This document shows positions 1 to 64,000 of a DNA stretch of 64,000 nt, one piece after another. The notes under the pieces are model-generated. The model worked only from the letters and a program-made list of their open reading frames with translations. It ran no database searches and was not told the DNA's origin. Both the position numbers and the translations under genes were made by a program. Positions within the stretch are counted from its first letter, which is position 1. Each line of letters begins with the position of its first letter. The DNA is from Halorubrum lacusprofundi ATCC 49239 (lineage in GTDB: Archaea > Halobacteriota > Halobacteria > Halobacteriales > Haloferacaceae). Location: positions 62,001-126,000 of the forward strand of contig NC_012029.1 of assembly GCF_000022205.1 (NCBI RefSeq), written 5' to 3'.

Positions 1-63
1 CTCGCGGGCCGTTTCGATGTCCGAGAGATGCTGTGACACCGGTGAATACGCGGTTTCGCTCAT
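1..63 (-). CDS. 5' end of an unidentified protein, cut by the window edge
   Basis: Reading leftwards from an ATG at 63-61 gives 21 open codons that begin MSETAYSPVSQ and run off the window. A TATA-like stretch (TTTAG within the minus-strand sequence near 85-90) lies roughly 25 to 28 bases before the ATG, the spacing expected for a leaderless haloarchaeal transcript. Too little is visible to assign a family. It would be transcribed away from, and in the same direction as, the secreted protein gene at 166-1554. Confidence 0.45.
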   Translation of the reverse strand, partial: MSETAYSPVSQHLSDIETARE

Positions 64-165
64 ACCTCTCGGTTCGCTCACGGCGCACTAAACCCTGCCG
101 ACACCGGGCGAGTCTGGAAAAAGAACCGTCAGCGTGCGCGAACCGGACTGGCGCGAGATGCGCCG

Positions 166-1554
166 TCAGTTCTGCGGGCCGTTCCCGTTACCCTGACCGT
201 TTCCGTTGCCCGGGCCGTTCCCGGCGTTGCCGTCGTCATCGTCGTCTTCGGCGCCGTCCTCGCCTTCTTCACCGCTCTTGTCGGCGTCATCCGCGTCGTC
301 GGTGTCATCCTCTTTTGTATCGTCGCCGTCGTCACCGTCCGGGCCGGCGTGGTCCGGCGGTCCTTGCTCGCCGTCGTTCCCGTTGCCCTGACCGGTGTGG
401 TCCGGCGGTCCCTGCTCGCCGTCGTTCCCGTTGCCCTGACCGGCGTGGTCGGGCGCGTTACCGGGGCCGTCGCTCGCGTTGCCCGCGTTGCGTCCGTTGT
501 CTGCGTCGCTTCCGTTACCCGCGTCGTCCGGACCGCTCGGGCTCCCCGCGTGGTCCGGGGCGTTCCCCGGGTTGTTCTCGGTTACGAAGTCCGAGACGGC
601 GGCACCGATGCCGCCCTCGCGGTCCTGGAGCCGGTCGATGAAGTCCTGCACGAGTTGGCCGAAGGACTGATCCTCGGCCTCGCCGCCGTCGACGGTCAGG
701 TCGACGGTCGTCGAGACGGTGTCGTTCTCGTAGCCGGCCGTCACGTCGACCGTGACGTTCGCTTCGGCGGCGTTGAGGGTGACGGTCCCGTTCTCGTCGG
801 TCTCGTAGCTGCCCTCACCGACGTAGGTGACGTTCTGTCCGTCGGCGGTGGTGACGTTCACCGAGGCGTTTTCCGCGGCCTCGTCGTCGTCGGTGACCGT
901 GACGACGGGCTCACCGTCGGTGTTCGACACGTCGAGTGCGAGTCCCTCGGGGGTCTCGAGGTCGACCGTCGTCGAGACGGACTCGTTCTCGTCCGTCGCC
1001 GTCACGTCGATCGTCACGTCCTCCTCAGCGGCGGAGAGGGTGACGGTGCCGTTCTCGTCAGTCTCGTAGTCGCCCTCGTCGGCGTAGGTGACGTTCTGTC
1101 CGTCGGCGGTGGTGACGTTCACCGAGGCGTTCTCGACCGCGGTGTCGTTGTCGGTGACCGTCACGACGGGTTCGCCGTCGGTGCTCTCGACGTCGATAAC
1201 GAGCCCGTCGGGGGCCTCGAGATCGATCGTCGTGGTGGTGGAGTCGTTCTCGTACTCAGCGGTCACGTTCACCGTCACGTCCTCCTCGGGGGTGGAGAGG
1301 CCGACGGTGCCGTTCGCGTCGGTCGTGTACTCACTGGCTCCCGCGTACGACTCGTTCGCGGGATCGACGACGCTCACGTTGACGGTGGCGTTCTCGACCG
1401 CGGTGCCGTTCTCGGTCACTGTGACCGTCGGTTCCCCGTCCGCGTCGTCGACGGTCACGCCGAGGTCGCCCTCGGCGGCCGCGACGCCGGTCATCGCACC
1501 GAGTGCGACGACCGCGATCAACAGCAGGCCAATCGTGTGTTTGCTCATGTGCAT
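166..1554 (-). CDS. Secreted repeat protein with acidic Gly/Asn/Asp-rich tail
   Basis: The 462-residue product starts with a Sec-type signal peptide: basic residues at 5-6, a hydrophobic core to about residue 23, and a probable cleavage site after VAAA near residue 27. Residues about 28 to 285 hold three to four copies of a beta-rich module of 80 to 90 residues, each with a DGEPxVTVT strand followed by an ENGTVxL strand. Two copies are nearly identical at the DNA level (around 820-870 and 1080-1130). The modules carry many N-X-S/T sequons, so N-glycosylation on the cell surface is likely. After a short helical stretch, residues about 330 to 462 are low-complexity, with repeated GNGNDGEQGPPDH units. 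There is no membrane anchor or PGF-CTERM at the end, so it is probably released or held by other wall components. Function unknown. The start at 1554 fits a TATA box at 1575-1585; an alternative ATG lies two codons on. Confidence 0.85.
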   Translation of the reverse strand: MHMSKHTIGLLLIAVVALGAMTGVAAAEGDLGVTVDDADGEPTVTVTENGTAVENATVNVSVVDPANESYAGASEYTTDANGTVGLSTPEEDVTVNVTAEYENDSTTTTIDLEAPDGLVIDVESTDGEPVVTVTDNDTAVENASVNVTTADGQNVTYADEGDYETDENGTVTLSAAEEDVTIDVTATDENESVSTTVDLETPEGLALDVSNTDGEPVVTVTDDDEAAENASVNVTTADGQNVTYVGEGSYETDENGTVTLNAAEANVTVDVTAGYENDTVSTTVDLTVDGGEAEDQSFGQLVQDFIDRLQDREGGIGAAVSDFVTENNPGNAPDHAGSPSGPDDAGNGSDADNGRNAGNASDGPGNAPDHAGQGNGNDGEQGPPDHTGQGNGNDGEQGPPDHAGPDGDDGDDTKEDDTDDADDADKSGEEGEDGAEDDDDDGNAGNGPGNGNGQGNGNGPQN

Positions 1555-1574
1555 CCGGGTCGTGACACCGTTAC

Positions 1575-1585
1575 CCTATAAAAAG
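1575..1585 (-). promoter_or_regulatory. TATA box of the secreted repeat protein gene
   Basis: On the minus strand this reads CTTTTTATAGG. Its centre is about 25 bases before the ATG at 1554, so the transcript should be leaderless or nearly so. Confidence 0.6.
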
Positions 1586-1831
1586 GCAACTCGGTTAAGC
1601 CGGTTTTACCCGGATTGTATTCGGGTTACCGGCGCTATCTCGGCGGTTTGGGTATTTGGCGGGATCGAGCGGTTAATCGATCCGTATCGGCGCCGATTTG
1701 CATTCGAAAGAAATCGATCCGCGGTTCGGACGCGACTCGACTTCGATCGGTCTATGGGTGTGAATCAGATCGGGAGTGAGTGTTGCAGTTCGTCGGCGGT
1801 AAGACGATATTTAAATAACTGTGAGCGACGG

Positions 1832-2136
1832 CGTCGATTACTTATAAATCGGCGGCGGTGGCGCGTGCCGACGAGCGCCCCGAGGGCGCGAGTCGCACGC
1901 GCGAGGGAATCGCTGGCGCCGACGGCGCCAGCGACGAGGTTGGGGAGGTGAGAGGTGCAGTGCGGTTGCGGGCGGGTGGGACCTAAAGGGGCAGCCGCGA
2001 GGACGACGCTTGGTGACACAAGCACCGCAGGGAGCGAGTGAAACGAGCGACCGAGGAGCGCAGCGAGCCACGCGAGTCGTCGCGGCTGGGGCTTTGGAGG
2101 TGTCCACCGTGAAGTCGTCGATCGCTTATAAACAGC
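1832..2136. repeat. Noncoding repeat element bounded by direct CTTATAAA motifs
   Basis: The region 1586-2230 has no convincing gene. Within it a GC-rich core of about 270 bases is bounded by direct repeats of GTCGATNNCTTATAAA (left copy 1835-1848, right copy about 2118-2132). The core holds short inverted repeats such as GCTGGCGCCGACGGCGCCAGC (1911-1931). The core can be read in several frames on the minus strand (1765-2178 and 1838-2107), and such proteins are annotated in some Halorubrum genomes as far as I recall, but their composition is serine, arginine and proline-rich and unlike real haloarchaeal proteins. I therefore treat it as a noncoding repeat. The outer parts 1586-1831 and 2137-2230 are AT-rich and show nothing I can name. 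An apparently deleted version is at 33111-33155. Confidence 0.55.
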
Positions 2137-2230
2137 AGCCAGAAACACCACGATATAAATTATAAACAACCATTCCATAACTGTAATTTATAGACTCCCG
2201 CTATCGATCGCGGTTGTCCGATTCGCCCGA

Positions 2231-3565
2231 TTACGATTCGCTGACTCGATCGACGAGGTCGCTCGCGGCCGTCGCCGCCCGCTCCTGTACGCGCTCAGCG
2301 TCGAGCGTCAGGACCTCGCGGTCGCGCATCAACACCTCGCCGTCGCAGACGGTGTGGCGCACGTCGCTCCCGTGCGCCGCGTACGCGAGGTGGGAGACGG
2401 GGTCGTGGACTGGCGTCAGGTGCGGGGCGTCGAGGTCAACGACGGCGAGGTCGGCGGCCGCGCCCGGCTCGATCCGACCGCCGGGGAGGCCGAGAGCGTC
2501 TGCACCGCCGGCCGTCGCCATCTCCACGACCGCCTCGGCGGGCACCGCGGTGGCGTCGTCCGCAGCGAGCTTCCCGAGCATGGCGGCGTCGCGCATCTCG
2601 TCGAACACATCGAGGTCGTTGTTCGAGGCCGCCCCATCGGTGCCGAGCGCGACCGTGACGCCCGCGTCGCGGAGCCGCTGGACCGGGGCCATCCCGCTTG
2701 CGAGCTTCATGTTCGAGGCCGGACAGTGGACGATCGCGGTGCCCGCGTCGGCGATCTGGTCGATCTCCGAGCCGTCGAGGTGGACGCCGTGCGCGAAGAA
2801 GTCGTCCGGGCCGAGCGCGTCGAGATCCTGCGCGTACGCGATCGGACGCTCCCCGCGCTCGTCGACGATCGGGTCGACCTCGTCTTCCGTCTCGTTCGCG
2901 TGGAGGTGAATCGGGACGCCCGCCTCGCGCGCCTCCGCGACGCCCTCGTGGAGGTACTCCTCGCCCACCGTCGTCAGCGAGTGCGGCATGAAGGCGGTCC
3001 GGATCCGCCCGTCTCCGGCGCCGTCGAGTTCGCGAGCGACCGCGAGACTCTCCTCGACGTCGGCGCGAGCGCCCTCGGCGTCCTTCCCGATCGTGACGAC
3101 CCCGTGGCCAAGGCGCGCCCGCAGCCCCGCGCGATCGACCACGTCCGCGACGCGGTCCATCGCGAAGTACATGTCCGCGAACGCGGTCGTCCCCGACCGG
3201 ATCATCTCGACGACGCCGAGTTCGGCGCCCGCCTCGATGTCGTCCGGCGTGAGTTCGGCCTCGGCCGGCCAGATGTCCTCCCGTAGCCACGGGTCGAGCG
3301 GCTTGTCGTCGGCGTATCCCCGAAGGAGCGTCATCGCGACGTGCGTGTGCGCGTTGACGAGTCCGGGGATCACGAGCGAGCCGGACGCGTCGAGGGTCTC
3401 CCCGTCGCTCGCGACTTCGGCGTCGCTTCCCGCTTCGGCGTCGCTCACCGTCTCGTCGCCCACCGCGACGATCGTTCCGGCGTCGCGGTCGATCGTCACG
3501 TCCGACTCGGTCACGCGGCCGTCGGGACGGAGCACCCGTCCGCCCGTCACGCGAAGCGTATTCAT
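2231..3565 (-). CDS. 5'-methylthioadenosine/S-adenosylhomocysteine deaminase
   Basis: A 444-residue cytosolic amidohydrolase that probably deaminates S-adenosylhomocysteine, methylthioadenosine or 5'-deoxyadenosine to the inosine form, which recycles the by-products of SAM chemistry. The metal-binding site is complete: NAHTH at 71-75, HLHANE at 220-225, a conserved His near 259 and the LGTDG aspartate at 310. The substrate-entry segment LRGYADDKPLDPWL at 80-93 is typical of the SAH deaminase branch (MtaD/DadD/SsnA-like). A haloarchaeal acidic insert (about 37-58) sits in the N-terminal beta sandwich. It is a single gene; the neighbours do not suggest an operon. The exact substrate cannot be told from sequence, as this group is promiscuous. 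Confidence 0.9.
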   Translation of the reverse strand: MNTLRVTGGRVLRPDGRVTESDVTIDRDAGTIVAVGDETVSDAEAGSDAEVASDGETLDASGSLVIPGLVNAHTHVAMTLLRGYADDKPLDPWLREDIWPAEAELTPDDIEAGAELGVVEMIRSGTTAFADMYFAMDRVADVVDRAGLRARLGHGVVTIGKDAEGARADVEESLAVARELDGAGDGRIRTAFMPHSLTTVGEEYLHEGVAEAREAGVPIHLHANETEDEVDPIVDERGERPIAYAQDLDALGPDDFFAHGVHLDGSEIDQIADAGTAIVHCPASNMKLASGMAPVQRLRDAGVTVALGTDGAASNNDLDVFDEMRDAAMLGKLAADDATAVPAEAVVEMATAGGADALGLPGGRIEPGAAADLAVVDLDAPHLTPVHDPVSHLAYAAHGSDVRHTVCDGEVLMRDREVLTLDAERVQERAATAASDLVDRVSES

Positions 3566-3681
3566 GTCCCTCGGTTCCGTCCGGCGGACCTAACGCCTTC
3601 CGTTCGTCGTCGGCGCGCCGCGGTCACCGTGGTCCACTCTGCCTCCGAACGTTCTTTCCCCGCCACCGCCAGAGTTCTCCC

Positions 3682-4035
3682 ATGACAACCGACGCCCAGC
3701 AGGCGTGTTTCGAAGCCGGAATCAAGTTCGGCTCGCTGTACCACCAGTTCGCGGGAACGCCGGTCAGTCCGGCGAGTGCCCGCAGTCTGGAGGCGGCGAT
3801 GGCGGAAGCGATCGAGAACCAGCCGTTCTGCGAGTCGGTGACCGTTGAGATCCACGACGACCGCGTCGCGGACGCGATCGACCATGAGAACGGGTACACG
3901 GAGCTGACTGGCTCGCTGATGGACGTCGAGATGCAGATTGCCTACGAGGGCATCGAGGTCCGCACCCGAATGGCGATGCGAGACGGCTACCCGCTGATGG
4001 AACTGGTCTCGGTCGAAGCGGCGAAAAGCGACTGA
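3682..4035 (+). CDS. mptD: Archaeal dihydroneopterin aldolase (MptD type)
   Basis: The 117-residue product matches the archaeal MptD family (formerly DUF381), which converts 7,8-dihydroneopterin to 6-hydroxymethyl-dihydropterin and glycolaldehyde in pterin synthesis. This family is unrelated to bacterial FolB. Length is normal for the family. Recognisable segments are ACFEAGIKFGSLYHQFAGTP near the N-terminus, the central LTGSLMDVEMQIAYEG, and the acidic-basic stretch VRTRMAMRDGYPLMELVSV near the end. The ATG at 3682 follows TTCTCCC with no clear Shine-Dalgarno sequence. Divergent from the deaminase gene upstream. Assignment rests on family recognition from memory. Confidence 0.85.
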   Translation: MTTDAQQACFEAGIKFGSLYHQFAGTPVSPASARSLEAAMAEAIENQPFCESVTVEIHDDRVADAIDHENGYTELTGSLMDVEMQIAYEGIEVRTRMAMRDGYPLMELVSVEAAKSD

Positions 4036-4269
4036 TAACCGGCGAGGGTGATGTGCCGTGCACCGCGACCGTATTCCTCTCGCGGTCGGAAGGGAACTGG
4101 CGACCTGTGGCCCACCGGAACAACGCTCTGGAACGTCGGGGCGCGTCTCACCGCCATACAGCGGTTCGCAACGCTCGGCGCCACGGTCGACGTGTACTGA
4201 GGGTGGACGGATCCGGCCGTCGTTGACGGTCACTCAGTCGGGCGATAGCTCCCTTCCACCGAGAAGCGA

Positions 4270-4815
4270 TTAGCGCTCGTAGGCGTACACCGATTCCGGG
4301 TCTGGGAAGAACGCGTCGGGGTCGTCGTGGTCGATCGATCCGAGATGCGTTCCGTCGAGTTTCTTCACGTGCGTGTACATGTGTCCGCGGTCGAGTGCGG
4401 TTCTGGCGAGCGGCGCGGCGAACTGTAGCCGGAACGTGCCGGCGATAAACACGGCGATCTGCTCGTCGTGGTCGAGATATTCGGTGACGATGAATCGGAT
4501 CCCCTCCGCGTCGGCCTGGTAGACCCCGATCTCGTCGAAACTGGCTCGGTCGTACAGTGCAACGAACTCGTCTTCGACGTTGCTGGGGACGACGTAGCTC
4601 AGCCCCCACTCGTCCGATTCGCCCGTGTCCGGTGTCTTCGGGGTCGTGTCCCCGGCGGCGACGGTGAGCGTCTCGTACCCGGCCTCCTCGCGGTCGGCGG
4701 CCATCGCCTTCATGTCCGCGATTGTCTGTTGTAATCCCGCCTTGGACTGCTTAACTGTCTGTGCGCGTCGTTGGGCGTCGTCCGTATCTGAGCCGTTCGG
4801 CTCCGTTCGAACCAT
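4270..4815 (-). CDS. Haloarchaeal conserved protein of unknown function
   Basis: A 181-residue soluble acidic protein. Residues 10-50 are predicted helical and charged, followed by an alpha/beta domain with a WGLSYVVPSN segment (about 70-79) and a LDHDEQIAVFIAGTFRLQF segment (about 115-133). I recall relatives only in haloarchaea (a DUF75xx-type family) with no known function. A TATA-like CGTTTTATTG on the minus strand at 4836-4845 is 25 bases before the ATG, so a leaderless start is likely. The preceding 235 bases (4036-4269) hold only a weak 49-codon reading frame. It faces mptD (convergent). Confidence 0.75.
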   Translation of the reverse strand: MVRTEPNGSDTDDAQRRAQTVKQSKAGLQQTIADMKAMAADREEAGYETLTVAAGDTTPKTPDTGESDEWGLSYVVPSNVEDEFVALYDRASFDEIGVYQADAEGIRFIVTEYLDHDEQIAVFIAGTFRLQFAAPLARTALDRGHMYTHVKKLDGTHLGSIDHDDPDAFFPDPESVYAYER

Positions 4816-4855
4816 GCCCCTGCACGGGTACAGAGCAATAAAACGCTTGTGCGCT

Positions 4856-5254
4856 TCACACGCTGACGCCTGCGACGACCTCGAGCGACAGCGACACCGC
4901 TAAGACGACCAGACTCGTCGCGAACATCTTCACGTTGCGACTCACCCGCTTCTCGAACGGAATGGTCATCCCACGGAGCGGCGGGAGCTGAGCGAGTCGG
5001 GCTTCAATCTCCCACTCCTGTTCGGTGTCGAAGCTGACACGTTTTCGGTCCCGCCGTTTGGCCTTCGGTTGGATGGCTAACCCGCCGAGGCCGAACAGCG
5101 CGAATCCGACGACGAAGAGGACGTACTTCAGCGTGAGTAGCCCGTCACCGAACGCGTACGCGACCGTGGCGCAAGCCACGACGACGACGGTAGACGCGGC
5201 GCCGACCCAGATGGCGAACTCGCTGATCCGAGCGAAGCTACTCGCTGTCTGCAC
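4856..5254 (-). CDS. Small membrane protein at the end of the dpp operon
   Basis: The 132-residue product has two hydrophobic segments near residues 12-34 and 40-62, a basic cytoplasmic stretch with KAKRRDRKR at about 66-74, an acidic helical loop, and a final hydrophobic segment at about 108-130. Its start overlaps the end of dppF by 17 bases, so it is most likely translated from the dpp transcript. No family function is known to me. A role in the transporter is only an inference from position. Confidence 0.75.
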   Translation of the reverse strand: MQTASSFARISEFAIWVGAASTVVVVACATVAYAFGDGLLTLKYVLFVVGFALFGLGGLAIQPKAKRRDRKRVSFDTEQEWEIEARLAQLPPLRGMTIPFEKRVSRNVKMFATSLVVLAVSLSLEVVAGVSV

Positions 5255-6572
5255 GGCGTGTAATCACGGGCCCCACGTCTTCGTACTCGTCGGTGTGCCG
5301 GTGGCAGTAGCTGTACCGACCTGACGCAGACACTTTGTGCATCTCTGGCGGTTCTCGATCGCAGACACTGGCGAACTCGTCGTAGAGGTGTTCTTGGGCT
5401 TCCGTCGGACGGCCGCGCTTGACCATCTCGACTGCGGTCCGGATCTGTTCGTCAACCCGCTCTGGTACCTCGAGGTCATCGAAGGTGTCCGCCATGCTCT
5501 CCTCGATGTCGTCAAACCGCTCGAACCGGTCGAACCGCCGCCTGACCCGGTCGCTCGTCGAGAGCGTGATACGGGCGCGTTCACGAACGACCTCCCTGAA
5601 CTGTTCAATCGCGTTCCAGAGATCGCTGTCGAGGTTGGCGTACGCCTCCGGTTTAATCTTCGCCGGACAGCGAGTCGAGAGGTTACAGCCCGGCGGCGCG
5701 TCGCTCGGGCTCGGGGGCGTTCCGGAGAGGGTTATCCGACGAGACGTTTCGGTCGGATCGGGTTCCGGAATCGCCGACAACAGCGACTGTGTGTACGGAT
5801 TTGACGCGTCTGTGAACAGCTCTTCGGCCTCGCCCATTTCCATGATCTTCCCGAGGTACATCACGGCGACACGATCGGAGATATACCGAACCACCGAGAG
5901 GTCGTGTGCGATGAGCAGATACGTGAGATTAAACTCCTCTTGGAGGTCTTCGAGGAGACTGATGATCTTCGCCTGGACGCTCACGTCGAGGGCAGAAACC
6001 GGTTCGTCGAGGACCAGGAAGTCCGGCTCGAGCGCGAGCGCTCGTGCGATCCCTATCCGCTGCCGCTGTCCGCCGGAGAACTGGTGTGGGTACCGAAAGT
6101 AGTGTTTGTCGGGGAGACCGACTGCCGACAGTAGATCCAGCACCCGCTCACGCCGATCGTTCATCGTCTTCCAGTCGTGTGCGTCGAGCGGCTCCCGAAT
6201 GATCTCTCCGACCGTCATCCGATCGTTCAGGCTGGACTCGGGGTCTTGGAACACCATCTGGGCGTTCTTGCGCCACTCTTTGAGCTCTGTCCCGGAAAGC
6301 GTCGTGACGTCGGTGCCGTTGTATACGATCGATCCCTCGGTGGCGCGTTCGAGTGCCAGCAGGGTACGGCCGAGCGTGCTCTTCCCGCACCCGGACTCGC
6401 CGACCAGTCCGAGCGTCTCGCCGCGTCTGATCTCGAAGTCGACGCCGTCGACCGCCTTCACCGGCGGATCGGCGAACAGTCCGTCGCCTCCGTAGTACTT
6501 TTTGAGCCCCTCAACTTCCACCAGCACCTCCGACTCCTCAGTCGGACTCGACTGCTCAACTGCGTTGCTCAT
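5238..6572 (-). CDS. dppF: Dipeptide/oligopeptide ABC transporter, second ATPase
   Basis: A 444-residue ATP-binding subunit that works with DppD at the inner face of the membrane to power peptide uptake. Walker A is GESGCGKST (about 58-66), the signature is FSGGQRQRIGIARAL (about 165-179) and Walker B is FLVLDEPVSALD (about 185-196). The oligopeptide-transporter C-terminal region (TGTPPSPSDAPPGC, about 279-292) is present. It is followed by a long haloarchaeal extension of around 110 residues that is helical and charged and ends with conserved HKVSASGRYSYCHRH, a Cys/His cluster seen in this branch. The start ATG shares four bases (ATGA) with the dppD stop, which indicates translational coupling. 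Confidence 0.92.
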   Translation of the reverse strand: MSNAVEQSSPTEESEVLVEVEGLKKYYGGDGLFADPPVKAVDGVDFEIRRGETLGLVGESGCGKSTLGRTLLALERATEGSIVYNGTDVTTLSGTELKEWRKNAQMVFQDPESSLNDRMTVGEIIREPLDAHDWKTMNDRRERVLDLLSAVGLPDKHYFRYPHQFSGGQRQRIGIARALALEPDFLVLDEPVSALDVSVQAKIISLLEDLQEEFNLTYLLIAHDLSVVRYISDRVAVMYLGKIMEMGEAEELFTDASNPYTQSLLSAIPEPDPTETSRRITLSGTPPSPSDAPPGCNLSTRCPAKIKPEAYANLDSDLWNAIEQFREVVRERARITLSTSDRVRRRFDRFERFDDIEESMADTFDDLEVPERVDEQIRTAVEMVKRGRPTEAQEHLYDEFASVCDREPPEMHKVSASGRYSYCHRHTDEYEDVGPVITRRADSE

Positions 6573-7660
6573 GAGTGTTCCTCCGTTCGTTCGGTCGCTC
6601 TCTCGACGTGTCTCTCAACGCGCGCCGTCTCACTCAGGTCGTCGGGGTACAACAGACACGACGCCGTGTGATCCTCGCTGTCCCCGACAGGAACGTGCTG
6701 TGGTGGCACGTTCTCGCAGGCGTCGAACGCCTTCGAACACCGAGGCGCGAACCGACAGTGATCGGCCGGTTCGTTCGGTGTCGGCACCTGCCCCTCGATT
6801 GTTTCGAGCCCGTCCGCACGGGAGTGTTCACCGGGAATGGACCTGAGCAGCGCTCTCGTGTACGGGTGTTGTGGGTTCGCGAACAGATCTTCGACGGTCG
6901 CCTTCTCGACAATCTGTCCCGCGTACATCACGTTCACACGGTTTGCGATGTCCGCGACGACACCCATGTCGTGCGTGATGAACAGTATCGACAGGCCGCG
7001 TTCCTCTTGGAGCTCTTTTAAGAGTTCCAGGATCTGTGCCTGGATCGTCACGTCGAGTGCAGTCGTCGGTTCGTCACAGATCAGAAAGTCCGGGTCACAC
7101 GCGAGCATCATCGCGATGACGGCACGCTGACGCATCCCGCCGGAGAACTCGTGTGGATACTCGTCCAACCGGCGTTTGGCATCCGGAATACCGACGGCCC
7201 GGAGCAGTCTCGTCGCCTCCGTGGTCGCCTTTTCACCCGTGATATCGCGGTTGATTGCAAGCGATTCACGGATCTGGTTGCCGACAGTGTAGACGGGGTT
7301 AAGCGACTGTTGGGGGTCCTGAAAGACCATCCCGATCCCGCTTCCACGGATCGACTGGTACTGTTTCTCCGAGAGGTCTGTGAGTTCCTGTCCGTCGAAG
7401 GAGATCGACGACCCCGGTAGTACCTTGCCGGGCGACTCGATCAACCCCATGATCGAGCGAGCGGTAACGCTTTTGCCCGATCCAGACTCGCCGACAATTC
7501 CCACCGTTTCGCCGCGACCGACGTCGAAACTGATCGAGTCGACCGCTCGGATCGTCTCGTTATCGGTGTAGAAAACCGTCTGGAGGTCTCTCACGGAGAG
7601 GATCGGATCTTCACGGCCCTCCGTCGCTTCCGCGGTTGTGTTCTGTGGTTGAGACATCAC
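6569..7660 (-). CDS. dppD: Dipeptide/oligopeptide ABC transporter, first ATPase
   Basis: A 363-residue ATPase of the peptide importer. Walker A is GESGSGKS (about 54-61), the Q-loop is FQDPQQSLNPVY, the signature FSGGMRQRAVIAM (about 163-175) and Walker B LICDEPTTALD (about 183-193). The C-terminal region (about 285-320) has the Cys-containing CRFAPRCSKAFDAC segment typical of DppD/OppD. Start and stop overlap by four bases with dppC and dppF respectively, so C, D and F are translationally coupled. Confidence 0.93.
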   Translation of the reverse strand: MMSQPQNTTAEATEGREDPILSVRDLQTVFYTDNETIRAVDSISFDVGRGETVGIVGESGSGKSVTARSIMGLIESPGKVLPGSSISFDGQELTDLSEKQYQSIRGSGIGMVFQDPQQSLNPVYTVGNQIRESLAINRDITGEKATTEATRLLRAVGIPDAKRRLDEYPHEFSGGMRQRAVIAMMLACDPDFLICDEPTTALDVTIQAQILELLKELQEERGLSILFITHDMGVVADIANRVNVMYAGQIVEKATVEDLFANPQHPYTRALLRSIPGEHSRADGLETIEGQVPTPNEPADHCRFAPRCSKAFDACENVPPQHVPVGDSEDHTASCLLYPDDLSETARVERHVERATERTEEHS

Positions 7661-9207
7661 GCACCACCTCCTGCGGCCGCCTCTTCACCTTCTCCGCTCT
7701 CGGTCTCCGGATCGATGGCGTCGCGGATCCCGTCACCGAGGGCGTTCATTCCGGTCACGAGGAGCACGATCATCAATCCGGGAATCAGCGAGATGTGCCA
7801 CGAGACCGAAGAGACGTAGCTCTGCCCGGCCGAGATCGCCCGTCCCCAGGCGGGAGTTGGGGGATCTATCCCTAAGCCGTTACCGAGGAAGGACAGCGCC
7901 GAGAGACTGATAATGATCCCCCCCACCGACATCGAGGCGTAGACGAGGAGGTAGCCGAGGATGTAGGGAAGCATGTGCTTTCGCATGATCTTCCGTGGCT
8001 GTTGGCCGTAGCTCTCTGCGGCGCGGACCCACTCCTCCTGTGCGACCTGTAACGCCGGACCACGAACCGCTCGCCACAGGAACGGCCACGTCGTGAACGC
8101 GAAGATGAGCGCCAACAGGAACCCTCCATCGAGTACCCCTCCGAGCCACGTGTCCGCAAAGACCGCACTCACCATGATCAACAACAGCAGCTGTGGAATA
8201 GAGACAACCCCGTCTGAAACCGTGAGGACACCGAGATCGAGCGATCCGCGGTAGTACGCGGATAACATCGACAGCGTCATCGCGACTCCCGCGGCGCCGG
8301 TGATCGCCATCCCTGAGACGATCATCGTGATTCTGGCCCCGCCCATCATGAACGTGAACAGGTCACGACCGTTCGGGAGCGTCCCGAACGGATGGAAGCG
8401 GCTGTAGTCGTCGTACGACATCACCCCGACGTTGGTCTCGACCGCTCCCTTGGACTTCGAGTTGAAGTTGGCGTCGCCGGCGAACACCGTTTCGACGGTT
8501 CCTTCCTCTGATAAGTACTGAATCTGATTCTCCTCGGCGTAGGGACTCTGGATGTTCTGATCGACCGTCGAGGGAGCCAGCGCGGAGCCGAACGTCGCCA
8601 TCGTCAGAAACACGATCAGCACGATGAGTCCGAACTGACCCCACCGGTGGCCGCGGAGGTTATCGACGATGTCGTCCGTGGGAGTCCAGTCGGCCTCGCG
8701 GTAGTGTTCGCGATAGACGAGCCAGCCACGGAACACCCAGTAGGCAGTAAAGAGGGCATACGCGATGATGAGCGAAAACCTGATCGCCCACGCGACCGCC
8801 GGTTGGAGTCCGAGGAAGGTTCCCTGCCACGAGCCATCCGGAGTCTGATGCCCCTGATTCGGGATGAGTTCCCGGCCGAACAGGGTCGGCAACTCTCCAA
8901 GCGTACCTCCCACATCGCGGAGCATACCCACCGCACCGGTCTGGAAGTCGATGACGACCTGTGCGAGTCCGGGTGTGACGTAACTCAATGCAATCTCGAT
9001 AACGGCCGTCACTCCGAGGACCAACGCGTCAAGCATGCCGACCGCGATCCCTGCCCACGTAGCGAACTCGACGGCGATCAACACGAACATCGGAACGGCC
9101 CACCGCAGGAACGGCTCCGGAGTCTCTGTGACGCGAGCAGAGAGCGACAGATTATCACGGTGTGTCAGTTCTTCTCGAATCGACTCGGTGGTATGACGAT
9201 CAGACAT
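7657..9207 (-). CDS. dppC: Dipeptide ABC transporter permease with long N-terminal extension
   Basis: The DppC permease forms one half of the membrane channel. At 516 residues it is about 200 longer than usual (around 300). The conserved core lies in residues about 280-500 and contains the EAA loop (EEWVRAAESYGQQPRKIMRKH, 400s) that contacts the ATPases. The N-terminal 200 residues add three or more extra hydrophobic segments (about 35-90 and 150-175) and an amphipathic loop. The ATG at 9207 (MSDRHTTE) was preferred over one six codons upstream at 9225, because it begins one base after the dppB stop and gives a normal acidic N-terminus. Confidence 0.9.
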   Translation of the reverse strand: MSDRHTTESIREELTHRDNLSLSARVTETPEPFLRWAVPMFVLIAVEFATWAGIAVGMLDALVLGVTAVIEIALSYVTPGLAQVVIDFQTGAVGMLRDVGGTLGELPTLFGRELIPNQGHQTPDGSWQGTFLGLQPAVAWAIRFSLIIAYALFTAYWVFRGWLVYREHYREADWTPTDDIVDNLRGHRWGQFGLIVLIVFLTMATFGSALAPSTVDQNIQSPYAEENQIQYLSEEGTVETVFAGDANFNSKSKGAVETNVGVMSYDDYSRFHPFGTLPNGRDLFTFMMGGARITMIVSGMAITGAAGVAMTLSMLSAYYRGSLDLGVLTVSDGVVSIPQLLLLIMVSAVFADTWLGGVLDGGFLLALIFAFTTWPFLWRAVRGPALQVAQEEWVRAAESYGQQPRKIMRKHMLPYILGYLLVYASMSVGGIIISLSALSFLGNGLGIDPPTPAWGRAISAGQSYVSSVSWHISLIPGLMIVLLVTGMNALGDGIRDAIDPETESGEGEEAAAGGGA

Positions 9208-9208
9208 G

Positions 9209-10297
9209 TTACTCACTCTCTCCAAGGCTGATTCGCGGATCGATGTACGTATACAGGAGGTCTTGGCCGATGTTGAACAGGATCTGGATCACGATGAAAA
9301 TGAACACGAGTGCCATCACGAGCGGGATATCGGGCCCCAACACCGCGTTGAAAAAGAGGTTGCCGAGGCCGTTGATACCGAAGACCGCCTCAACGAGGAC
9401 GGACCCGCCGACCAACAGGTAGAACTCGCCCATGATGACGGGCAAAAGCGGGATGACCGCGTTCCGTCCGACGTGTTTGACGATGATCCGACGGGGAGAG
9501 AGCCCCTTCGCCTTCGCGGTCTCGACGTACTTTGAGTTGATGCTCTCGAGCACTGCGGTCCGTCCGATTCTGACCTCGTTACCCATCGATGACGACCCGA
9601 GAACGAGCGCGGCGGGCAGTATCCACTTGAACGCGACGAACATCGGACCGAGATTGGGCACCGGAATGAACAACAGCTCCAGATACGGGACACCGGCGAA
9701 GATATCGACGGTGGTGAACAGGTTGTTCAGCGCGTCGGGGGTTCCACTGACCGGTGTTTCGACGATCGCAGTGCGATAGAACTCGAGGGCGCCTCCAGCG
9801 GTGATCAGTCCGGAGATGATGACGGCAAGCCAGAAGTTCGGCATCGCGCGCCAGACGATCCCGAACCCGGAGGCCGTGTAATCTCGGAGTGTATTCGCGC
9901 GCAGGCCGGCGTACAGTCCGAGCGGGACGCCGGCCCCGAGTGCGATGATGACTGACCAGAAGCCGAGCCACAGCGTCGCGGGCATCCGGTTGATGATGAG
10001 CTCGGTGACGGGCGTCTCACGCTGAATCGTCCACGATTCTCCGAAATCGAGCGTGAACAGGTCGCTGACGACTCCGAAATACTGCTCCCACAGGGGAACG
10101 GGGTTTCCGGCTGCATCGATGTAGTTCAGTTCCATCCGGAGCTGTCGGATGTCCTCGGGTGTCGCCTGCTGACCGAGGATGCTCCCGACGGGATCTATCG
10201 GGCCGAGATAGAGGATCAAAAACGACATCGTGATCCCGAACATCATGACCGGAACCGCGAGTCCGAGCCGCTTGATTATGTAGGCGCCTCGGTTCAT
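9209..10297 (-). CDS. dppB: Dipeptide/oligopeptide ABC transporter permease
   Basis: The 362-residue membrane subunit pairs with DppC. The N-terminal segment RGAYIIKRLGLAVPVMMFGI is the usual DppB start, with a first membrane helix at about 12-32 followed by an outside loop (about 40-100). Five more membrane helices follow, with the EAA loop YVETAKAKGLSPRRIIVKH at about 255-273. The dppC start follows almost without gap. The intergenic distance to dppA upstream is about 270 bases (10298-10569), larger than elsewhere in the operon, so an extra promoter or processing site may lie there. Confidence 0.92.
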   Translation of the reverse strand: MNRGAYIIKRLGLAVPVMMFGITMSFLILYLGPIDPVGSILGQQATPEDIRQLRMELNYIDAAGNPVPLWEQYFGVVSDLFTLDFGESWTIQRETPVTELIINRMPATLWLGFWSVIIALGAGVPLGLYAGLRANTLRDYTASGFGIVWRAMPNFWLAVIISGLITAGGALEFYRTAIVETPVSGTPDALNNLFTTVDIFAGVPYLELLFIPVPNLGPMFVAFKWILPAALVLGSSSMGNEVRIGRTAVLESINSKYVETAKAKGLSPRRIIVKHVGRNAVIPLLPVIMGEFYLLVGGSVLVEAVFGINGLGNLFFNAVLGPDIPLVMALVFIFIVIQILFNIGQDLLYTYIDPRISLGESE

Positions 10298-10569
10298 GCT
10301 TCGATCACCGGATCGGATAGCGACGTCTCCCCGACGGCTCCCCCCCGCGAGGATCGATTAGCCGGTATCGACCGATTTGAACGTAGCGGGGTCGGAACGC
10401 GCCACAAGCGGCTGATCGGTGCCGATAACGACTGTGGATCGTTCGTCGAATCTGTAGGGCGCAAACGTAGTAGTTGGAAATCAGTGGCCATTCTTAATCA
10501 TATCGATTAAACGACTGAGAGGGAGGACAGATCGTCGGTTTAAAACCGGTGAACGAAACGGACGCGGGC

Positions 10570-12471
10570 TTATTCGCCCTGCCAGTGGTCGGCGTACCCC
10601 TCACCGCCGCCGGGGAAGATCTGTGGCGGCGTGAGGTGGTACGCGGACTCGCCACGACCCTTGAAGACGCTCTCGGTGAAGTCGTCGCCCGTCATCACGT
10701 ACGCCATCGCCTGTCGGACCGGCTTGGGGACGTTCTCCATGTTGAACGCGATGTAGAACGTGTCGATCGTCGGCGTCCGCGACATGTTGACCGTCTGGTC
10801 GTTCCCGAGCGGACCGTACGTTCCGGTCTGTTGGGCGCCGTCCTGACTCGTCAGGTCGCTCAGTCCGGGATCGAACTGCGAGGTCGGGATCGCACTGACG
10901 TCCGCGTTCTCGTTGAGGAACCGGTTGTATATCGCGTTCGGCTCGCTGAGGATCGCGTCCTGGATGTTCGCGGCGGCCGGCTCTCCGCCGTGGTAGTCCG
11001 TGAACGCCGAGGCTCGGAACTCTCCGCCGACACCGGAGTTCCACTCCTCGAAGACGTACGGACCACAGCCGACCGGGTTCGTCGAGAACTGCTGGTAATC
11101 CATGTCGCCGTCGTATCCCTCGACGTCGCCCACGATACCCTCGGGGACGGCCGAGAACGCCGAGTAACTGAGCACTTCGAGCGCGTAGCCGAACGAATTG
11201 CGGAGCGTGACGCTGAAGGTGTAGTCGCCGGTCGCCTCGACGGCAACCGATCCGGGCACGACGTTGCCATCCTCGTCCTCCTCGCGGTCGATGTTCAGGA
11301 CGCTGATCGGGAAGTACGTGTTCGTCGAGTTCGAGGATTCGACCAGACGCCGGATCGAGTAGACCATATCGTCCGCCGTCAGTTCGCCGTAATCCCCGTG
11401 GAACTGGACGCCCTGCTTGAGCGTGAACTCGTACTCGGTGAGGTCGTCGTTCGTGGTGTAGTCCTCGATCAGAAGCGGCTCGACCTCGACCGTTCCGTTG
11501 ACGTAGTTGAGCGGTGCGTCGAATATGTCCATGACCTTCGAACCACTCGCCGTGTTCCCCGACGCGATCGGGTCGAGTGCGTTGAAGGTCGCGGACGTGC
11601 CCTTCAGCGTGTCGCTGCCTTCGAGTCCCTGGACGGACGTGCTGGTCTTCGCCCGGGACACTCCCATCCCGCCCGGCGGATTGTAGTCGACCCGGTCGTA
11701 CCAGAACACGTCTTCGACGCTGTGATACACCGGGAGCAACGCCGCGGACTCCCAGAGGAGCTTCTCCAACCGAAGCGTCGCCTCCGCGCGTGCGCTCTCC
11801 GCCTCGTCCTTGTTGCCCGGATTCTCCGAAAGCTGCGCGAACGCCTCTGACATCGCGCTGCGGACTTCGGGGTCGGTGTAGGAATCTTCGCTCCAGAACA
11901 GCCGCGCACCGTTCGGCGAAGCCCCTTCGGCGTCGTAGATCGTGTTATCCGGATCGACCAGCTGAGCGAAGTTCCTGACACCCGGGTAATCCGCGATCCA
12001 GCCGAGCGTGAACGCGTCCATCTCGCCCTTTTCGGTCCGCTCGAGGAGGGCGCCGAAGTCGGCCTTGCTGATGTTCATATCGACGTGGACCGACTCGAGG
12101 CGGGCACGAAGCGTATTCGCAATCTCCTCCCACGCCGGGGAGTTGTACTGGAGCCAATCGAGGCTGAATCGGTTGTCAGGGCCGTATCCGGCCTCTTCCA
12201 TAACCGCTCGAGCCTCACTGATCCGATTTTCGTTAGCCCCGTACGGGTACGACGACGGCATCAACTGGTCGGATCCGTCCTCGCCGTCGGATCCGTCCTC
12301 GCCGTCGGATCCGTCTTCGCTGTCGGATCCGTCCTCGCCGTCGGAGCCGTCGCCCCCATCGCTGGGTTCGCCGCCGCTGTCTCCGGAACAACCTGCGATG
12401 CCGGCGGTGAGTGCCGACGCTCCGGTCACTCGGAGGAACTGACGCCGCCTGAGTTCGTCTTTATCAGACAT
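10570..12471 (-). CDS. dppA: Peptide-binding lipoprotein DppA with circularly permuted domains
   Basis: A 633-residue SBP_bac_5 family substrate-binding lipoprotein. It has a twin-arginine motif RRRQF (8-12), a lipobox ending IAGC with Cys28, then an Asp/Gly/Ser linker (29-68) built from GSDGED repeats. The family order is then reversed. Residues about 69-284 (11620-12267) match the usual C-terminal half: EARAVMEEAGYG, IANTLRARLESVHVDM, FTLGWIADYPG, ALLPVYHSVED, ending YNPPGGMG. Residues about 285-633 (10570-11619) match the usual N-terminal half: NALDPIASGNTASG, EYEFTLKQGVQFHGDYGELT, GCGPYVFEEW, VPKPVRQAMAYVMTGDDF, and they end at the point (GYADHWQGE) where a normal protein would continue into the other half. 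The reading frame is intact. The ATG at 12471 (MSDKDE) was chosen over one at 12492. It is expected to deliver peptides to DppBCDF. Confidence 0.92.
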   Translation of the reverse strand: MSDKDELRRRQFLRVTGASALTAGIAGCSGDSGGEPSDGGDGSDGEDGSDSEDGSDGEDGSDGEDGSDQLMPSSYPYGANENRISEARAVMEEAGYGPDNRFSLDWLQYNSPAWEEIANTLRARLESVHVDMNISKADFGALLERTEKGEMDAFTLGWIADYPGVRNFAQLVDPDNTIYDAEGASPNGARLFWSEDSYTDPEVRSAMSEAFAQLSENPGNKDEAESARAEATLRLEKLLWESAALLPVYHSVEDVFWYDRVDYNPPGGMGVSRAKTSTSVQGLEGSDTLKGTSATFNALDPIASGNTASGSKVMDIFDAPLNYVNGTVEVEPLLIEDYTTNDDLTEYEFTLKQGVQFHGDYGELTADDMVYSIRRLVESSNSTNTYFPISVLNIDREEDEDGNVVPGSVAVEATGDYTFSVTLRNSFGYALEVLSYSAFSAVPEGIVGDVEGYDGDMDYQQFSTNPVGCGPYVFEEWNSGVGGEFRASAFTDYHGGEPAAANIQDAILSEPNAIYNRFLNENADVSAIPTSQFDPGLSDLTSQDGAQQTGTYGPLGNDQTVNMSRTPTIDTFYIAFNMENVPKPVRQAMAYVMTGDDFTESVFKGRGESAYHLTPPQIFPGGGEGYADHWQGE

Positions 12472-12580
12472 ACGGTGTACCCTTTTGATCACGACAATTA
12501 ACCCTTTGCATATACTGTTGATTAGTAGTGATCCGCCTCATCGGACCGGTGCTTTCATCGGTTCCGGGGGTGTCAGCCCT

Positions 12581-12601
12581 GCTGAGTTCTGTACACTCAG
12601 C
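12581..12601. other. Perfect 7-bp hairpin between GTPase gene and dppA
   Basis: GCTGAGT (12581-12587) and ACTCAGC (12595-12601) form a perfect inverted repeat with a seven-base loop. It lies 40 bases after the GTPase stop and about 110 bases before dppA. It may be a transcription terminator or an operator; there is no clear T-tract on the minus strand. Confidence 0.35.
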
Positions 12602-12639
12602 CGGTCTCGGTCGGCTCTTCGTCGGTCCTAGTTCTCTCG

Positions 12640-14262
12640 TCACTCCACGTCCCGAACGGTCCCGACGCCTTTGCTCGACCCCTCCCGGAAGACGAACCGC
12701 TGGCCCTCCTCGATCAGGTACGGCCGGAACTTGAACCGGATCGTCGTTCGGCCGGTGTCCCCGGGAAGAAGCCGCCCACCCTCGGGGGCGAAGACGGCCG
12801 CCTCCGAGACGGTCTCGACGTGAACGACCGGCTCGTACCCCTCCTGTATCCGCGTCGGGTGGTTCAACACCATCACCTCGGCCTCGAACTCGCGGACCGG
12901 TTCGGAGTCGCTGTCGCGGGGAACGAGCGCCATCCCGCGTTCGATCTCCGACTCGTCGACACCCTTCAACGCGATCCCGACGATCCGGCCGGCGGTCGCT
13001 TTGTCGACTCGGTGGTAGTGCATCTCGATCGAGCGCGCCTCCACCTCGCGGAAGGAGCTGTCGGCCATCGGCCCCAAGAGGAGTTCGTCGCCCGCCTCCA
13101 CGGTACCGGAGTTGACCGTGCCGGACGCCACCGCGCCGACGCCGGTCACCTTGTAGCTCCGGTCGACGTACATCCGGAACGTCTCGCGCTCCGGGGTTGC
13201 CCGCTTCGGGAGCGTCTCGAACAGCCGGTCGAGCGTCCCGATACCCTCTTTCGTCACCGCGCTGGTTCGGAGGAGCGGGACGACGCCGTCCCCGACCTCC
13301 GCGACCGCTGTATCGATCCCGTGGCGGTCGACGAGGAGGGGGGTCTGTCCGGCGTCCCGGAGCGTCGACTCTACCTCGCGTTCGACCTCAGTGAGCCGCT
13401 CGTCGCTTACGGCGTCCGTCTTCGTGATCGCGACGATCGTCGGTAGCTCGGTCGCTAACAGGATCCCGAGGTGCTCGCGGGTCGTCTTCGTCGGCCCGTC
13501 GTCGGCGGCGACGACGAGGAGCCCGTAGTCGAGCTTCTGGCCGACGAGCCCGCGGATCGTCGTTCGGAGCCACGGCTCGTGGCCAACCGTGTCGACAAAC
13601 GAGACCAGTCGATCGGCCTCCTCGACGATCTGCGCGCGGTCGGACTTACGGTGCGGGTTGTCCATCCGGATCGGCTCGTCGCCGTCATCGTCGAAGCCGT
13701 ACACGGCGTACGAGAGGTCAGCGGAGAGTCCGCGTTCGATCTCGTGGGGCTGGACGTCGAGGAAGCCGCGCGTGCCGCCCTGTCCGTCGTCGGCTCGGCC
13801 GGTGACGAGGGTCCCGACGAGCGTCGACTTCCCGTGATCGACGTGGCCGGCCGTGCCGATAACGAGGTGGTCGTCGTCCGCCTCGAACATCCCGCCCTCG
13901 CGGAGGGTGGCGAGGCCGACCAGCCCTTCCGTGTTCCCGTTGCCGGCGGAACCGGCGCTCCACGTCTCGACGTCGGCGATGTGGGCATCTGCCTCGTCGG
14001 CTAAAAGCGAGAGCACGTCCATTGTCTCGGAGAACGCGTCGGGAGCGATTCCGGCTAACCCACCGTCGTCTGTGACGCCGAGGACGTAGGTCGCCTCCCC
14101 GTCCCCGGAGAGTATGCGGTGGCGGAGCTGGGCCACGAGCGACTCCATACGCCCGTCGACTAAGTGAACCCGGCGAGTCAGTCGCTCTTTGAACTCGATG
14201 GCACCACCGTCCCGCTCGCCGCGCTCGATGGCCCGCCGGAGGGCGGACCGGTCAGCGCTCAT
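12640..14262 (-). CDS. GTPBP1-type translational GTPase
   Basis: A 540-residue cytosolic GTPase of the GTPBP1/GTPBP2 group (COG5258), related to EF-Tu and EF-1A. An N-terminal region of about 125 residues precedes the G domain. The G domain shows P-loop GTAGHVDHGKST (about 136-147), G3 FVDTVGHE (about 213-220), and G4 ITKTD (about 271-275). EF-Tu-like domains 2 and 3 follow (about 345-540), with VTGVGAVASGTVNSG in domain 2. Archaeal members are widespread; their job is thought to be in translation or RNA quality control and is not settled. A TATA-like GCTTAA at 14285-14293 lies 27 bases before the ATG. Confidence 0.88.
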   Translation of the reverse strand: MSADRSALRRAIERGERDGGAIEFKERLTRRVHLVDGRMESLVAQLRHRILSGDGEATYVLGVTDDGGLAGIAPDAFSETMDVLSLLADEADAHIADVETWSAGSAGNGNTEGLVGLATLREGGMFEADDDHLVIGTAGHVDHGKSTLVGTLVTGRADDGQGGTRGFLDVQPHEIERGLSADLSYAVYGFDDDGDEPIRMDNPHRKSDRAQIVEEADRLVSFVDTVGHEPWLRTTIRGLVGQKLDYGLLVVAADDGPTKTTREHLGILLATELPTIVAITKTDAVSDERLTEVEREVESTLRDAGQTPLLVDRHGIDTAVAEVGDGVVPLLRTSAVTKEGIGTLDRLFETLPKRATPERETFRMYVDRSYKVTGVGAVASGTVNSGTVEAGDELLLGPMADSSFREVEARSIEMHYHRVDKATAGRIVGIALKGVDESEIERGMALVPRDSDSEPVREFEAEVMVLNHPTRIQEGYEPVVHVETVSEAAVFAPEGGRLLPGDTGRTTIRFKFRPYLIEEGQRFVFREGSSKGVGTVRDVE

Positions 14263-14433
14263 GGCCGATCATAGGTGACAGTCGGGCTTAACGTTTTTCG
14301 TGCCATATGCCCCCACGAAACGTGATCGTCCCCAAGTGATTGGGAGCAGACGGGAGCCGTCCAGGTCGCAACCGATCGCCCCGCCTGCCGACCCGTTGGC
14401 TCCTTTTAAGCGATCGCCGGAGGGAACGGACGT

Positions 14434-14577
14434 ATGGACACACCGGTCCCCAGCGTCGCCGAACGGCGCGTTCGCGTCGCGCCGCTGCGGTCGTCCCTGC
14501 GGACCGTCACGAAACGGTGGCTTCGTCGTCGTTCCCGTTCTCGACTGCTTCTCTCCGACGGGAACCCACAGTCTTAG
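14434..14577 (+). CDS. Possible 47-residue arginine-rich protein
   Basis: An ATG at 14434 lies 28 bases after TCCTTTTAAG (14401-14410), a good haloarchaeal TATA box at leaderless spacing. The frame encodes 47 residues with an unusually high arginine content and ends at TAG 14575-14577, 26 bases before the transporter ATG. High Arg and low Asp/Glu are not typical of haloarchaeal proteins, so the transcript may instead be the untranslated leader of the transporter. The stretch 14263-14433 holds only promoter-like sequence. Confidence 0.3.
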   Translation: MDTPVPSVAERRVRVAPLRSSLRTVTKRWLRRRSRSRLLLSDGNPQS

Positions 14578-14603
14578 CACGCCACCGCCGCAGAAATGGG
14601 ACG

Positions 14604-15593
14604 ATGGACCTCGTCGAGAAGTACCAGTCGGCGCTCGTTCTTGCCGCCATCGCTGTCGGTCTCGCGGTTGGGCAGATCGACGGCGTCGCGTCCGTCGCGG
14701 ACCGACTCATTCTCCCGTTCCTGATGGTCATGCTGTTCGCCGCATTCGTCGGTATCCCGCTCTCCCACCTCCGGGAGGCGTTCGGGAACCGTCGCGTGGT
14801 GGGATCGAGCCTGCTGGTTAACTTCGTCTGGAGTCCGCTGCTGGCGGTCGGACTCGGGGCAGTCTTCCTCCGCGACCAGCCCGCGCTCTGGGTCGGACTC
14901 ATCATGCTTCTGGTGACGCCGTGTACGGACTGGTATCTCGTCTTCACCGATATCGCCGACGGCGACGTGCCGCTGGCGACATCCGTGCTGCCGTACAACC
15001 TCGTCCTCCAACTGGTGTTGCTACCGGTGTATCTCTACGCGTTCGCGGGGACGCTCGTCGACCTCCCGCTCGCGCTCTTAGTCGAGAGCGTCTTGCTCGT
15101 GCTGGTCGTCCCGCTGATTTTCGGCGGCATCGCCCGGTGGGGCCTCACCCAGACGAAGGGAGAGACGTGGTTCAGAGAGCGATTCCTGCCGCGACTGAGC
15201 CCGATCCAGATCGTCTTCCTCGCGCTGGCCATCGGAGCGATGTTCGCGTCGCAAGGCGAGGTGGTCGTCGAGAACCCCCGCCTGTTGGCGCTGCTTGCGG
15301 TTCCCGTCGTGCTGTTCTACGCGATCAACCTCGCGGTCGGGTTCGCCGCCGGCCGCCTGCTTTCCTTCTCGTACGGCGAGATGGTCTGTTTCAACAACAC
15401 CATCCTCTCGCGGAACTCCCCCACCGCGCTCGCGATCGCCGTCGTCGCGTTCCCCAACGAGCCGCTGATCCCGCTGGCGCTCGTGATCGGGCCACTGCTC
15501 GAACTCCCGCTTTTAGGCGTTATCGCGCAGGTCCATCTCGCGGTCAGGGAGCGCTGGACGACCCGCTTCGACGTCTCGTCGAACGACCGATAG
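14604..15593 (+). CDS. BASS/ACR3-like membrane transporter
   Basis: A 329-residue protein with about ten membrane helices and the fold of the bile acid:sodium symporter/arsenite permease superfamily. The segment LLVTPCTDWYLVF (about 102-114) resembles the Cys-containing helix of ACR3 arsenite exporters (PCTxxV), and FNNTILSRNSPTALAIAVVA (about 262-281) matches the second discontinuous helix with its Asn. In annotated haloarchaea such genes are usually called arsenic resistance protein. No arsR or arsenate reductase lies beside it, so the substrate is uncertain. The ATG at 14604 was taken because the ORF upstream of it has shadow-like composition. Confidence 0.82.
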   Translation: MDLVEKYQSALVLAAIAVGLAVGQIDGVASVADRLILPFLMVMLFAAFVGIPLSHLREAFGNRRVVGSSLLVNFVWSPLLAVGLGAVFLRDQPALWVGLIMLLVTPCTDWYLVFTDIADGDVPLATSVLPYNLVLQLVLLPVYLYAFAGTLVDLPLALLVESVLLVLVVPLIFGGIARWGLTQTKGETWFRERFLPRLSPIQIVFLALAIGAMFASQGEVVVENPRLLALLAVPVVLFYAINLAVGFAAGRLLSFSYGEMVCFNNTILSRNSPTALAIAVVAFPNEPLIPLALVIGPLLELPLLGVIAQVHLAVRERWTTRFDVSSNDR

Positions 15594-15692
15594 CTCGCGC
15601 TGGCGCTCACGTTCTCGGTGGCTCTCGACTCGCGGCACAGAAGATGACGATCGCGCTCCGATCACTTCACAGTCGCGTCTCTCACTCTCGGC

Positions 15693-16688
15693 TCACTCTT
15701 CGGTCAGGTCGACGTACGTCCGGCGGACGGTCACGGGCGTCACGTCGGCGACGTCGGCGGCCTCCTGCTGGGTGCACTCCGCGCCCAGTTCGCGGGCCGC
15801 GGTGTACAGGCAGGCGGCGGCGACGCCGACCGGGTTGCGACCGTTCGAGATTCCTTCCTCGACGGCGCGCTTGGCCAGCTCGCCGGCGCGGCGCTCCACG
15901 TCGGCGTCGCAGTCGAGTTCGCTCGCGAACCGCGGCAGGTACTCGGCGGGGCCGGTCGGGGCGATCGGCAGCCCGAGCTCGCGGTTCATCGCGTCGAAGG
16001 CGGCCCGGTGTTCGGCCTCGGTCGCTTTCGCCTCGGCGCAGATCTCGCCCACGGTGCGGGCCACGTCGGCGGTGCGGCAGGCGACGTACACGCAGGCGGC
16101 CGCGAACCCCTCCAGCGACCGGCCGCGGAGGAGGCTCTCGTCCTGCGCGGAGGCGAACAGCGTGCAGGCTGTATCGCGGACGCTGTCGGGAAGCTCCAAG
16201 GCCCCGGTCAGTCGCCGGATCTCGGTGTACGCGTACACCTTGTTGCGGTCGCGCTTCGTCGAGATCTGTGCGCGGTTGTGCTGGGTCCGCATCCGGGCGA
16301 GTCGCCGGCGCTTGCGCCCCTTGACCTTCGTCGACCGACCGATCTCCGTCGAGAGCCCGCGATCGTGGCGCGAGCGTGTCAGTGGCGCGCCGGTGCGCTT
16401 GGGGTTCGTGTCGTCGTCGTCGAACGACCGCCACTCGGGGCCGTGATCGATCCGGTCGGCCTCGACGACGAGTCCGCAGTCGGTGCAGACGCGCTCCGCG
16501 GCGTCGACGCGCGTCCGGCCGCCGCACTCCGGACACGTCTCGCGGGCGGCGGTCTCGTCGGCGTCGGCGGTTTCGTCCGCGTCGGCGGTTGCGGCGCGAT
16601 CCGTGGTTGCGGTGCGGTCCGCGGTCGCGACGTCGTCGGTTTCGGTGCGGGGCGAACGGGTCTGGGTCGAGCGTGCCTCACTCATCAC
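15693..16688 (-). CDS. tfb: Transcription initiation factor TFB
   Basis: A 331-residue archaeal TFIIB homologue that bridges TBP-bound promoter DNA and RNA polymerase. An N-terminal tail of about 50 residues rich in Ala, Thr and Asp has a repeated TADADE unit. It is followed by a zinc ribbon (Cys 52, 55, 68, 71), the B-finger/linker region with WRSFDDDDTNPKRTGAPLT, and two cyclin folds (about 130-220 and 225-320), the second with the DNA-recognition helix TQQEAADVADVTPVTVRRTY. Haloarchaea carry several TFB genes; this one is single-gene and convergent with the transporter. The long acidic/threonine tail is unusual and may mark it as a specialised paralogue. Confidence 0.95.
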   Translation of the reverse strand: MMSEARSTQTRSPRTETDDVATADRTATTDRAATADADETADADETAARETCPECGGRTRVDAAERVCTDCGLVVEADRIDHGPEWRSFDDDDTNPKRTGAPLTRSRHDRGLSTEIGRSTKVKGRKRRRLARMRTQHNRAQISTKRDRNKVYAYTEIRRLTGALELPDSVRDTACTLFASAQDESLLRGRSLEGFAAACVYVACRTADVARTVGEICAEAKATEAEHRAAFDAMNRELGLPIAPTGPAEYLPRFASELDCDADVERRAGELAKRAVEEGISNGRNPVGVAAACLYTAARELGAECTQQEAADVADVTPVTVRRTYVDLTEE

Positions 16689-16848
16689 ACATCGAACTCG
16701 GGCCCGATGCCTTACTTAAACCCGGGAGAATCTGGGGTGGATCGTCCCGATCGGGGCGCTCGAACCGACCGGTAACCGATCGGTGATTGGCGGCTTTCTC
16801 CCGCCGCAGTACGGTGGTTTTAACTCTCCGAGAGGGCCATCGGTTCGC

Positions 16849-17385
16849 ATGACGCTGTCGGAGATCGCGGACGGCCTCGAAGTGACCGCGAGCCAGCGCG
16901 ACCGAGGGGTCGCCGTCGCGGACGACACGGAGACCCCGCTCGTCGATCGGCTCGCGGAGCACGCGGACGACCTCCCGTGCACGCCGGAGGCGACGGCGAC
17001 GCTCGTCGACGCCTACACCGCCGGTCGAAGCGTCGGCGACGCTGCCCGCGAGGCCGGCGTGACGCCGATGACGGGCGCGAAGGCGCTCCACCGCTGCGGC
17101 GTCGAGGGGGTCTGCCCGCTCGCGCCGAGCCGCCGTGATGTGGTCCGCGACTGGCTTGACGGTCGACTCGCGCGCAGCGAGGCGATCGCACTCACTGGCG
17201 GCGACGAGGTGGACTTCGCACTGGCGACGTACGTCGAGACCCACGACCCGCTGTCCGCGGTCGCCGAGGCGGTCGACGCCCACGTCGCTGGCTCCGCTCC
17301 GCTCGGCGCCGGTTCCGCCGGCTCCGGAGGAAACGACGCCGACGCGCTCGGCGGTGCGCTCGGGTCGCCCGACGGGCTCCGCTGA
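16849..17385 (+). CDS. Haloarchaeal conserved protein, possible helix-turn-helix
   Basis: A 178-residue soluble protein. Residues about 40-75 (SVGDAAREAGVTPMTGAKALHRCGVEG) look like a helix-turn-helix of the phage-integrase/Hin type, which suggests DNA binding. The rest is helical and acidic with a Gly/Ala tail. A TATA-like GTTTTAAC at 16817-16824 is 28 bases before the ATG at 16849, which is why this start was preferred over the upstream one at 16783. It is divergent from tfb and convergent with the ParA-like gene. No function known to me. Confidence 0.75.
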   Translation: MTLSEIADGLEVTASQRDRGVAVADDTETPLVDRLAEHADDLPCTPEATATLVDAYTAGRSVGDAAREAGVTPMTGAKALHRCGVEGVCPLAPSRRDVVRDWLDGRLARSEAIALTGGDEVDFALATYVETHDPLSAVAEAVDAHVAGSAPLGAGSAGSGGNDADALGGALGSPDGLR

Positions 17386-17413
17386 GCGGCGCGGCGCTTT
17401 CGCTCGCTTTTGC

Positions 17414-18205
17414 TCAGGACCGCAGCCGATCGACCAGTCCGGGCTCCTCGAACTCGATCCCGACCGTCGCGTCGAAGGCGTCCTCGAACGCCGCCGTGAC
17501 GGCGCGCGCGTACGCCCCGCTTCCTGTCGCCGCCGTCGGTGCGCTCGCGACCGCGGGATCGGTCGGAGGGAGGCGGACGTTCGCGTCGTTCTCGGTCTCG
17601 TCCCCGTCGGCGTTCCGCGCCACCGCGATCGACCGGTCCAATCCACCGCCCACGTCGGCGATCCGGCCGCGGAGTCGCTGGAGGGCGTCGCGCCCGTGTG
17701 TCGTTGCCGGGAATACCGCCGCCGTCCGGTCGGCGGTCGTGACCCCCGCGACCGCCTCGTTCGAGCCCACGGGCGCGGCGTCGACGATCACGGCGTCGTA
17801 GCTCGTCGCCGCCTCGTCGATCCGTCGCTCCAGCTTCCGGGCCGCCTCCGCGGTCTTCGCCCGTGCGACGCGCTCGAAGGGTGCACGAGCCGGGATCACG
17901 TCGGCGCGGCCGGGGAGGTCCGGGGCGTTGCCGCCGCTGCTGTCGCCGCCGGTGCCTCCGTCTCCCAGCGCGATCGGGTACGTCCCCGCCGACAGCGACG
18001 CGCCGGTCTCGTCGGTGACGAGCGTCGTGAGGTCCGTCCCGATCCGGCCCGACACGTACTCGGAGAGCCCCTGCGTCGTGAACGCGGCGTCGACGACGGC
18101 CACGTCGCGGCCGTCTCGCGCACCGAGCGCCGCCAGTTCGACCGCGGTTCGCGTCGTTCCCGCGCCGCCGGTCGCCCCGACGAGCGCGAGCGTCGTCGCG
18201 TGCAT
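17414..18205 (-). CDS. ParA/MinD-like P-loop ATPase
   Basis: A 263-residue protein that starts LALVGATGGAGTTRTAVELA: a deviant Walker A (GGAGTTRT) of the ParA/MinD/Soj kind, although the usual second lysine (GKGGxGKT) is replaced. A switch I-like VAVVDAAF follows at about 36-43 and VIVDAAP at about 140-146. No ParB-like partner is nearby, so a partition role is uncertain; similar haloarchaeal orphan proteins are common. The ATG at 18205 is preferred because a TATA box (18227-18236, CTTAAAAACC on the minus strand) is 27 bases upstream, while the longer frame to 18430 has shadow composition. Confidence 0.78.
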   Translation of the reverse strand: MHATTLALVGATGGAGTTRTAVELAALGARDGRDVAVVDAAFTTQGLSEYVSGRIGTDLTTLVTDETGASLSAGTYPIALGDGGTGGDSSGGNAPDLPGRADVIPARAPFERVARAKTAEAARKLERRIDEAATSYDAVIVDAAPVGSNEAVAGVTTADRTAAVFPATTHGRDALQRLRGRIADVGGGLDRSIAVARNADGDETENDANVRLPPTDPAVASAPTAATGSGAYARAVTAAFEDAFDATVGIEFEEPGLVDRLRS

Positions 18206-18263
18206 GCCACCCGCTTCTCGCCGTTCGGTTTTTAAGCGCCGCGAAGTCCCGTGGTCACGCGCC

Positions 18264-18695
18264 TCACTCGTCGATCGCTGCCGCCACGTCGTCGGCGATC
18301 GCGTCCAACTCCTCCTCGGACAGGTCGGGGCGCTTGCCGCCGACCGCGTGGAGCGGCGCGCCGCCGTCGCCCTCGAACCGCGGAATGACGTGAACGTGGA
18401 CGTGCGGAACCTCCTGTCCCGCCGCCTCACCGTCGTTAATTCCGACGTTGGCGCCCTCGGCGTCGACGGCGGCCTGCACTCGCGGCGTGAGCTCCGTCAC
18501 GGCCGCGAAGAGGTCGCTCGCGAGGTCGTCGTCGAGGTCCCCGACGTGTTGTGCGTGCGCTTTGGGTATCACGAGCGTGTGCCCCGGTGCGAGCGGGTTG
18601 GCGTCGAGGAACGCCAGCACGTCGTCGGTCTCGTGGACAGTTCGGGCCGGAATGTCGCCGTCGACGATCGAACAGAAGATGCAGTCTGCGGACAT
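18264..18695 (-). CDS. HIT-family nucleotide hydrolase
   Basis: A 143-residue cytosolic histidine triad protein. CIFCSIVDGDIPA at 4-17 contains the N-terminal zinc-type cysteines, and the triad HVHVHVIPRF lies at about 98-107. The family hydrolyses or transfers nucleoside monophosphates (Hint-like adenosine 5'-phosphoramidase). The ATG at 18695 (MSADCIFC) matches the normal family start; a longer frame begins at 18725. Together with the ParA-like gene and RNase Z it lies on the same strand. Confidence 0.92.
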   Translation of the reverse strand: MSADCIFCSIVDGDIPARTVHETDDVLAFLDANPLAPGHTLVIPKAHAQHVGDLDDDLASDLFAAVTELTPRVQAAVDAEGANVGINDGEAAGQEVPHVHVHVIPRFEGDGGAPLHAVGGKRPDLSEEELDAIADDVAAAIDE

Positions 18696-18774
18696 ACGCG
18701 AGGAGTCGTCGCGGCGACCCATCAAGGTTTCCCGGAGCGCGGCGCGGGCGTCGGTCGCGGGCGCGGTGCTCCCC

Positions 18775-19707
18775 CTACTCGTCCGCGTCGGGGAACGGCA
18801 CCTCGATCAGGTCGCCGTCGTCGGGGAGGAGACACTCGCCGTCGAACGCCTCCCGCGCCTCGCGGCGGATCGGCGAGGCGTCGGCGGCGTACCGCGAGGA
18901 GATATGGACCAGCGCGAGCCGCTTCGCGCCGGCGCGCTCGGCGACCGACCCGGCCTCTCGACCGGTCGAGTGGGCCGTGTCGCGGGCGCGGTCCTCCATG
19001 TCGTCGGCGAAGGTGGCGTCGTGGACGAGCAGGTCGGCGTCCTCCGCGACTGCGACGGTCCCCTCTCGCGGACGGGTGTCGGCGGTGTAGACGAACTTTC
19101 GCCCGGGACGCGGCGGCCCCACTACCTGATCGGGCTCGACGATCGACCCGTCCTCGGCTTCGACGGGTTCGCCCTCGTGGAGCCGGCCGAACTTCGGGCC
19201 GACGGGCACGCCCAACTCCTCGGCCTTCGGGCGGTCGAACCGGCCGGGACGGTCGTCCTCTTCGAGGACGTACCCCTGCGACTTCGTCCGGTGGACCGTC
19301 TCGAACGCGCGGACTTCGTAGCCGTCGGCGTCGAGCGCGACTTCGCCCGGGGCGACGGACTCGATCCGAATCTGAAACGCGGGGTCGTGACCGACCGCGT
19401 GGACCAAATCGTGGAGGTCGTCTTCGGTCCCCGGCGGGCAGTGGATCGTCAGGGGCTCCGCCCGGTCGTTGAACCCGAGCGTCTGGACCAGTCCCGGAAT
19501 CCCGAGAACGTGGTCGCCGTGGAGGTGCGAGACGAACAGGTGGTCGATCCCGAAACCGGTTCCGAACCGCATCATGCCGCGCTGCGTGCCCTCTCCGCAG
19601 TCGAACAGCAGGCGGTCGCCCTCGCGGTTGACGAACAGTGCGCTCGGCGCGCGCTCGGTGGTCGGAACGGCGCCGCCCGTCCCGAGGAAGGTGACGCGAA
19701 GGGACAT
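18775..19707 (-). CDS. rnz: Ribonuclease Z (tRNA 3' endonuclease)
   Basis: A 310-residue metallo-beta-lactamase-fold enzyme that cuts tRNA precursors after the discriminator base. It starts with the family signature VTFLGTGGAVPTTERAPSA; the metal site HLHGDH is at about 61-66, with further ligands in VHAVGHDP/ADTRP (about 210-214) and LVHISSRY (about 265-272). The length is that of the short (ELAC1-type) enzymes. A minus-strand TATA-like TTTACAAATG at about 19728-19738 is 26 bases before the start. Confidence 0.93.
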   Translation of the reverse strand: MSLRVTFLGTGGAVPTTERAPSALFVNREGDRLLFDCGEGTQRGMMRFGTGFGIDHLFVSHLHGDHVLGIPGLVQTLGFNDRAEPLTIHCPPGTEDDLHDLVHAVGHDPAFQIRIESVAPGEVALDADGYEVRAFETVHRTKSQGYVLEEDDRPGRFDRPKAEELGVPVGPKFGRLHEGEPVEAEDGSIVEPDQVVGPPRPGRKFVYTADTRPREGTVAVAEDADLLVHDATFADDMEDRARDTAHSTGREAGSVAERAGAKRLALVHISSRYAADASPIRREAREAFDGECLLPDDGDLIEVPFPDADE

Positions 19708-19801
19708 GTCCAGCTATCGGAGCGGCATTTGTAAACCGGTATCGATGACGCTGCCGGTCGACACGCCCCGCCAGCGACACCGACATGTGCCCGCCGCCCC
19801 G

Positions 19802-20095
19802 ATGACGACCGTGCACGACTCGATCGCCGCGCTGGTCGAACAGGAGGGATGGCGCGCCGAAGGTGACGCGGCGCGCGTCCACTACGACGGTGGGGGCGAC
19901 CGGTTCGCGGTTGAGTTCTACGCGAACGCCGAGCGCGTTCTCTACTGGACGGTGCCGTCTGCCGAATCCGATGCGACCGCCGCCACAGCCGCCCCTGTTC
20001 CCCGCGAGCAGGTCCCCGACCCGCTCCGGCGGCGCATCCGCGAGGACCTCGACGCCGCCGGCGTCGACCCCGACGTGGAGCGTCGCGAGGTCTGA
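19802..20095 (+). CDS. Small conserved haloarchaeal protein
   Basis: A 97-residue acidic protein with an alpha-beta pattern: HDSIAALVEQEGWRAEG, then FAVEFYANAERVLYWTVPS (about 35-53), then an acidic C-terminal helix. I recall similar small proteins next to rnz in haloarchaea but no function. The ATG at 19802 (MTTVHDSIA) is chosen on composition; another in-frame ATG at 19745 would overlap the divergent rnz promoter. Confidence 0.7.
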   Translation: MTTVHDSIAALVEQEGWRAEGDAARVHYDGGGDRFAVEFYANAERVLYWTVPSAESDATAATAAPVPREQVPDPLRRRIREDLDAAGVDPDVERREV

Positions 20096-20259
20096 TCTCG
20101 CGTCCGGGCTCGCGACCAGTTTGTCCCCTCCCGTTCCGTCTCCGTTCGTTTCGCTCTATCCTCTGATCACCCGTTCCAGCGCCCGTTACCGGAGATTTCC
20201 GCCGATATGTTTCGGTTCGAAGGAAACCTATTTGCCGCACGATACGATATGGAACGATA

Positions 20260-22206
20260 ATGAGTAGCGCCGAATGGGAGGACGACGACCCCTTCGAGGA
20301 ACAGCGGGACAAGATCGAGAACCCGATGAAACGACTGTTCCTCGCGTACGGTCGCGACTACCTCCCGCAGGTCTCCGTCGGTATCTTCGCCAGCGTCTTC
20401 GCGCGGCTCCTCGACCTCCTCCCGCCGCTCATGCTCGGGATCGCCATCGACGCCGTGTTCTACGAGGACGCGCTGTTCAGCGAGCAGATCCCGCTCGTGA
20501 TCCTCCCCGACGCGTGGCTCCCGACGGGACAGACCGAACAGTTCTGGTTCACTATCGCCGTCATCGGGGCCGCGTTCGGTATCGGGGCCGGCTTCCACTG
20601 GATCCGGAACTGGGGGTTCAACGCCTTCGCGCAGAACATCCAGCACGACGTTCGGACCGACACCTACGACAAGATGCAGCGGCTCAACATGGAGTTCTTC
20701 TCCGACAAGCAGACGGGGGAGATGATGTCCATTCTCTCGAACGACGTGAACCGGCTCGAACGATTCTTAAACGACGGAATGAACTCGCTGTTCCGCCTCT
20801 CCGTGATGGTCGTCGGGATCGGCGTGCTGCTGTTCTGGATAAACTGGCAGCTCGCGTTGGTCGCGCTCCTCCCGGTCCCGATCATCGGCGGATTCACCTA
20901 TCTGTTCATCAAGATCATCCAGCCGAAGTACGCTGAGGTGCGCTCGTCGGTCGGGAAGATGAACTCTCGGCTGGAGAACAACCTCGGCGGCATTCAGGTG
21001 ATCAAGTCGTCGAACACCGAACCGTACGAGTCCGACCGCGTCGACGACGTCTCGATGGACTACTTCGACGCCAACTGGGACGCGATCACGACCCGGATCA
21101 AGTTCTTCCCGGCGCTCCGCGTGCTCGCCGGTATCGGCTTCGTGCTCACGTTTGTCATCGGTGGGCTCTGGGTGTTTCAGGACACTCCGCCGGGCCCGTT
21201 CACCGGCGACCTCTCGGTCGGGATGTTCGTCGTCTTCATCCTCTACACCCAGCGGTTCATCTGGCCGATGGCGCAGTTCGGGCAGATCATCAACATGTAC
21301 CAGCGCGCCCGCGCCTCCTCCGCGCGGATCTTCGGGCTGATGGACGAGCCGTCGCGACTCGCCGAGGACCCCGACGCCGAGGATCTGACCGTCGGCGACG
21401 GCGACGTGGTCTACGACGACGTGAGCTTCGGCTACGACGAGGAGACCATCGTCTCCGACATCGACTTCGCGGTCGAGGGCGGCGAGACGCTCGCCCTCGT
21501 CGGTCCGACCGGTGCCGGGAAATCGACGGTCCTCAAGCTGCTGCTCCGGATGTACGATGTCGATGAGGGATCGATCCGGATCGACGGGCAGGACGTGCGC
21601 GACGTGACGCTCAAATCGCTCCGCCGCTCGATCGGCTACGTCGGGCAGTCGTCGTACCTCTTCTACGGCACCATCCGCGAGAACATCACCTACGGCACCT
21701 TCGAGGCGACCGACGAGGAGGTCCGCGAGGCTGCGGAGGCCGCGGAGGCCCACGAGTTCATCAAGAACCTCCCGGAGGGCTACGACACCATGGTCGGCGA
21801 GCGCGGCGTGAAGCTCTCCGGCGGGCAGCGCCAGCGCGTCACCATCGCGCGAGCGGTGCTGAAGGACCCGGACCTCCTCATCCTCGACGAGGCGACCTCG
21901 GACGTGGACACCGAGACGGAGATGCTGATCCAGCGCTCGCTCGACCGGCTCACCGCCGACCGTACCACGTTCGCGATCGCGCACCGCCTCTCGACGATCA
22001 AAGACGCCGACACCATCCTCGTGTTAGAGGGCGGCGAGATCGCCGAGCGCGGCACCCACGACGAGCTGTTAGACAACAGCGGACTGTACGCGCATCTCTG
22101 GGGCGTGCAGGCCGGCGAGATCGACGAACTGCCACAGGAGTTCATCGACCGCGCGCAGGAGCGCACTGCGCGCCTGGTCGAGGACGCCGAGAGCGACGAC
22201 GACTGA
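20260..22206 (+). CDS. ABC exporter, fused membrane and ATPase domains
   Basis: A 648-residue half-transporter of the MsbA/MDR type that works as a homodimer. Residues about 45-350 form the six-helix transmembrane domain. The ATPase domain (about 385-620) has Walker A GPTGAGKST (about 418-426), signature LSGGQRQR (about 523-530), Walker B LLILDEATSD (about 542-551) and the H-loop AIAHRL. Haloarchaeal members have an N-terminal acidic stretch as here. Substrate unknown (lipid or drug). A TATA-like CCTATTTG at 20226-20233 is about 29 bases before the ATG. Confidence 0.93.
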   Translation: MSSAEWEDDDPFEEQRDKIENPMKRLFLAYGRDYLPQVSVGIFASVFARLLDLLPPLMLGIAIDAVFYEDALFSEQIPLVILPDAWLPTGQTEQFWFTIAVIGAAFGIGAGFHWIRNWGFNAFAQNIQHDVRTDTYDKMQRLNMEFFSDKQTGEMMSILSNDVNRLERFLNDGMNSLFRLSVMVVGIGVLLFWINWQLALVALLPVPIIGGFTYLFIKIIQPKYAEVRSSVGKMNSRLENNLGGIQVIKSSNTEPYESDRVDDVSMDYFDANWDAITTRIKFFPALRVLAGIGFVLTFVIGGLWVFQDTPPGPFTGDLSVGMFVVFILYTQRFIWPMAQFGQIINMYQRARASSARIFGLMDEPSRLAEDPDAEDLTVGDGDVVYDDVSFGYDEETIVSDIDFAVEGGETLALVGPTGAGKSTVLKLLLRMYDVDEGSIRIDGQDVRDVTLKSLRRSIGYVGQSSYLFYGTIRENITYGTFEATDEEVREAAEAAEAHEFIKNLPEGYDTMVGERGVKLSGGQRQRVTIARAVLKDPDLLILDEATSDVDTETEMLIQRSLDRLTADRTTFAIAHRLSTIKDADTILVLEGGEIAERGTHDELLDNSGLYAHLWGVQAGEIDELPQEFIDRAQERTARLVEDAESDDD

Positions 22207-22224
22207 GGTGTCGAGCGCAGCGGA

Positions 22225-22566
22225 CTACTCAGACAGCTGGCTCCAGTCGCCGGTCCCGTCGATCTCCGACGCGTCGCGCCCCTCGCTCTCCGCCGGGTCG
22301 CCGTGATACCCGACCACTGCGTCGTCGTTGAGTCCGCTCAGAACTGCCTCTCTGACCTCCCACGGCTCGGCGAACGTCGTCGCCTCGCACTCCTGAAGCA
22401 CCGACTCCAGCCGCTGTTCGCCCGCCGCGGTCTCCAGTTCGAACCCCCCGTACTGTTCGATCAGCTCCGAGACTGACACCGGATACTGGTGTTCGCGGAG
22501 CGCCGGTTTCAGCGGTCCGAACGTCACCCCGTACGCCCGTGCTGGATCCTCCTTGTCGTTGTCCAT
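22225..22566 (-). CDS. DUF5789-like small protein
   Basis: A 113-residue acidic protein beginning MDNDKEDPARAYGV, with LREHQYPVSVSELIEQYG in the centre (about 24-41) and a predicted helix-rich tail. I recall this pattern as the haloarchaeal DUF5789 family, whose function is unknown. The ATG at 22566 was taken over the longer frame to 22806, which would overlap the divergent creatininase-family gene. Confidence 0.75.
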   Translation of the reverse strand: MDNDKEDPARAYGVTFGPLKPALREHQYPVSVSELIEQYGGFELETAAGEQRLESVLQECEATTFAEPWEVREAVLSGLNDDAVVGYHGDPAESEGRDASEIDGTGDWSQLSE

Positions 22567-22684
22567 AGCTCGTCTCTCATCGCCCGTCGGATTAATTCCC
22601 TCGCTCGGCCTGAGCGCGTTTGATCCATCTCCCGAACCGACTGCGGACCGTCGCCTATACGACGCGTCCCGTCGACGAACCGGT

Positions 22685-23434
22685 ATGCGACTCGCGGACG
22701 CCACCTGGACCGACGTGCGTGACGCCGACATCGACGTCGCGTTCGTCCCCGTCGGCAGCACCGAACAGCACGGCCCGCACGCGCCGCTCGGGACCGACAC
22801 GCTCAACGCGGTCGCGGTCGCGGAGGCGGGCGCGGCGGCCTACGAGGCGGTGGAGACCGAATCGTCCGCCGACGTTGTCGTTACCCCGCCGATTCCCGTC
22901 GGCGTCGCCGAGGAGCACCGCGCGTTCGACGGGACGATGTGGATATCGCCGGACACGTTCCGGGCGTACGTCCGCGAGGCGGCCGAATCGCTGCCACACC
23001 ACGGGATCGACCGAGTGGTGTTCGTCAACGGACACGGCGGGAACGTGGAGGCGCTCGCAGAGGTCGCCCGCCGGTTCTCGCGGGACGACGGTCACGACGG
23101 TTACGCGGTCGCGTTCACCTGGTTCGAGGCGGTCGGCGAGCACGCCGGCGACATGGGCCACGCCGGCCCGCTGGAGACGGCGTTGTTGCGCGCGACGAAT
23201 CCCGACCTCGTCCGAGAGGACCGGATCGAGGCCGCCCGCGAGGGGGCGGCCGACCGCTGGGGTGAGTGGGTCTCTGGCGTGAACCTCGCGCACGACTCCG
23301 ACGAGTTCAGCGACAACGGCGTGGTCGGCGACCCGACCGCGGGCGACGCCGAGCGCGGTGAAGTCCTGTTGGACCTCGCGAGCGACGCGCTCGCGGAACT
23401 GACGGCGGCTGTCGTCGATCGGAAGTCCGTTTAA
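22685..23434 (+). CDS. Creatininase-family amidohydrolase, likely ArfB-type deformylase
   Basis: A 249-residue enzyme with the creatininase metal site: GSTEQHGPHAPLGTDT at 25-40 (Glu, His and Asp ligands), NGHGGN at about 118-123 and a Glu in GHAGPLETAL at about 161-170. In archaea this family includes ArfB, the deformylase that acts after GTP cyclohydrolase III in riboflavin and F420 synthesis, which is the most likely role here. Creatininase itself is not expected in this organism. The start at 22685 (MRLADATW) is the normal family start. Confidence 0.85.
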   Translation: MRLADATWTDVRDADIDVAFVPVGSTEQHGPHAPLGTDTLNAVAVAEAGAAAYEAVETESSADVVVTPPIPVGVAEEHRAFDGTMWISPDTFRAYVREAAESLPHHGIDRVVFVNGHGGNVEALAEVARRFSRDDGHDGYAVAFTWFEAVGEHAGDMGHAGPLETALLRATNPDLVREDRIEAAREGAADRWGEWVSGVNLAHDSDEFSDNGVVGDPTAGDAERGEVLLDLASDALAELTAAVVDRKSV

Positions 23435-23460
23435 AAGGGACGGGGAGACGACGAGCGCGG

Positions 23461-23904
23461 CTACTCCTCGTCTTCCCCGTCCTCGTCGTCTTCGCTCTCG
23501 TCGTCGCCCGCCTCCGCCGCGTCCTGCAGCGCGCCGCGGATCGCGGGCACGGTGCCGGTGAGCGAGGCGACCTCCTCGGCGGCGGCCTCGATGTCGGCGA
23601 CGAGCGACTCCAGCGCTTCGATCTCCGCTTTTAAATCGTCGGCGTCCTCGAAGGCGTCGGCGCGCTCGCCGAGGACGTACGCCTTCTTCGCCGAGCGGAC
23701 ACTGTCGACCGCATCGCCGACATCCAGCGCCGACTTCAGCCCATTGAGCGCGCCGAGCACGTTGTCCGCGTCCGTCTCCCACACCGCATCGGCGTCAGGA
23801 AGCTCCGCGCGGGCGGCCTGCAGGTGCTCTTCGACCTCGGCACGGGTTTCCTCGGCGGCCTCGCCGAACAGGTCGTCGTCGTCGTCGAACGTGGACTGAC
23901 TCAT
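23461..23904 (-). CDS. Acidic helical haloarchaeal protein (DUF5790-like)
   Basis: The 147-residue product is mostly helical and very acidic, starting MSQSTFDDDDDLFGEAAEE and ending in a run of Asp and Glu. It contains heptad-like Leu/Ala patterns over residues about 15-120 and so may form a coiled coil or helical bundle. I recall it as DUF5790, a family without known function. The reading frame is convergent with the creatininase-family gene. Confidence 0.78.
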   Translation of the reverse strand: MSQSTFDDDDDLFGEAAEETRAEVEEHLQAARAELPDADAVWETDADNVLGALNGLKSALDVGDAVDSVRSAKKAYVLGERADAFEDADDLKAEIEALESLVADIEAAAEEVASLTGTVPAIRGALQDAAEAGDDESEDDEDGEDEE

Positions 23905-24043
23905 ACCCGAGTCGTCGTGCCGACACCTTTTAAAAGCGCGCCCGAAAGCGGAAGTAAAATCCGAGACGACGAGGCGTCTGCGGTCCGGTTCGGTGCGACC
24001 GGGCGTTCAGTTCCGCTCGGCGGGGATTCGGGTCCGCGGTCGC

Positions 24044-24211
24044 TCACAGTCGACCGACGAGTTCCAGCGTGAACAGGCCGATCAGCAGACCGAGTACACC
24101 GGCCAGCAGTGCGAGCGTCCGAAGCCACTGTTCCACCCGTTTGCCGCTCGGTGTCGCGGCGAGGAGCGCGGGCCGTCCGGGGCGCTTGGGTTCGGTGTCG
24201 GTCACGGTCAC
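24044..24211 (-). CDS. 55-residue single-span membrane protein
   Basis: A frame starting GTG at 24211 (VTVTDTEPKRPGRP) encodes a short basic, proline-rich cytoplasmic tail followed by one hydrophobic helix of about 22 residues (LALLAGVLGLLIGLFTLEL) near the C-terminus, ending at TGA 24044-24046. A second in-frame GTG lies two codons on. Basic-inside orientation is clear. No family assigned. TATA-like CTATAC is near 24252. Confidence 0.6.
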   Translation of the reverse strand: MTVTDTEPKRPGRPALLAATPSGKRVEQWLRTLALLAGVLGLLIGLFTLELVGRL

Positions 24212-24331
24212 AGGATCGGCGCCACATCACGTGAAACCGACTATGAGGGTCGTATAGCCGGTTTGACTGGTCTGTACGGCTATATAGCACCGCGAGGTCG
24301 GCGTCGGCTCAGCGTCGATTCCGCGAGGGGC

Positions 24332-25138
24332 TCACTCGTGATTCCACGGCGCTTCCTCGAAGTCGACGATCCGTTCGCCGCGATCGAGCGTGTCGATTCG
24401 GCCGATCTCATCGGCGGTCAGGTCGATCTCGCGGGCAGCCCAGTTGGCCTCGACGTGATCGAAGTCGGCCGCCTTCGGGATCGGGGCGACGCGATCCTTC
24501 GAGAGCAGCCACGCGAGGCTCACCTGCGCCGGGCTCGCGTCGTGGGCCGCCGCGATCTCCTGAAGCACGTCCACGTCGGCGACGCGGTTGCGTGCGATCG
24601 GCGAGTAGGCGACGAGCCAGTGGTCGTGCTCGGCCGCGCGTTCGCGCAGCTTCTCCTGCTGGAGCAGCGGGTGACACTCCACCTGATGCGCGAACACGTC
24701 GTGATCGAGTCGATCGATCGCCTCGTCGAGCTGGTCTGGCTGGAAGTTCGAGAGCCCGATCCGGTCGACGACGCCGTCGTCGACGAGGTCGTCGAGCGCG
24801 GGCAGCGTCTCCTCCGGATCGTAGGTGTTGATCGGCCAGTGGACGTACAGCAGGTCGATCGAGTCGACGCCGAGCCGGTCGCGGCTCACCCTCGCAGTTG
24901 CGGTCGCGTCGTCGTACGAGAGGTTGCCCGTCGAGAGCTTCGTCGCGACGAACAGGTCCTCGCGGCCGACGTCGGTGCGGTCGATCCCCACCGACACCGA
25001 CGCCTCGTTGTCGTATCCCTGTGCCGTGTCGATGTGGCGGTACCCCGTCTCGATCGCGTGCGCGACGCCGCCGACGCACTCCTCGCCGTCGGCCAGCTTG
25101 TACGTCCCGTACCCGAGCCTGTCGAACGTGTTGGACAT
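24332..25138 (-). CDS. Aldo/keto reductase
   Basis: A 268-residue NADPH-dependent TIM-barrel oxidoreductase. Catalytic residues are visible: Asp in GYRHIDTAQGYDNE (about 32-45), Tyr in the same segment, Lys in VATKL (about 65-69) and His in YVHWPIN (about 98-104). The cofactor-binding SLAWLLSKDRVAPIPKA segment is near 205-221. It resembles 2,5-diketo-D-gluconate reductases. Natural substrate unknown. It is divergent from doxX. Confidence 0.92.
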   Translation of the reverse strand: MSNTFDRLGYGTYKLADGEECVGGVAHAIETGYRHIDTAQGYDNEASVSVGIDRTDVGREDLFVATKLSTGNLSYDDATATARVSRDRLGVDSIDLLYVHWPINTYDPEETLPALDDLVDDGVVDRIGLSNFQPDQLDEAIDRLDHDVFAHQVECHPLLQQEKLRERAAEHDHWLVAYSPIARNRVADVDVLQEIAAAHDASPAQVSLAWLLSKDRVAPIPKAADFDHVEANWAAREIDLTADEIGRIDTLDRGERIVDFEEAPWNHE

Positions 25139-25274
25139 ACGTCAGAAGGGTTTGGCAGCCACCTCAACGTACCGGTCAGGTCCGCCGCGGTGGCTGCCGT
25201 CGACGGTTGTTGCCGGGCGTCGCCGGCCGTCGGCGGCCGCGAACTCGACCTTCGCCCCCCCAGAAGTCTGCTCG

Positions 25275-25288
25275 CTATTTATATATAG
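25275..25288 (+). promoter_or_regulatory. TATA box of the doxX gene
   Basis: CTATTTATATATAG lies about 26 bases before the ATG at 25308, so the mRNA is likely leaderless or has a very short leader. A GGAG sequence (25294-25297) is also present before the start. Confidence 0.65.
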
Positions 25289-25307
25289 GCGAGGAGTTGG
25301 GGGACAT

Positions 25308-25862
25308 ATGTCAACACAAGAAGTCGCGCTACGAAGCACGATCGGCGGCGTTTCGGTGGAAGGGAGACTCCACACGCTCAGCGTCTGGTTCATCCTCGCG
25401 CTGCGGCTGATGATCGGACTCGCGTTCTTCCAAAGCGGCCTCGATAAGGTTCTCAGCGGCGAGTTCAGCGCCGTGGGATATCTCCAGAACGCGCCCGCCG
25501 CGAACGGCAGTCCGGCCGCCGGGTTGTTCGCCGCGATGGGCGAGAGCGCGCTGTTCATCGACTTCGTGAACGTCGCGGTGCCGTGGGGTGAGGTCCTCAT
25601 CGGCCTCGGCGTGATTGTCGGGCTCCTCACGCGGCTCGCCGCCTTCTGGGGCGCGTTCATGATGCTCATGTTTTACCTCGGGAACTGGGACATCTCGCAC
25701 GGCTACATCAACGGCGACTTCGCGTACATGCTTGTGTTCCTCTCGGTCGCCGCGTTCGGCGCCGGACGGATCCTCGGACTCGACGCCTACGTCGAGCAGT
25801 ACGAGATCGGCGGTCAGCCCCTCGTCGAGCGGTACCCGTGGACGCGGTACCTTCTCGGGTGA
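25308..25862 (+). CDS. DoxX-family membrane protein
   Basis: A 184-residue protein with four membrane helices (about 28-50, 85-106, 112-132 and 137-157). The signature RLMIGLAFFQSGLDKVLSGEF near residues 33-53 matches DoxX/thiosulfate:quinone oxidoreductase small-subunit relatives. In haloarchaea such proteins are frequent and their role is unknown (quinone-linked electron transfer has been proposed for some). Single-gene transcription unit. Confidence 0.85.
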   Translation: MSTQEVALRSTIGGVSVEGRLHTLSVWFILALRLMIGLAFFQSGLDKVLSGEFSAVGYLQNAPAANGSPAAGLFAAMGESALFIDFVNVAVPWGEVLIGLGVIVGLLTRLAAFWGAFMMLMFYLGNWDISHGYINGDFAYMLVFLSVAAFGAGRILGLDAYVEQYEIGGQPLVERYPWTRYLLG

Positions 25863-25995
25863 GGTGTCGTCCGGTTTCTCGGTGCAGCGTCGCCCGCTCC
25901 CGCGCTGATCGGAGTTCGGCGGCGGAGACCGTTATCAGTCCTAATATTCGGGTGACAGTTATTATGCCGGTCCGATCCGTGGAAATTCGTACATC

Positions 25996-27711
25996 ATGCA
26001 AGCGGAATCGTCCTCCGGCGTCCGATCGAGTTACGGCGCGAAGCTCGCGCTGTCGCTGATCGGAGTCATGGGGGTCTCAGTTTCATACGGCGTCATCGTC
26101 TACCTCCGCGCGGAGGAGGCCGGGGCCGCGGGTGCGGAGGTCCGCTCCGGGCTCATCGGGATGACGCTGTTGACGGTGATCGGGCTCGCACTTATCGGTG
26201 TCACCGTCGGATCGAACACGGTCATCTCCCTGCGACAGCTTACGGACAAGGCCGAGCGGATGGCTGAGGGGGATCTCGACGTGCGGCTGGAGACGGGACG
26301 CACCGATGAGATCGGGCGGCTGTTCCGAGCGTTCGACGCCATGCGCGGCTCGCTCCGCTCCGAGATCGACGACGCTGAGGCGGCCCGCGAAGAGGCTGAG
26401 CGGGCGCGACGCGAGGCGACGGGCCGCGCCGAGACGGTCGAGCGCAAGGCGACCGAGTACGAGTCGGCGATGCGCGCGTTCGCCGACGGCGACTTGACCC
26501 AGCGGGTCGACTCCGATAGCGACAACGAGGCGATGGCGCGGGTCGGCGCCGCGTTCAACGAGATGGCCGACGAACTGGAGGGGACGGTCGCCTCCGTCGC
26601 AACCGTCGCCGAGGACACCGCCGACGTGGCCGGCACCGTCGACGACCGCACGGAGAGCCTCCGAGCGACGACCGGGACCGTCTCCGACGCGGTCGAGGAG
26701 ATCGCCGAGGGGGCGCGCACCCAGCGCGACGACCTGCAGGGAGCGACCGACGAGGCGGAGAACCTCGCGTCCTCGGCCGAGGAGGTCGCCTCCACCGTCA
26801 CCGACGTGGCGGAGACCGCCGAGCACGCCGCCGCGGTCGGCGAGGAGGGACGCGAGGCCGCCGAGGAGGCGCTCGCGGAGATGGACGCGGTCGAGGAGAC
26901 GACCGCGGAGACGACCGCGGAGGTCGAAGCGCTCGCCGAGGAGGTCGAGGAGATCGGCGAAGTCGTCGACACCATCTCGGAGATCGCCGAGCAGACGAAC
27001 CTGCTCGCGCTGAACGCCTCGATCGAGGCGGCTCGCTCCGGTGCCGACGGCGCCGGCTTCGCGGTCGTCGCCGAGGAGGTGAAGGCGCTGGCCGAGGAGA
27101 CCCAAAAATCGGCGAGTGAGATCGAAGCCCGGATCCACTCCGTGCAGGAGCGCGCGGAGACGGGCGCCGACGCGATGGAACGCACCGAACAGCGAATTTC
27201 CGCCGGCGTCGAGACCGTCGAGACGTCGATCGACGCGCTCGAACGCCTCGCAGAGGCCTCCGAGCGGACCGACACGAGTATGACCGAAATCACCCGGGCG
27301 ACCGAGACGCAGGCCAACTCCGTCGACGCAGTGGTCGGGCACGTCGAGGACGTCTCCGCGATCAGTGCACAGACCGCGAGTGCGGCCGGCGACGTCACCG
27401 GCGCGGTCGACGAGCAGGAACAGACTCTCGGCGCGGTCGAGACTGCCGCCGAGTCGCTCTCGGACCGCGCGCTCGCGCTGCGCGGCGCGGTGGATGACTT
27501 CGAGTTCGCGGCCGACGACGGCCTCGGCGCCGCGTCTACCCCCGTGTCCGACGGTCGCGGCCGCGACGCCACCACTACCGCGGTCTCAGACGGGGGTTCC
27601 GATGGCGGGACCGACGACGGCTCCTTCGACTTTTCTCACGGGAGTGAGGCACCCGACCGCGCCGGCGACAACCCCGCCGATGAAGGAGTGGACGGAGCGG
27701 GGGTGAACTGA
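25996..27711 (+). CDS. htrII: Sensory rhodopsin II transducer
   Basis: A 571-residue phototaxis transducer. Two membrane helices (about 15-37 and 53-75) are joined by a short outside loop, as in HtrII of Natronomonas pharaonis and unlike transducers with a large ligand domain. Two HAMP domains follow (about 75-125 and 155-205). The long signalling coiled coil has its conserved tip [18 protein letters not shown] at 332-349, the site of CheA/CheW docking. Residues about 510-571 are an acidic, Gly/Ser-rich tail. The next gene is its rhodopsin partner, whose ATG begins one base after this stop. By ungapped alignment from memory with the N. pharaonis protein, its Asn74 (bound to rhodopsin Tyr199) corresponds here to Gly63. 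Confidence 0.88.
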
Positions 27712-27712
27712 G

Positions 27713-28477
27713 ATGCTCGTCGACACCTCCGTCTGGGCGTGGCTCGGCGTGCTCGCTATGGGCGCTGGCACGATCCTCCCGCTGTGGGCGTGGTTCTCCC
27801 GGTCTTCGGAGACCGGGGAGTCACACGCCGTCTACTATCTGACGCTCGCCGGGGTCACCGGCGTCGCGGCGCTCGCGTACTTCGCGATGGCGCTCGATGT
27901 CGGCACGGTGTCGGTGTCGGCCGGTGACCTCGAAGTCGTTCGGTACGTCGATTGGCTCGTGACGACACCGCTTTTGATCCTTTACCTCGGGCTGCTCGCC
28001 CGGCCGTCCCGACGCGTGCTCGTCGGGCTGATCGGGGTCGACGTGGTGATCATCGCCGGCGGTATCGTCGCCGCTGCCACCACCGGAACGGTTTCGTGGG
28101 TCGCCTTCGGCGTCGCCGGAGTCGCGTACCTCGGACTTGTCTACGGGCTCCTCGTCTCGCTCCCGCGGTCGGCCTCGGCGGAGGGGGACCGGATCCGCGC
28201 CGTCTTCGGTACGCTCCGGAACATCACGGTGGTGTTGTGGACGCTGTACCCGGTCGTGTGGCTGCTCGCGCCCACCGGGTTCGGCCTGCTGACGCCGACG
28301 ACGGAGATGCTCGTGTTCGTCTACCTCGATATCGTCTCGAAGGTCGGCTTCGTCGTCGTCGCGGTTATGGGCGCGGACGCGCTCAACCGCCTCGATGACG
28401 ACCGCGAATTTGTCGCCACCGACCCCGCTGTTGCCCCCGACGCCGAGGAGCACACGACCGTCCTCGGCGACGACTGA
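27713..28477 (+). CDS. sopII: Sensory rhodopsin II
   Basis: A 254-residue seven-helix retinal protein. The Schiff-base lysine is Lys210 (YLDIVSK) and the counterion Asp80 (RYVDWLVTTP). The bacteriorhodopsin proton donor Asp96 is replaced by Tyr91, so it is not a proton pump. Tyr179 (LYPVVW) and Tyr204, which in sensory rhodopsin II are important for signalling and transducer contact, are kept. The residue before the lysine is Ser209 in place of the usual Thr204. LLAPTGFGLLTPT resembles SRII more than SRI. It presumably senses blue-green light and drives avoidance through HtrII. Residues after about 228 are an acidic tail. Confidence 0.88.
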   Translation: MLVDTSVWAWLGVLAMGAGTILPLWAWFSRSSETGESHAVYYLTLAGVTGVAALAYFAMALDVGTVSVSAGDLEVVRYVDWLVTTPLLILYLGLLARPSRRVLVGLIGVDVVIIAGGIVAAATTGTVSWVAFGVAGVAYLGLVYGLLVSLPRSASAEGDRIRAVFGTLRNITVVLWTLYPVVWLLAPTGFGLLTPTTEMLVFVYLDIVSKVGFVVVAVMGADALNRLDDDREFVATDPAVAPDAEEHTTVLGDD

Positions 28478-28497
28478 GCCGCGTTCCCGTTTCCCGC

Positions 28498-29613
28498 TTA
28501 CTCCCCGTCCGCGACGAGATCCTCGTACCGCGCACCGGTCTGTTTCAGCGTCTCCGTCGAGTAGAGCCGCTCGTGGGTGAAGGGGAGGTGGTCGGCCGCC
28601 AGCTCGTCGATCTTCGCGTCGACCGCCTCGGCCTCGCGGCCGTGGATCATGGTGAACAGGTTGTACTCCCACTCCTGCTCCGGGCGACGCGGCCGGTGGT
28701 AACACAGCGTGACGTACGGGAGGCTCCCGACCGCCTCGCCGCGCTCGTCGAGCTCGTCGTCGGGTACGTCCCAGACCACCATGCAGTTGTTCGTGAACCC
28801 GGTGACGACGTGGTTGACGACGCAGCCGATCCGCTTGATGCAGCCGTCCGCGAGGAGTTGCTCGACCGCTGCGAGCACGTCCTCGATGGGGGCGTCGATC
28901 TCGCTCGCCACGTCGGCGTAGGGGGTCGAAGACAGGGGGAAGCCGTCCTGAATCGCCAAGAGGAGATCGCCTTCGAGGGGCGTGAGATCGCCGCGGGCGT
29001 TCTCGGAGATTCGGGTGGCGGAGACGTCTGTGTGGTCCGACGCTCGCGGGTCGCTTCGCTCCCCGCTCGCGGAGTCCGAGGCGCTTCGCGCCTCGCCCGA
29101 CTCCCGCGCGAACCGGTCCCCGTTGACGACGGGAAACTCCAGATCGATGTAGTAGTCGGTGAGCATCGGGAGGGCCAGCACCTCACAGCCGGTCCGCTCC
29201 TCGATCTCTGCGAGGATCGCGTCGCGGGTCTCGCGGGAGCCCGCGGTGACGACGAACCACTGGTTCCACTCGTGGTCGCGCCGGTAGTTGTGGTTCACCT
29301 GCTGGTAGCCGTTGATGACCTCGGCGACCTCGTTAAATCGATCCTCCGGCGCGCGCACCGCCGCGAGCGTCGAGGAACCAATGACTGGAGGATTGAGCAC
29401 CGCTCCGAACCGCCGGAACACGCCGCGCTCTCGGAGATCGCGGACGCGGTCGAGAACCGCGTCGGCGTCGATGTCGACGCCCGTCTCGGCCGTGATATCG
29501 CGGGCGACCCGCTCGAACGGACGTGATTCGACGGGGAAGCCGCTCTGGTACTCGTCGATGAGGGCCGCGTCGACGGCGTCGATGTCGGCCCGCCAGTCGG
29601 CGTCCAGACTCAT
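28498..29613 (-). CDS. ahbAB: Siroheme decarboxylase, fused AhbA-AhbB type
   Basis: A 371-residue protein made of two Lrp/AsnC-like halves, each with a winged helix plus a ferredoxin-like domain (about 8-170 and 206-360). They are joined by an acidic Ser/Ala-rich linker (about 172-205). The first half has the FRRFGAVLNPPVIG motif and the second IKRIGCVVNHVVTGF; HNYRRDHEWNQWFV and CYHRPRRPEQEWEYNLF are the conserved active-site segments of the Ahb/NirDL family. The enzyme removes two acetate carboxyls of siroheme to give didecarboxysiroheme in the archaeal heme pathway (or heme d1 in denitrifiers). In most organisms these are two separate proteins, AhbA and AhbB. The pathway role is from family knowledge. 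Confidence 0.85.
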   Translation of the reverse strand: MSLDADWRADIDAVDAALIDEYQSGFPVESRPFERVARDITAETGVDIDADAVLDRVRDLRERGVFRRFGAVLNPPVIGSSTLAAVRAPEDRFNEVAEVINGYQQVNHNYRRDHEWNQWFVVTAGSRETRDAILAEIEERTGCEVLALPMLTDYYIDLEFPVVNGDRFARESGEARSASDSASGERSDPRASDHTDVSATRISENARGDLTPLEGDLLLAIQDGFPLSSTPYADVASEIDAPIEDVLAAVEQLLADGCIKRIGCVVNHVVTGFTNNCMVVWDVPDDELDERGEAVGSLPYVTLCYHRPRRPEQEWEYNLFTMIHGREAEAVDAKIDELAADHLPFTHERLYSTETLKQTGARYEDLVADGE

Positions 29614-29737
29614 TGTGACGACTAGGTAGCGCGCGTACCTACGGGTTTCGGAGACGTTCGGGGACAGTTATCCGATTCGAAGCTCGGTCGTCAGCGGGAA
29701 CGACGGGGGTCAGTCGCTGTCGTCGTCGACGGAGGCG

Positions 29738-29896
29738 TCAGTCGTCAGCAGGCGTCTCACCCGGCGTCGGCGCGAACGCCCGGGCGCTCTCCTCGAGCTG
29801 TGCCGTCGAGCAGCCGCCGACGGTGGCGGCCTGTTCGAGGGTCAGTGTGCGGGCGCGGTACAGCGTGAGTGCGGTGGCGACGGATTTGGACGTCAT
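29738..29896 (-). CDS. 52-residue small protein, possible helix-turn-helix
   Basis: The frame starts ATG at 29896 (MTSKSVATALTLYRARTL) and ends TGA at 29738-29740. Residues 18-34 (LTLEQAATVGGCSTAQL) look like a helix-turn-helix fragment. Similar tiny haloarchaeal proteins exist in my memory but without function. A TATA-like TTATATG on the minus strand near 29930 is at suitable spacing. Confidence 0.6.
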   Translation of the reverse strand: MTSKSVATALTLYRARTLTLEQAATVGGCSTAQLEESARAFAPTPGETPADD

Positions 29897-30215
29897 CGGG
29901 AACAACTGTTCACTAGATGGACGAACATATAACTCTAACTCCTTTTGAGGTCCGTTACGGAATCCACTAGCGACAAAAACTGTTGTACTTACCTAATATT
30001 GTCTCAGAACACAACGATCGTATTATCCTATTATGTGATCGAGTACCACGGAACCGGCGAGAATCGCCTCGGTTCCCGGCGTTGTCGCTCGCGCGCGCCG
30101 CAAGCGAGACGCGATGACTCGGTCCTCGTCCCCTCGGTAACGCGTCGGTCTGTGTCCTTCCCAGCACTCGGGAGCCGAGCGAGGGACTTTTCGTTCGAGG
30201 TCTCGAACGGCGCGT
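29897..30215. other. Divergent intergenic region with AT-rich block and hairpin
   Basis: The 319 bases between two divergent genes hold no gene. Bases 29925-30045 are AT-rich against a GC-rich background. At 30050-30075 GGAACCG and CGGTTCC pair over an inner GCGA/TCGC stem, a strong hairpin of 11 paired bases with a two-base bulge. It may act as an operator, or as a barrier between the divergent promoters. Confidence 0.4.
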
Positions 30216-31322
30216 ATGGCTCAGGCGACTCAGGAGTTCGGCGACTGGCCCCTCAAACGGCTGATGACCGATGTCTGCGGCTCCGGCCACAAGTCGGCCG
30301 ACGACCTGACGCGCGCGCAGGCGACCGAGGCGTTCGAGCGCATCCTCGCGGACGAGCCCGACCCGACCACGCTCGGGGCGTTCTGGCTCGCGAACCGCTG
30401 GAAGCGGAACACGGCCGAGGAACTCGGCGCGTACGTCGACGTGATGTGCGAGCGCGTCGAATACGCCGAACCCGACGCCGACCCCGTCGACTGCGGCGCC
30501 AACTACGACGGCAAGGGACGCTCCGCGATCCTCGGCGTCGCGGCCGGCGTCGTCGCGGCCGCCGCGGGCACCCCTGTCGTCGTCCATTCGGGCGACCGGG
30601 TCCCCACCCAGAAGCAGGACGCGTACAAGCACGTCCTCGACGAGCTGGGCGTCCACACCGAGCTGACGCCTTCGGACTCCGCCGACATGGTCGACGAGAC
30701 CGGCTTCGGCTTCTACTACCAGCCCGCGTTCAACCCCGCCATCGACGACCTGTTCGACCGCCGCGACCAGATGGGGGTCCGGACGTTCGTCAACACGATC
30801 GAGACGCTGGCGAACCCCGCCGGGGCGTCGGTCCACCTCGGCTCCTTCTACCACCTCGCGTTCGCGAAGAAGGTGGTCGACACGTTCGTAGAAAGCGAGT
30901 TCCACGACCTCGACCGCGTCCTGATGTTCCAGGGGATGGAGGGGTACGACGACGTGCGCCCCGGCTACACCAAGGTCGCCGAGTGGGACGCGGCGGGCGG
31001 CGACGGGGACGAAGCGGGAGACGCCGGCAGCGAGGGCGCGTCCTTCGACGACTTCGAGATCGAGACCGCCAAGTACGGGATGGACCTCGAAGAGGAGGAC
31101 CTCGCGGTCGACGACGTCGCGGTCGAGTCGGCAGAAATCACCGAGGCGGTGCTGACCGGCGAGCGCGACGGGCCCTTCGCCGACGCGGTCGCGGTCAACG
31201 CTGCGCTCCGTATCTACGCCCGCGAAGACGCCGACTCGATCGAGGACGGCCTCGACGCGGCCCGAGCAGTTATCGACGACGGCTCCGCACACGACGTTCT
31301 CGAAGCGCTTCGCGACTTCTGA
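30216..31322 (+). CDS. Anthranilate phosphoribosyltransferase-like protein (TrpD2 type)
   Basis: A 368-residue member of the TrpD/nucleoside phosphorylase class III fold. An N-terminal helical domain (about 15-75) is followed by the phosphoribosyl-binding domain. The usual TrpD loop GTGGD is altered: here GANYDGKGRSA lies near 93-103, and HSGDRVP near 127-133. This places it among the TrpD2/YbiB-type proteins, some of which bind nucleic acid instead of catalysing tryptophan synthesis. An acidic Gly/Asp insert is at about 262-280. No trp genes are adjacent, so a role in tryptophan synthesis is not supported. Confidence 0.82.
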   Translation: MAQATQEFGDWPLKRLMTDVCGSGHKSADDLTRAQATEAFERILADEPDPTTLGAFWLANRWKRNTAEELGAYVDVMCERVEYAEPDADPVDCGANYDGKGRSAILGVAAGVVAAAAGTPVVVHSGDRVPTQKQDAYKHVLDELGVHTELTPSDSADMVDETGFGFYYQPAFNPAIDDLFDRRDQMGVRTFVNTIETLANPAGASVHLGSFYHLAFAKKVVDTFVESEFHDLDRVLMFQGMEGYDDVRPGYTKVAEWDAAGGDGDEAGDAGSEGASFDDFEIETAKYGMDLEEEDLAVDDVAVESAEITEAVLTGERDGPFADAVAVNAALRIYAREDADSIEDGLDAARAVIDDGSAHDVLEALRDF

Positions 31323-31524
31323 TCGCGCTCGGCGCGCTTCTCCGTCATTTTCTCACCTCTGCCGTTCCCGGTTTCTTTCGTCTCTCGTGACCGCTACTCT
31401 CCCGTTTTCGCCGTCTCGATCCCCCGATCTGGGTCGAATTTGGGACGGAATTCGGAAAGCAGTCTTGAGGCCGTAGCACCAAGTGAAGGTGTACCGAACA
31501 TGACCTACGATACCGCTCCTCACT

Positions 31525-31674
31525 ATGCCCACGTGTGAACACTGCGAGGCGCACGTCTCCGACCGATTCGCCCGGGTGTTCTCGGACGCTCGCGGCCGGA
31601 TACACGCGTGTCCGAACTGCTCGGCGAACGCCGGGATCGCCGAGGTCGCAAAAGAACGGGCACAAAACGCCTGA
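31525..31674 (+). CDS. 49-residue zinc-finger protein
   Basis: The frame MPTCEHCEAHVSDRF to TGA at 31672-31674 has two Cys pairs (CEHC at 4-7 and CPNC at 29-32) that should bind one zinc ion. I recall this as a small haloarchaeal zinc-finger family (DUF7563-like) present in many genomes. Function unknown. It is missing from simple length-filtered gene calls because of its size. Confidence 0.78.
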   Translation: MPTCEHCEAHVSDRFARVFSDARGRIHACPNCSANAGIAEVAKERAQNA

Positions 31675-31735
31675 ATCCCGCTGACCGGTCTCTCTCGGCC
31701 TTCCGACCTTTCTTGGTTCATTGCCCCGACGACGC

Positions 31736-32569
31736 CTAGCGCTCGGGCGCGGGCGGCATCGATCGTTTGTGAGCGCTGCGCTCGACGAGTTCGACGACGC
31801 GGTCGACGGCCTCCTCCGGCACGTCGAGTTCGCGGACCGTCGCCGCTCGAGAGAGCCCGCCGTCGACGTGGACCGCCAAGATCGCGTCGACGGTGTCGTA
31901 GTCGAGTCCCATCTCCGCCGCGTCGGTCTGGCCCTCCCACATGCCGGCGGTCGGCTCCTGCATCACCAGATCGCGGGGCACGCCGACGTGCGCGGCCAGC
32001 TGGCGCACCTGCTGTTTGTACAGGTTTCCGATCGGGTTGCAGTCGACCGCCTGATCGCCGTACTTCGTGAAGTAGCCCGTCATCGCCTCCGCGCGGTTCC
32101 CGGTTCCCAGCACGATCCGGTTCTCGGCGTTGGCGACGAAGTAGTTCAACACGGCGCGGGTCCGGACGTAGACGTTCCCCGCCGCCATGCGGTCGTCGGC
32201 GGCCTCGGGGAACGCGTCGAAGACGGACTCCGCGATCGGCTGGATCTCGACCACGTCGTACTCGATCCCGAGGTCGTGGGCGACGCGCTCGGCGTCGCTC
32301 ATCACGTCCGGATCGTTCACCTCGGCGGGCATCGTGATCCCGTGGAGGCCGTCCTCGCCGAGCGCTTCGACCGCGAGGTGGGCAGTCAGCGTCGAGTCGA
32401 TCCCGCCAGAGAGCCCGAGGACGGCGCCCTCAGATCCCGCGTCGTCGACGAGATCGGCGATAAAGGAAACAATGCGCTCGCGGGCGTTCTCCAACTCCTC
32501 CTCCGAGAGGCGGAGATCGAGCGGGGGGTCGTCCGACAGCAACACCGACTGGTCCGAGGTCCGGCTCAT
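31736..32569 (-). CDS. nadE: NAD(+) synthetase
   Basis: A 277-residue ammonia-dependent NadE that converts deamido-NAD to NAD with ATP. The PP-loop LGLSGGIDSTLTAHLA is at about 51-66. Further conserved segments are RAVLNYFVANAENRIVLGTGNRAE (about 138-161) and GYFTKYGDQAVDCNPIGNLYK (about 164-184). Length agrees with the short, non-glutaminase class. It is convergent with the zinc-finger gene. Confidence 0.94.
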   Translation of the reverse strand: MSRTSDQSVLLSDDPPLDLRLSEEELENARERIVSFIADLVDDAGSEGAVLGLSGGIDSTLTAHLAVEALGEDGLHGITMPAEVNDPDVMSDAERVAHDLGIEYDVVEIQPIAESVFDAFPEAADDRMAAGNVYVRTRAVLNYFVANAENRIVLGTGNRAEAMTGYFTKYGDQAVDCNPIGNLYKQQVRQLAAHVGVPRDLVMQEPTAGMWEGQTDAAEMGLDYDTVDAILAVHVDGGLSRAATVRELDVPEEAVDRVVELVERSAHKRSMPPAPER

Positions 32570-32664
32570 GGACTGAGTCTGGGACCGAGGCGACTAATAC
32601 CTCCCCGTCGGCGCGGGGAACTGGACGCGTGTCGGGTTCTGCGACACACCGCGAATCGATCGTC

Positions 32665-33090
32665 TCACGCGCCGCCGACGAGCGGGCCGCGACGGAACGT
32701 CGGTATATAAAAGAGAGCGGCGAGCGCGACGAACAGCCCCGCGGCGTACCGGAGTTGGGTAACCGGGTCCGGCGGCGAGAGGATCGCGCCGCCGAGGACC
32801 GAGATCGCTGCGCTGGCGGCGAGCCAGCCGGCGATCCGGTCGATTCGGGGTACCGGCTCCGCACGCTCGCCGATCCGAGATGCGAAAAGGATGTACGCCA
32901 CGAACACCGGGACCGGAAACAGCGCCGCGCCGACGCCTATCAGCCATCGACGAGGCTTGGAGACGCCCCGAGCGGCGGCGTCGCGGGACACGACGGCGAC
33001 GATCGCGACCGCGGACGCAAGGAGTGCGAGGCCGACGACGCCGGCGAGGAGGATATTCGACGTATCGGGACCGGTCTGGAGGACGATCAC
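32665..33090 (-). CDS. Four-helix membrane protein of unknown function
   Basis: A 141-residue protein with hydrophobic segments at about 13-35, 46-69, 84-102 and 112-129. A basic loop (SKPRRW) lies between the first two. No family recognised. Same strand as nadE, with a 95-base gap. Confidence 0.7.
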   Translation of the reverse strand: MIVLQTGPDTSNILLAGVVGLALLASAVAIVAVVSRDAAARGVSKPRRWLIGVGAALFPVPVFVAYILFASRIGERAEPVPRIDRIAGWLAASAAISVLGGAILSPPDPVTQLRYAAGLFVALAALFYIPTFRRGPLVGGA

Positions 33091-33110
33091 GCTCGGCGAT
33101 CCGGCGGCAA

Positions 33111-33155
33111 TTTATAAATACCCGGCGACGGTGGCCGTCGATCCCTTATAAACAG
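33111..33155. repeat. Short copy of the 2-kb repeat element (ends only)
   Basis: TTTATAAATACCCGGCGACGG at 33111-33131 resembles the left end of the element at 1842, and CCGTCGATCCCTTATAAACAG at 33135-33155 nearly equals its right end at 2116-2135. The roughly 270-base core is absent, as if deleted between the ends. The stop codon of the NUDIX gene (TAA, minus strand 33148-33146) lies inside the right-hand TTATAAA. Confidence 0.45.
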
Positions 33156-33736
33156 CCGTCCGCTTTGGCCAACAGCAACCCCTCCAGCGTCGCGTCGTTG
33201 GTCGGCGGCTCTCGGGCGACCGCCAGCGCCTCGTCGATCGGGACCGTCCGCGGGACGAGGAACTCGTTGCTGTCGTGGTCGACGTCGACCGGCTCTAACC
33301 CCTCGGCAAACACGTAGCCGCGTTTGTGCCGGAGAACCCCAGTTGAACACCACACCTCCTGCAGCAGCGATGTCGACGACGGTTCAAATCCGGTCTCCTC
33401 GGCGAGTTCGCGGGCGCCGGCGGCGGTGTACGACTCGCCGGGCTCGACGATCCCCGCGGGAAGCTCCAGTTGGGTGTTCCGCACGGTCGGTCGGTACTGC
33501 TCGACGAACAACACCTGGTCGTCGGCGACCGCGACCACGATCGTCGCGGGCGACAGTTCCGCCCAGTAGTACTTCTTCTCCGTCCCGTCGGGCTGCTCGA
33601 CGCGGTCGTACCCGCCGACGAACCACCCCTCGTCGTACTCGACGACGACCTCCCGGACCGGCCACTCCGGCTCGCCCGGTAGCGAGTGGGTCCGCCCGTC
33701 GTCGAAGGCCGGCAGGTCGCGGAGGTCGTCGCTCAC
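33146..33736 (-). CDS. NUDIX hydrolase, ADP-ribose pyrophosphatase-like
   Basis: A 196-residue protein with the NUDIX motif in GARELAEETGFEPSS (about 108-122, REx2EE core) after LELPAGIVEPGESY. The EQYR segment about ten residues before is typical of ADP-ribose pyrophosphatases. The start is GTG at 33736, overlapping the TGA of the upstream gene (GTGA), which shows coupling; the longer frame to 34480 is a shadow. Its stop lies in a repeat remnant. Confidence 0.9.
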   Translation of the reverse strand: MSDDLRDLPAFDDGRTHSLPGEPEWPVREVVVEYDEGWFVGGYDRVEQPDGTEKKYYWAELSPATIVVAVADDQVLFVEQYRPTVRNTQLELPAGIVEPGESYTAAGARELAEETGFEPSSTSLLQEVWCSTGVLRHKRGYVFAEGLEPVDVDHDSNEFLVPRTVPIDEALAVAREPPTNDATLEGLLLAKADGCL

Positions 33737-34116
33737 GGCCGTACCACCTCCACGTAGTAGACCCGTCCGTCGCGGCGGACGCGGACCCCGTCGCCGGTCG
33801 CCGCCTCCGGCACCTGTCGGGTGAGCGCGTCCACCTCGTCGAACGGGGTATGGGTGAACCACTTCTTCACCCCGTACGGGCCGGTCTGGTACCCCTCGGA
33901 GCGACCGTCGTCGCTCGCGAGCGCGCTCGTGAGGAACGGGTACCGCCGGTCGGAGACGTTGTTCACGTCGGCCGCGGTCTCGTTTGTCTCTATCGGCTCG
34001 GCGGTGAGGTAGTACGGATCGCCGCTTCCGAGGTAGCTCGGGAGCGCCCCCAGCGCGAGCAGGGCGACGACCACCAGGGCGATGGCGATGAGGAGATTCC
34101 GGGTAACCCGGCGCAT
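33733..34116 (-). CDS. Membrane-anchored extracytoplasmic protein
   Basis: A 127-residue protein with a basic start (MRRVTRN), one hydrophobic helix (about 8-25), and an outside domain containing conserved-looking YQTGPYGVKKWFTHTPFDEV. The gene ends inside the NUDIX start codon (GTGA overlap). I know no function. The ATG at 34116 was taken since upstream residues in the longer frame have shadow composition and the next gene is divergent. Confidence 0.7.
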   Translation of the reverse strand: MRRVTRNLLIAIALVVVALLALGALPSYLGSGDPYYLTAEPIETNETAADVNNVSDRRYPFLTSALASDDGRSEGYQTGPYGVKKWFTHTPFDEVDALTRQVPEAATGDGVRVRRDGRVYYVEVVRP

Positions 34117-34253
34117 GGTCGCCGTTGGCGCCGGCGGGGAATACCGGTTTCGACCGTGGTGGAATCGCTCCGGCTCTCGCTCTCTCAACGCCGCGCCTGG
34201 CACCGACACCCCGCCGCCGACGCGCTTTACTCGCCTGCGTCCCTCCCTCGCTC

Positions 34254-35210
34254 ATGGAGTTCCGGTTCGAGTTGGCGCTGTGTGCCGCGCTCGAGTCGCC
34301 GGACCGCGTCGTCGCCCGCCAGCTCGGGGCCGGGATCGAAAACCCCGGCGGCCGGATCGTCGACGTCTGCGTGCTGACGCCCGGCCCGGGGTTCGACCGC
34401 CGCGCGGCGATCACGCCCGACCGGATCCCGGATCCCGCGATCGAGGCAGCAGTCGGTCCCGGCGAGGCGGTTCCCCTCAAGAAGGCGTTCGACCTCCCGC
34501 CGGACCGTGCTGAGGCGGTCGCCGAACGCGCGGCGGAAGTTGGCTACCTCGAACGCGAGCGCCGAGACGGGCGCCCGATCGTGCGCGCGACCGCCCGCTA
34601 CCCCGACGACTGGGTCGGCTCGCTGACCGCGATCGAGAACAAGCCGGACCTCGGTACGCCCGGCGATCTGGCAGCTCAACTGCGATACGACGCCGCGCTC
34701 GGACTGTTCGACGAGGTCGTGCTCGCGACCGCCTCCTACGTCACCCGTGCGCATCTCAATCGGATCCCCGAGGCGGTCGGCGTCTGGCGGTTCGATCCCG
34801 ACACGGGCGAGCGCGAGGTCGTTCGGGAGTCGACGCCCTTCGAACCCGACGCGCCCGGCGTCGAGATTCGGGAGGAACGCGCGCTCCAGACGGATGTGGC
34901 GCTCGTCGACCCCGCCGCGAAGGCGCGAAAGCGCCGCCGGATCGCCGAGCGCGCCTACGGGAAGGGATGGCGCCCGGATCCCCCGGGCTGCGCGCACGCG
35001 TCGACGACTGCTGACGGGCGCCCGCACTGCAATCGGTTCGATCGGATCGTCGATCCCGGGCGCGACTGCGGTGCGCCCTGTCGCGCGCACGAGCCTGCGG
35101 ATCCCCCCGCAACCGACCGGGGCCCCCTCCGTGACGAGCGGACCGCGTGGGTGGCCGATCCCACCGGTGACGGTCCGCGTCGGCAGTCGGGCCTCTCGCG
35201 GTTCCTGTAG
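34254..35210 (+). CDS. DUF5787-like protein with nuclease-like motif and Cys cluster
   Basis: A 318-residue soluble protein. The centre (about 118-165) reads DWVGSLTAIENKPDLG then QLRYDAALGLFDEVVLATAS, a pattern close to the PD-(D/E)xK fold (Asp, then E-x-K, then a helix with Gln). The C-terminus (about 245-285) contains five spaced Cys/His residues (C..H, HC, C..C..H) which could bind zinc. I recall the family as DUF5787, haloarchaeal only, function unknown. A nuclease role is an inference from the motif. The start at 34254 avoids a shadow extension to 34125. Confidence 0.75.
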   Translation: MEFRFELALCAALESPDRVVARQLGAGIENPGGRIVDVCVLTPGPGFDRRAAITPDRIPDPAIEAAVGPGEAVPLKKAFDLPPDRAEAVAERAAEVGYLERERRDGRPIVRATARYPDDWVGSLTAIENKPDLGTPGDLAAQLRYDAALGLFDEVVLATASYVTRAHLNRIPEAVGVWRFDPDTGEREVVRESTPFEPDAPGVEIREERALQTDVALVDPAAKARKRRRIAERAYGKGWRPDPPGCAHASTTADGRPHCNRFDRIVDPGRDCGAPCRAHEPADPPATDRGPLRDERTAWVADPTGDGPRRQSGLSRFL

Positions 35211-35237
35211 CCGGTGCCGACGCTCTCTGTGGGAATC

Positions 35238-35265
35238 CTTATATCCCGAGCGACGGACTCTCGGG
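35238..35265 (+). promoter_or_regulatory. TATA box and inverted repeat before the CBS gene
   Basis: CCTTATATCC (35238-35247) is about 25 bases before the ATG at 35267. It overlaps an inverted repeat, CCCGAG (35245-35250) and CTCGGG (35260-35265), that fills the space to the start codon. Since transcription should begin at or next to the ATG, the dyad is probably a DNA operator and not an RNA hairpin. Confidence 0.5.
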
Positions 35266-35266
35266 T

Positions 35267-35674
35267 ATGGACGAGATCGATGACGTGTTCGTCGCGCGGC
35301 TGATGACGAGCGACATTCACACCGTAACGCCCGACACGCTGGTCGAGGACGCGGCGGCTGTGTTGCTCGACAACGACATTAGCTCGGCGCTGGTCGTCGA
35401 CGACGACGGCGCCTTAGTCGGTATCCTCACCACGACGGACTTCGTCGACATCGTCGCGAAGAGCCAGCCGAAGGCGGAGACGACCGTCGAGCGGTACATG
35501 ACGCGCGATCCGATCACGGCCGGCGCGCAGGACTCCGTCTCGGCCGTCGCGTCGCTCATGGTCGAACACGGATTCCACCACGTGCCCGTCGTCGACGGTG
35601 ACACGCCCATCGGGATCATCACGACCTCCGACTTCGCCGCGTACGTCTCCTCGCCGGAGACGCTGTCGCCGTAG
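35267..35674 (+). CDS. CBS-pair protein
   Basis: A 135-residue stand-alone protein with two CBS motifs (about 8-62 and 72-128), the fold that binds adenine nucleotides. Repeated pattern VTPDTLVEDAAAVLL..D, LVVDDDGALVGILTTTDF and VPVVDGDTPIGIITTSDF. Haloarchaea have many such regulatory proteins; the partner is unknown. Only promoter-dyad context suggests regulation. Confidence 0.9.
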   Translation: MDEIDDVFVARLMTSDIHTVTPDTLVEDAAAVLLDNDISSALVVDDDGALVGILTTTDFVDIVAKSQPKAETTVERYMTRDPITAGAQDSVSAVASLMVEHGFHHVPVVDGDTPIGIITTSDFAAYVSSPETLSP

Positions 35675-35802
35675 TCACCTCCGCTTCTCGCAGTCACCTC
35701 GTTCACCTCCGCTTCTCGCAGTCACCTCGTTCACCTCCGCTTCTCGCAGTCACCTTGTTCACCTCCGCTTCTCGCAGTCACCTCGTTCACCTCCGCTTCT
35801 CA
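35675..35802. repeat. Tandem 28-bp repeat after the CBS gene
   Basis: Four full copies of a 28-base unit (TCACCTCCGCTTCTCGCAGT followed by CACCTCGT), 35675-35786, plus a partial fifth copy to about 35802. It starts directly after the TAG stop of the CBS gene. Only one unit has a base change (CACCTTGT). There are no variable spacers, so it is not CRISPR. Confidence 0.85.
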
Positions 35803-35883
35803 CCGTCGTTTCCCGCGTCCCCGACGCCGACAAGTCCCGCCCCTTTCTGTGGGGTATTACCCGCGGATCGCGTACCGCGTTCT

Positions 35884-37260
35884 ATGTCCGACCATTTGCA
35901 TCTCAACCTCTTCACCATGGCCTCGGTCGAGCACGTCTCGCCCGGGTCGTGGACGTACCCTGGCGACCGATCGCCGGAGTACACCGACCGCGAGTACTGG
36001 ACCGAGGTCGCCCGGACTGCCGAACGCGGCGGCTTCGACGCGGTCTTCTTCGCCGACGTGCGCGGGATCTACGACGTGTACGGCGACGACCGCGAGACGG
36101 CCGTCGAGAAGGCGGTTCAGACGCCTGCGAGCGACCCGCAGCTCGTCGTTCCCGCGATGGCGGAGGTCACCGACGACCTCGGCTTCGCGATCACGCGCTC
36201 GACCACCTACACCCACCCCTACCAGCTCGCGCGGGAGTTCTCCACGCTCGATCATCTCACCGACGGGCGGGTCGCGATCAACGTCGTCACCTCGTACCTC
36301 CAGTCGGCCGCCGAGAACCTCGGGCTCTCCGAGCGGATGGACAAGCAGACGCGATACGACCGTGCAGACGAGTTCCTCGACGTCTGTTACAAGCTCTGGG
36401 AGGAGTCGTGGGACGACGACGCCGTCGAGATCGATCGCGAGGCGGGCCGGTACACCGATCCAGAGAAAGTCTCGACGATCGACCACGAGGGCGAGCACTT
36501 CTCGGTGCCCGGTCCCCACGGCTGCGAGCCCTCTCCCCAGCGGACGCCCGTGATCTATCAGGCGGGCTCGTCGGACCGGGGTCGGGAGTTCGCAGCGGCC
36601 AACGCTGAGGCCGTCTTCGCCAGCCAGCCGACCGAGGAGGGCGTCCGCGAGTACGTGACGGACGTGAAGTCGCGCGCGGCGGACCACGGGAGAGACCCCG
36701 AGAGCCTCCGCTTTTTCATCGGCGTTGTACCCGTCGTCGGCGAGACGGAGGCGGCCGCCGAGGCGAAACACGAGGCGTACAAAAGTCACGTCGACGTCGA
36801 GGCGACGCTCGCGCTCCTCTCCGGATTCCTTGACATGGACCTGTCGGAACTCGACCCCGATCAGAAGGTCGAACACATCGAGACCGACGCGATTCAAGGG
36901 ACGATGAACGCGTTCACCAAGGCCCAGCCGGACCGCGAGTGGACCGTCCGCGAGGTCGCCGAGTTCTGCGGGCTCGGAACCACCTCGCCGACGATCGTCG
37001 GCACCCCGGAGCAGGTCGTCGACGACCTGGAGCACTGGCACGAGGCGGTCGGCGTCGACGGCTTCAACGTGAAGGAGGTCGTCCGCCCCGACTCGCTGAC
37101 CGATTTCGTCGACCTCGTCGTCCCCGAACTGCGCGAGCGAGGGCTCGTCCCGGACCCCGACGATGCGGGTGACTCGCCCCGCGGCGACGGCACCCTCCGA
37201 GAGCGACTTCTCGGGACAGGTCAGTCTCAACTCCGCGACGACCACCCAGCGAAGCAGTGA
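35884..37260 (+). CDS. LLM-class flavin-dependent monooxygenase (NtaA/SnaA type)
   Basis: A 458-residue FMN-dependent TIM-barrel oxidoreductase. The start MSDHLHLNLFTMASVEHVSPG and the segments GFDAVFFADVRGIYD, ITRSTTYTHPYQLAREF, DHLTDGRVAINVVTSYL are typical of the nitrilotriacetate monooxygenase branch. RYDRADEFLDVCYKLWEESWDDDAV and PVIYQAGSSDRGREFAAANAEAVF confirm it. The reduced flavin would come from a separate reductase. Substrate cannot be deduced. The ATG at 35884 is the normal family start; the longer frame passes through the tandem repeat. Confidence 0.9.
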   Translation: MSDHLHLNLFTMASVEHVSPGSWTYPGDRSPEYTDREYWTEVARTAERGGFDAVFFADVRGIYDVYGDDRETAVEKAVQTPASDPQLVVPAMAEVTDDLGFAITRSTTYTHPYQLAREFSTLDHLTDGRVAINVVTSYLQSAAENLGLSERMDKQTRYDRADEFLDVCYKLWEESWDDDAVEIDREAGRYTDPEKVSTIDHEGEHFSVPGPHGCEPSPQRTPVIYQAGSSDRGREFAAANAEAVFASQPTEEGVREYVTDVKSRAADHGRDPESLRFFIGVVPVVGETEAAAEAKHEAYKSHVDVEATLALLSGFLDMDLSELDPDQKVEHIETDAIQGTMNAFTKAQPDREWTVREVAEFCGLGTTSPTIVGTPEQVVDDLEHWHEAVGVDGFNVKEVVRPDSLTDFVDLVVPELRERGLVPDPDDAGDSPRGDGTLRERLLGTGQSQLRDDHPAKQ

Positions 37261-37359
37261 CTGAGCGCGTTTCCGCCCCGGTATTGTGTAGATTTCACCG
37301 GTTTCTAACACGACAACTCTGCCGCCCCCGGCACGCTTAAGTGGATTCCACCAGTTATT

Positions 37360-37450
37360 TCAGGTGACGCTTCGCTTGGAGGGCCGAAGTGTCAGCGGGG
37401 ACCTACTGAACGACACGCTCGTGCCACCTTTTCCCGGCACGGGCGTGCCG
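37360..37450 (+). ncRNA. Possible small RNA with stable hairpins
   Basis: The 349-base gap 37261-37609 has no protein gene. A haloarchaeal TATA-like CGCTTAAGTGG lies at 37334-37344, followed by a short dyad. About 20 bases on, GACGCTTCG (37366-37374) pairs perfectly (one G-U) with CGAAGTGTC (37385-37393) around a ten-base loop, and CAGGT/ACCTACTG may close it further. A second hairpin, CGGCAC-GGGC-GTGCCG (37435-37450), precedes a T-rich stretch that could end transcription. I do not recognise the RNA family. Confidence 0.35.
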
Positions 37451-37471
37451 TTCATTCCTTTCACTACCCTA

Positions 37472-37525
37472 GAGCGGCTGATCCGTTTCCCGAGCGGCTG
37501 ATCCGTTTCCCGAGCGGCTGATCCG
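37472..37525. repeat. Tandem 20-bp repeat
   Basis: GAGCGGCTGATCCGTTTCCC occurs at 37472-37491 and 37492-37511, with a third partial copy (14 bases) at 37512-37525. Related GCTGATCCG words recur near 37600. It lies between the possible small RNA and the end of the dUTPase gene. Confidence 0.8.
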
Positions 37526-37609
37526 CGGCGTCGCTTCTCGGATCGCAGTCCGCAACTGCAGATCAGCGTCATCCGCAGAGCTCGCCGCGATTGCGGTCGC
37601 TGATCCGAC

Positions 37610-38083
37610 CTAGAGCCGCTCGCCTTGATACGTCCCGTCGTAGGTCCCGTCATGGTCGGCCGTCGCGAGCACTAGCTGGGCGATCCGCGCTCCCGGCTCG
37701 ATCGCGATCGCGTGGCCCACGTCGAGGCGCCCCTCGCCGACGCCTTCGTAGCCCGCGTCCCAGACCGCGGTGTCGATAGTACAGGAGTTGCGCAGCAGCG
37801 TCGACCGCGGGAGCACAAAGCCGATCCGCTCGTCGGGGATCCGAACCGGTTCACCGTACCGGACCACGTACGTGCCTGCTTCCAGCCGGTACGCGCCGTC
37901 CTCCGGTTCGATCTCCTCGCGCTCGCCGACCCGCTTGCCGTCGCGGCGGATCGCGCCCGGCTCCGTCTGCTCGTAGATCGCACCGACCGTCAGGTCGACG
38001 CCGTTCGGCTGTCGCTGTGTGTCGTCGAGGTCGGCGCCGCCCGCGTTGAGCGCCGTCGCGACCGTCTGTCCTGAGTCGAACAT
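37610..38083 (-). CDS. dut: dUTPase/dCTP deaminase family protein
   Basis: A 157-residue trimeric-fold nucleotidohydrolase that lowers dUTP. Motif RSTLLRNSCTIDTAVWDAGYEGVGEG (about 93-118) is the conserved active-site region; EPGARIAQLVLA is near 129-140. Without the dCTP deaminase-specific residues I can only say the dUTP diphosphatase annotation used for haloarchaea fits best. The start is preceded by TTTAAT about 27 bases before the ATG on the minus strand. Divergent from aconitase. Confidence 0.85.
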   Translation of the reverse strand: MFDSGQTVATALNAGGADLDDTQRQPNGVDLTVGAIYEQTEPGAIRRDGKRVGEREEIEPEDGAYRLEAGTYVVRYGEPVRIPDERIGFVLPRSTLLRNSCTIDTAVWDAGYEGVGEGRLDVGHAIAIEPGARIAQLVLATADHDGTYDGTYQGERL

Positions 38084-38186
38084 GCTCGACCGGATCCGCG
38101 GGCGAGATTAAACGGTGTCGCCCGCGGTCGGGGCAGCGATCGGCCCTATCGCGAATTCCATTCAAACCCCCGATATCGGGTGATAT

Positions 38187-38202
38187 AGGCCTTTATTGGC
38201 CT
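38187..38202. promoter_or_regulatory. Inverted repeat AGGCC-N6-GGCCT between dut and aconitase
   Basis: AGGCC (38187-38191) and GGCCT (38198-38202) are separated by TTTATT in an otherwise AT-rich block (38180-38270). The dyad sits about 100 bases before the dut start and 150 before the aconitase start. It may be a regulator site for either gene. Confidence 0.35.
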
Positions 38203-38315
38203 TATACTCTCGTTACGTCTATTTCTCACATGGATGATGGTACCATATCCGTTCTTCCGCAACATTCGCCGACTCGACCGATCTAACATGGTCGATCTTG
38301 CAAAAAACTCGCGGG

Positions 38316-38325
38316 TTTTATATCC
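38316..38325 (+). promoter_or_regulatory. TATA box of the aconitase gene
   Basis: TTTTATATCC, about 29 bases before the ATG at 38350. Confidence 0.6.
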
Positions 38326-38349
38326 ACGGGAGAGCCATATTTGCGTGAT

Positions 38350-40335
38350 ATGGGACAAACGATTACTGAGAAAATCCTCGGTGACCATCTCGTCGAGGGC
38401 GAGCTGACGCCCGGCGAGGAGATCGGCATCGAGATCGACCAAGTGCTGACACAGGACACCACGGGGACGATGGTGTGGCTCCAGTTCGAGGCCCTCGATC
38501 TGGACGAGGTCCAGACGGAACTGGCCGCGCAGTACTGCGACCACCAGACGTACCAGTTCGACTTCAAGAACACCGACGACCACCGGTTCCTCCGCTCCGC
38601 GGCCGGCACGTACGGCGCGTACTTCTCCCGGCCCGGAAACGGAATCTGCCACCAGGTCCACAAGGAGAACTTCGCGGCGCCCGGCAAGACCCTGCTCGGC
38701 TCCGACTCGCACACGCCGACCCCCGGCGGGCTCGGCGAGCTCGCGATCGGCGCCGGTGGCCTCGACATCGCCGTCGCGATGGGCGGCGGCCCCTACTACG
38801 TCGAGATGCCGGAAGTCGTCAACGTCCACCTCGAAGGCGAGCTCCCCGAGTGGGCGACCGCCAAGGACGTGGCGCTCCACCTGCTCGGCGAGCTGACCGT
38901 CAAGGGCGGCGTCGGCAAGATCTTCGAGTACACCGGCCCCGGCGCCGAGAAGCTCTCGATCCCCGAGCGGACCACGATCACGAACCTCGGCACCGAGCTC
39001 GGCGCCACCTCTTCGATCTTCGCGACCGACGAGAAGACCAAAGACTGGCTCGCGCGTCAGGACCGCGAGGAGGAGCACGTCGACCTCCAGCCCGACGACG
39101 ACGCGGAGTACGCGGAGACGATCGAAGTCGACCTCGGCGAGCTCGAGCCGCTCGTGGCCGCGCCGTCGATGCCCGACAACGTCGCCCCCGTCAGCGAGTA
39201 CGAGGGCACCGACGTCGAGCAGGTCATCATCGGCTCCTGTACCAACGGCGCCTACGAGGACATCCTCCCCAGCGCGAAGATGCTGGAGGGCCGCGAGGTC
39301 AACAAGGGGACCGAGATGATCGTCGCGCCCGGCTCCAAGCAGGCCTCCGAGATGCTGGCCCGCGAGGGCTGGACCGCGGAGATGATGGCGGCCGGCGTCA
39401 ACTTCTCCGAGGCGACGTGTGGCGCGTGTATCGGTATCGGTCACGTGCCCGCCTCCGACTCCGTCTCGCTGCGCACCTTCAACCGCAACTTCGAGGGTCG
39501 CTCCGGCATCGAAGACGATTCCGTCTTCCTCTGCTCGCCCGAGGTCGCCACCGCGGCGGCCATCACGGGCAAAATCGTCGACCCGCGTGACCTCGCCGCC
39601 GACCTCGGCGACCTCGAAGCGCCCGGTCTGGAGATGGGGACGAAGTACGGCCCCGGCATGGGTCAGGACGACGCCGACATCATCTCGCCCGACGAGGCGA
39701 TCGACGACGGCCTCGTCAAGGGCCCGAACATCGGCGACGTGCCGCTCAAAGACGGGATCGACGTGGACGGCGGTGAGGCGCTCCTCAAGATGAAGGACAA
39801 CATCACCACCGACCACATCATCCCGGCGACGGCGGACATCCTGAAGTTCCGCTCGAACATCGAGAAGCTCTCCGAGTTCACGCTCTCGCGCGTCGACGAC
39901 ACGTTCGCGCAGCGTGCACTCGACGCCGACGGCGGCGTCCTCGTGGCCGGCGAGAACTACGGGCAGGGCTCCTCGCGCGAGCATGCGGCCCTCTGTCCGA
40001 TGTACCTCGGTATCGAGGCGGTCTTCGCGCAGAGCTTCGCCCGCATCCACAAGGCGAACCTGTTCAACTTCGGCATCGTCCCGCTCGCGATCGACGCGGA
40101 GACGTACGAGAAGATCGAACAGGGCGACGACCTCGAAATCGTCGACGACGTGCCCGCGGGCGTCTCCTCCGGACAGGAGGAGTTCACCGTGAGCGTCAAC
40201 GGCGAGTGGGAGTTCACCGCCGATCTGGACGCCTCCGAGCGCGAGCGCGAGATCCTCTCGGCGGGCGGCAAGCTCTCGTGGGTCAAACAGCAGCACGTCG
40301 ACGACGGCTCCGGCGCGGCGCCGGCCGACGACTAA
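38350..40335 (+). CDS. acn: Aconitate hydratase
   Basis: A 661-residue iron-sulfur enzyme that isomerises citrate to isocitrate in the TCA cycle. Iron-sulfur cysteines are in GSCTNGAYED (about 295-304) and CGACIGIG (about 357-364). The swivel domain is at about 480-620 with GENYGQGSSREHAALCPMYL. DSHTPTPGGLGELAIGAGG near 117-135 is the N-terminal signature. The size, and the domain arrangement with the swivel at the end, fit the archaeal/mitochondrial-type aconitase. The ATG at 38350 (MGQTITEK) is the usual start. Confidence 0.95.
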   Translation: MGQTITEKILGDHLVEGELTPGEEIGIEIDQVLTQDTTGTMVWLQFEALDLDEVQTELAAQYCDHQTYQFDFKNTDDHRFLRSAAGTYGAYFSRPGNGICHQVHKENFAAPGKTLLGSDSHTPTPGGLGELAIGAGGLDIAVAMGGGPYYVEMPEVVNVHLEGELPEWATAKDVALHLLGELTVKGGVGKIFEYTGPGAEKLSIPERTTITNLGTELGATSSIFATDEKTKDWLARQDREEEHVDLQPDDDAEYAETIEVDLGELEPLVAAPSMPDNVAPVSEYEGTDVEQVIIGSCTNGAYEDILPSAKMLEGREVNKGTEMIVAPGSKQASEMLAREGWTAEMMAAGVNFSEATCGACIGIGHVPASDSVSLRTFNRNFEGRSGIEDDSVFLCSPEVATAAAITGKIVDPRDLAADLGDLEAPGLEMGTKYGPGMGQDDADIISPDEAIDDGLVKGPNIGDVPLKDGIDVDGGEALLKMKDNITTDHIIPATADILKFRSNIEKLSEFTLSRVDDTFAQRALDADGGVLVAGENYGQGSSREHAALCPMYLGIEAVFAQSFARIHKANLFNFGIVPLAIDAETYEKIEQGDDLEIVDDVPAGVSSGQEEFTVSVNGEWEFTADLDASEREREILSAGGKLSWVKQQHVDDGSGAAPADD

Positions 40336-40385
40336 GACGACTGCCGACGCCGACCGCTCGGTCCGAATCTATCTTCTTCGTTTTT

Positions 40386-41693
40386 TCAATCGTCGTCAGC
40401 GACGACGCCGGAGTCGCCGTGTTCTCCGACCCACGCGCCCTGCGTGAAGTCGACCGCGCCGTTCCACTTCGCGACGATCGTGGTCACCGCGAGGTCGCCG
40501 CTGATGTTGGTCATCGTCCGCATCCGGTCCAAGATCGGGTCGACGCCCGCGACGAACCCGACGACTTCGAGCGGCAGCCCGAGCTGCGTCAACACGAGTG
40601 TCAACATGATGAGTCCGGTCCCCGGGACGCCCGCCGCCCCGACGCTCGCCAGCACCGCGACGAGGACGACGGTCACCTGTTCGGCGATGGACAGCTGGAC
40701 GCCGACGAGGTTCGCGGCAAAGATCGCGGCCACGCCCTGATACAGGGCCGTACCGTCCATGTTGATCGTCGCGCCCAGCGGCAGCGAGAAGCTGTACACC
40801 CCTTCGTCGATGTGGAAGTTGTTGTCGGCGTTCGCCATCGTTACCGGGAGCGTCCCGCTCGACGAGCGGATCGACAGCGCGGTGATCAGTGCGTCCCGCC
40901 CACCGGTGAGAAATCCGATCGGCGATTGCCCGGCCAGCAGCCGCACGATGATGCCGAGATGGACGACTGCGATGTGTGCGACGACGGCGATCGCGAGCGT
41001 TACGATGAGCAGCGCGAACGGCACGATCGCGTCCACGCCGGCCTCGCCGAACACCGCCGCCATCAGCGCGAACACGCCGATCACGCCGTACTCCATCACT
41101 CCCCAGACGACCTTGAACATCGCCTCTGCGCCCGCCTCAGCCAAGTCGTAGAACGACTCGACGCCGTTCCGGATGTCCGCTGAGTCGGTCGACTGTTCGA
41201 CGAGCGCGAGCGCGAGTCCGAACACGATGACGAAGAAGATGGTTGGGAGGATGTCCCCGGACGCCATCGCTCCGATCGGGTTCTGAGGAACGATTCCCAA
41301 GATCACCTCGACGATATCGGGCGCCTCGGCGGTCTGCGCTTCCGCATCGCCCAGTTCGAGGTTGGCCCCCGGATCGATGAGGTTCGCGACCAGCAGTCCG
41401 AAACCGACCGCTGCGGCCGAGGTGAGTGCGTACAGCACGACCACCTGTCCACCGATCTTGCCGAGGTTGCTCGGCGAGAGCCGACGTGCCCCCATCAGCA
41501 GCGTGAACACGACGATCGGGACTATCAGCATGCTCAACAGGTTCACGAACAGATCCCCGAGCGGCTGGAGCGCCGTTGCCGGCTGGCCGACGACGAGCCC
41601 GAACACCGAGCCGAGTACGAACGCCACTCCGATCCGATAGACGATCGGTACCGAGCGGTACCGCCGCCACGATCGCATGGTTGTGCTTGACAT
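40386..41693 (-). CDS. Dicarboxylate/amino acid:cation symporter (DAACS)
   Basis: A 435-residue GltP/DctA-type transporter with eight membrane helices and two re-entrant loops. Signatures include ALSIRSSSGTLPVTMANADNNF (serine-rich re-entrant hairpin) and FSLPLGATINMDGTALYQGVAAIF (NMDGT cation site), with FVAGVDPILDRMRTMTNISGDL (Asp/Asn substrate site) near the end. Substrates are likely glutamate, aspartate or C4-dicarboxylates driven by Na+. The ATG at 41693 (MSSTTMRSW) gives the normal short N-terminus. It follows rps7 on the same strand after 155 bases. Confidence 0.92.
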   Translation of the reverse strand: MSSTTMRSWRRYRSVPIVYRIGVAFVLGSVFGLVVGQPATALQPLGDLFVNLLSMLIVPIVVFTLLMGARRLSPSNLGKIGGQVVVLYALTSAAAVGFGLLVANLIDPGANLELGDAEAQTAEAPDIVEVILGIVPQNPIGAMASGDILPTIFFVIVFGLALALVEQSTDSADIRNGVESFYDLAEAGAEAMFKVVWGVMEYGVIGVFALMAAVFGEAGVDAIVPFALLIVTLAIAVVAHIAVVHLGIIVRLLAGQSPIGFLTGGRDALITALSIRSSSGTLPVTMANADNNFHIDEGVYSFSLPLGATINMDGTALYQGVAAIFAANLVGVQLSIAEQVTVVLVAVLASVGAAGVPGTGLIMLTLVLTQLGLPLEVVGFVAGVDPILDRMRTMTNISGDLAVTTIVAKWNGAVDFTQGAWVGEHGDSGVVADDD

Positions 41694-41847
41694 ACACACG
41701 ATATCGTCAAACAACCTTCAAATAAGTATCGCCGATACCACACATTCGCCGCGATCGGCGACGCGGGTCCTTGGGGCGGAAGGGTCCAGCCGGTCACAAC
41801 GACGGAAAGAGAGAAAACTGAGCGGCAGCGTCGTCGTCGACCCGACG

Positions 41848-42501
41848 TTAGCGGGCCGCGGCGGCGACGCGTTCGCGCTCCTCCTTCTGCGAGATGGAGT
41901 AGGAGCGCTCGGGGTCGTAATCAGCGGCCGTGATGAGCTCGTTGGCGAGCGCTTCGGCGGCGGAGGTCGTCGACTTGTACGTCGCGTTAGCAACGCCGTC
42001 GGAGATGAACAGCAGCGCCTGATCGACGCGGCGCTGGGGTGCGACGTCGACCGCCTTCGGGACGGAGATACCACCGTACTTCAGGCGGACGGTCTCCTCG
42101 CGGGGCGCGGCGTTCTCGACGGCCGTCACGAGAATCTGGACCGGGTTCTCCTCGGTCCGCTCGTGGATGATGTCGAAGGCGTCACGGACGATCCGCGTCG
42201 CCTGCTGTTTCTTGCCCGTGTTCTCGTCGGTCTGCATCAGACGGTTGATCATCCGCTCGACCAGCGAGATCTCGGACTTCTTGAACTGCTTGGACGCGTG
42301 ACGACCCATCGTGTGCGCGATGGGCGTCACGGTCATGTAGCGCTTCGTCGAGGGATCCTCGTAGGCGATCTCGGTGACGTCCCACACGTCGAACAGCTGG
42401 GCGTTCTCGTTGGCGGCCTCGCTGGACGCGGGTGCGTCAGGCTCGGGCTCGTCGGCGGCGACGTCCTCGTCGGACGGCGCCTCGGTCTCCTCCCCGCTCA
42501 T
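41848..42501 (-). CDS. rps7: Ribosomal protein uS7
   Basis: A 217-residue small-subunit protein that organises the 3' major domain of 16S rRNA. An acidic haloarchaeal N-terminal tail of about 35 residues is followed by the S7 core, with [24 protein letters not shown] and [23 protein letters not shown]. Its ATG overlaps the rps12 TGA by ATGA. Confidence 0.97.
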
Positions 42502-42926
42502 CTGACGGGCTTCTCCGCGTTTCCGCGAACCAGTTCGATCATGGAGACGCCGTTGACCTTCTCGACTTTGTAGTTGACGCCGGAGAGGTCGCCCATCGCG
42601 CGACCCTTGGCTCCGCCGATCCCGGCGATCGTGACCTCGTCGTGCTCGTCGATGAACGAGATGGCGCCGTCACCGGGACAGAACGCGGTGACCTGCTTCC
42701 CGTTCTTGATGAGCTGAACGCGGACACACTTTCGGATCGCCGAGTTCGGCTGCTTTGCCTCGATCCCGACCTTCTCCAGCACGATCCCGCGGGCTTGCGG
42801 GGCGCCCTCGAGGGGGTCGGACTTCTTCTTGAGCCCGCGCTCTCGCCGAGCGTACTCGGAGTCGGACCAGCGGCGCTTCTGCCGGTCCTGTTTGAGCTTA
42901 CGGGCCGCGTATTTTCCGTTCGCCAT
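42498..42926 (-). CDS. rps12: Ribosomal protein uS12
   Basis: A 142-residue decoding-centre protein. [19 protein letters not shown] has the universal PNSA loop near the A site, and [20 protein letters not shown] follows. It has its own TATA box (42950-42960) and is separated by 211 bases from the lipoprotein gene upstream, so rps12-rps7 can be transcribed apart from the rpo genes. Confidence 0.97.
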
Positions 42927-42949
42927 CGTAGTTGCACTTCCAAGCGAAG

Positions 42950-42960
42950 CTACTTAAGCG
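42950..42960 (-). promoter_or_regulatory. TATA box of rps12
   Basis: CGCTTAAGTAG on the minus strand, about 29 bases before the ATG at 42926. A short inverted repeat (GTAGCTTC with GAAG and CTAC) overlaps the region from there to the start. Confidence 0.55.
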
Positions 42961-43137
42961 TCGTCTTTCGGCGCGAAGAAACGCCCTCAGATCGCTCGAA
43001 CGGCACCTCTCGTCCGTTCTGAGAGTGTTTTGCGGATCGAGCCGATCGAAAACGACGGCCGCTCTCGCCAGCTTACCGTCTCAACGGTGGCGAGCGTCCG
43101 TTGTTTCGTCCAGAGTCTGTCGGGACGTGTCCGGGCG

Positions 43138-43947
43138 TCAGGCGCTCGTTTCCTCGCGCGCTTCCTCGGCCCAATCCGGCTCTGCCACCGTCACACCGGG
43201 GTCGCGGTAGTCGATGTCGACGTCGACGGTCGCCTCCTGTCCCTCGTGTTCGCCGGCCCACGACTGTTTGAGCCGCGGGACGACGCCGAACTCGTACACG
43301 TGGACCGTCGCCGACGCCGTCTCGACCGTCTCGGGAATGTTCCGATCGCCCTCGAAGGCGTCGGCGGTGAACTTCGCGGTCGGCTCGCCGCGCACCTCGC
43401 CCTCTCCGTCACTCGTCGGGTTCCACAGGTTCAGTCCCTCGTACTCCGTCTCGCCGCCCGCCGTTTGCCCTTCGACGCGGATCCCCGTCACGACCTCCGA
43501 GCGCATCGCCGATTCGAGGTCATCGGCCGACCGGTCGACCGACTGGCGGCCGTACTGCGTCTCGTCGCCGATTCGCTGGCGGACCAGCGCCTCGCCGTCG
43601 GCGACGTACAGCTCCGACACGTCGGTCTCCTCGGTCTCCGTCAGCTCCTGTCGCACGTACTGGCGCCCGTTTTCGAGGTCGTACGCGGACTCGTACTCCT
43701 GAGACGGGAGCCACGGGCTCGGCTCCGTGTCGCCGTCGTGGGTCGTCTCCGCCGTCGAGAAGAGCGTGATGCCCCCGGCGTCGACGAGCGCCTCGACGTG
43801 GCGCTCCGAGAGGGTCGCTACGTCGAGTCCGTCCTCGTCCCGCCAGTCGGCGTCGGGAAACGGGCGGTCCGGCTCGCCACCGAGACAGCCGGCGCTCCCG
43901 ACGGCGACTCCGGTCCCGACCCCGATGAAGAAGCGTCTCCGGTCCAT
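43138..43947 (-). CDS. Tat lipoprotein between nusA and rps12
   Basis: A 269-residue exported protein: MDRRRFFIGVG is a twin-arginine motif, and SAGCLGG at about 18-24 is a lipobox with Cys21, so it is anchored outside the cell. The rest is a soluble acidic domain with repeated beta-strand-like segments (EYEGLNLWNPTSDGEGEV, TVHVYEFGVVPRLKQSW). No function known; haloarchaeal lipoproteins of this sort are common but not in this operon in my memory. It starts 45 bases after the nusA stop. Confidence 0.82.
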   Translation of the reverse strand: MDRRRFFIGVGTGVAVGSAGCLGGEPDRPFPDADWRDEDGLDVATLSERHVEALVDAGGITLFSTAETTHDGDTEPSPWLPSQEYESAYDLENGRQYVRQELTETEETDVSELYVADGEALVRQRIGDETQYGRQSVDRSADDLESAMRSEVVTGIRVEGQTAGGETEYEGLNLWNPTSDGEGEVRGEPTAKFTADAFEGDRNIPETVETASATVHVYEFGVVPRLKQSWAGEHEGQEATVDVDIDYRDPGVTVAEPDWAEEAREETSA

Positions 43948-43992
43948 GCCACGGGAAACGGGCGCGTCGGCAAAAGGAGGTTGGTTCCGTCC

Positions 43993-44412
43993 TCAGGTCA
44001 ACTGGATGTCGTCGATGTCGTAGTGCCGCTTCGCCAGCGTCCGCGCCGTCTCGATGTTGGCGCCGTCCGCGCCGATGGCGACACCGCGGTCCGGCTCCGG
44101 CACCTCGACGTACGCGACCCGGTCGTTCTGCTCGGAGATCGTCACGGCGTTGACCGCCGCGGGCGCGAGCGCACTCGCGACGAACGCCTCCGGCGTGTCC
44201 GCGTCCTCGACCAGTTCGATGGACTTGGCGAGCCGCCGTTCCGCCTCCTCGACGGTCTCTCCGGCCTGTCCGATCGCGGCTGCCATCTTGCCGGCCGGCA
44301 CGAGGAACACGAGCCGGTCGCCCTCCACGAGGCAGTCCTTTGGCGCGACCCCGGTCAGCTCGTCGAAGCGACCGATGTAGCGCCGCGCCTCGTCGGAGAG
44401 CTCGACGTACAT
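43993..44412 (-). CDS. nusA: Archaeal NusA-like KH protein
   Basis: A 139-residue protein with KH domains, known in archaea as the NusA-like transcription factor encoded at the end of the rpo operon. LVEGDRLVFLVPAGKMAAAIG (KH GxxG-type loop) and VAIGADGANIETARTLAKRHY are the RNA-binding loops. It overlaps the rpoA2 stop by one base (TAATG). Confidence 0.92.
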   Translation of the reverse strand: MYVELSDEARRYIGRFDELTGVAPKDCLVEGDRLVFLVPAGKMAAAIGQAGETVEEAERRLAKSIELVEDADTPEAFVASALAPAAVNAVTISEQNDRVAYVEVPEPDRGVAIGADGANIETARTLAKRHYDIDDIQLT

Positions 44413-45626
44413 TAGTCGTCGCCCACGACGCGCGACCCCATCCGGAGGTCGACGTCGCCGGTGCCGAGCGAGATCGGTTTACCGGCGATGACGTTCTCGA
44501 TGACGCCGTCGAGCTCGTCGTACTCGCCGTGGATCGCGGCGTCGAGCAGGTGGTTGACCGTCACCTCGAACGCCGCGCGTGCGAGCACGGAGTCCTTCGA
44601 CCCGGAAATGCCGTGGCGACCGATCGAATCGATCTCGCCGTTGGTCGTCATCATGTCCGCCACGAGCATGAGGTGCCGAACGTTCACGTCGTCGAGCCCC
44701 TGCTCTTCGAGCGTATTTTTCGTCTCGTCGATGATCGTCTCGCGGGCCGCCTCGACCCCGAGGTTGCGGTAGATCTCGTGAATGTTGTTACACGTCGTGC
44801 GCGAGGCATCGACACCCTCGATGTCGAGGGCGTCGCCGAACGCCGATCCTTCGGTGTAGAGGACGAACTCCTCGTCGCCGTCGATCTCCTCTTTCCGGAT
44901 GACGACGCGCTCGATCTCTTCGATACCTTTGAACACGATCTCCCGGAGCCGCTCGACGAGCTGGAGCAGCTCGCGATAGCTCGGCTCGTTCGGGCCGAAC
45001 TCAACGACGGTCCCCGACTGCCGAGTGTTGACGCCGAGCGAATCTTCGATCGTTTCGGCGATGATCGCGGCGACCTTGGACGGGTCCGAGTGGGTCGGCC
45101 ACCGTTCGAGGAGGGTGTCGTCGTTCAAGTCGATCCGCACCAGCATGTCTGCGACGTTCGTCGACACGTCGCCGAGCGCGAGGATGCGCGTCGCCTCAAT
45201 GGACCAGACGACCTCGTGGGCCTTCTCGCGGTCCGTCCCGTACTCGTCGTCGAGGTGGACGGTCATCATCGGGGTGTCCGGCGTCTTCCGGGCGTCCACC
45301 AGCTCGATGAGCCGGGGGAGCCCCTGCGTGACGTCGATCTCCGCGACGCCGGCGTAGTGGAACGTATTCATCGTCATCTGCGTCCCGGGCTCGCCGATCG
45401 ACTGCGCGGAGACAGTGCCGACGGGGTCTAACGGATCGACCCGCGTCTCGATGTAGCGATTCTCGACGCCGGTAGCGATGTCGGTGGCCTGCTCGACGGT
45501 GACCTCGCCGGTCTCCTCCGCCTTTCGGTTAATCGCCTCGTACACCTCGTCTTTGAGGCGGGCGGGAAGCTCCGTGGCCCCCACGACTGCCTCCATGTCG
45601 TCGGTGACGTGGTCGTACTCAGTCAT
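44412..45626 (-). CDS. rpoA2: RNA polymerase subunit A''
   Basis: The 404-residue C-terminal part of the largest subunit. It carries the trigger loop and cleft region: [29 protein letters not shown] (bridge-helix/trigger-loop area) near 76-104, ending with the [18 protein letters not shown] clamp part. Overlaps rpoA1 by eight bases. Confidence 0.97.
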
Positions 45627-48546
45627 CCGACTCCACCCCCGAGGCCTTGTTCAGGCCCGGTCCAGAATGCTCCGAGAGGTTCGTCGGCGGCGTGCGCTCG
45701 CCGAGGAACCGCTCCTTCTCGTCGTCGGAGTCGAACTCCGAGTCGACGACGCGGTCGACGATGTCGTCGACGTCGATGCCGTCGCCTTCGCCCGAGGAGA
45801 CTTTCACCGGCGAGGTACCGTCCTCGCCGAACTCGAACTGGACGATCCGGCCCGAGGTGTCCCGGACCGAGCCGTCGTACTGCGCCTCCAGCTCGGAGAG
45901 TGCGTTGATGAGCCGACGCTGGAGGTAACCGGACTTCGAGGTCCGGACCGCCGTGTCGACCAGCCCCTCGCGACCGCCCATCGCGTGGAAGAAGAACTCC
46001 TCGGGCGTGAGCCCGCTGCGGTAGGAGTTCTCCACGAAGCCGTGCGCCTCAGAGGACAGATCGTTCGGCCGGTAGTGGGAGAGCGTCCGATCCTCGTAGC
46101 CGCGGTTGATCCGCTCGCCGCGGACCGCCTGCTGGCCGACGGAGCCGGCCATCTGCGTGAGATTCAGCATCGACCCACGCGCGCCGGAGCGGGCCATCAC
46201 GACCGCCGGGTTGTCGTCGCCGAAGTGCTGGTCGGCGATATCACCGGCCGAGTCGCGGGCCTTCCCGAGCGTCTGCATGATCTTCATCTCCAGCGTCTCG
46301 TCGACGCCGCGGCCGGGTAGCGACTCCAGCTCGCCGGCCTCGTACGTCGCGATCAGCTCCTGAACGCGGTCGTAAGCGCTCTCGATGGCGTCGTCGACCT
46401 GCTCTTCGGCCTCCGGCGGAATCGACTCGTCGTCGATCCCGATCGAGAACCCGAAGTGCATGATCGCGCGCATCGCCAGCGACGCGATCTCGTTGATGAA
46501 CACGCGCGAGCGCGTCTCGCCGTACTCCTTGGTGAGGGTGTCGACGACCTCGCCGCCGAACGCGCCGACGGCGTCCTCGTCGATCGTCCCCTCGATCAGC
46601 TGGCCGTCCTCGATGATGACGTCATCGCCAGTCGACGACGAGAAGTGCAACGAGAGGTCGTCGGGCAGCAGCTCCGAGAACAGCGTCCGGCCGGTCCAGT
46701 ACTCGCGTCCCTCGTCGTCGACGCCGTCCGCCTCGGGCAGCTCGTCGACTCGGGTCGCGCGCAGTAGGTCCAGCGCCTGCGTTTCCGTGAACTCGGGATT
46801 CGAGTGCGTGAGCAGGTAGGTCCCGGAGATGTGGTCCTGGATGGCACCGATGATGTTCCCGCCGAACCGCGGCGAGAGGATCTGCTCTTGGACGCGCATG
46901 AGGACGCGCGCCTCGGCGCGGGCCTCCTCGTTCTGGAGCGCGTGCATGTTCATCTCGTCGCCGTCGAAGTCGGCGTTGTACGGCGGACAGACGACGGTGT
47001 TGAGCCGGAACGTCTTGTACGGCATCACCACGACCTCGTGGGCCATGATGGACATCCGGTGCAGCGAGGGCTGCCGGTTGAAGATCACGATGTCGCCGTC
47101 GACCAGGTGACGGTTGACCTCCCAGTCGGCTTCGACCTTCTCGGCGAGTTCCTCGCAGTTCTTCTCGGTCACCTTCAGCCGTCGACCGTCGGGACGACGG
47201 ACGTAGTTGGCGCCGGGATGGGCCTCGGGGCCGTTCCGGACGTACTGACGCGCCTCCTCGACGTTGCGCTCGGTGACGTTGAGCGTCTGCGTCATCTCCA
47301 TGGCGACCCGGTCCGGGACGCCGACCTCGTTCAGCGAGAGCGTCGGGTCCGGCGAGATGACGGTCCGGGCGGAGAAGTTGACGCGTTTCCCGGACAGCGA
47401 GCCACGGAAGCGGCCCTCCTTCCCCTTCAGCCGCTGGCTGAGGGTCTTGAGCGGGCGGCCGGAGCGGTGGCGCGCCGGCGGCGTCCCGCTGATCTCGTTG
47501 TCGACGAACGTGGTGACGTGGTACTGGAGCAGTTCCCAGAGGTCCTCGATGATCAGCTGCGGGGCACCTGCCTCGCGGTTCTCCATGAACCGCTGGTTGA
47601 TCCGAATGATGTCGACCAGCTTGTGCGTGAGGTCGTCCTCGGAGCGCTGGCCGTTGTCGAGCGTGATGGACGGTCGGGTGGTGACCGGCGGGACCGGAAG
47701 CACCGTCAGGATCATCCACTCCGGCCGGGAGTGCTCAGAGTCGATGCCGAGCACCTCCAGGTCCTCGTCCGGGATGTCCTCGAACCAGTCGCGGATGTCC
47801 GAGGGCATCAGCTTGTTCATGTCCTCTTCGGTGAGGTCGATGTCGAGCGCCTTCTCAATGGCGCGGCGGTCCTCCTTGCGCGGACGGAACTCGCCGGCCA
47901 TGATCTCGTTGATCCGCTCTAAGTCGATGTCGGTCTTCTCGGCGAGCTCCTGTGGCGAGGTGCCAGGGTCGTCCTCCTCCTCATCGGGCTGCATCGCTGC
48001 CGCGATGCGCTCGGAGTAATCGCCCGAGAGCACGTCCTGAACCTCGTAGTAGGTGGTCGGTTTCTCGTGTTTGATGTCCGCCTGCGGCTCACCGCAGAAC
48101 GGGCACGTCGACGCCTTCCGGGCCTGCCGGACGGCAGCCTTCAACACGTCGTGTTCGTCGTTGCCGAGCTCTTTCGCCCGCTCGTAGCGGTCGCGGAACT
48201 CGTCGCGCTGCTCCTCGTCCAAGGCGAGCTTGCCGCACTCCCGGCACGTCGAGCGGAGCAGTCGTCGGATGAGCTTCGTGAAGCCCACGTGAATGACGGG
48301 GGCCGCAAGCTCGATGTGGCCGAAGTGGCCGTTACAGGAGCCAGAGTGGGAACCGCAGGTCCGACACTCTAAGCCGGGGTCGATGACGCCCAGCCGCGGG
48401 TCCATCAGCCCCATGTCGATCGGGTAGCCGTCGTCGTTATACGTGTCGGCCGTGATCACCTTCGTCGCGGACATGTCCCGGTACGTTTCCGGGTCCATGA
48501 GGCCGAAGTCGATGCCGCCGAGTACTTTCGGTGTTTGCATTGACAT
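45619..48546 (-). CDS. rpoA1: RNA polymerase subunit A'
   Basis: A 975-residue N-terminal part of the largest subunit. Zinc-binding [17 protein letters not shown] is near 62-78 and a second CPFCGEPQ near 150. The catalytic magnesium loop [12 protein letters not shown] is near 520. The clamp, dock and funnel regions are all present. The start ATG (MSMQTPK) follows the rpoB1 stop without gap. Confidence 0.98.
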
Positions 48547-50376
48547 TTAAATTGCGTCCTCCAGTTCGAGCTTCGGTCGGATGCCAAGGGCGATCATCTC
48601 GTCGAGGAGGAGCTTGAACGCGTAGCTCACCTCGAGCTCGTGGATGTCGTCCTCGTCGCCCGTGACCGGGTCGTACACGCGGCGCTGCTCGCGGTCCTCG
48701 ACGGCGACGAGCCCGGTCTCCGCGGAGACGTGTACCGTCTCAGCGTCCGAGGACTCCAAGAGCCGCTCGTTGAGCACCATCGACGCGCCGTGGCCGATGA
48801 TCGTGTCGCGCTCCATCTCCCCGACGCGCAGGCCGCCCTCGCGGGCGCGCCCCTCGGTCGGCTGGCGCGTGAGCACCTGCACCGGACCGCGCGAGCGGGC
48901 GTGGAGCTTGTTCGACACCATGTGGTACAGCTTGTGGTAGAAGATCGTCCCGACGAAGATCTCCGCCTCGATCTTCTCGCCGGTGACGCCGGAGTACATG
49001 ACCTCCTTGCCGGAGGATTTGAAGCCGTGTTCCTCCAGCCCGCCGCGGAGCTCCTCCTCGTCTTCGCCCTGGAACGGCGTGCCGTCGACCCGCGAGCCGC
49101 GCAGCGAGCCGACCTTGCCGCCGAGCATCTCCAGCACGTGGCCGACCGTCATCCGAGACGGGAGGGCGTGCGGGTTCATCACGAGGTCGGGAACGACCCC
49201 CTCCTCGGTGAATGGCATGTCTTCTTGGGGCGCGAGGTGGCCCACGACGCCCTTCTGTCCGTGTCGGGACGCGAACTTGTCCCCAAGCTCGGGGACGCGC
49301 TGGTCGCGCACCTTCACCTTCGAGAGCTTGGAGCCGTCCTCGCCCTCCATCAGCGTCACGGTGTCGACGACGCCAGATTCGCCCGAACGCATCGTCACGC
49401 TCGTCTCGCGCCGCTTCTGCGGGGAGAGTCCGCCCATGTCGTCGGGCTCCTCAAGGAAGCGTGGCGGGCTGGTCTTGCCGAGCAGCACCGAGGACTCGTC
49501 CACCTTCGTCTCCGGGTTGACGAGGCCGTCCTCGTCGAGGTGGGTGTACGCGTCCTCGCCGCGCGCGCCGCGAACGTCCTGATCGGGAATCTCGAAGCGG
49601 TCCTCCTGTCCGCCGGGGTACCGGCGCTCCTCGCCCTCGTAGGTCCGGAAGAAGTGCGAGCGGGTGAGCGCGCGGTCGACGGAGCCCTGGTTCATCACGA
49701 GCGCGTCCTCGATATTGAACCCCTCATAACTCATCACGGCGACGACGAAGTTCTGCGCCGCCGGCCGCTTGTCGAAGCTGATCTGGTCGGACGTCTGCGT
49801 CTTCACCATCGCCAGCTGCGGGTAGTGCAGCAGGTGCTGGCGCGTGTCCGGCCGGATGCGGTAGTTGGCGGAAGGGAGTCCGAGCGACTGCTTCATCATC
49901 CCCGCGCCCATCGTAATCCGGGGGCTCGCGTTGTGCTCGGGGTAGGGAATCATCCCTGCGCCGATACCGAACACGAGCTGCGGGTCGATCTCGAGGTGCG
50001 TGTGGTCGTCGGTCACGTCCTCTTCGTCGACAGCCACGAGGATGTCCTCCTCTTCCTCGGCGTCGATGAACTCGACGTAGCCGCGCTCAACGAGATCCTC
50101 GAACTCCACGTCGCCGCGTTCGAGGGCCTCTATCTCCTCGTCGCCCAGGAGGGGCTCGCCGTTCTCGACGACGATCAGCGGACGACGGGCGCGTCCCGCG
50201 TCCGCGTTGACGATCACTTCCTGGGTCCGGTCTTTGACCGAGACGTTCACCATCTCCGAGACATCGCCGCGTCGGCGAGCCTCGCGGATCTGTTCTGCGA
50301 GCGCCTCGGGGTCCGGATGGGTCCCCACGAGGCTCCCGTTGACGTACACCTTCGCTTCGCGTTCTGCCTGAGCCAT
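48547..50376 (-). CDS. rpoB1: RNA polymerase subunit B'
   Basis: The 609-residue C-terminal half of the second subunit, including the hybrid-binding region and the wall. [36 protein letters not shown] (with the conserved active-site His/Lys), and [20 protein letters not shown] are clear. The ATG at 50376 (MAQAEREAK) is one base after the rpoB2 stop; a longer frame to 50433 overlaps rpoB2. Confidence 0.97.
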
Positions 50377-50377
50377 A

Positions 50378-51943
50378 TTAGTCGTCCGCCGTCTGTCGGT
50401 CGACGCCCTCGATGCCGGGAATCCCCTCGACACCCATCGACGCCAGTTCTCGTTTCAGCCCCTGTTCGTCGTCTACGGTTTGTGAGAGCTCCATCGCCTG
50501 CGCGAAGTTCTTCACGAGTCCACAGTTCGGCCCCTCCGGAGTCTCGGAGGGACAGATGCGACCCCACTGGGTCGCGTGGAGGTCTCGCGCCTTGAAGTGC
50601 GGCTGCGACCGCGACAGCGGCGAGCGCAGGCGCCGGAGGTGCGAGAGCACACCCATGTAGTCCGTCCGGTCAACGAGCTGGGAGACGCCGGAGCGACCAC
50701 CCACCCAGTTCCCCGTCGCGATCGGGTGTTCGAGCCGCTCGGTCAGTACGTCGGAGCGGACAACCGTGTTGACCGTGAGATCGCGGTTCCGCATGTTCGC
50801 GCGCTCAAGCTGGTACTTCACGTCGCGTGCCAGCTTGTTCAGCGCGGTCCGGAACAGGTCGCGCATCAGGTCGCCGGAGACCTTCAGGCGCTTGTTCGCG
50901 TAGTGGTCCTTGTCGTCGGCCTCGCGGCGCTCCAAGGCGAGTTCGAAGCACGCCTCGGCCATCCGGCAGAGGTAGTACGCCTTGTTGATCCGCACGTCCT
51001 CCTCGTCGACGCCCTCCTCGTGGAGGTGCGGGAGGAGGTAGCGGTCGATGACGTAGTTGGCCCGCTTGAGCTGGTAGTTCTTCCCCTGTCCGGAGGCGAC
51101 GCGCTCGCCGAGGGTTTCGATGGCCCCCTCGGTCGTCTGCACCTCGGCCTCCTCCAAGTTCTCCAGCATGAACTTCACAATCTCGGGGTCGTCCGAGACG
51201 CGGTGAACGATCTCCTCGTCGGATTCGAGCCCGAGGGCGCGAACGAGGGTCACGAAGTCAATCGAGCCCGAGACGGACGGGAACGACACTTCGAGCAGCC
51301 CTTCACGGTTGCGCTCGCAAAGCACCAGCGCACGGTACCCGCGGCGTTGGGAGAACGTCTTTGCGACCTGGATCTCGTCGCCGTACTTCGAGTCGTACTC
51401 GGCGAGGATCTTGTTCGGCGCGAGGTCCTCCGAGGTCATCAGCACGCGCTCGGAGCCGTTGACGATGAAGTAGCCGCCGGGGTCGACGGGATCTTCACCG
51501 ATGTCGATGAGCTCGTCGTCGGAGAAGCCGGCCATGTTGCACTTGTTCGAGCCGACCATGATCGGCATCCGGCCGACCTTCGTCTCGGTCGTGTCGACGA
51601 CCTGCTCGGGCTCGTCTTCGCCGCCGCGCACGATGGACATCTCCATGAACACGGGCGCCGAGTAGGTGATGTTCCGAAGCCGGGCCTCTTGGGGGTACAG
51701 CAGCTCTTCGGAGCCGTCGGCCTCGCGGACGCGCGGAGTGACCATCCGCACATCGCCGAGTTCGACGTAGACGGGCTCTTGGCCCTCTTTGTCGCCGATA
51801 TCGGTCTCGATCGTCTCCTTCTCGTCGACGACCTCCTGCATGCCGCGGTCCAGGAAGTTGTTGAACGATCGGAAGTGGTGTTCGGCGAGCCGTTCGTCCG
51901 AGAAATACTCACGTGACACCACGCGTCGGTCTTGCCTGTTCAT
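50378..51943 (-). CDS. rpoB2: RNA polymerase subunit B''
   Basis: A 521-residue N-terminal half of the second subunit (protrusion, lobe and fork). [20 protein letters not shown] at the start; [19 protein letters not shown] and [20 protein letters not shown] are family signatures; the end [15 protein letters not shown] is the fork-loop region. Overlaps rpoH by ATGA. Haloarchaea, like methanogens, split the B subunit as here. Confidence 0.97.
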
Positions 51944-52167
51944 GAGACGACTAATCGGTACACGACCGCTTCCTCAGTCGTGCGGGAGTTTCGAACGATC
52001 TTCACCACGTCGCCGACCTCTGCCTCGTCGGGGAGCGCGGGATCTGTGCGTTTGATCTTCGGTAGGTTCGTCCGTTTCACATCGTACTCCGCCAGAACCT
52101 CGTCGACCTCCTCGGCTTCGAGTAGGACGTGGTCCGGGACGAGTTCGTGTTGGCTTACGTCTACCAT
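51940..52167 (-). CDS. rpoH: RNA polymerase subunit H
   Basis: A 75-residue jaw subunit equal to the C-terminal domain of eukaryotic RPB5. [32 protein letters not shown] at 7-38 has the family LPKI motif, then [20 protein letters not shown]. First gene of the rpo operon. Confidence 0.95.
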
Positions 52168-52244
52168 GGGTGGTGGTTATTGAGAGAAGCTATCACGAGA
52201 TACTACAGATCGCTATATGCGCTAACCTCATAAGGCTTTTCAAG

Positions 52245-52280
52245 CGCCCCCGCCAGGCACGGCTCACGACGACGGGGGCG
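52245..52280. other. Strong hairpin in the region before rpoH
   Basis: CGCCCCCG (52245-52252) and CGGGGGCG (52273-52280) form an eight-pair GC stem with a 20-base loop. It lies about 80 bases before the rpoH ATG on the minus strand, next to a TATA-like CTTATGAG (52225-52235). A second weaker dyad (GATAC/GTATC) is at 52283-52308. The remaining bases of 52168-52518 show no gene; a frame that spans both tRNAs (52280-52846) is a shadow. Possible leader or terminator structure. Confidence 0.4.
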
Positions 52281-52518
52281 TGCGATACTCCCACTCATGC
52301 GGGTATCACACAAAAGGGTACCGCCGCTGCCGGTCGACGGTTCGCCGGCTACGAAAGCGGAATCCGCGGCACTGCACCCGACTCGCCGCCTTCACGGCCG
52401 CCTCGCTGGATCGTACGGCCGTCTCCGCGCCGACGCCGCTCCCCCTGTCACCAGTCACCACTGTCGTCGGGGATGACAAGCCTTATTTGCCAGACAGGGG
52501 TACGAATGACTGCGACAA

Positions 52519-52591
52519 GCCCGGATGGTGTAGTGGCCCATCATACGACCCTGTCACGGTCGTGACGCGGGTTCAAATCCCGCTCCGGGCG
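52519..52591 (+). tRNA. tRNA-Asp (GTC), copy 1
   Basis: A 73-base cloverleaf: acceptor GCCCGGA pairs with TCCGGGC, the anticodon loop contains GTC, and the T-arm is GCGGGTTCAAATCCCGC. Discriminator G at 52591. A TATA-like CCTTATTTGC is about 33 bases upstream. Confidence 0.95.
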
Positions 52592-52620
52592 TCCCCACGC
52601 TTCGGGGTTTGTCGCTGTTT

Positions 52621-52693
52621 GCCCGGATGGTGTAGTGGCCCATCATACGACCCTGTCACGGTCGTGACGCGGGTTCAAATCCCGCTCCGGGCG
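52621..52693 (+). tRNA. tRNA-Asp (GTC), copy 2
   Basis: Identical over 73 bases to the first copy 102 bases upstream. The spacer contains a CCCC-N7-GGGG hairpin followed by TTT, which may end or process the first transcript. Followed by TTTT. Confidence 0.95.
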
Positions 52694-52840
52694 TTTTCGA
52701 CGAACAACTCATCGAGCGTAGCGAATAGTCCATGTAAACCGTATCCGGATTTGACCAGGGAGCGGAGCGACAGCCAGTTGGGCGTCACTGAACCTCTCAG
52801 CGGGAGCCGACTCCGAGGACGACCGACCGAAGCTACTGTT

Positions 52841-53845
52841 TTATAAGTCGAGCAGCTCCCGCAACTCGGTCACCAACGACTCCGTCTTCTCGTCGGGGTC
52901 GTCGTCATCGCCGACAGGCGTGCGCCCGTCGAACGTCTCGTGGACCATCGAGACGCCTTCGGCCAGCGTGTCGAGACCGTAGCCTCCTTCAAGGACGTAG
53001 GAGTTCGCAGCTTCGATGTTGTCGGTGACCGTCCGGATTCGGTCGGTCATCAGCGCGTACCCCTCCGAGGAGACGCGCATCCGCGAGATGGGGTCGTGTC
53101 GGTGAGCATCGAACCCGGCCGAGACGATCACGAGATCGGGGTCGAACCGTTTGATCGCCGGGGCGACCACCTCGTCGATGGCGTAGAGGTAGTCGGCGTC
53201 GCCCGCCCCGGCCGAAAGCGGGAGGTTCACCGTTGTTCCCGCCCCTTCGTCGTGGCCGGTCTCGTCGAGCGCTCCGGTATCCGGATAGAGTCCGTCCTCG
53301 TGAATCGATGCGTAGAGCACGTCACCGCGGTCGTAGAATACGTCTTGGGTCCCGTTTCCGTGATGTACGTCCCAGTCGAAGACTGCGACCCGGTCTGCGG
53401 CCCCGTCGTCGAGAACGGTCTGGGCCGCGACGGCGGCGTTGTTGAAAAAGCAAAAACCCATGGCGTCATCGGGCACCGCGTGGTGGCCCGGCGGCCGTCC
53501 GAGCGCAAACGGGGTGTCTCGACCGTCGGCGCCGTTGAGCGCGGATCGAGCCGCCCACTGTGCGAGGCCGGCCGAGGCGAGGGCAGCGTCCCACGTCCCC
53601 TCGCTCGCGACGGTGTCGGGGTCCCAGCTCCCGCCGCCGTCGGCGACGAACGCCTCCAGTTCGTCGACGTACTCCGCGTCGTGGACCGCGACAACCTCCT
53701 CGCGCGTCGCGGGGTCCGCCTCTGCGTACTCGACGCCGTGTCGCTTCGCCAGGCCGCGACGGATCGCGCGCAGTCGATCTGGGTTTTCCGGATGCCGTTC
53801 GCCGGTGTCGTGTTCGAGACACCGATCGCTGTAGCCGAAGCGCAT
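52841..53845 (-). CDS. Histone deacetylase-family enzyme
   Basis: A 334-residue zinc deacetylase (HDAC/AcuC/acetylpolyamine type). GRPPGHHAVPDDAMGFCFFNN (about 115-135) carries the catalytic His pair, FDWDVHHGNGTQD (about 149-161) the zinc ligands, and the zinc Asp lies in SAGFDAHRHDP (about 246-256). LEGGYGLDTL (about 287-296) supplies the Tyr. The gene starts immediately after the histone stop (TAGATG). The substrate could be the adjacent histone, Alba or other acetylated proteins, or small molecules; the position supports the first. Confidence 0.92.
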   Translation of the reverse strand: MRFGYSDRCLEHDTGERHPENPDRLRAIRRGLAKRHGVEYAEADPATREEVVAVHDAEYVDELEAFVADGGGSWDPDTVASEGTWDAALASAGLAQWAARSALNGADGRDTPFALGRPPGHHAVPDDAMGFCFFNNAAVAAQTVLDDGAADRVAVFDWDVHHGNGTQDVFYDRGDVLYASIHEDGLYPDTGALDETGHDEGAGTTVNLPLSAGAGDADYLYAIDEVVAPAIKRFDPDLVIVSAGFDAHRHDPISRMRVSSEGYALMTDRIRTVTDNIEAANSYVLEGGYGLDTLAEGVSMVHETFDGRTPVGDDDDPDEKTESLVTELRELLDL

Positions 53846-54277
53846 CTACTCGAACAAGGCGAAGTACGTCTCGATGTCCTCGGCCTGTACGGTCCGTCTG
53901 TCGGCGTGGCGTGCGAGCGTCGCGGCCGCGCTCGCGACGTTGTCGGCGTAATCCTCCAGGATATCGGCCAACGCGATGCGCGCGTCGACGCCCACTCGGT
54001 ATCGATCGTCTATCCGGAGCCGCGCGATCCGGTCGATGGGCGCGACGGGCAGGATGAGATCCTCGCGACTGATCACCTGTTCGACGCCGAAATCGGACGC
54101 CATCAGCGTCTTTCGTCCGTCCTCGGTTGCCCGTTCGGCCGCGTCGATCGCCAGCTCCGCGCCGTGCGCTTGGATCCGGCGAGCCAACTCCTCGGCGGCG
54201 TCCGCACTCACACGGAGGTCCCCGGCGTTCCGCCGGATGATCCCGTCGACCGGCGCGAACGGCAACTCGACACTCAT
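53846..54277 (-). CDS. hstA: Archaeal histone, tandem double fold
   Basis: A 143-residue DNA-binding protein made of two fused histone folds (about 5-68 and 75-140). Both halves follow the pattern LP(F/V)API(D/-)RI..., A..A..L and T......D, with PFAPVDGIIRRNAG in the first and PVAPIDRIARLR in the second. Such doublets occur in haloarchaea and form a pseudo-dimer that wraps DNA. Acidic overall, fewer basic residues than in methanogen histones. The ATG at 54277 (MSVELPF) is preferred over one two codons earlier. The stop abuts the deacetylase ATG. Confidence 0.92.
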   Translation of the reverse strand: MSVELPFAPVDGIIRRNAGDLRVSADAAEELARRIQAHGAELAIDAAERATEDGRKTLMASDFGVEQVISREDLILPVAPIDRIARLRIDDRYRVGVDARIALADILEDYADNVASAAATLARHADRRTVQAEDIETYFALFE

Positions 54278-54381
54278 ACACACAGTCGCGTCCGTGCACC
54301 GTAAAACGTTTCCGTTGCCCGCTCTCCGCCGCCGAGCGACTGCGTCGCCGCTACTCGTGCCGTCGCTCCCGTCGCACCCGG

Positions 54382-55887
54382 TTAGAACACGTCGTCGGCG
54401 TCGATCGTTCCGTCTCGTTCTGTCCCGCGCACCGTGACCTCCTCGCCGAGCCGGAGGCTCGCGTCGGTCTCGACGCTCTTCGTCCGCTGGCCGTCGTCCA
54501 ACACGACAGGATCGCCGGTCTGGACGACTGTCCCGGTGAACTCGATCTCTTCGGCCGACTGCTCCGCTGTCGCGGTCGCGGCGCCGCCGGATCCACCGTT
54601 CCCGCCGCCGACCCCGCTGTTCCCACCGTCTCCGCCGGTCTCGCCGGCGACGGCCTCGGCGGCCGCCTTCTGTTCGTCTCCAGCGAAGGCGCCGAGCCCG
54701 GTATTGTTTGTCCCGTGCGCGTCGCCGTCGTCGCTGCTCCCGGCGCTACCGGACCCTGAGGCGCCGCCCACCGCATCGCTCCCTTCGTCGAGGACGGTGA
54801 CCGTCGAACGCCAGTTCGCGGAGGCCTCGAGGTCGTCCTGCCAGCCGTCCTGAACCTCCACGTCGGTGAAGACGACGCGGTCGGCCAGCTCGATCTCACG
54901 GTCGGCCTTGTCGCCCCACAGCGCGACGCGGATCTCGCCGGTGTCGTCCTTGATGCGGACGTTCCGGACCTGCCCTTCCGAGCCGTCGTCGCGGTCGAAC
55001 GTGCGCTTCGGATCCGTCTCGATGACGCCCCCGCCGATGTCGACGGTCTCGCCGATCTCCAGTTCGGCGATGTCCGTGGTCTCCGGGACGTACTCCACGT
55101 CCTCGTCGACGCGCTCGACGGTGCCGCGGTCGCCGACGTGGAGCTCCAAGTCGCCGTCGCGCTCGCGGACGTAGCCGTCGCCGACCTCGACGACCTCGCC
55201 GGCCTCGAACTCCTCGACGAGGTCGGCCTTGTCGTCCCAAAGTGTTACGCGCACGCGACCCGTCTCGTCGCCGACGGTGAGGTTGGCGACCCGCCCCTCA
55301 GAGCCGTCGTCGCGGTCGAACGTGCGGATCGAGTCCGTGTCGAGCACCTGCCCGACGAGGTCCACGTCGGAGGCACCGAGCGAGAGGTCCTCCACCCGAT
55401 AGGTGTCGAGCACCTGCACGTCGACCTCGGCGTCCTCGTCCGGCTCGACCTTGTCCGCGCTCACTTCGAGTCCGCTGTACCCCTCTTTCGGGCGGCCCAT
55501 GACGCGGAGCACCTGTCCGACCTCCAACTGCTCTTCGGCCGCGGCTGCCATATCGTCCCACAGTGCGACGCGCACGGAGCCGGAGGCGTCCGCCACGTCG
55601 ACGTTGCAGACGCGGCCCTCCTCGGCGTCCTCGTCGTCGCGCTCGAACGTGCGGATGTCGCCGATGGAGGTCACCTTCCCGAGGAACTTCACGTCGTTCA
55701 TGCCGGGCTCGATGTCGGCGATCGTGTCGGCCTCCTCGTCGCGCAGCTCGTGGGCGATGAGCATGGCCGCGGTCTCCTCGTCGGCGAGTCCGCCCATCTG
55801 CTCCACTTTGTCCTCGACGGCTGCCTCGAATTCCTCGAACTCGACATCGGTGTCGAGATCCTCGTAGACGTCCTCTATCACTCCCAT
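54382..55887 (-). CDS. rpa2: Single-stranded DNA-binding protein RPA (multi OB-fold)
   Basis: A 501-residue replication protein A with a short N-terminal helical region and three clear OB folds (about 60-155, 170-260, 275-380). Each contains a GxVxxxxDIRTFxRDDGxEG repeat and a VRVALWDDxA strand. An acidic/Gly linker (about 375-450) leads to a C-terminal OB-like segment (about 450-501). I recall the Haloferax rpa2 gene as lying close to a histone gene, as here. It coats ssDNA in replication and repair. No clear TATA box was checked. Confidence 0.9.
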   Translation of the reverse strand: MGVIEDVYEDLDTDVEFEEFEAAVEDKVEQMGGLADEETAAMLIAHELRDEEADTIADIEPGMNDVKFLGKVTSIGDIRTFERDDEDAEEGRVCNVDVADASGSVRVALWDDMAAAAEEQLEVGQVLRVMGRPKEGYSGLEVSADKVEPDEDAEVDVQVLDTYRVEDLSLGASDVDLVGQVLDTDSIRTFDRDDGSEGRVANLTVGDETGRVRVTLWDDKADLVEEFEAGEVVEVGDGYVRERDGDLELHVGDRGTVERVDEDVEYVPETTDIAELEIGETVDIGGGVIETDPKRTFDRDDGSEGQVRNVRIKDDTGEIRVALWGDKADREIELADRVVFTDVEVQDGWQDDLEASANWRSTVTVLDEGSDAVGGASGSGSAGSSDDGDAHGTNNTGLGAFAGDEQKAAAEAVAGETGGDGGNSGVGGGNGGSGGAATATAEQSAEEIEFTGTVVQTGDPVVLDDGQRTKSVETDASLRLGEEVTVRGTERDGTIDADDVF

Positions 55888-55962
55888 ACGCGTACCACCT
55901 CGGTTGTCGAGTCCGCGGATAAGCGTTGTCTTTGCCGGGGTCTCGCGGCCGAATCGGACCGT

Positions 55963-56022
55963 TTATTCTGCGGATTCCGCGGCGTCGCCGTCGCGGGTCG
56001 AGGCTTCGTCATACCCGTCCAT
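55963..56022 (-). CDS. Possible 19-residue acidic peptide
   Basis: A short open frame starting ATG at 56022 (MDGYDEASTRDGDAAESAE) and ending TAA, about 75 bases before the RPA start. Its acidic composition is like haloarchaeal proteins, but no ribosome site was found and the frame may be chance. The rest of 55888-56229 shows only the tRNA-Arg promoter region. Confidence 0.2.
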   Translation of the reverse strand: MDGYDEASTRDGDAAESAE

Positions 56023-56229
56023 CGGTCCCGTCGATACAAAAGGTGTGCAATCCGGATCGGCGCCGATGAATCTCCGCGCTCCGTTGTTTCCGCTCCGTGC
56101 TCCCCTCCTCTCGGTACGCCTGTCCGGTGATCGGTCGTGACCGCCTCTCGATCGCACCGTGTGCGACCGTTCGCCATGCGTCTCTCGGACCGTAACCGTC
56201 TTAAGTACTAGCCCGATACGTCTATTCGA

Positions 56230-56302
56230 GTCCTGGTAGGGTAGTGGACTATCCTCCTGGCTTGCGGAGCCAGGGACCGGAGTTCAAATCTCCGTCAGGA
56301 CG
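56230..56302 (+). tRNA. tRNA-Arg (GCG)
   Basis: A 73-base cloverleaf with acceptor GTCCTGG/TCAGGAC (last pair G-U), anticodon stem CTGGC/GCCAG around TTGCGGA (anticodon GCG), T-arm GGAGTTCAAATCTCC and discriminator G. TATA-like CTTAAGTAC lies at 56200-56208. The last 13 bases recur downstream at 56438-56450. Confidence 0.93.
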
Positions 56303-56450
56303 CTCACTTTGCGGCTGTCTCACTTCGTTCGACAGCCGCCGCGTTCGGTCCTAACGTGCCCCACGCTCGCTTTGCTCGCGGCGTCGCCGCTCGCAACGAG
56401 GGCTCCCTGCGGTCGCCCTCGCTCCGCTCGCGTGGGACTCCGTCAGGACG
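56290..56450. repeat. Direct 13-bp att-like repeats flanking a hairpin-rich segment
   Basis: CTCCGTCAGGACG ends the tRNA-Arg (56290-56302) and recurs at 56438-56450, where it is followed by TTTT. The 135 bases between contain GCGGCTGTC/GACAGCCGC (56311-56339) and CCCACGC/GCGTGGG (56360-56436) inverted repeats. This is the pattern left by integration at a tRNA 3' end followed by loss of the element's genes, or by a tRNA-targeting palindromic insert. Confidence 0.65.
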
Positions 56451-56517
56451 TTTTCGGACGCACTAAACGGCGAGCATCACGAGCCGTGCGTGCGTCGAAA
56501 ACCACAGATTTCGGTGC

Positions 56518-58371
56518 TCAGTCGTGTGGGTGGAACCGCTTCATCGCGCGCTTAACCGCATCCGTATCGCCGATAAAGGTGACGTGGTCGCCGTACTCCA
56601 GCACGCTGTCCGCCGACGGCACGTGATTCTCGCCGTCGCGGCTGACGACGGCGACGAAGGTGCCGTCGGGAATCTGTGCGTTGAGGTCGCGAATCGTCTT
56701 TCCGGCGAGATTCTCTGCGGTCACCTCAACCTCCTGAACGTCGTGGCTGTCGCCCAGCTCGCTCATCCAGTGAGTGATCGCCGGCCGCTCGATCTCGTCG
56801 TCGATGGCCACTGCCGTCGCCGTCGGCGAGTCGATCGCCTTCACGCCGATGCTGTCAAAGGCATCGACGTTATCCGGCTCGTTCACCCGTGAATACACCG
56901 CCTCGATGTCGAACTTCGTGATCGCGAGCTGGCATGCGAGGAGGTTGATGTCGTCGTCACCAGTCACCGTGATCACACGCTTGGCGTCTCCGATGCCCGC
57001 GCCGCGCAGCGTCTCCGTGTCGCTGCCGTCGCCCTCGTGCACGGTGAACCCCTCCGAGCGCGCCCGTTCGATCTCTTCGTCGTCTATCTCGACGATGACG
57101 ACGTACTCGCCCCGCCGCTCCAGTCGTGTGGCGAGCGCCCGGCCGACCCGGCCGCCGCCGATAATGATCGTGCGCATTGGTGATACTCCGAGAACGTCAC
57201 CGATCTGTCGCGCCAGGCCGGCCTCGATCGCGACCGTCGCGAAGATGACGGCGAACACCGTCCCGACCAGTAGTTCGCCCGCCGCCACATTTCCGGCTAG
57301 CTCCAGTTCGATGGCGAACAGCGTGGCCACGCTCGCCGGAATGATCCCGCGCGGGCCCACGCTCGCGAGGAACAGCCGTTCCGGCCTCGTGAACCGCTCG
57401 ACGCCGGCCGTGGCGATCAGCGCCCCGAGCGGTCGGAGCACGAGCATGATCACGAGAACGAGAGCGACCGCTCCGAGGCCGAGTGCTGCGATCGCCTCGA
57501 CGTTGATCAGCGCGGCCAGCGAGATGAACACGAACGAGAGGACGACGAGCGTCGTATTCTCCGCGAACCGCTCGATCTCCTCTCTGTTGTTGATGTCGAG
57601 GTTCCCCAGTAGGATCCCGCTCGTCGCGGCTGCCGCGATGCCCGCCTCGGCGGCGACGGCTTCGGCGGCTGCGAACGCTCCGACTGCCGCCGCTAACACG
57701 AGGAACTGGGACGCCTGCACGTCGCGTTCGGGGACCAGATCGCTGTCTAACAGGTAGTAAATCACCACCGTCGCGAGCACCCCCGCAAGCACGCCGACGC
57801 CGAGCCGCTCGACGAACGAGAAGAGTGTCGCCGGAACCCCGAGGTCGTCGAGCAGCAGTGTCTCGAAGATCACCACGGCGACGATCGCGGCCGTCACGTC
57901 GTTGACGATTCCCTCGGTCTCTAGTGCGGCCGCGACGTGGTCCCTGACGCGGACGACGTTGAGTATCGGTGTGATCACGGTCGGTCCGGTCGCCACTAGT
58001 AGCGCACCGATGAGCAGCGATATCTCCCAGTTGGCACCCTCAAAAAACCGGACCGCGGCTGCCGTTCCGAGGAACATTACGAGAGCGCTGATCGTCACTA
58101 GCCGGAGTGATACCGTGGATGCACCCCGGATCCGCTCGATCCGCAGGGCGAACGCCCCCTCGAAGACGATGATCGCGACGCTTATCCCGACAATTATCTC
58201 AAGTCCGTTTCCGAACGTATCTAAGGTGACGAGCCCCAACACCTCCGGTCCCAAGACGACCCCGATGAGGAGGTAGAAGATGACGCTCGGTATCTTTAGG
58301 TGGTGAGCGACCAGCTGAACGACGAGTCCCGACACGAGGATCGCCGCGATGACCGGCAACAGGCTGGACAC
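56518..58371 (-). CDS. Cation:proton antiporter with TrkA NAD-binding domain
   Basis: A 617-residue protein. Residues about 5-385 form a CPA-type antiporter domain with 12 or so helices, including GALLVATGPTVITPIL (the ion-binding TP motif) and EGIVNDVTAAIVAVVIFE (the ND motif). From about 390 a Rossmann domain starts TIIIGGGRVGRALATRLE (TrkA-N), followed by TrkA-C (about 530-612). Similar proteins exchange Na+ or K+ for H+, with gating by nucleotides; the exact ion is not known. Stop at 56518 lies about 70 bases after the 13-bp repeat. Confidence 0.93.
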   Translation of the reverse strand: MSSLLPVIAAILVSGLVVQLVAHHLKIPSVIFYLLIGVVLGPEVLGLVTLDTFGNGLEIIVGISVAIIVFEGAFALRIERIRGASTVSLRLVTISALVMFLGTAAAVRFFEGANWEISLLIGALLVATGPTVITPILNVVRVRDHVAAALETEGIVNDVTAAIVAVVIFETLLLDDLGVPATLFSFVERLGVGVLAGVLATVVIYYLLDSDLVPERDVQASQFLVLAAAVGAFAAAEAVAAEAGIAAAATSGILLGNLDINNREEIERFAENTTLVVLSFVFISLAALINVEAIAALGLGAVALVLVIMLVLRPLGALIATAGVERFTRPERLFLASVGPRGIIPASVATLFAIELELAGNVAAGELLVGTVFAVIFATVAIEAGLARQIGDVLGVSPMRTIIIGGGRVGRALATRLERRGEYVVIVEIDDEEIERARSEGFTVHEGDGSDTETLRGAGIGDAKRVITVTGDDDINLLACQLAITKFDIEAVYSRVNEPDNVDAFDSIGVKAIDSPTATAVAIDDEIERPAITHWMSELGDSHDVQEVEVTAENLAGKTIRDLNAQIPDGTFVAVVSRDGENHVPSADSVLEYGDHVTFIGDTDAVKRAMKRFHPHD

Positions 58372-58547
58372 GTCTACGGTTCGTATGACCGCCGCCCTTC
58401 TTAGTGTACTGGTGCCGGTGCGCCCGGGTCGCCGCCCGCGCCGCCTGCGCCACCCGCGACAAATAACTGGAAGGCATACGCTCGCGGAAACGAATCACGC
58501 CATTGATCCGCACACACGAACAACTATTAACTCGGTTCCTCCTGTCA

Positions 58548-58595
58548 ATGAGTATACGCCCGAGCAAACTCCCCTGCCGGGCGCCCCAACCATGA
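58548..58595 (+). CDS. Possible 15-residue leader peptide
   Basis: ATG at 58548 begins a 15-codon frame (MSIRPSKLPCRAPQP). Its TGA overlaps the next ATG (ATGA, 58592-58595). A TATA-like CAACTATTAAC (58521-58531) lies about 22 to 25 bases before this ATG, a leaderless-type position. It may only be chance. Antiporter promoter elements on the other strand also lie in 58372-58500. Confidence 0.3.
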   Translation: MSIRPSKLPCRAPQP

Positions 58596-58693
58596 TCGTC
58601 CGCAACTCCATTCCGATGCTCGCCCCCCTCTGGAGCGTTGGGAAGCGGGGTCGCGGAACGGTCGTCGATCGCTTCGACGCCGTCGCCGCATAA
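58592..58693 (+). CDS. Possible 33-residue small protein
   Basis: The frame MIVRNSIPMLAPLWSVGKRG to TAA at 58693 overlaps the leader frame by four bases. Mildly hydrophobic N-terminal half followed by basic residues. No family known. Confidence 0.35.
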   Translation: MIVRNSIPMLAPLWSVGKRGRGTVVDRFDAVAA

Positions 58694-58763
58694 CTCCGAC
58701 GCGGGGGCGGTCGGCTTCGCCCGTCGGAGCGATCGCCGCCTTCTCTCTCACCTTCCGATATTT

Positions 58764-58823
58764 GGACCCGGTAGCTCAAGCGGCAGAGCCTCGGGATGAG
58801 GAATCGACTCCCTCTCGGGTCCG
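58764..58823 (+). other. tRNA-like element lacking an anticodon arm
   Basis: In 60 bases, GGACCCGG (58764-58771) pairs with TCGGGTCC (58815-58822; one G-U). Between them are TA (as U8 A9), a perfect D-arm GCTC-AAGCGGCA-GAGC (58774-58789, with the G18-G19 pair), eight bases, and a T-arm GAGGAATCGACTCCCTC (58798-58814) in which TCGA stands at the usual 55-58 positions but G53 and T54 are both A. The anticodon arm and variable loop (about 23 bases) are missing. The start codon of the next gene begins one or two bases after the acceptor helix. Too short and degenerate for a working tRNA. Confidence 0.5.
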
Positions 58824-58824
58824 T

Positions 58825-59091
58825 ATGGCAGTCCACCCCTGCCACCGTGCGACCGATGTCGCGCTCCGGCTGGCGGTCCCGCGCGACGCCGCGGGCGACC
58901 TCCACGCCGGGATCCGCGCTACGATCGCCGGGCGTGACGGTGTCGATGTCGAGACCGTCGACGTCGTCGCTCTCCGGCCGCGCCTCAACGATCTCACCGT
59001 CACGGTCGATGCCTCGATCCGGCTCGCCCCGGGCGTCGAGGTCGACGATCTCAGTGAGACCGTCGGGATCCACGAGGCGCGTCCCCGGTAG
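58825..59091 (+). CDS. 88-residue unknown protein following the tRNA-like element
   Basis: From ATG at 58825: MAVHPCHRATDVALRLAVPR then helical and beta-strand alternation, ending HEARPR. Alpha-beta composition and acid/base balance suit a real small soluble protein. No family recognised. An alternative reading of the same DNA starts at the TTG at 58762 through the tRNA-like element; composition favours the later start. The opposite strand also has an open frame (58495-59229), judged a shadow. Confidence 0.55.
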   Translation: MAVHPCHRATDVALRLAVPRDAAGDLHAGIRATIAGRDGVDVETVDVVALRPRLNDLTVTVDASIRLAPGVEVDDLSETVGIHEARPR

Positions 59092-59190
59092 CAGACGCCG
59101 CCGGGCGATCTCGGTCAACACGCCACCGACCGACGCACCGACTCCGACCGCGGCGCGAGGCTTCGCGCCATCCACCCCAACAACACGACG

Positions 59191-59484
59191 ATGACACGAG
59201 ACCATCCCCCCTCCAGACGCACGAGACACCCCGACCTCTACGCCGGTCCGGCCCCGCCCGACCGCACGCCCTCGTGGCGCGCGACGGTGGTGCTCGCCGC
59301 GCTGCCGGTTCTGACGCTCGCGGTCGCCGCGTTCCCGACCGCGGCCGCGTTCGCGGCGGCGTCCCTTGCCGGCGCGGTTGCCGGTGTGGCTCTCTACCGC
59401 CGGTACCCGGACGCGTTCGACCGCGCGTTCGACCGGGCGCTCTCAGCGTCCGGCGACGAACCCGTCGGCGCTGCCGACGGCTGA
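59191..59484 (+). CDS. Small two-helix membrane protein
   Basis: A 97-residue protein with a basic, proline-rich N-terminal part (about 1-28), two hydrophobic helices (about 29-46 and 49-67), and an acidic/alanine tail. Starts ATG at 59191, 99 bases after the previous gene. Family unknown. Same strand as the preceding small genes and DUF309. Confidence 0.6.
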   Translation: MTRDHPPSRRTRHPDLYAGPAPPDRTPSWRATVVLAALPVLTLAVAAFPTAAAFAAASLAGAVAGVALYRRYPDAFDRAFDRALSASGDEPVGAADG

Positions 59485-59663
59485 TCGCTTCGAGCCACCG
59501 GCTCCCCACTGACGCTCGGCCTTCCGATTCCCGCTGGCGTCCGATCCTTCTCTCTCCGCCCATCGCTGGCGTTTCGCCCTCGTCCTCCCCCGCGCTTCGT
59601 TTTTTCCGGCGGTCACCGCGGGCAGCCTTATTGCTTATAGGTCGGAGTCTCTGACGGACCAAT

Positions 59664-60365
59664 ATGACCGATCGCGAGTGCGGCTCCGGCAGCCGAGAGA
59701 CCGCGGCCGAGGACACCGACGACGGACACGCCGGCGACGAAGGCACCATCCCGACGGTTCCAGCCGCGCTCCGCGCCGGCGCCGCGCTGTTCAACGAGGG
59801 GTACGTCCTCGCCGCGCACGACCCGTGGGAGGCGGCGTGGCTCCCGCTCGCAGAAGGGTCAGACGAGCGTCTGCTCCACGGGCTGATCGCGGCTGCGGCG
59901 GCAACCCACCACGCCGGCGCCCGCAACTGGTCTGGGGCGGTCGGCTGCGCGGGAAACGCGGTCGAGTACCTTGGCGGCGTCGGACCGACGCCGCGGGGGG
60001 TCGACATCGAACCCGTCCGCGACTGGTGTCGTCGGCTCGCGACCGACCCGGAGACGATCGAGCGTACAGCCCCACCGACGCTCCGGATCGAGGGACCCGC
60101 GCTCCGGTTCGGTGATCTCGATCTGCCGGCAGCGCTGCTCGCGGCGCCCGCGCTGGCCGGTGCGGTCACTCACGGCGACGAGGCGACCTTCGAGACCGCG
60201 GCGGGGCTCGCGCGCGAAGAGCGCGAGACGGGTCGGACGCAGTTTGCGGAGCTACTGTTCGCGTTCCTCCGCGAGTCCGACACCCGCCCACAGGTGGCCG
60301 CGCGGCTCGCGGATCACGTGGAACTGGCACAGCGGAAGCGGCGAGATGTCGACGACCTGTTTTAA
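59664..60365 (+). CDS. DUF309-domain protein
   Basis: A 233-residue soluble protein. The acidic N-terminal 30 residues are followed by the DUF309 helical domain, with ALFNEGYVLAAHDPWEAAW (about 40-58, the H-x-x-W-E motif) and LLHGLIAAAAATHHAGARNW (about 68-87). Function unknown; the family occurs in bacteria and archaea. TATA-like CTTATTGCTTATAGG before it (59627-59641). Confidence 0.85.
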   Translation: MTDRECGSGSRETAAEDTDDGHAGDEGTIPTVPAALRAGAALFNEGYVLAAHDPWEAAWLPLAEGSDERLLHGLIAAAAATHHAGARNWSGAVGCAGNAVEYLGGVGPTPRGVDIEPVRDWCRRLATDPETIERTAPPTLRIEGPALRFGDLDLPAALLAAPALAGAVTHGDEATFETAAGLAREERETGRTQFAELLFAFLRESDTRPQVAARLADHVELAQRKRRDVDDLF

Positions 60366-60379
60366 ACGAGCCTTCCCGG

Positions 60380-61276
60380 TCAGGCGCCGTCGGTCGGCGT
60401 GTCGGGATCTGACGGAAAGTTGGGTTCGGCCGGAGGATCGTCGAACCGGGTTTCGCCGCCGTCTGCGGTCGGGTTGTCGTTTTCGTCGCCTGTCTCATCT
60501 TTCGGCTTCCCTTCAAACGTGTAGTCGGCGGAGTTGTCGGCCGGGTCGTAGCCGAGGACCTCGCGGGCGCGTTCGATCGAGTAATAGCGCCGGTCGTTGT
60601 TCGAGATGCCGTAGACGATCTCGTAGCCGTAGTCGGCCTGCAGACACCGGTCGAACAGGTGCCCGCAGTCGCGGTGCGAGAGCCACATCGCCTGCCCGCG
60701 CTCGTACTCCCGCGGCGGGTGGTCCTTCGTGAGGTTCCCGATGCGGACGCAGACGACGCTCATCCCGTGTTCATCGTGGTAGAAGCGTCCGAGCGACTCC
60801 CCGGCCGCCTTCGAGACGCCGTAGAGGTTTCCGGGGCGCGGGAGTTCGGTGCCGTCGAGCCGGTAGCCGTCGTCGGGGCGGTACAGGTCCGGCGTGCGTT
60901 CCTCGGTCTCGTAGCCGCCGACGGCGTGGTTCGAGGAGGCGAACGCGAACTTCTTCACGCCGGCGTCGACGGCGGCGCGCATCACGACCTGCGTCCCGTC
61001 GATGTTATTCCGGAGCACGGAGTCCCACGGCGCTGTCTTCCGTGGATCGCCAGCGAGGTGGATCACCGCGCCGACGCCCTCCATCGCCTCCCGGACGGCG
61101 TCCGCGTTGGTGATGTCGGCGACGTACTGATCGGCATCGGTAACTCCGTCTGGGACCTTCGCCGCCGGGAGCGGCTCCCTATCGAGGAGTCGCCACTCGT
61201 AATCGTCGCCGATGCCGCGGAGGATGGCCTGCCCCACCCGTCCACCGGCGCCCGTCAGCAGGACCGGCTCGTCCAT
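60380..61276 (-). CDS. azf: NAD-dependent glucose-6-phosphate dehydrogenase (Azf type)
   Basis: A 298-residue extended SDR enzyme. The NAD motif GAGGRVGQAI is at 7-16 and catalytic YGVSKAAGE near 147-155 (Tyr and Lys). The sequence is close to the Haloferax volcanii Azf protein as I remember it, which oxidises glucose-6-phosphate with NAD in the oxidative pentose pathway of haloarchaea. A Gly/Asp/Pro-rich tail ends the protein. It could be another sugar-nucleotide SDR, but the DVTDADAV, HLAGDPR and NLYGVSK context supports Azf. Confidence 0.85.
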   Translation of the reverse strand: MDEPVLLTGAGGRVGQAILRGIGDDYEWRLLDREPLPAAKVPDGVTDADQYVADITNADAVREAMEGVGAVIHLAGDPRKTAPWDSVLRNNIDGTQVVMRAAVDAGVKKFAFASSNHAVGGYETEERTPDLYRPDDGYRLDGTELPRPGNLYGVSKAAGESLGRFYHDEHGMSVVCVRIGNLTKDHPPREYERGQAMWLSHRDCGHLFDRCLQADYGYEIVYGISNNDRRYYSIERAREVLGYDPADNSADYTFEGKPKDETGDENDNPTADGGETRFDDPPAEPNFPSDPDTPTDGA

Positions 61277-61354
61277 TCGGTCGTACGTGGGCGCGAGACG
61301 GGCATATATGACACGGTTCGACCGCGATGCGCCGGATCGATGGTTGTCCGCGCC

Positions 61355-61705
61355 CTACAGCTTCTCTCGCGAGATGCTCACGCCGGTCGGCGTGACGATG
61401 ATCTGGTCGTCGCCCTTCTGGACGATGTCGCCGTCGACCTCTCGGGCGACCTGCCGTAGCTCGTCGATGATGTGTTCGATCGTCCGGTCCGACGTAGAGT
61501 GGCGGGTGATGTCTGCGATGACGAAGTCGCCGTCGTAGACGGCGTCTTTGATCGGGATCACGTCGCCCTGGTCGCCGATCTCCGCAATATGTACCTGCAT
61601 GCCCGTTTCCGCGTGCGCCTCGGCAAAGTCGTCGAGGTCGAGCTCGACGTAATCGTCGACGGAGCGGTTCCCGCCGCCGCCGAGGATCTTGCTCATAATA
61701 CCCAT
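61355..61705 (-). CDS. sepF: Cell division protein SepF
   Basis: A 116-residue FtsZ-anchoring protein. MGIMSKILGG is an amphipathic membrane-binding start; the SepF domain (about 25-110) has VDDYVELDLDD, EIGDQGDVIPIKDAVYDGDFVIADI and ITVTPTGVSI-like strands. In haloarchaea SepF recruits FtsZ2. Starts at 61705 (MGIMSK); ATGs lie three codons up and three down. Confidence 0.93.
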   Translation of the reverse strand: MGIMSKILGGGGNRSVDDYVELDLDDFAEAHAETGMQVHIAEIGDQGDVIPIKDAVYDGDFVIADITRHSTSDRTIEHIIDELRQVAREVDGDIVQKGDDQIIVTPTGVSISREKL

Positions 61706-61767
61706 ACACACCACACGACGAGGTCAGACATTAGTTCTTACGTCAGACGCTCTCGTCGAGCCGGTCG

Positions 61768-64000
61768 TCAGCGGTTCTCGTCGAGCCGCTCTTGCCACTC
61801 TTGAACCCGAGACAGCAACTCCACCGGCGCGGTCTCCGCGACATCGACGTCGGCCAGTTCCTCGATCACGGCGCGGGTCTCGGGATCGAACCGGTCGGTC
61901 TCCGCGCTTTCAGCGGTCTCTGCGGCTCCTGCGGTCTCTGCGGTCCCCGCGGACCCACTGGCGCCGTCCGATGCCGACCCCGGAGTCGCCCCGTTTCGAC
62001 CTCCTCCGGAGCCGGGGGCGCCGGCCGCGGTCGACTCCGCGTCGTCGCTTTCAGAGAACGACCCGGACGAGAGGTCGAAAACGACCTGTTTCGTGTCGCC
62101 GTCGGCGGTGCCGGTGAAGCCTCCGCGTTCGCCCCCTCCGCCCCGCGCTCCGCCCTTCGCCTCGATCGCCTTCTCCTCGCGAAGCCGGTCGAGCACCGTC
62201 CCGGCGCGGGAGACGACTGGAGCCGGAACGCCCGCGAGGTCGGCGACGTGGACCCCGTACGACCGATTTGTCGGGCCGTCGCGAACGGTCCGGAGGAACG
62301 TCACCTCGCCGTCGCGCTTGTCGACGGCGACGTGGACGTTCTCCACGCGCGGGAGGTGGTCTGCCAGCGTCGTCAGCTCGTGGTAGTGCGTGGCGAAGAG
62401 GGTCCGCGCGCGCACCTCGTTATGTAAATACTCGGTCGCGGCCCACGCGATGGAGATGCCGTCGTAGGTGGCGGTGCCGCGGCCGACCTCGTCGAGGATG
62501 ACGATCGAGTCGGCGGTCGCCGAGTGGAGGATGTTCGACAGCTCCTGCATCTCCACCATGAACGTGGAGCGCCCCTGTGCCAGCTCGTCGAGCGCGCCGA
62601 CGCGGGTGTAGATTCCGTCGACGAGCCCGACCGTCGCCGTCCGCGCGGGGACGAACGACCCCGCCTGCGCGAGCAGCTGGATCAGCGCCGCCTGCCGCAT
62701 ATACGTCGATTTCCCGCTCATGTTCGGCCCGGTGACGATGAGGAAGCCGCGCTCCCCGTCGAGCCGGAGATCGTTCGGCACGAAATCGGTCGTCCGCTCG
62801 ACGACCGGGTGGCGCCCGGCCTCGACGTCGAGCCGGCGCTCGTCGGCGAGTTCGGGTCGCGTCCAGTCGTTGCCGGCGGCGTGGGTCGCCAGCGACGCGA
62901 GCGCGTCGATCTCGGCGACCGCTCGCCCCACGTCCTGTAAGAGTTCGGCGTCGGCGGCGACCCGCTCTCGGAGCTCCTCGAACAGCTCGTACTCCAGCTC
63001 GCCCCGGGCCTCCTCCAACCGGAGCACCTCGCGTTCCCGCTCTTCCAGTTCGTCGGTGACGAACCGCTTCGAGTTCTTCAGCGTCTTGATCTCGCGGTAG
63101 TGCTCGGGAACCCCGTCGGCCGCGGATTTGCCGACCTGGATGTAGTAACCGTCCGTCTTGTTGCGGTCGACGGTGACGTGACTCAACCCGTACTGCCGCT
63201 TTTCGCGCTCTGCGAGCCTATCGAGCCACTCGTTCGCCTTCTCGTGGCGCGCGATCAGCTCGTCGAGCTCGCCGTCGTATCCCACCCTGAGTAGCCCGCC
63301 CTGCGTCTTCGTCTTCGGCGGGTCCTCCGCGAGCGCGTCCGCGAGTTCGTCGTGGAGGGTCGCGGCGCGCTCGCGGTCGATTCGCTCCAGCACCGCTGCG
63401 ACCGGGGAGTCCGCGAGCGCGGTCCCGGACACGGCGTCGGCGAGCGCGGGCACCAGCGCCAGCGAGTCCCGCACCGAAAGGAGTTCCCGCGCGCCCGCGC
63501 TCCCGCTAGTCGCCCGCGCCGCGAGCCGTTCGAGATCGTACGCGTCGCCGAGCGTCTCTCGCAGGCGGTCGCGCGCGAGCGCTGCCGACGCGAGCGCCTC
63601 CACCGCGTCGAGCCGGCGGTTCAGTTCCTCGCGGTCCCGGCGCGGGCGGGTGATCCACTCTCGGAGGAGGCGGCCGCCGGCGGCGGTGACGGTGTGATCG
63701 ACCGTCTCGAACAGCGAGCCGTCGGCGTCGCCGCGCATCGTCTCGGTGAGTTCGAGGTTGCGTTGGGTCGTGGCGTCGACGGCGACGTGGTCGCCGTCGC
63801 CGTAGGCCGTGAGACGGGTGATCGATGCCAACACGCCGGCGCCGGTTTCCTCGACGTAGCCGAGGACGGCTCCCGCCGCGCGCAGCGCCAGTTCGGAGTC
63901 GATGCCGACGCTGTCGGCGGTCTCCCGCCCGAACTGCTCGCGGACCGCGTGTTTCGCGCGTCCCGGCGCGAACGCCTCCGCGTCGAAGACGGAAACCGAC
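61768..64000 (-). CDS. mutS: DNA mismatch repair protein MutS, N-terminal part outside window
   Basis: About 744 codons are visible, open to the window edge (FDAEAFAPGRAKHAVREQFG is the first clear part). Core and clamp domains (levers) are at about 60-380 of the visible part; the ATPase domain has Walker A TGPNMSGKST near 420, then DEVGRGT and ATHYHEL. A long Gly/Ser/Ala-rich region (about 630-700) precedes a C-terminal RVQEWQERLDENR helix. Reads as MutS1 of bacterial type, as found in haloarchaea, where mutL is normally adjacent; the other neighbour is not visible. Confidence 0.95.
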   Translation of the reverse strand, partial: SVSVFDAEAFAPGRAKHAVREQFGRETADSVGIDSELALRAAGAVLGYVEETGAGVLASITRLTAYGDGDHVAVDATTQRNLELTETMRGDADGSLFETVDHTVTAAGGRLLREWITRPRRDREELNRRLDAVEALASAALARDRLRETLGDAYDLERLAARATSGSAGARELLSVRDSLALVPALADAVSGTALADSPVAAVLERIDRERAATLHDELADALAEDPPKTKTQGGLLRVGYDGELDELIARHEKANEWLDRLAEREKRQYGLSHVTVDRNKTDGYYIQVGKSAADGVPEHYREIKTLKNSKRFVTDELEEREREVLRLEEARGELEYELFEELRERVAADAELLQDVGRAVAEIDALASLATHAAGNDWTRPELADERRLDVEAGRHPVVERTTDFVPNDLRLDGERGFLIVTGPNMSGKSTYMRQAALIQLLAQAGSFVPARTATVGLVDGIYTRVGALDELAQGRSTFMVEMQELSNILHSATADSIVILDEVGRGTATYDGISIAWAATEYLHNEVRARTLFATHYHELTTLADHLPRVENVHVAVDKRDGEVTFLRTVRDGPTNRSYGVHVADLAGVPAPVVSRAGTVLDRLREEKAIEAKGGARGGGGERGGFTGTADGDTKQVVFDLSSGSFSESDDAESTAAGAPGSGGGRNGATPGSASDGASGSAGTAETAGAAETAESAETDRFDPETRAVIEELADVDVAETAPVELLSRVQEWQERLDENR

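Follow-up and report, generated by a model that had tools for sequence, protein, structure and literature searches.

A DppA-type substrate-binding lipoprotein gene of Halorubrum lacusprofundi with exchanged halves, and the recurrence of such permutations in its family

The operon and the order of the halves

The window (the whole 64,000-nucleotide stretch of DNA analysed) carries on its minus strand an intact dppBCDF-type operon, headed by a gene for a substrate-binding lipoprotein (Table 1). The frame of this gene is open from a GTG at 12492 to the stop at 10570, and its product (P0001, 640 residues) was numbered from the GTG; the in-frame ATG at 12471 is more likely to be the true start, since the orthologues begin at the same MSDKD/MSEQD. 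The signal peptide is still N-terminal in the permuted protein, with a weak match to TAT_signal (E 0.075, below the Pfam cut-off), and the linker which follows it gave only a Collagen-like low-complexity match in Pfam.

Table 1. Features of the window locus, and further SBP_bac_5 genes found in the same genome
Feature	Coordinates	Strand	Position in proteins	Basis
Circularly permuted SBP_bac_5 (DppA-like) substrate-binding lipoprotein gene	10570..12471	-		sequence, HMM, orthologues
Signal peptide, twin-Arg-like RRRQF start, lipobox ...GIAGC	12388..12471	-	P0001 8-35	sequence, kept in orthologues
Asp/Gly/Ser-rich repetitive linker from lipobox to folded part	12265..12387	-	P0001 36-76	sequence
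Family C-terminal half, placed first	11644..12267	-	P0001 ~76-283; canonical DppA ~330 onwards	
Family N-terminal half, placed second	10573..11643	-	P0001 ~284-640; canonical DppA ~19-315	
dppB-like permease (BPD_transp_1), downstream of the window gene	9209..10297	-		Pfam PF00528, E 1.8e-31
dppC-like permease (BPD_transp_1 + OppC_N)	7657..9225	-		Pfam
dppD-like ATPase (ABC_tran + oligo_HPY)	6569..7660	-		Pfam
dppF-like second ATPase, Walker A GESGCGKST, ABC signature FSGGQRQR	5238..6572	-		read from sequence, no Pfam scan
Permuted gene, same genome	L009:2750-4744			
Permuted gene, same genome	L010:2442-4409			
Permuted gene, same genome	L011:10589-12271			
Canonical gene, same genome	L011:1494-3473			
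Canonical gene, same genome	L012:2549-4336			

P0001 matches PF00496 with an E-value of 3.2e-51, and the whole-protein score of 175 bits meets the curated cut-off of 32.4. The match is not co-linear over the length of the profile; it consists of two out-of-order stretches, with profile positions 246-359 matching N-terminal of positions 1-260, and proteins of the window type were therefore classed as a permuted form of SBP_bac_5. A phmmer comparison with E. coli DppA (1dpp, E 7e-18) gave the same order, with query residues 309-626 corresponding to chain 19-315 and query residues 93-175 to chain 330-415. When P0001 was un-rotated, its best single-domain score against the haloarchaeal canonical HMM rose from 124.3 to 182.3 bits. 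The half placed first contains the motifs ARxVMEEAGYGPDN and LLPVYHSVEDVFWYDRVDYNPP, while the half placed second contains FNALDPIASGNT, EYEFTLKQGVQFH and PVRQAMAYVMTGDD and ends with YADHWQGE directly before the stop.

Aligned separately, as had been proposed as a check, both halves fit the same canonical relatives, which they tile end to end without loss: the N-half corresponds to L163 46-389 (48% identity) and the C-half to L163 386-583 (40%). At the cut, the canonical ...DQHAQQ/NYPYGYNETQ... corresponds in the window protein to ...YADHWQGE with its stop on one side and to SSYPYGANENR... on the other, and the residue-level junction runs from canonical ...DQHAQQ/NYPYGYNETQLQQARQVMEEAGYGPNN... 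to ...YADHWQGE-stop and ...SSYPYGANENRISEARAVMEEAGYGPDN... in the window gene. Both blocks are homologous to the family and their order is exchanged, as is required of a natural circular permutant. The window gene encodes an SBP_bac_5 cluster-C lipoprotein with the fold-coding halves exchanged and the signal, lipobox and linker in place. The swapped order claimed in the first-pass annotation was thus borne out by the out-of-order PF00496 and 1dpp stretches and by the un-rotation, and the half boundaries given there (69-284 and 285-633, numbered from the ATG) were right within a few residues.

The protein resembles cluster C (DppA, OppA and NikA; PF00496) in the strong match of both halves and in being a lipoprotein encoded beside dppBCDF-type genes, and the gene context expected of that cluster, two permeases and ABC ATPases adjacent, is present at the locus; it differs in the exchanged half order. 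The family and the operon suggest that the window protein binds peptides or similar solutes and passes them to the adjacent importer, an assignment for which there are no binding, transport or expression data. We are confident, short of certainty, that the window gene is a functional, naturally permuted cluster-C lipoprotein working with the adjacent dppBCDF genes in peptide-type uptake. In DppA/OppA structures one lobe holds both of the old termini, near each other, and by analogy the cuts of classes A, B and C described below would lie in the other lobe. Because the old N- and C-termini of the family adjoin each other, the permuted chain was inferred to fold to the usual bilobed structure, and the membrane tether was inferred to leave the lobe that contains these termini for a loop elsewhere; given the lobes in which the termini and the cuts lie, it would attach to a different lobe. 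An AlphaFold2 prediction for P0001, based on an alignment of only four sequences (the window protein and three related loci), gave a pLDDT of 27.5.

Conservation and distribution of permuted genes

Orthologues of Halorubrum distributum, Halonotius pteroides and one Halorubrum MAG have the same half order, and full-length matches with this order at 57-87% identity were found in 19 further haloarchaeal genomes (families f1, f4 and f12), so that the suggested search for orthologues with the same order returned about 20 full-length ones in that range. Compared with two orthologues, the window gene has a dN/dS of 0.19 and 0.15; among other permuted genes the ratio was 0.15-0.21 for two Halorubrum genes and 0.05 in Archaeoglobus. 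The permuted order is conserved in the orthologues and is under purifying selection, as expected of a conserved and selected arrangement and not of an artefact.

Misassembly or a scrambled contig at the window locus, which had been named as the main alternative, is possible a priori for any single genome, and the linker DNA is repetitive. However, about 20 other genomes from several families carry the same order at 57-87% identity, the permutation of the gene at L010 is common to 19 Halorubrum genomes, the window gene is in-frame and under purifying selection, and an independent permuted case lies on a single-contig Archaeoglobus genome of 2,178,400 bp. Since many independent, divergent genomes carry the same order, misassembly is excluded for practical purposes. 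A decaying gene or a non-functional rearrangement has nothing in its favour except the odd order, and is opposed by the open frame, the conserved motifs, the dN/dS of 0.15-0.19, the intact operon and the wide conservation, which leave it scarcely any room. The claim of a true permutation in a working gene is in turn supported by the orthologue order, the purifying selection and the intact dppBCDF operon, without transport data.

In the genome of the window, four of the six SBP_bac_5 genes found are permuted, with three cut points (Table 1). Among the SBP_bac_1 matches listed for this genome there were no out-of-order pairs, and permutation is therefore not common to all binding-protein families there. 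The order of the halves was read with a 512-position HMM built from 16 canonical haloarchaeal proteins, in proteins from about 40 genomes and then more, and the labels of L089, L071, L076 and L083 were set by pairwise comparison. Four cut positions were identified in the coordinates of the canonical HMM: A at ~325/340, B at ~352/356, C at ~425-450 and D at ~85. In class C only the last-strand region is moved to the front, and in class D only the first ~85 positions are moved to the end (L029). Far from being a unique oddity, the window gene belongs to a large set of recurrent permutations with four cut positions or more.

Several individual genes were recorded in the course of this survey. In two class C genes (L011:10589-12271 and L064:10974-13364), the family's last ~60 residues stand directly after the lipoprotein linker. 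The class D gene (L029:1907-3811, genome G036) is permuted the opposite way round from most, and was confirmed against L093 (E 4e-19); L087 was rejected as a class D member, as the call rested on a trivial repeat match. Two permuted SBP_bac_5 genes lie near each other on the same strand, as tandem paralogues, at L043 (2551-4329 and 5349-7163) and likewise at L192 (1456-3234 and 4217-6028), a setting which could feed further rearrangement.

A junction profile from 27 permuted proteins was searched against 148 genomes of the phylum. Among the matches listed, spanning (permuted) matches were present in at least 15 of the 22 genomes of the window's taxonomic order having any match, and outside that order only in three genomes, namely G493 and G501, which are permuted (L176 and L177), and G482, which carries a tandem fusion (L178). 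No related loci were found in viral contigs. The survey of half order was limited to archaea; bacteria were left out, and tblastn matches on bacterial plasmids were not checked for order beyond being listed.

Number, recency and possible route of the permutations

A maximum-likelihood tree was built from 136 un-rotated homologues, on which the labels changed 12 times under a two-state scheme (permuted or canonical) and 15 times under a five-state scheme, and for the canonical label the starred branches force 10 changes or more. A single clade of all permuted rows was rejected (p-AU 1.8e-65), and so were a single clade of all class B rows (p-AU 4e-135) and a single clade of both permuted groups of the L010 family (p-AU 8e-5). 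The window gene falls in a well-supported permuted clade of 24 rows (SH-aLRT 99), which neighbours the class C clade; the two lie among canonical relatives. The permutation arose separately about ten times in the family, in haloarchaea and once in Archaeoglobus; the figure of about ten is an estimate of events and not of gains, since some of the changes on the tree may be reversals. One gene of canonical order (L089:1688-4105, G020) groups either within the class C clade or next to it, with 61-67% identity, and may be either the sister of the class C event or a reversal.

Two of the events are recent enough for both orders to be compared within one genus. In Halorubrum, residues 331-655 of L010 correspond to residues 62-386 of the canonical L051 (72% identity) and residues 87-323 to residues 387-628 (69%), with no sequence lost or duplicated; the flanks are collinear on both sides and 71-83% identical, and because the flanking genes are collinear on both sides the change happened in place. 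The permuted orthologue (one span) is present in 19 Halorubrum genomes and the canonical one (two abutting spans) in about 15. In Archaeoglobus, a DppA-type protein was observed to be permuted in two genomes (L176:1240-2811 and L177:1124-2686) and canonical in a third (L195), at 83-86% identity to the permuted form. Residues 196-520 of L177, from a genome (G501) which we take to be very probably A. fulgidus, correspond to L195 29-353 (86%), and residues 30-192 to L195 353-515 (83%), with 79% identity at the DNA level; synteny of the two loci was not visible within the fetched stretch. By eye and without statistics, similar short words were noted in the Archaeoglobus linker (GAGGAAAAAGC), in the loop where the cut lies (GAGGACAACAAGC) and at the gene's 3' terminus (TACGAGG), which is no more than suggestive as to mechanism.

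Permutation by duplication and fusion followed by a new start and stop is the classical model (PMC3320104). Applied to this family, we infer that an in-frame tandem duplication would have brought the gene's own linker in behind its 3' end (signal-linker-N-C-N-C), that the first N-half would then have been lost and the linker joined to the C-half, and that the last C-half would have been truncated by a stop at the same loop. A 1011-aa in-frame head-to-tail fusion of two complete SBP_bac_5 domains was found in the same phylum in another class (L178:855-3890, G482); it matches HMM positions 62-498 and then 63-506 (N-C-N-C), with no signal peptide in the second copy. It is the intermediate predicted by duplication followed by trimming, and shows that such a form can exist in the family. 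No duplicated intermediate was found inside any permuted clade, and L178 comes from a different lineage than any permuted gene. In some permuted proteins (e.g., L009, L056 and L061) a linker-like D/G-rich sequence stands between the C-half and the N-half, which fits the linker of a second copy. The complementary cuts, the kept signal and linker, the linker between the halves and L178 all fit duplication with trimming at both ends. The duplication-deletion type of event suggested at first reading accordingly gains support from the exact complementary cuts in the fresh sister pairs and from the L178 fusion, and duplication followed by trimming is supported, not proven.

The main rival to duplication is direct cut-and-paste, in which the DNA of the C-half moved from the 3' end to the linker in one step without a duplicated intermediate. 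Such a move would yield exact complementary cuts without leftover, and the linker repeats might attract recombination; however, the original end would have had to meet an in-frame stop by chance, the family includes the L178 tandem fusion, and the D/G-rich stretch between the halves fits the linker of a second copy, so that we regard it as unlikely. Under fission and fusion, the halves would first have been separate genes, or derived from two parents, and would have been joined afterwards in the opposite order; of the two standard models for how circular permutations arise, this is one (PMC3320104). It is less likely still, since the canonical relatives matched by one half are also those matched by the other, with similar identities (72/69, 86/83 and 64/64%, and 48/40% for the window gene), the recent events occurred in place between the same neighbours, and split half-genes were not noticed, in the absence of a specific search; as both halves have the same closest relatives, fusion from different parents in particular is unlikely. 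The duplication route is the one proposed for saposin/swaposin and the DNA methyltransferases (PMC3320104), from which the present case differs in that the permutation affects the folded part alone, the start of the protein (signal, lipobox and linker) staying in place, and in that the event was repeated about ten times in one family.

Relation to known permuted binding proteins

TpMglB-2 (Tp0684) is a circularly permuted glucose-binding lipoprotein, assigned to 'Type Ic / Cluster Bc', in which glucose binding and closure are retained; in its authors' view, the permutation may be an adaptation to tethering (PMC4990184). The likeness lies in a natural permutation of a tethered ABC-importer binding protein, with ligand binding retained in TpMglB-2; the latter differs in being a cluster B (type I) sugar binder, with 13% identity of the permuted part to its counterpart, and in reflecting one old event without a close canonical sister, recurrence or a readable cut. 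Membership of the window protein in Cluster Bc was rejected, as its sequence groups with PF00496 and DppA. Since tethering is typical of archaeal binding proteins, the tethering idea would apply to them as well, as an untested idea. A permutation family of glycine betaine-binding and molybdate-binding proteins, found by CPSARST (PMC2395249), is also an example of circular permutation among substrate-binding proteins; it differs in having been found by structure at <24% identity, and in being ancient and in different clusters.

In the literature searched, which left out most subscription papers, no report of permuted cluster-C proteins or of such recurrence was found. None of the 58 PDB sequences matching L177 at E<=1e-20 is a permuted cluster-C structure, all aligning piecewise as canonical-order chains, and no dedicated model for the permuted form was among the NCBIfam matches. 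The belief that this order had not been described therefore holds for cluster C as far as searched, but not for the other substrate-binding clusters (PMC4990184, PMC2395249). What seems to be new here is permutation in cluster C, which is also unusual in how often and how recently it occurred.

As a rule, natural circular permutations are regarded as ancient one-off events, inferred by comparing structures of low identity. This family has undergone about ten independent events. Two are of such recent date that both orders share a genus (69-86% identity), and one of the two, in Halorubrum, is at the same gene position, so that comparison of breakpoints makes the origin of permutations (duplication, fission-fusion or cut-and-paste) directly testable. 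We propose, as a tentative reading which the evidence does not yet favour outright, that tethered archaeal cluster-C proteins often evolve by permutation, possibly as an adaptation. They would be re-cut repeatedly at a few permitted loops, so that the anchor sits on another lobe with respect to the permease, and the likely route would be an in-frame tandem duplication driven by the linker and followed by trimming. The natural matched pairs could be used to ask whether moving the tether alters docking to the ABC permease, ligand affinity, folding or export. Order-aware domain searches miss or truncate the permuted proteins, and the annotation of haloarchaeal transporters is therefore affected.

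A possibly different form of anchoring was noted by eye in one SBP_bac_5 protein (L094:1737-4091, G029), whose C-terminal part has a PKD-like repeat region and perhaps a transmembrane anchor, in place of the usual N-terminal lipobox.
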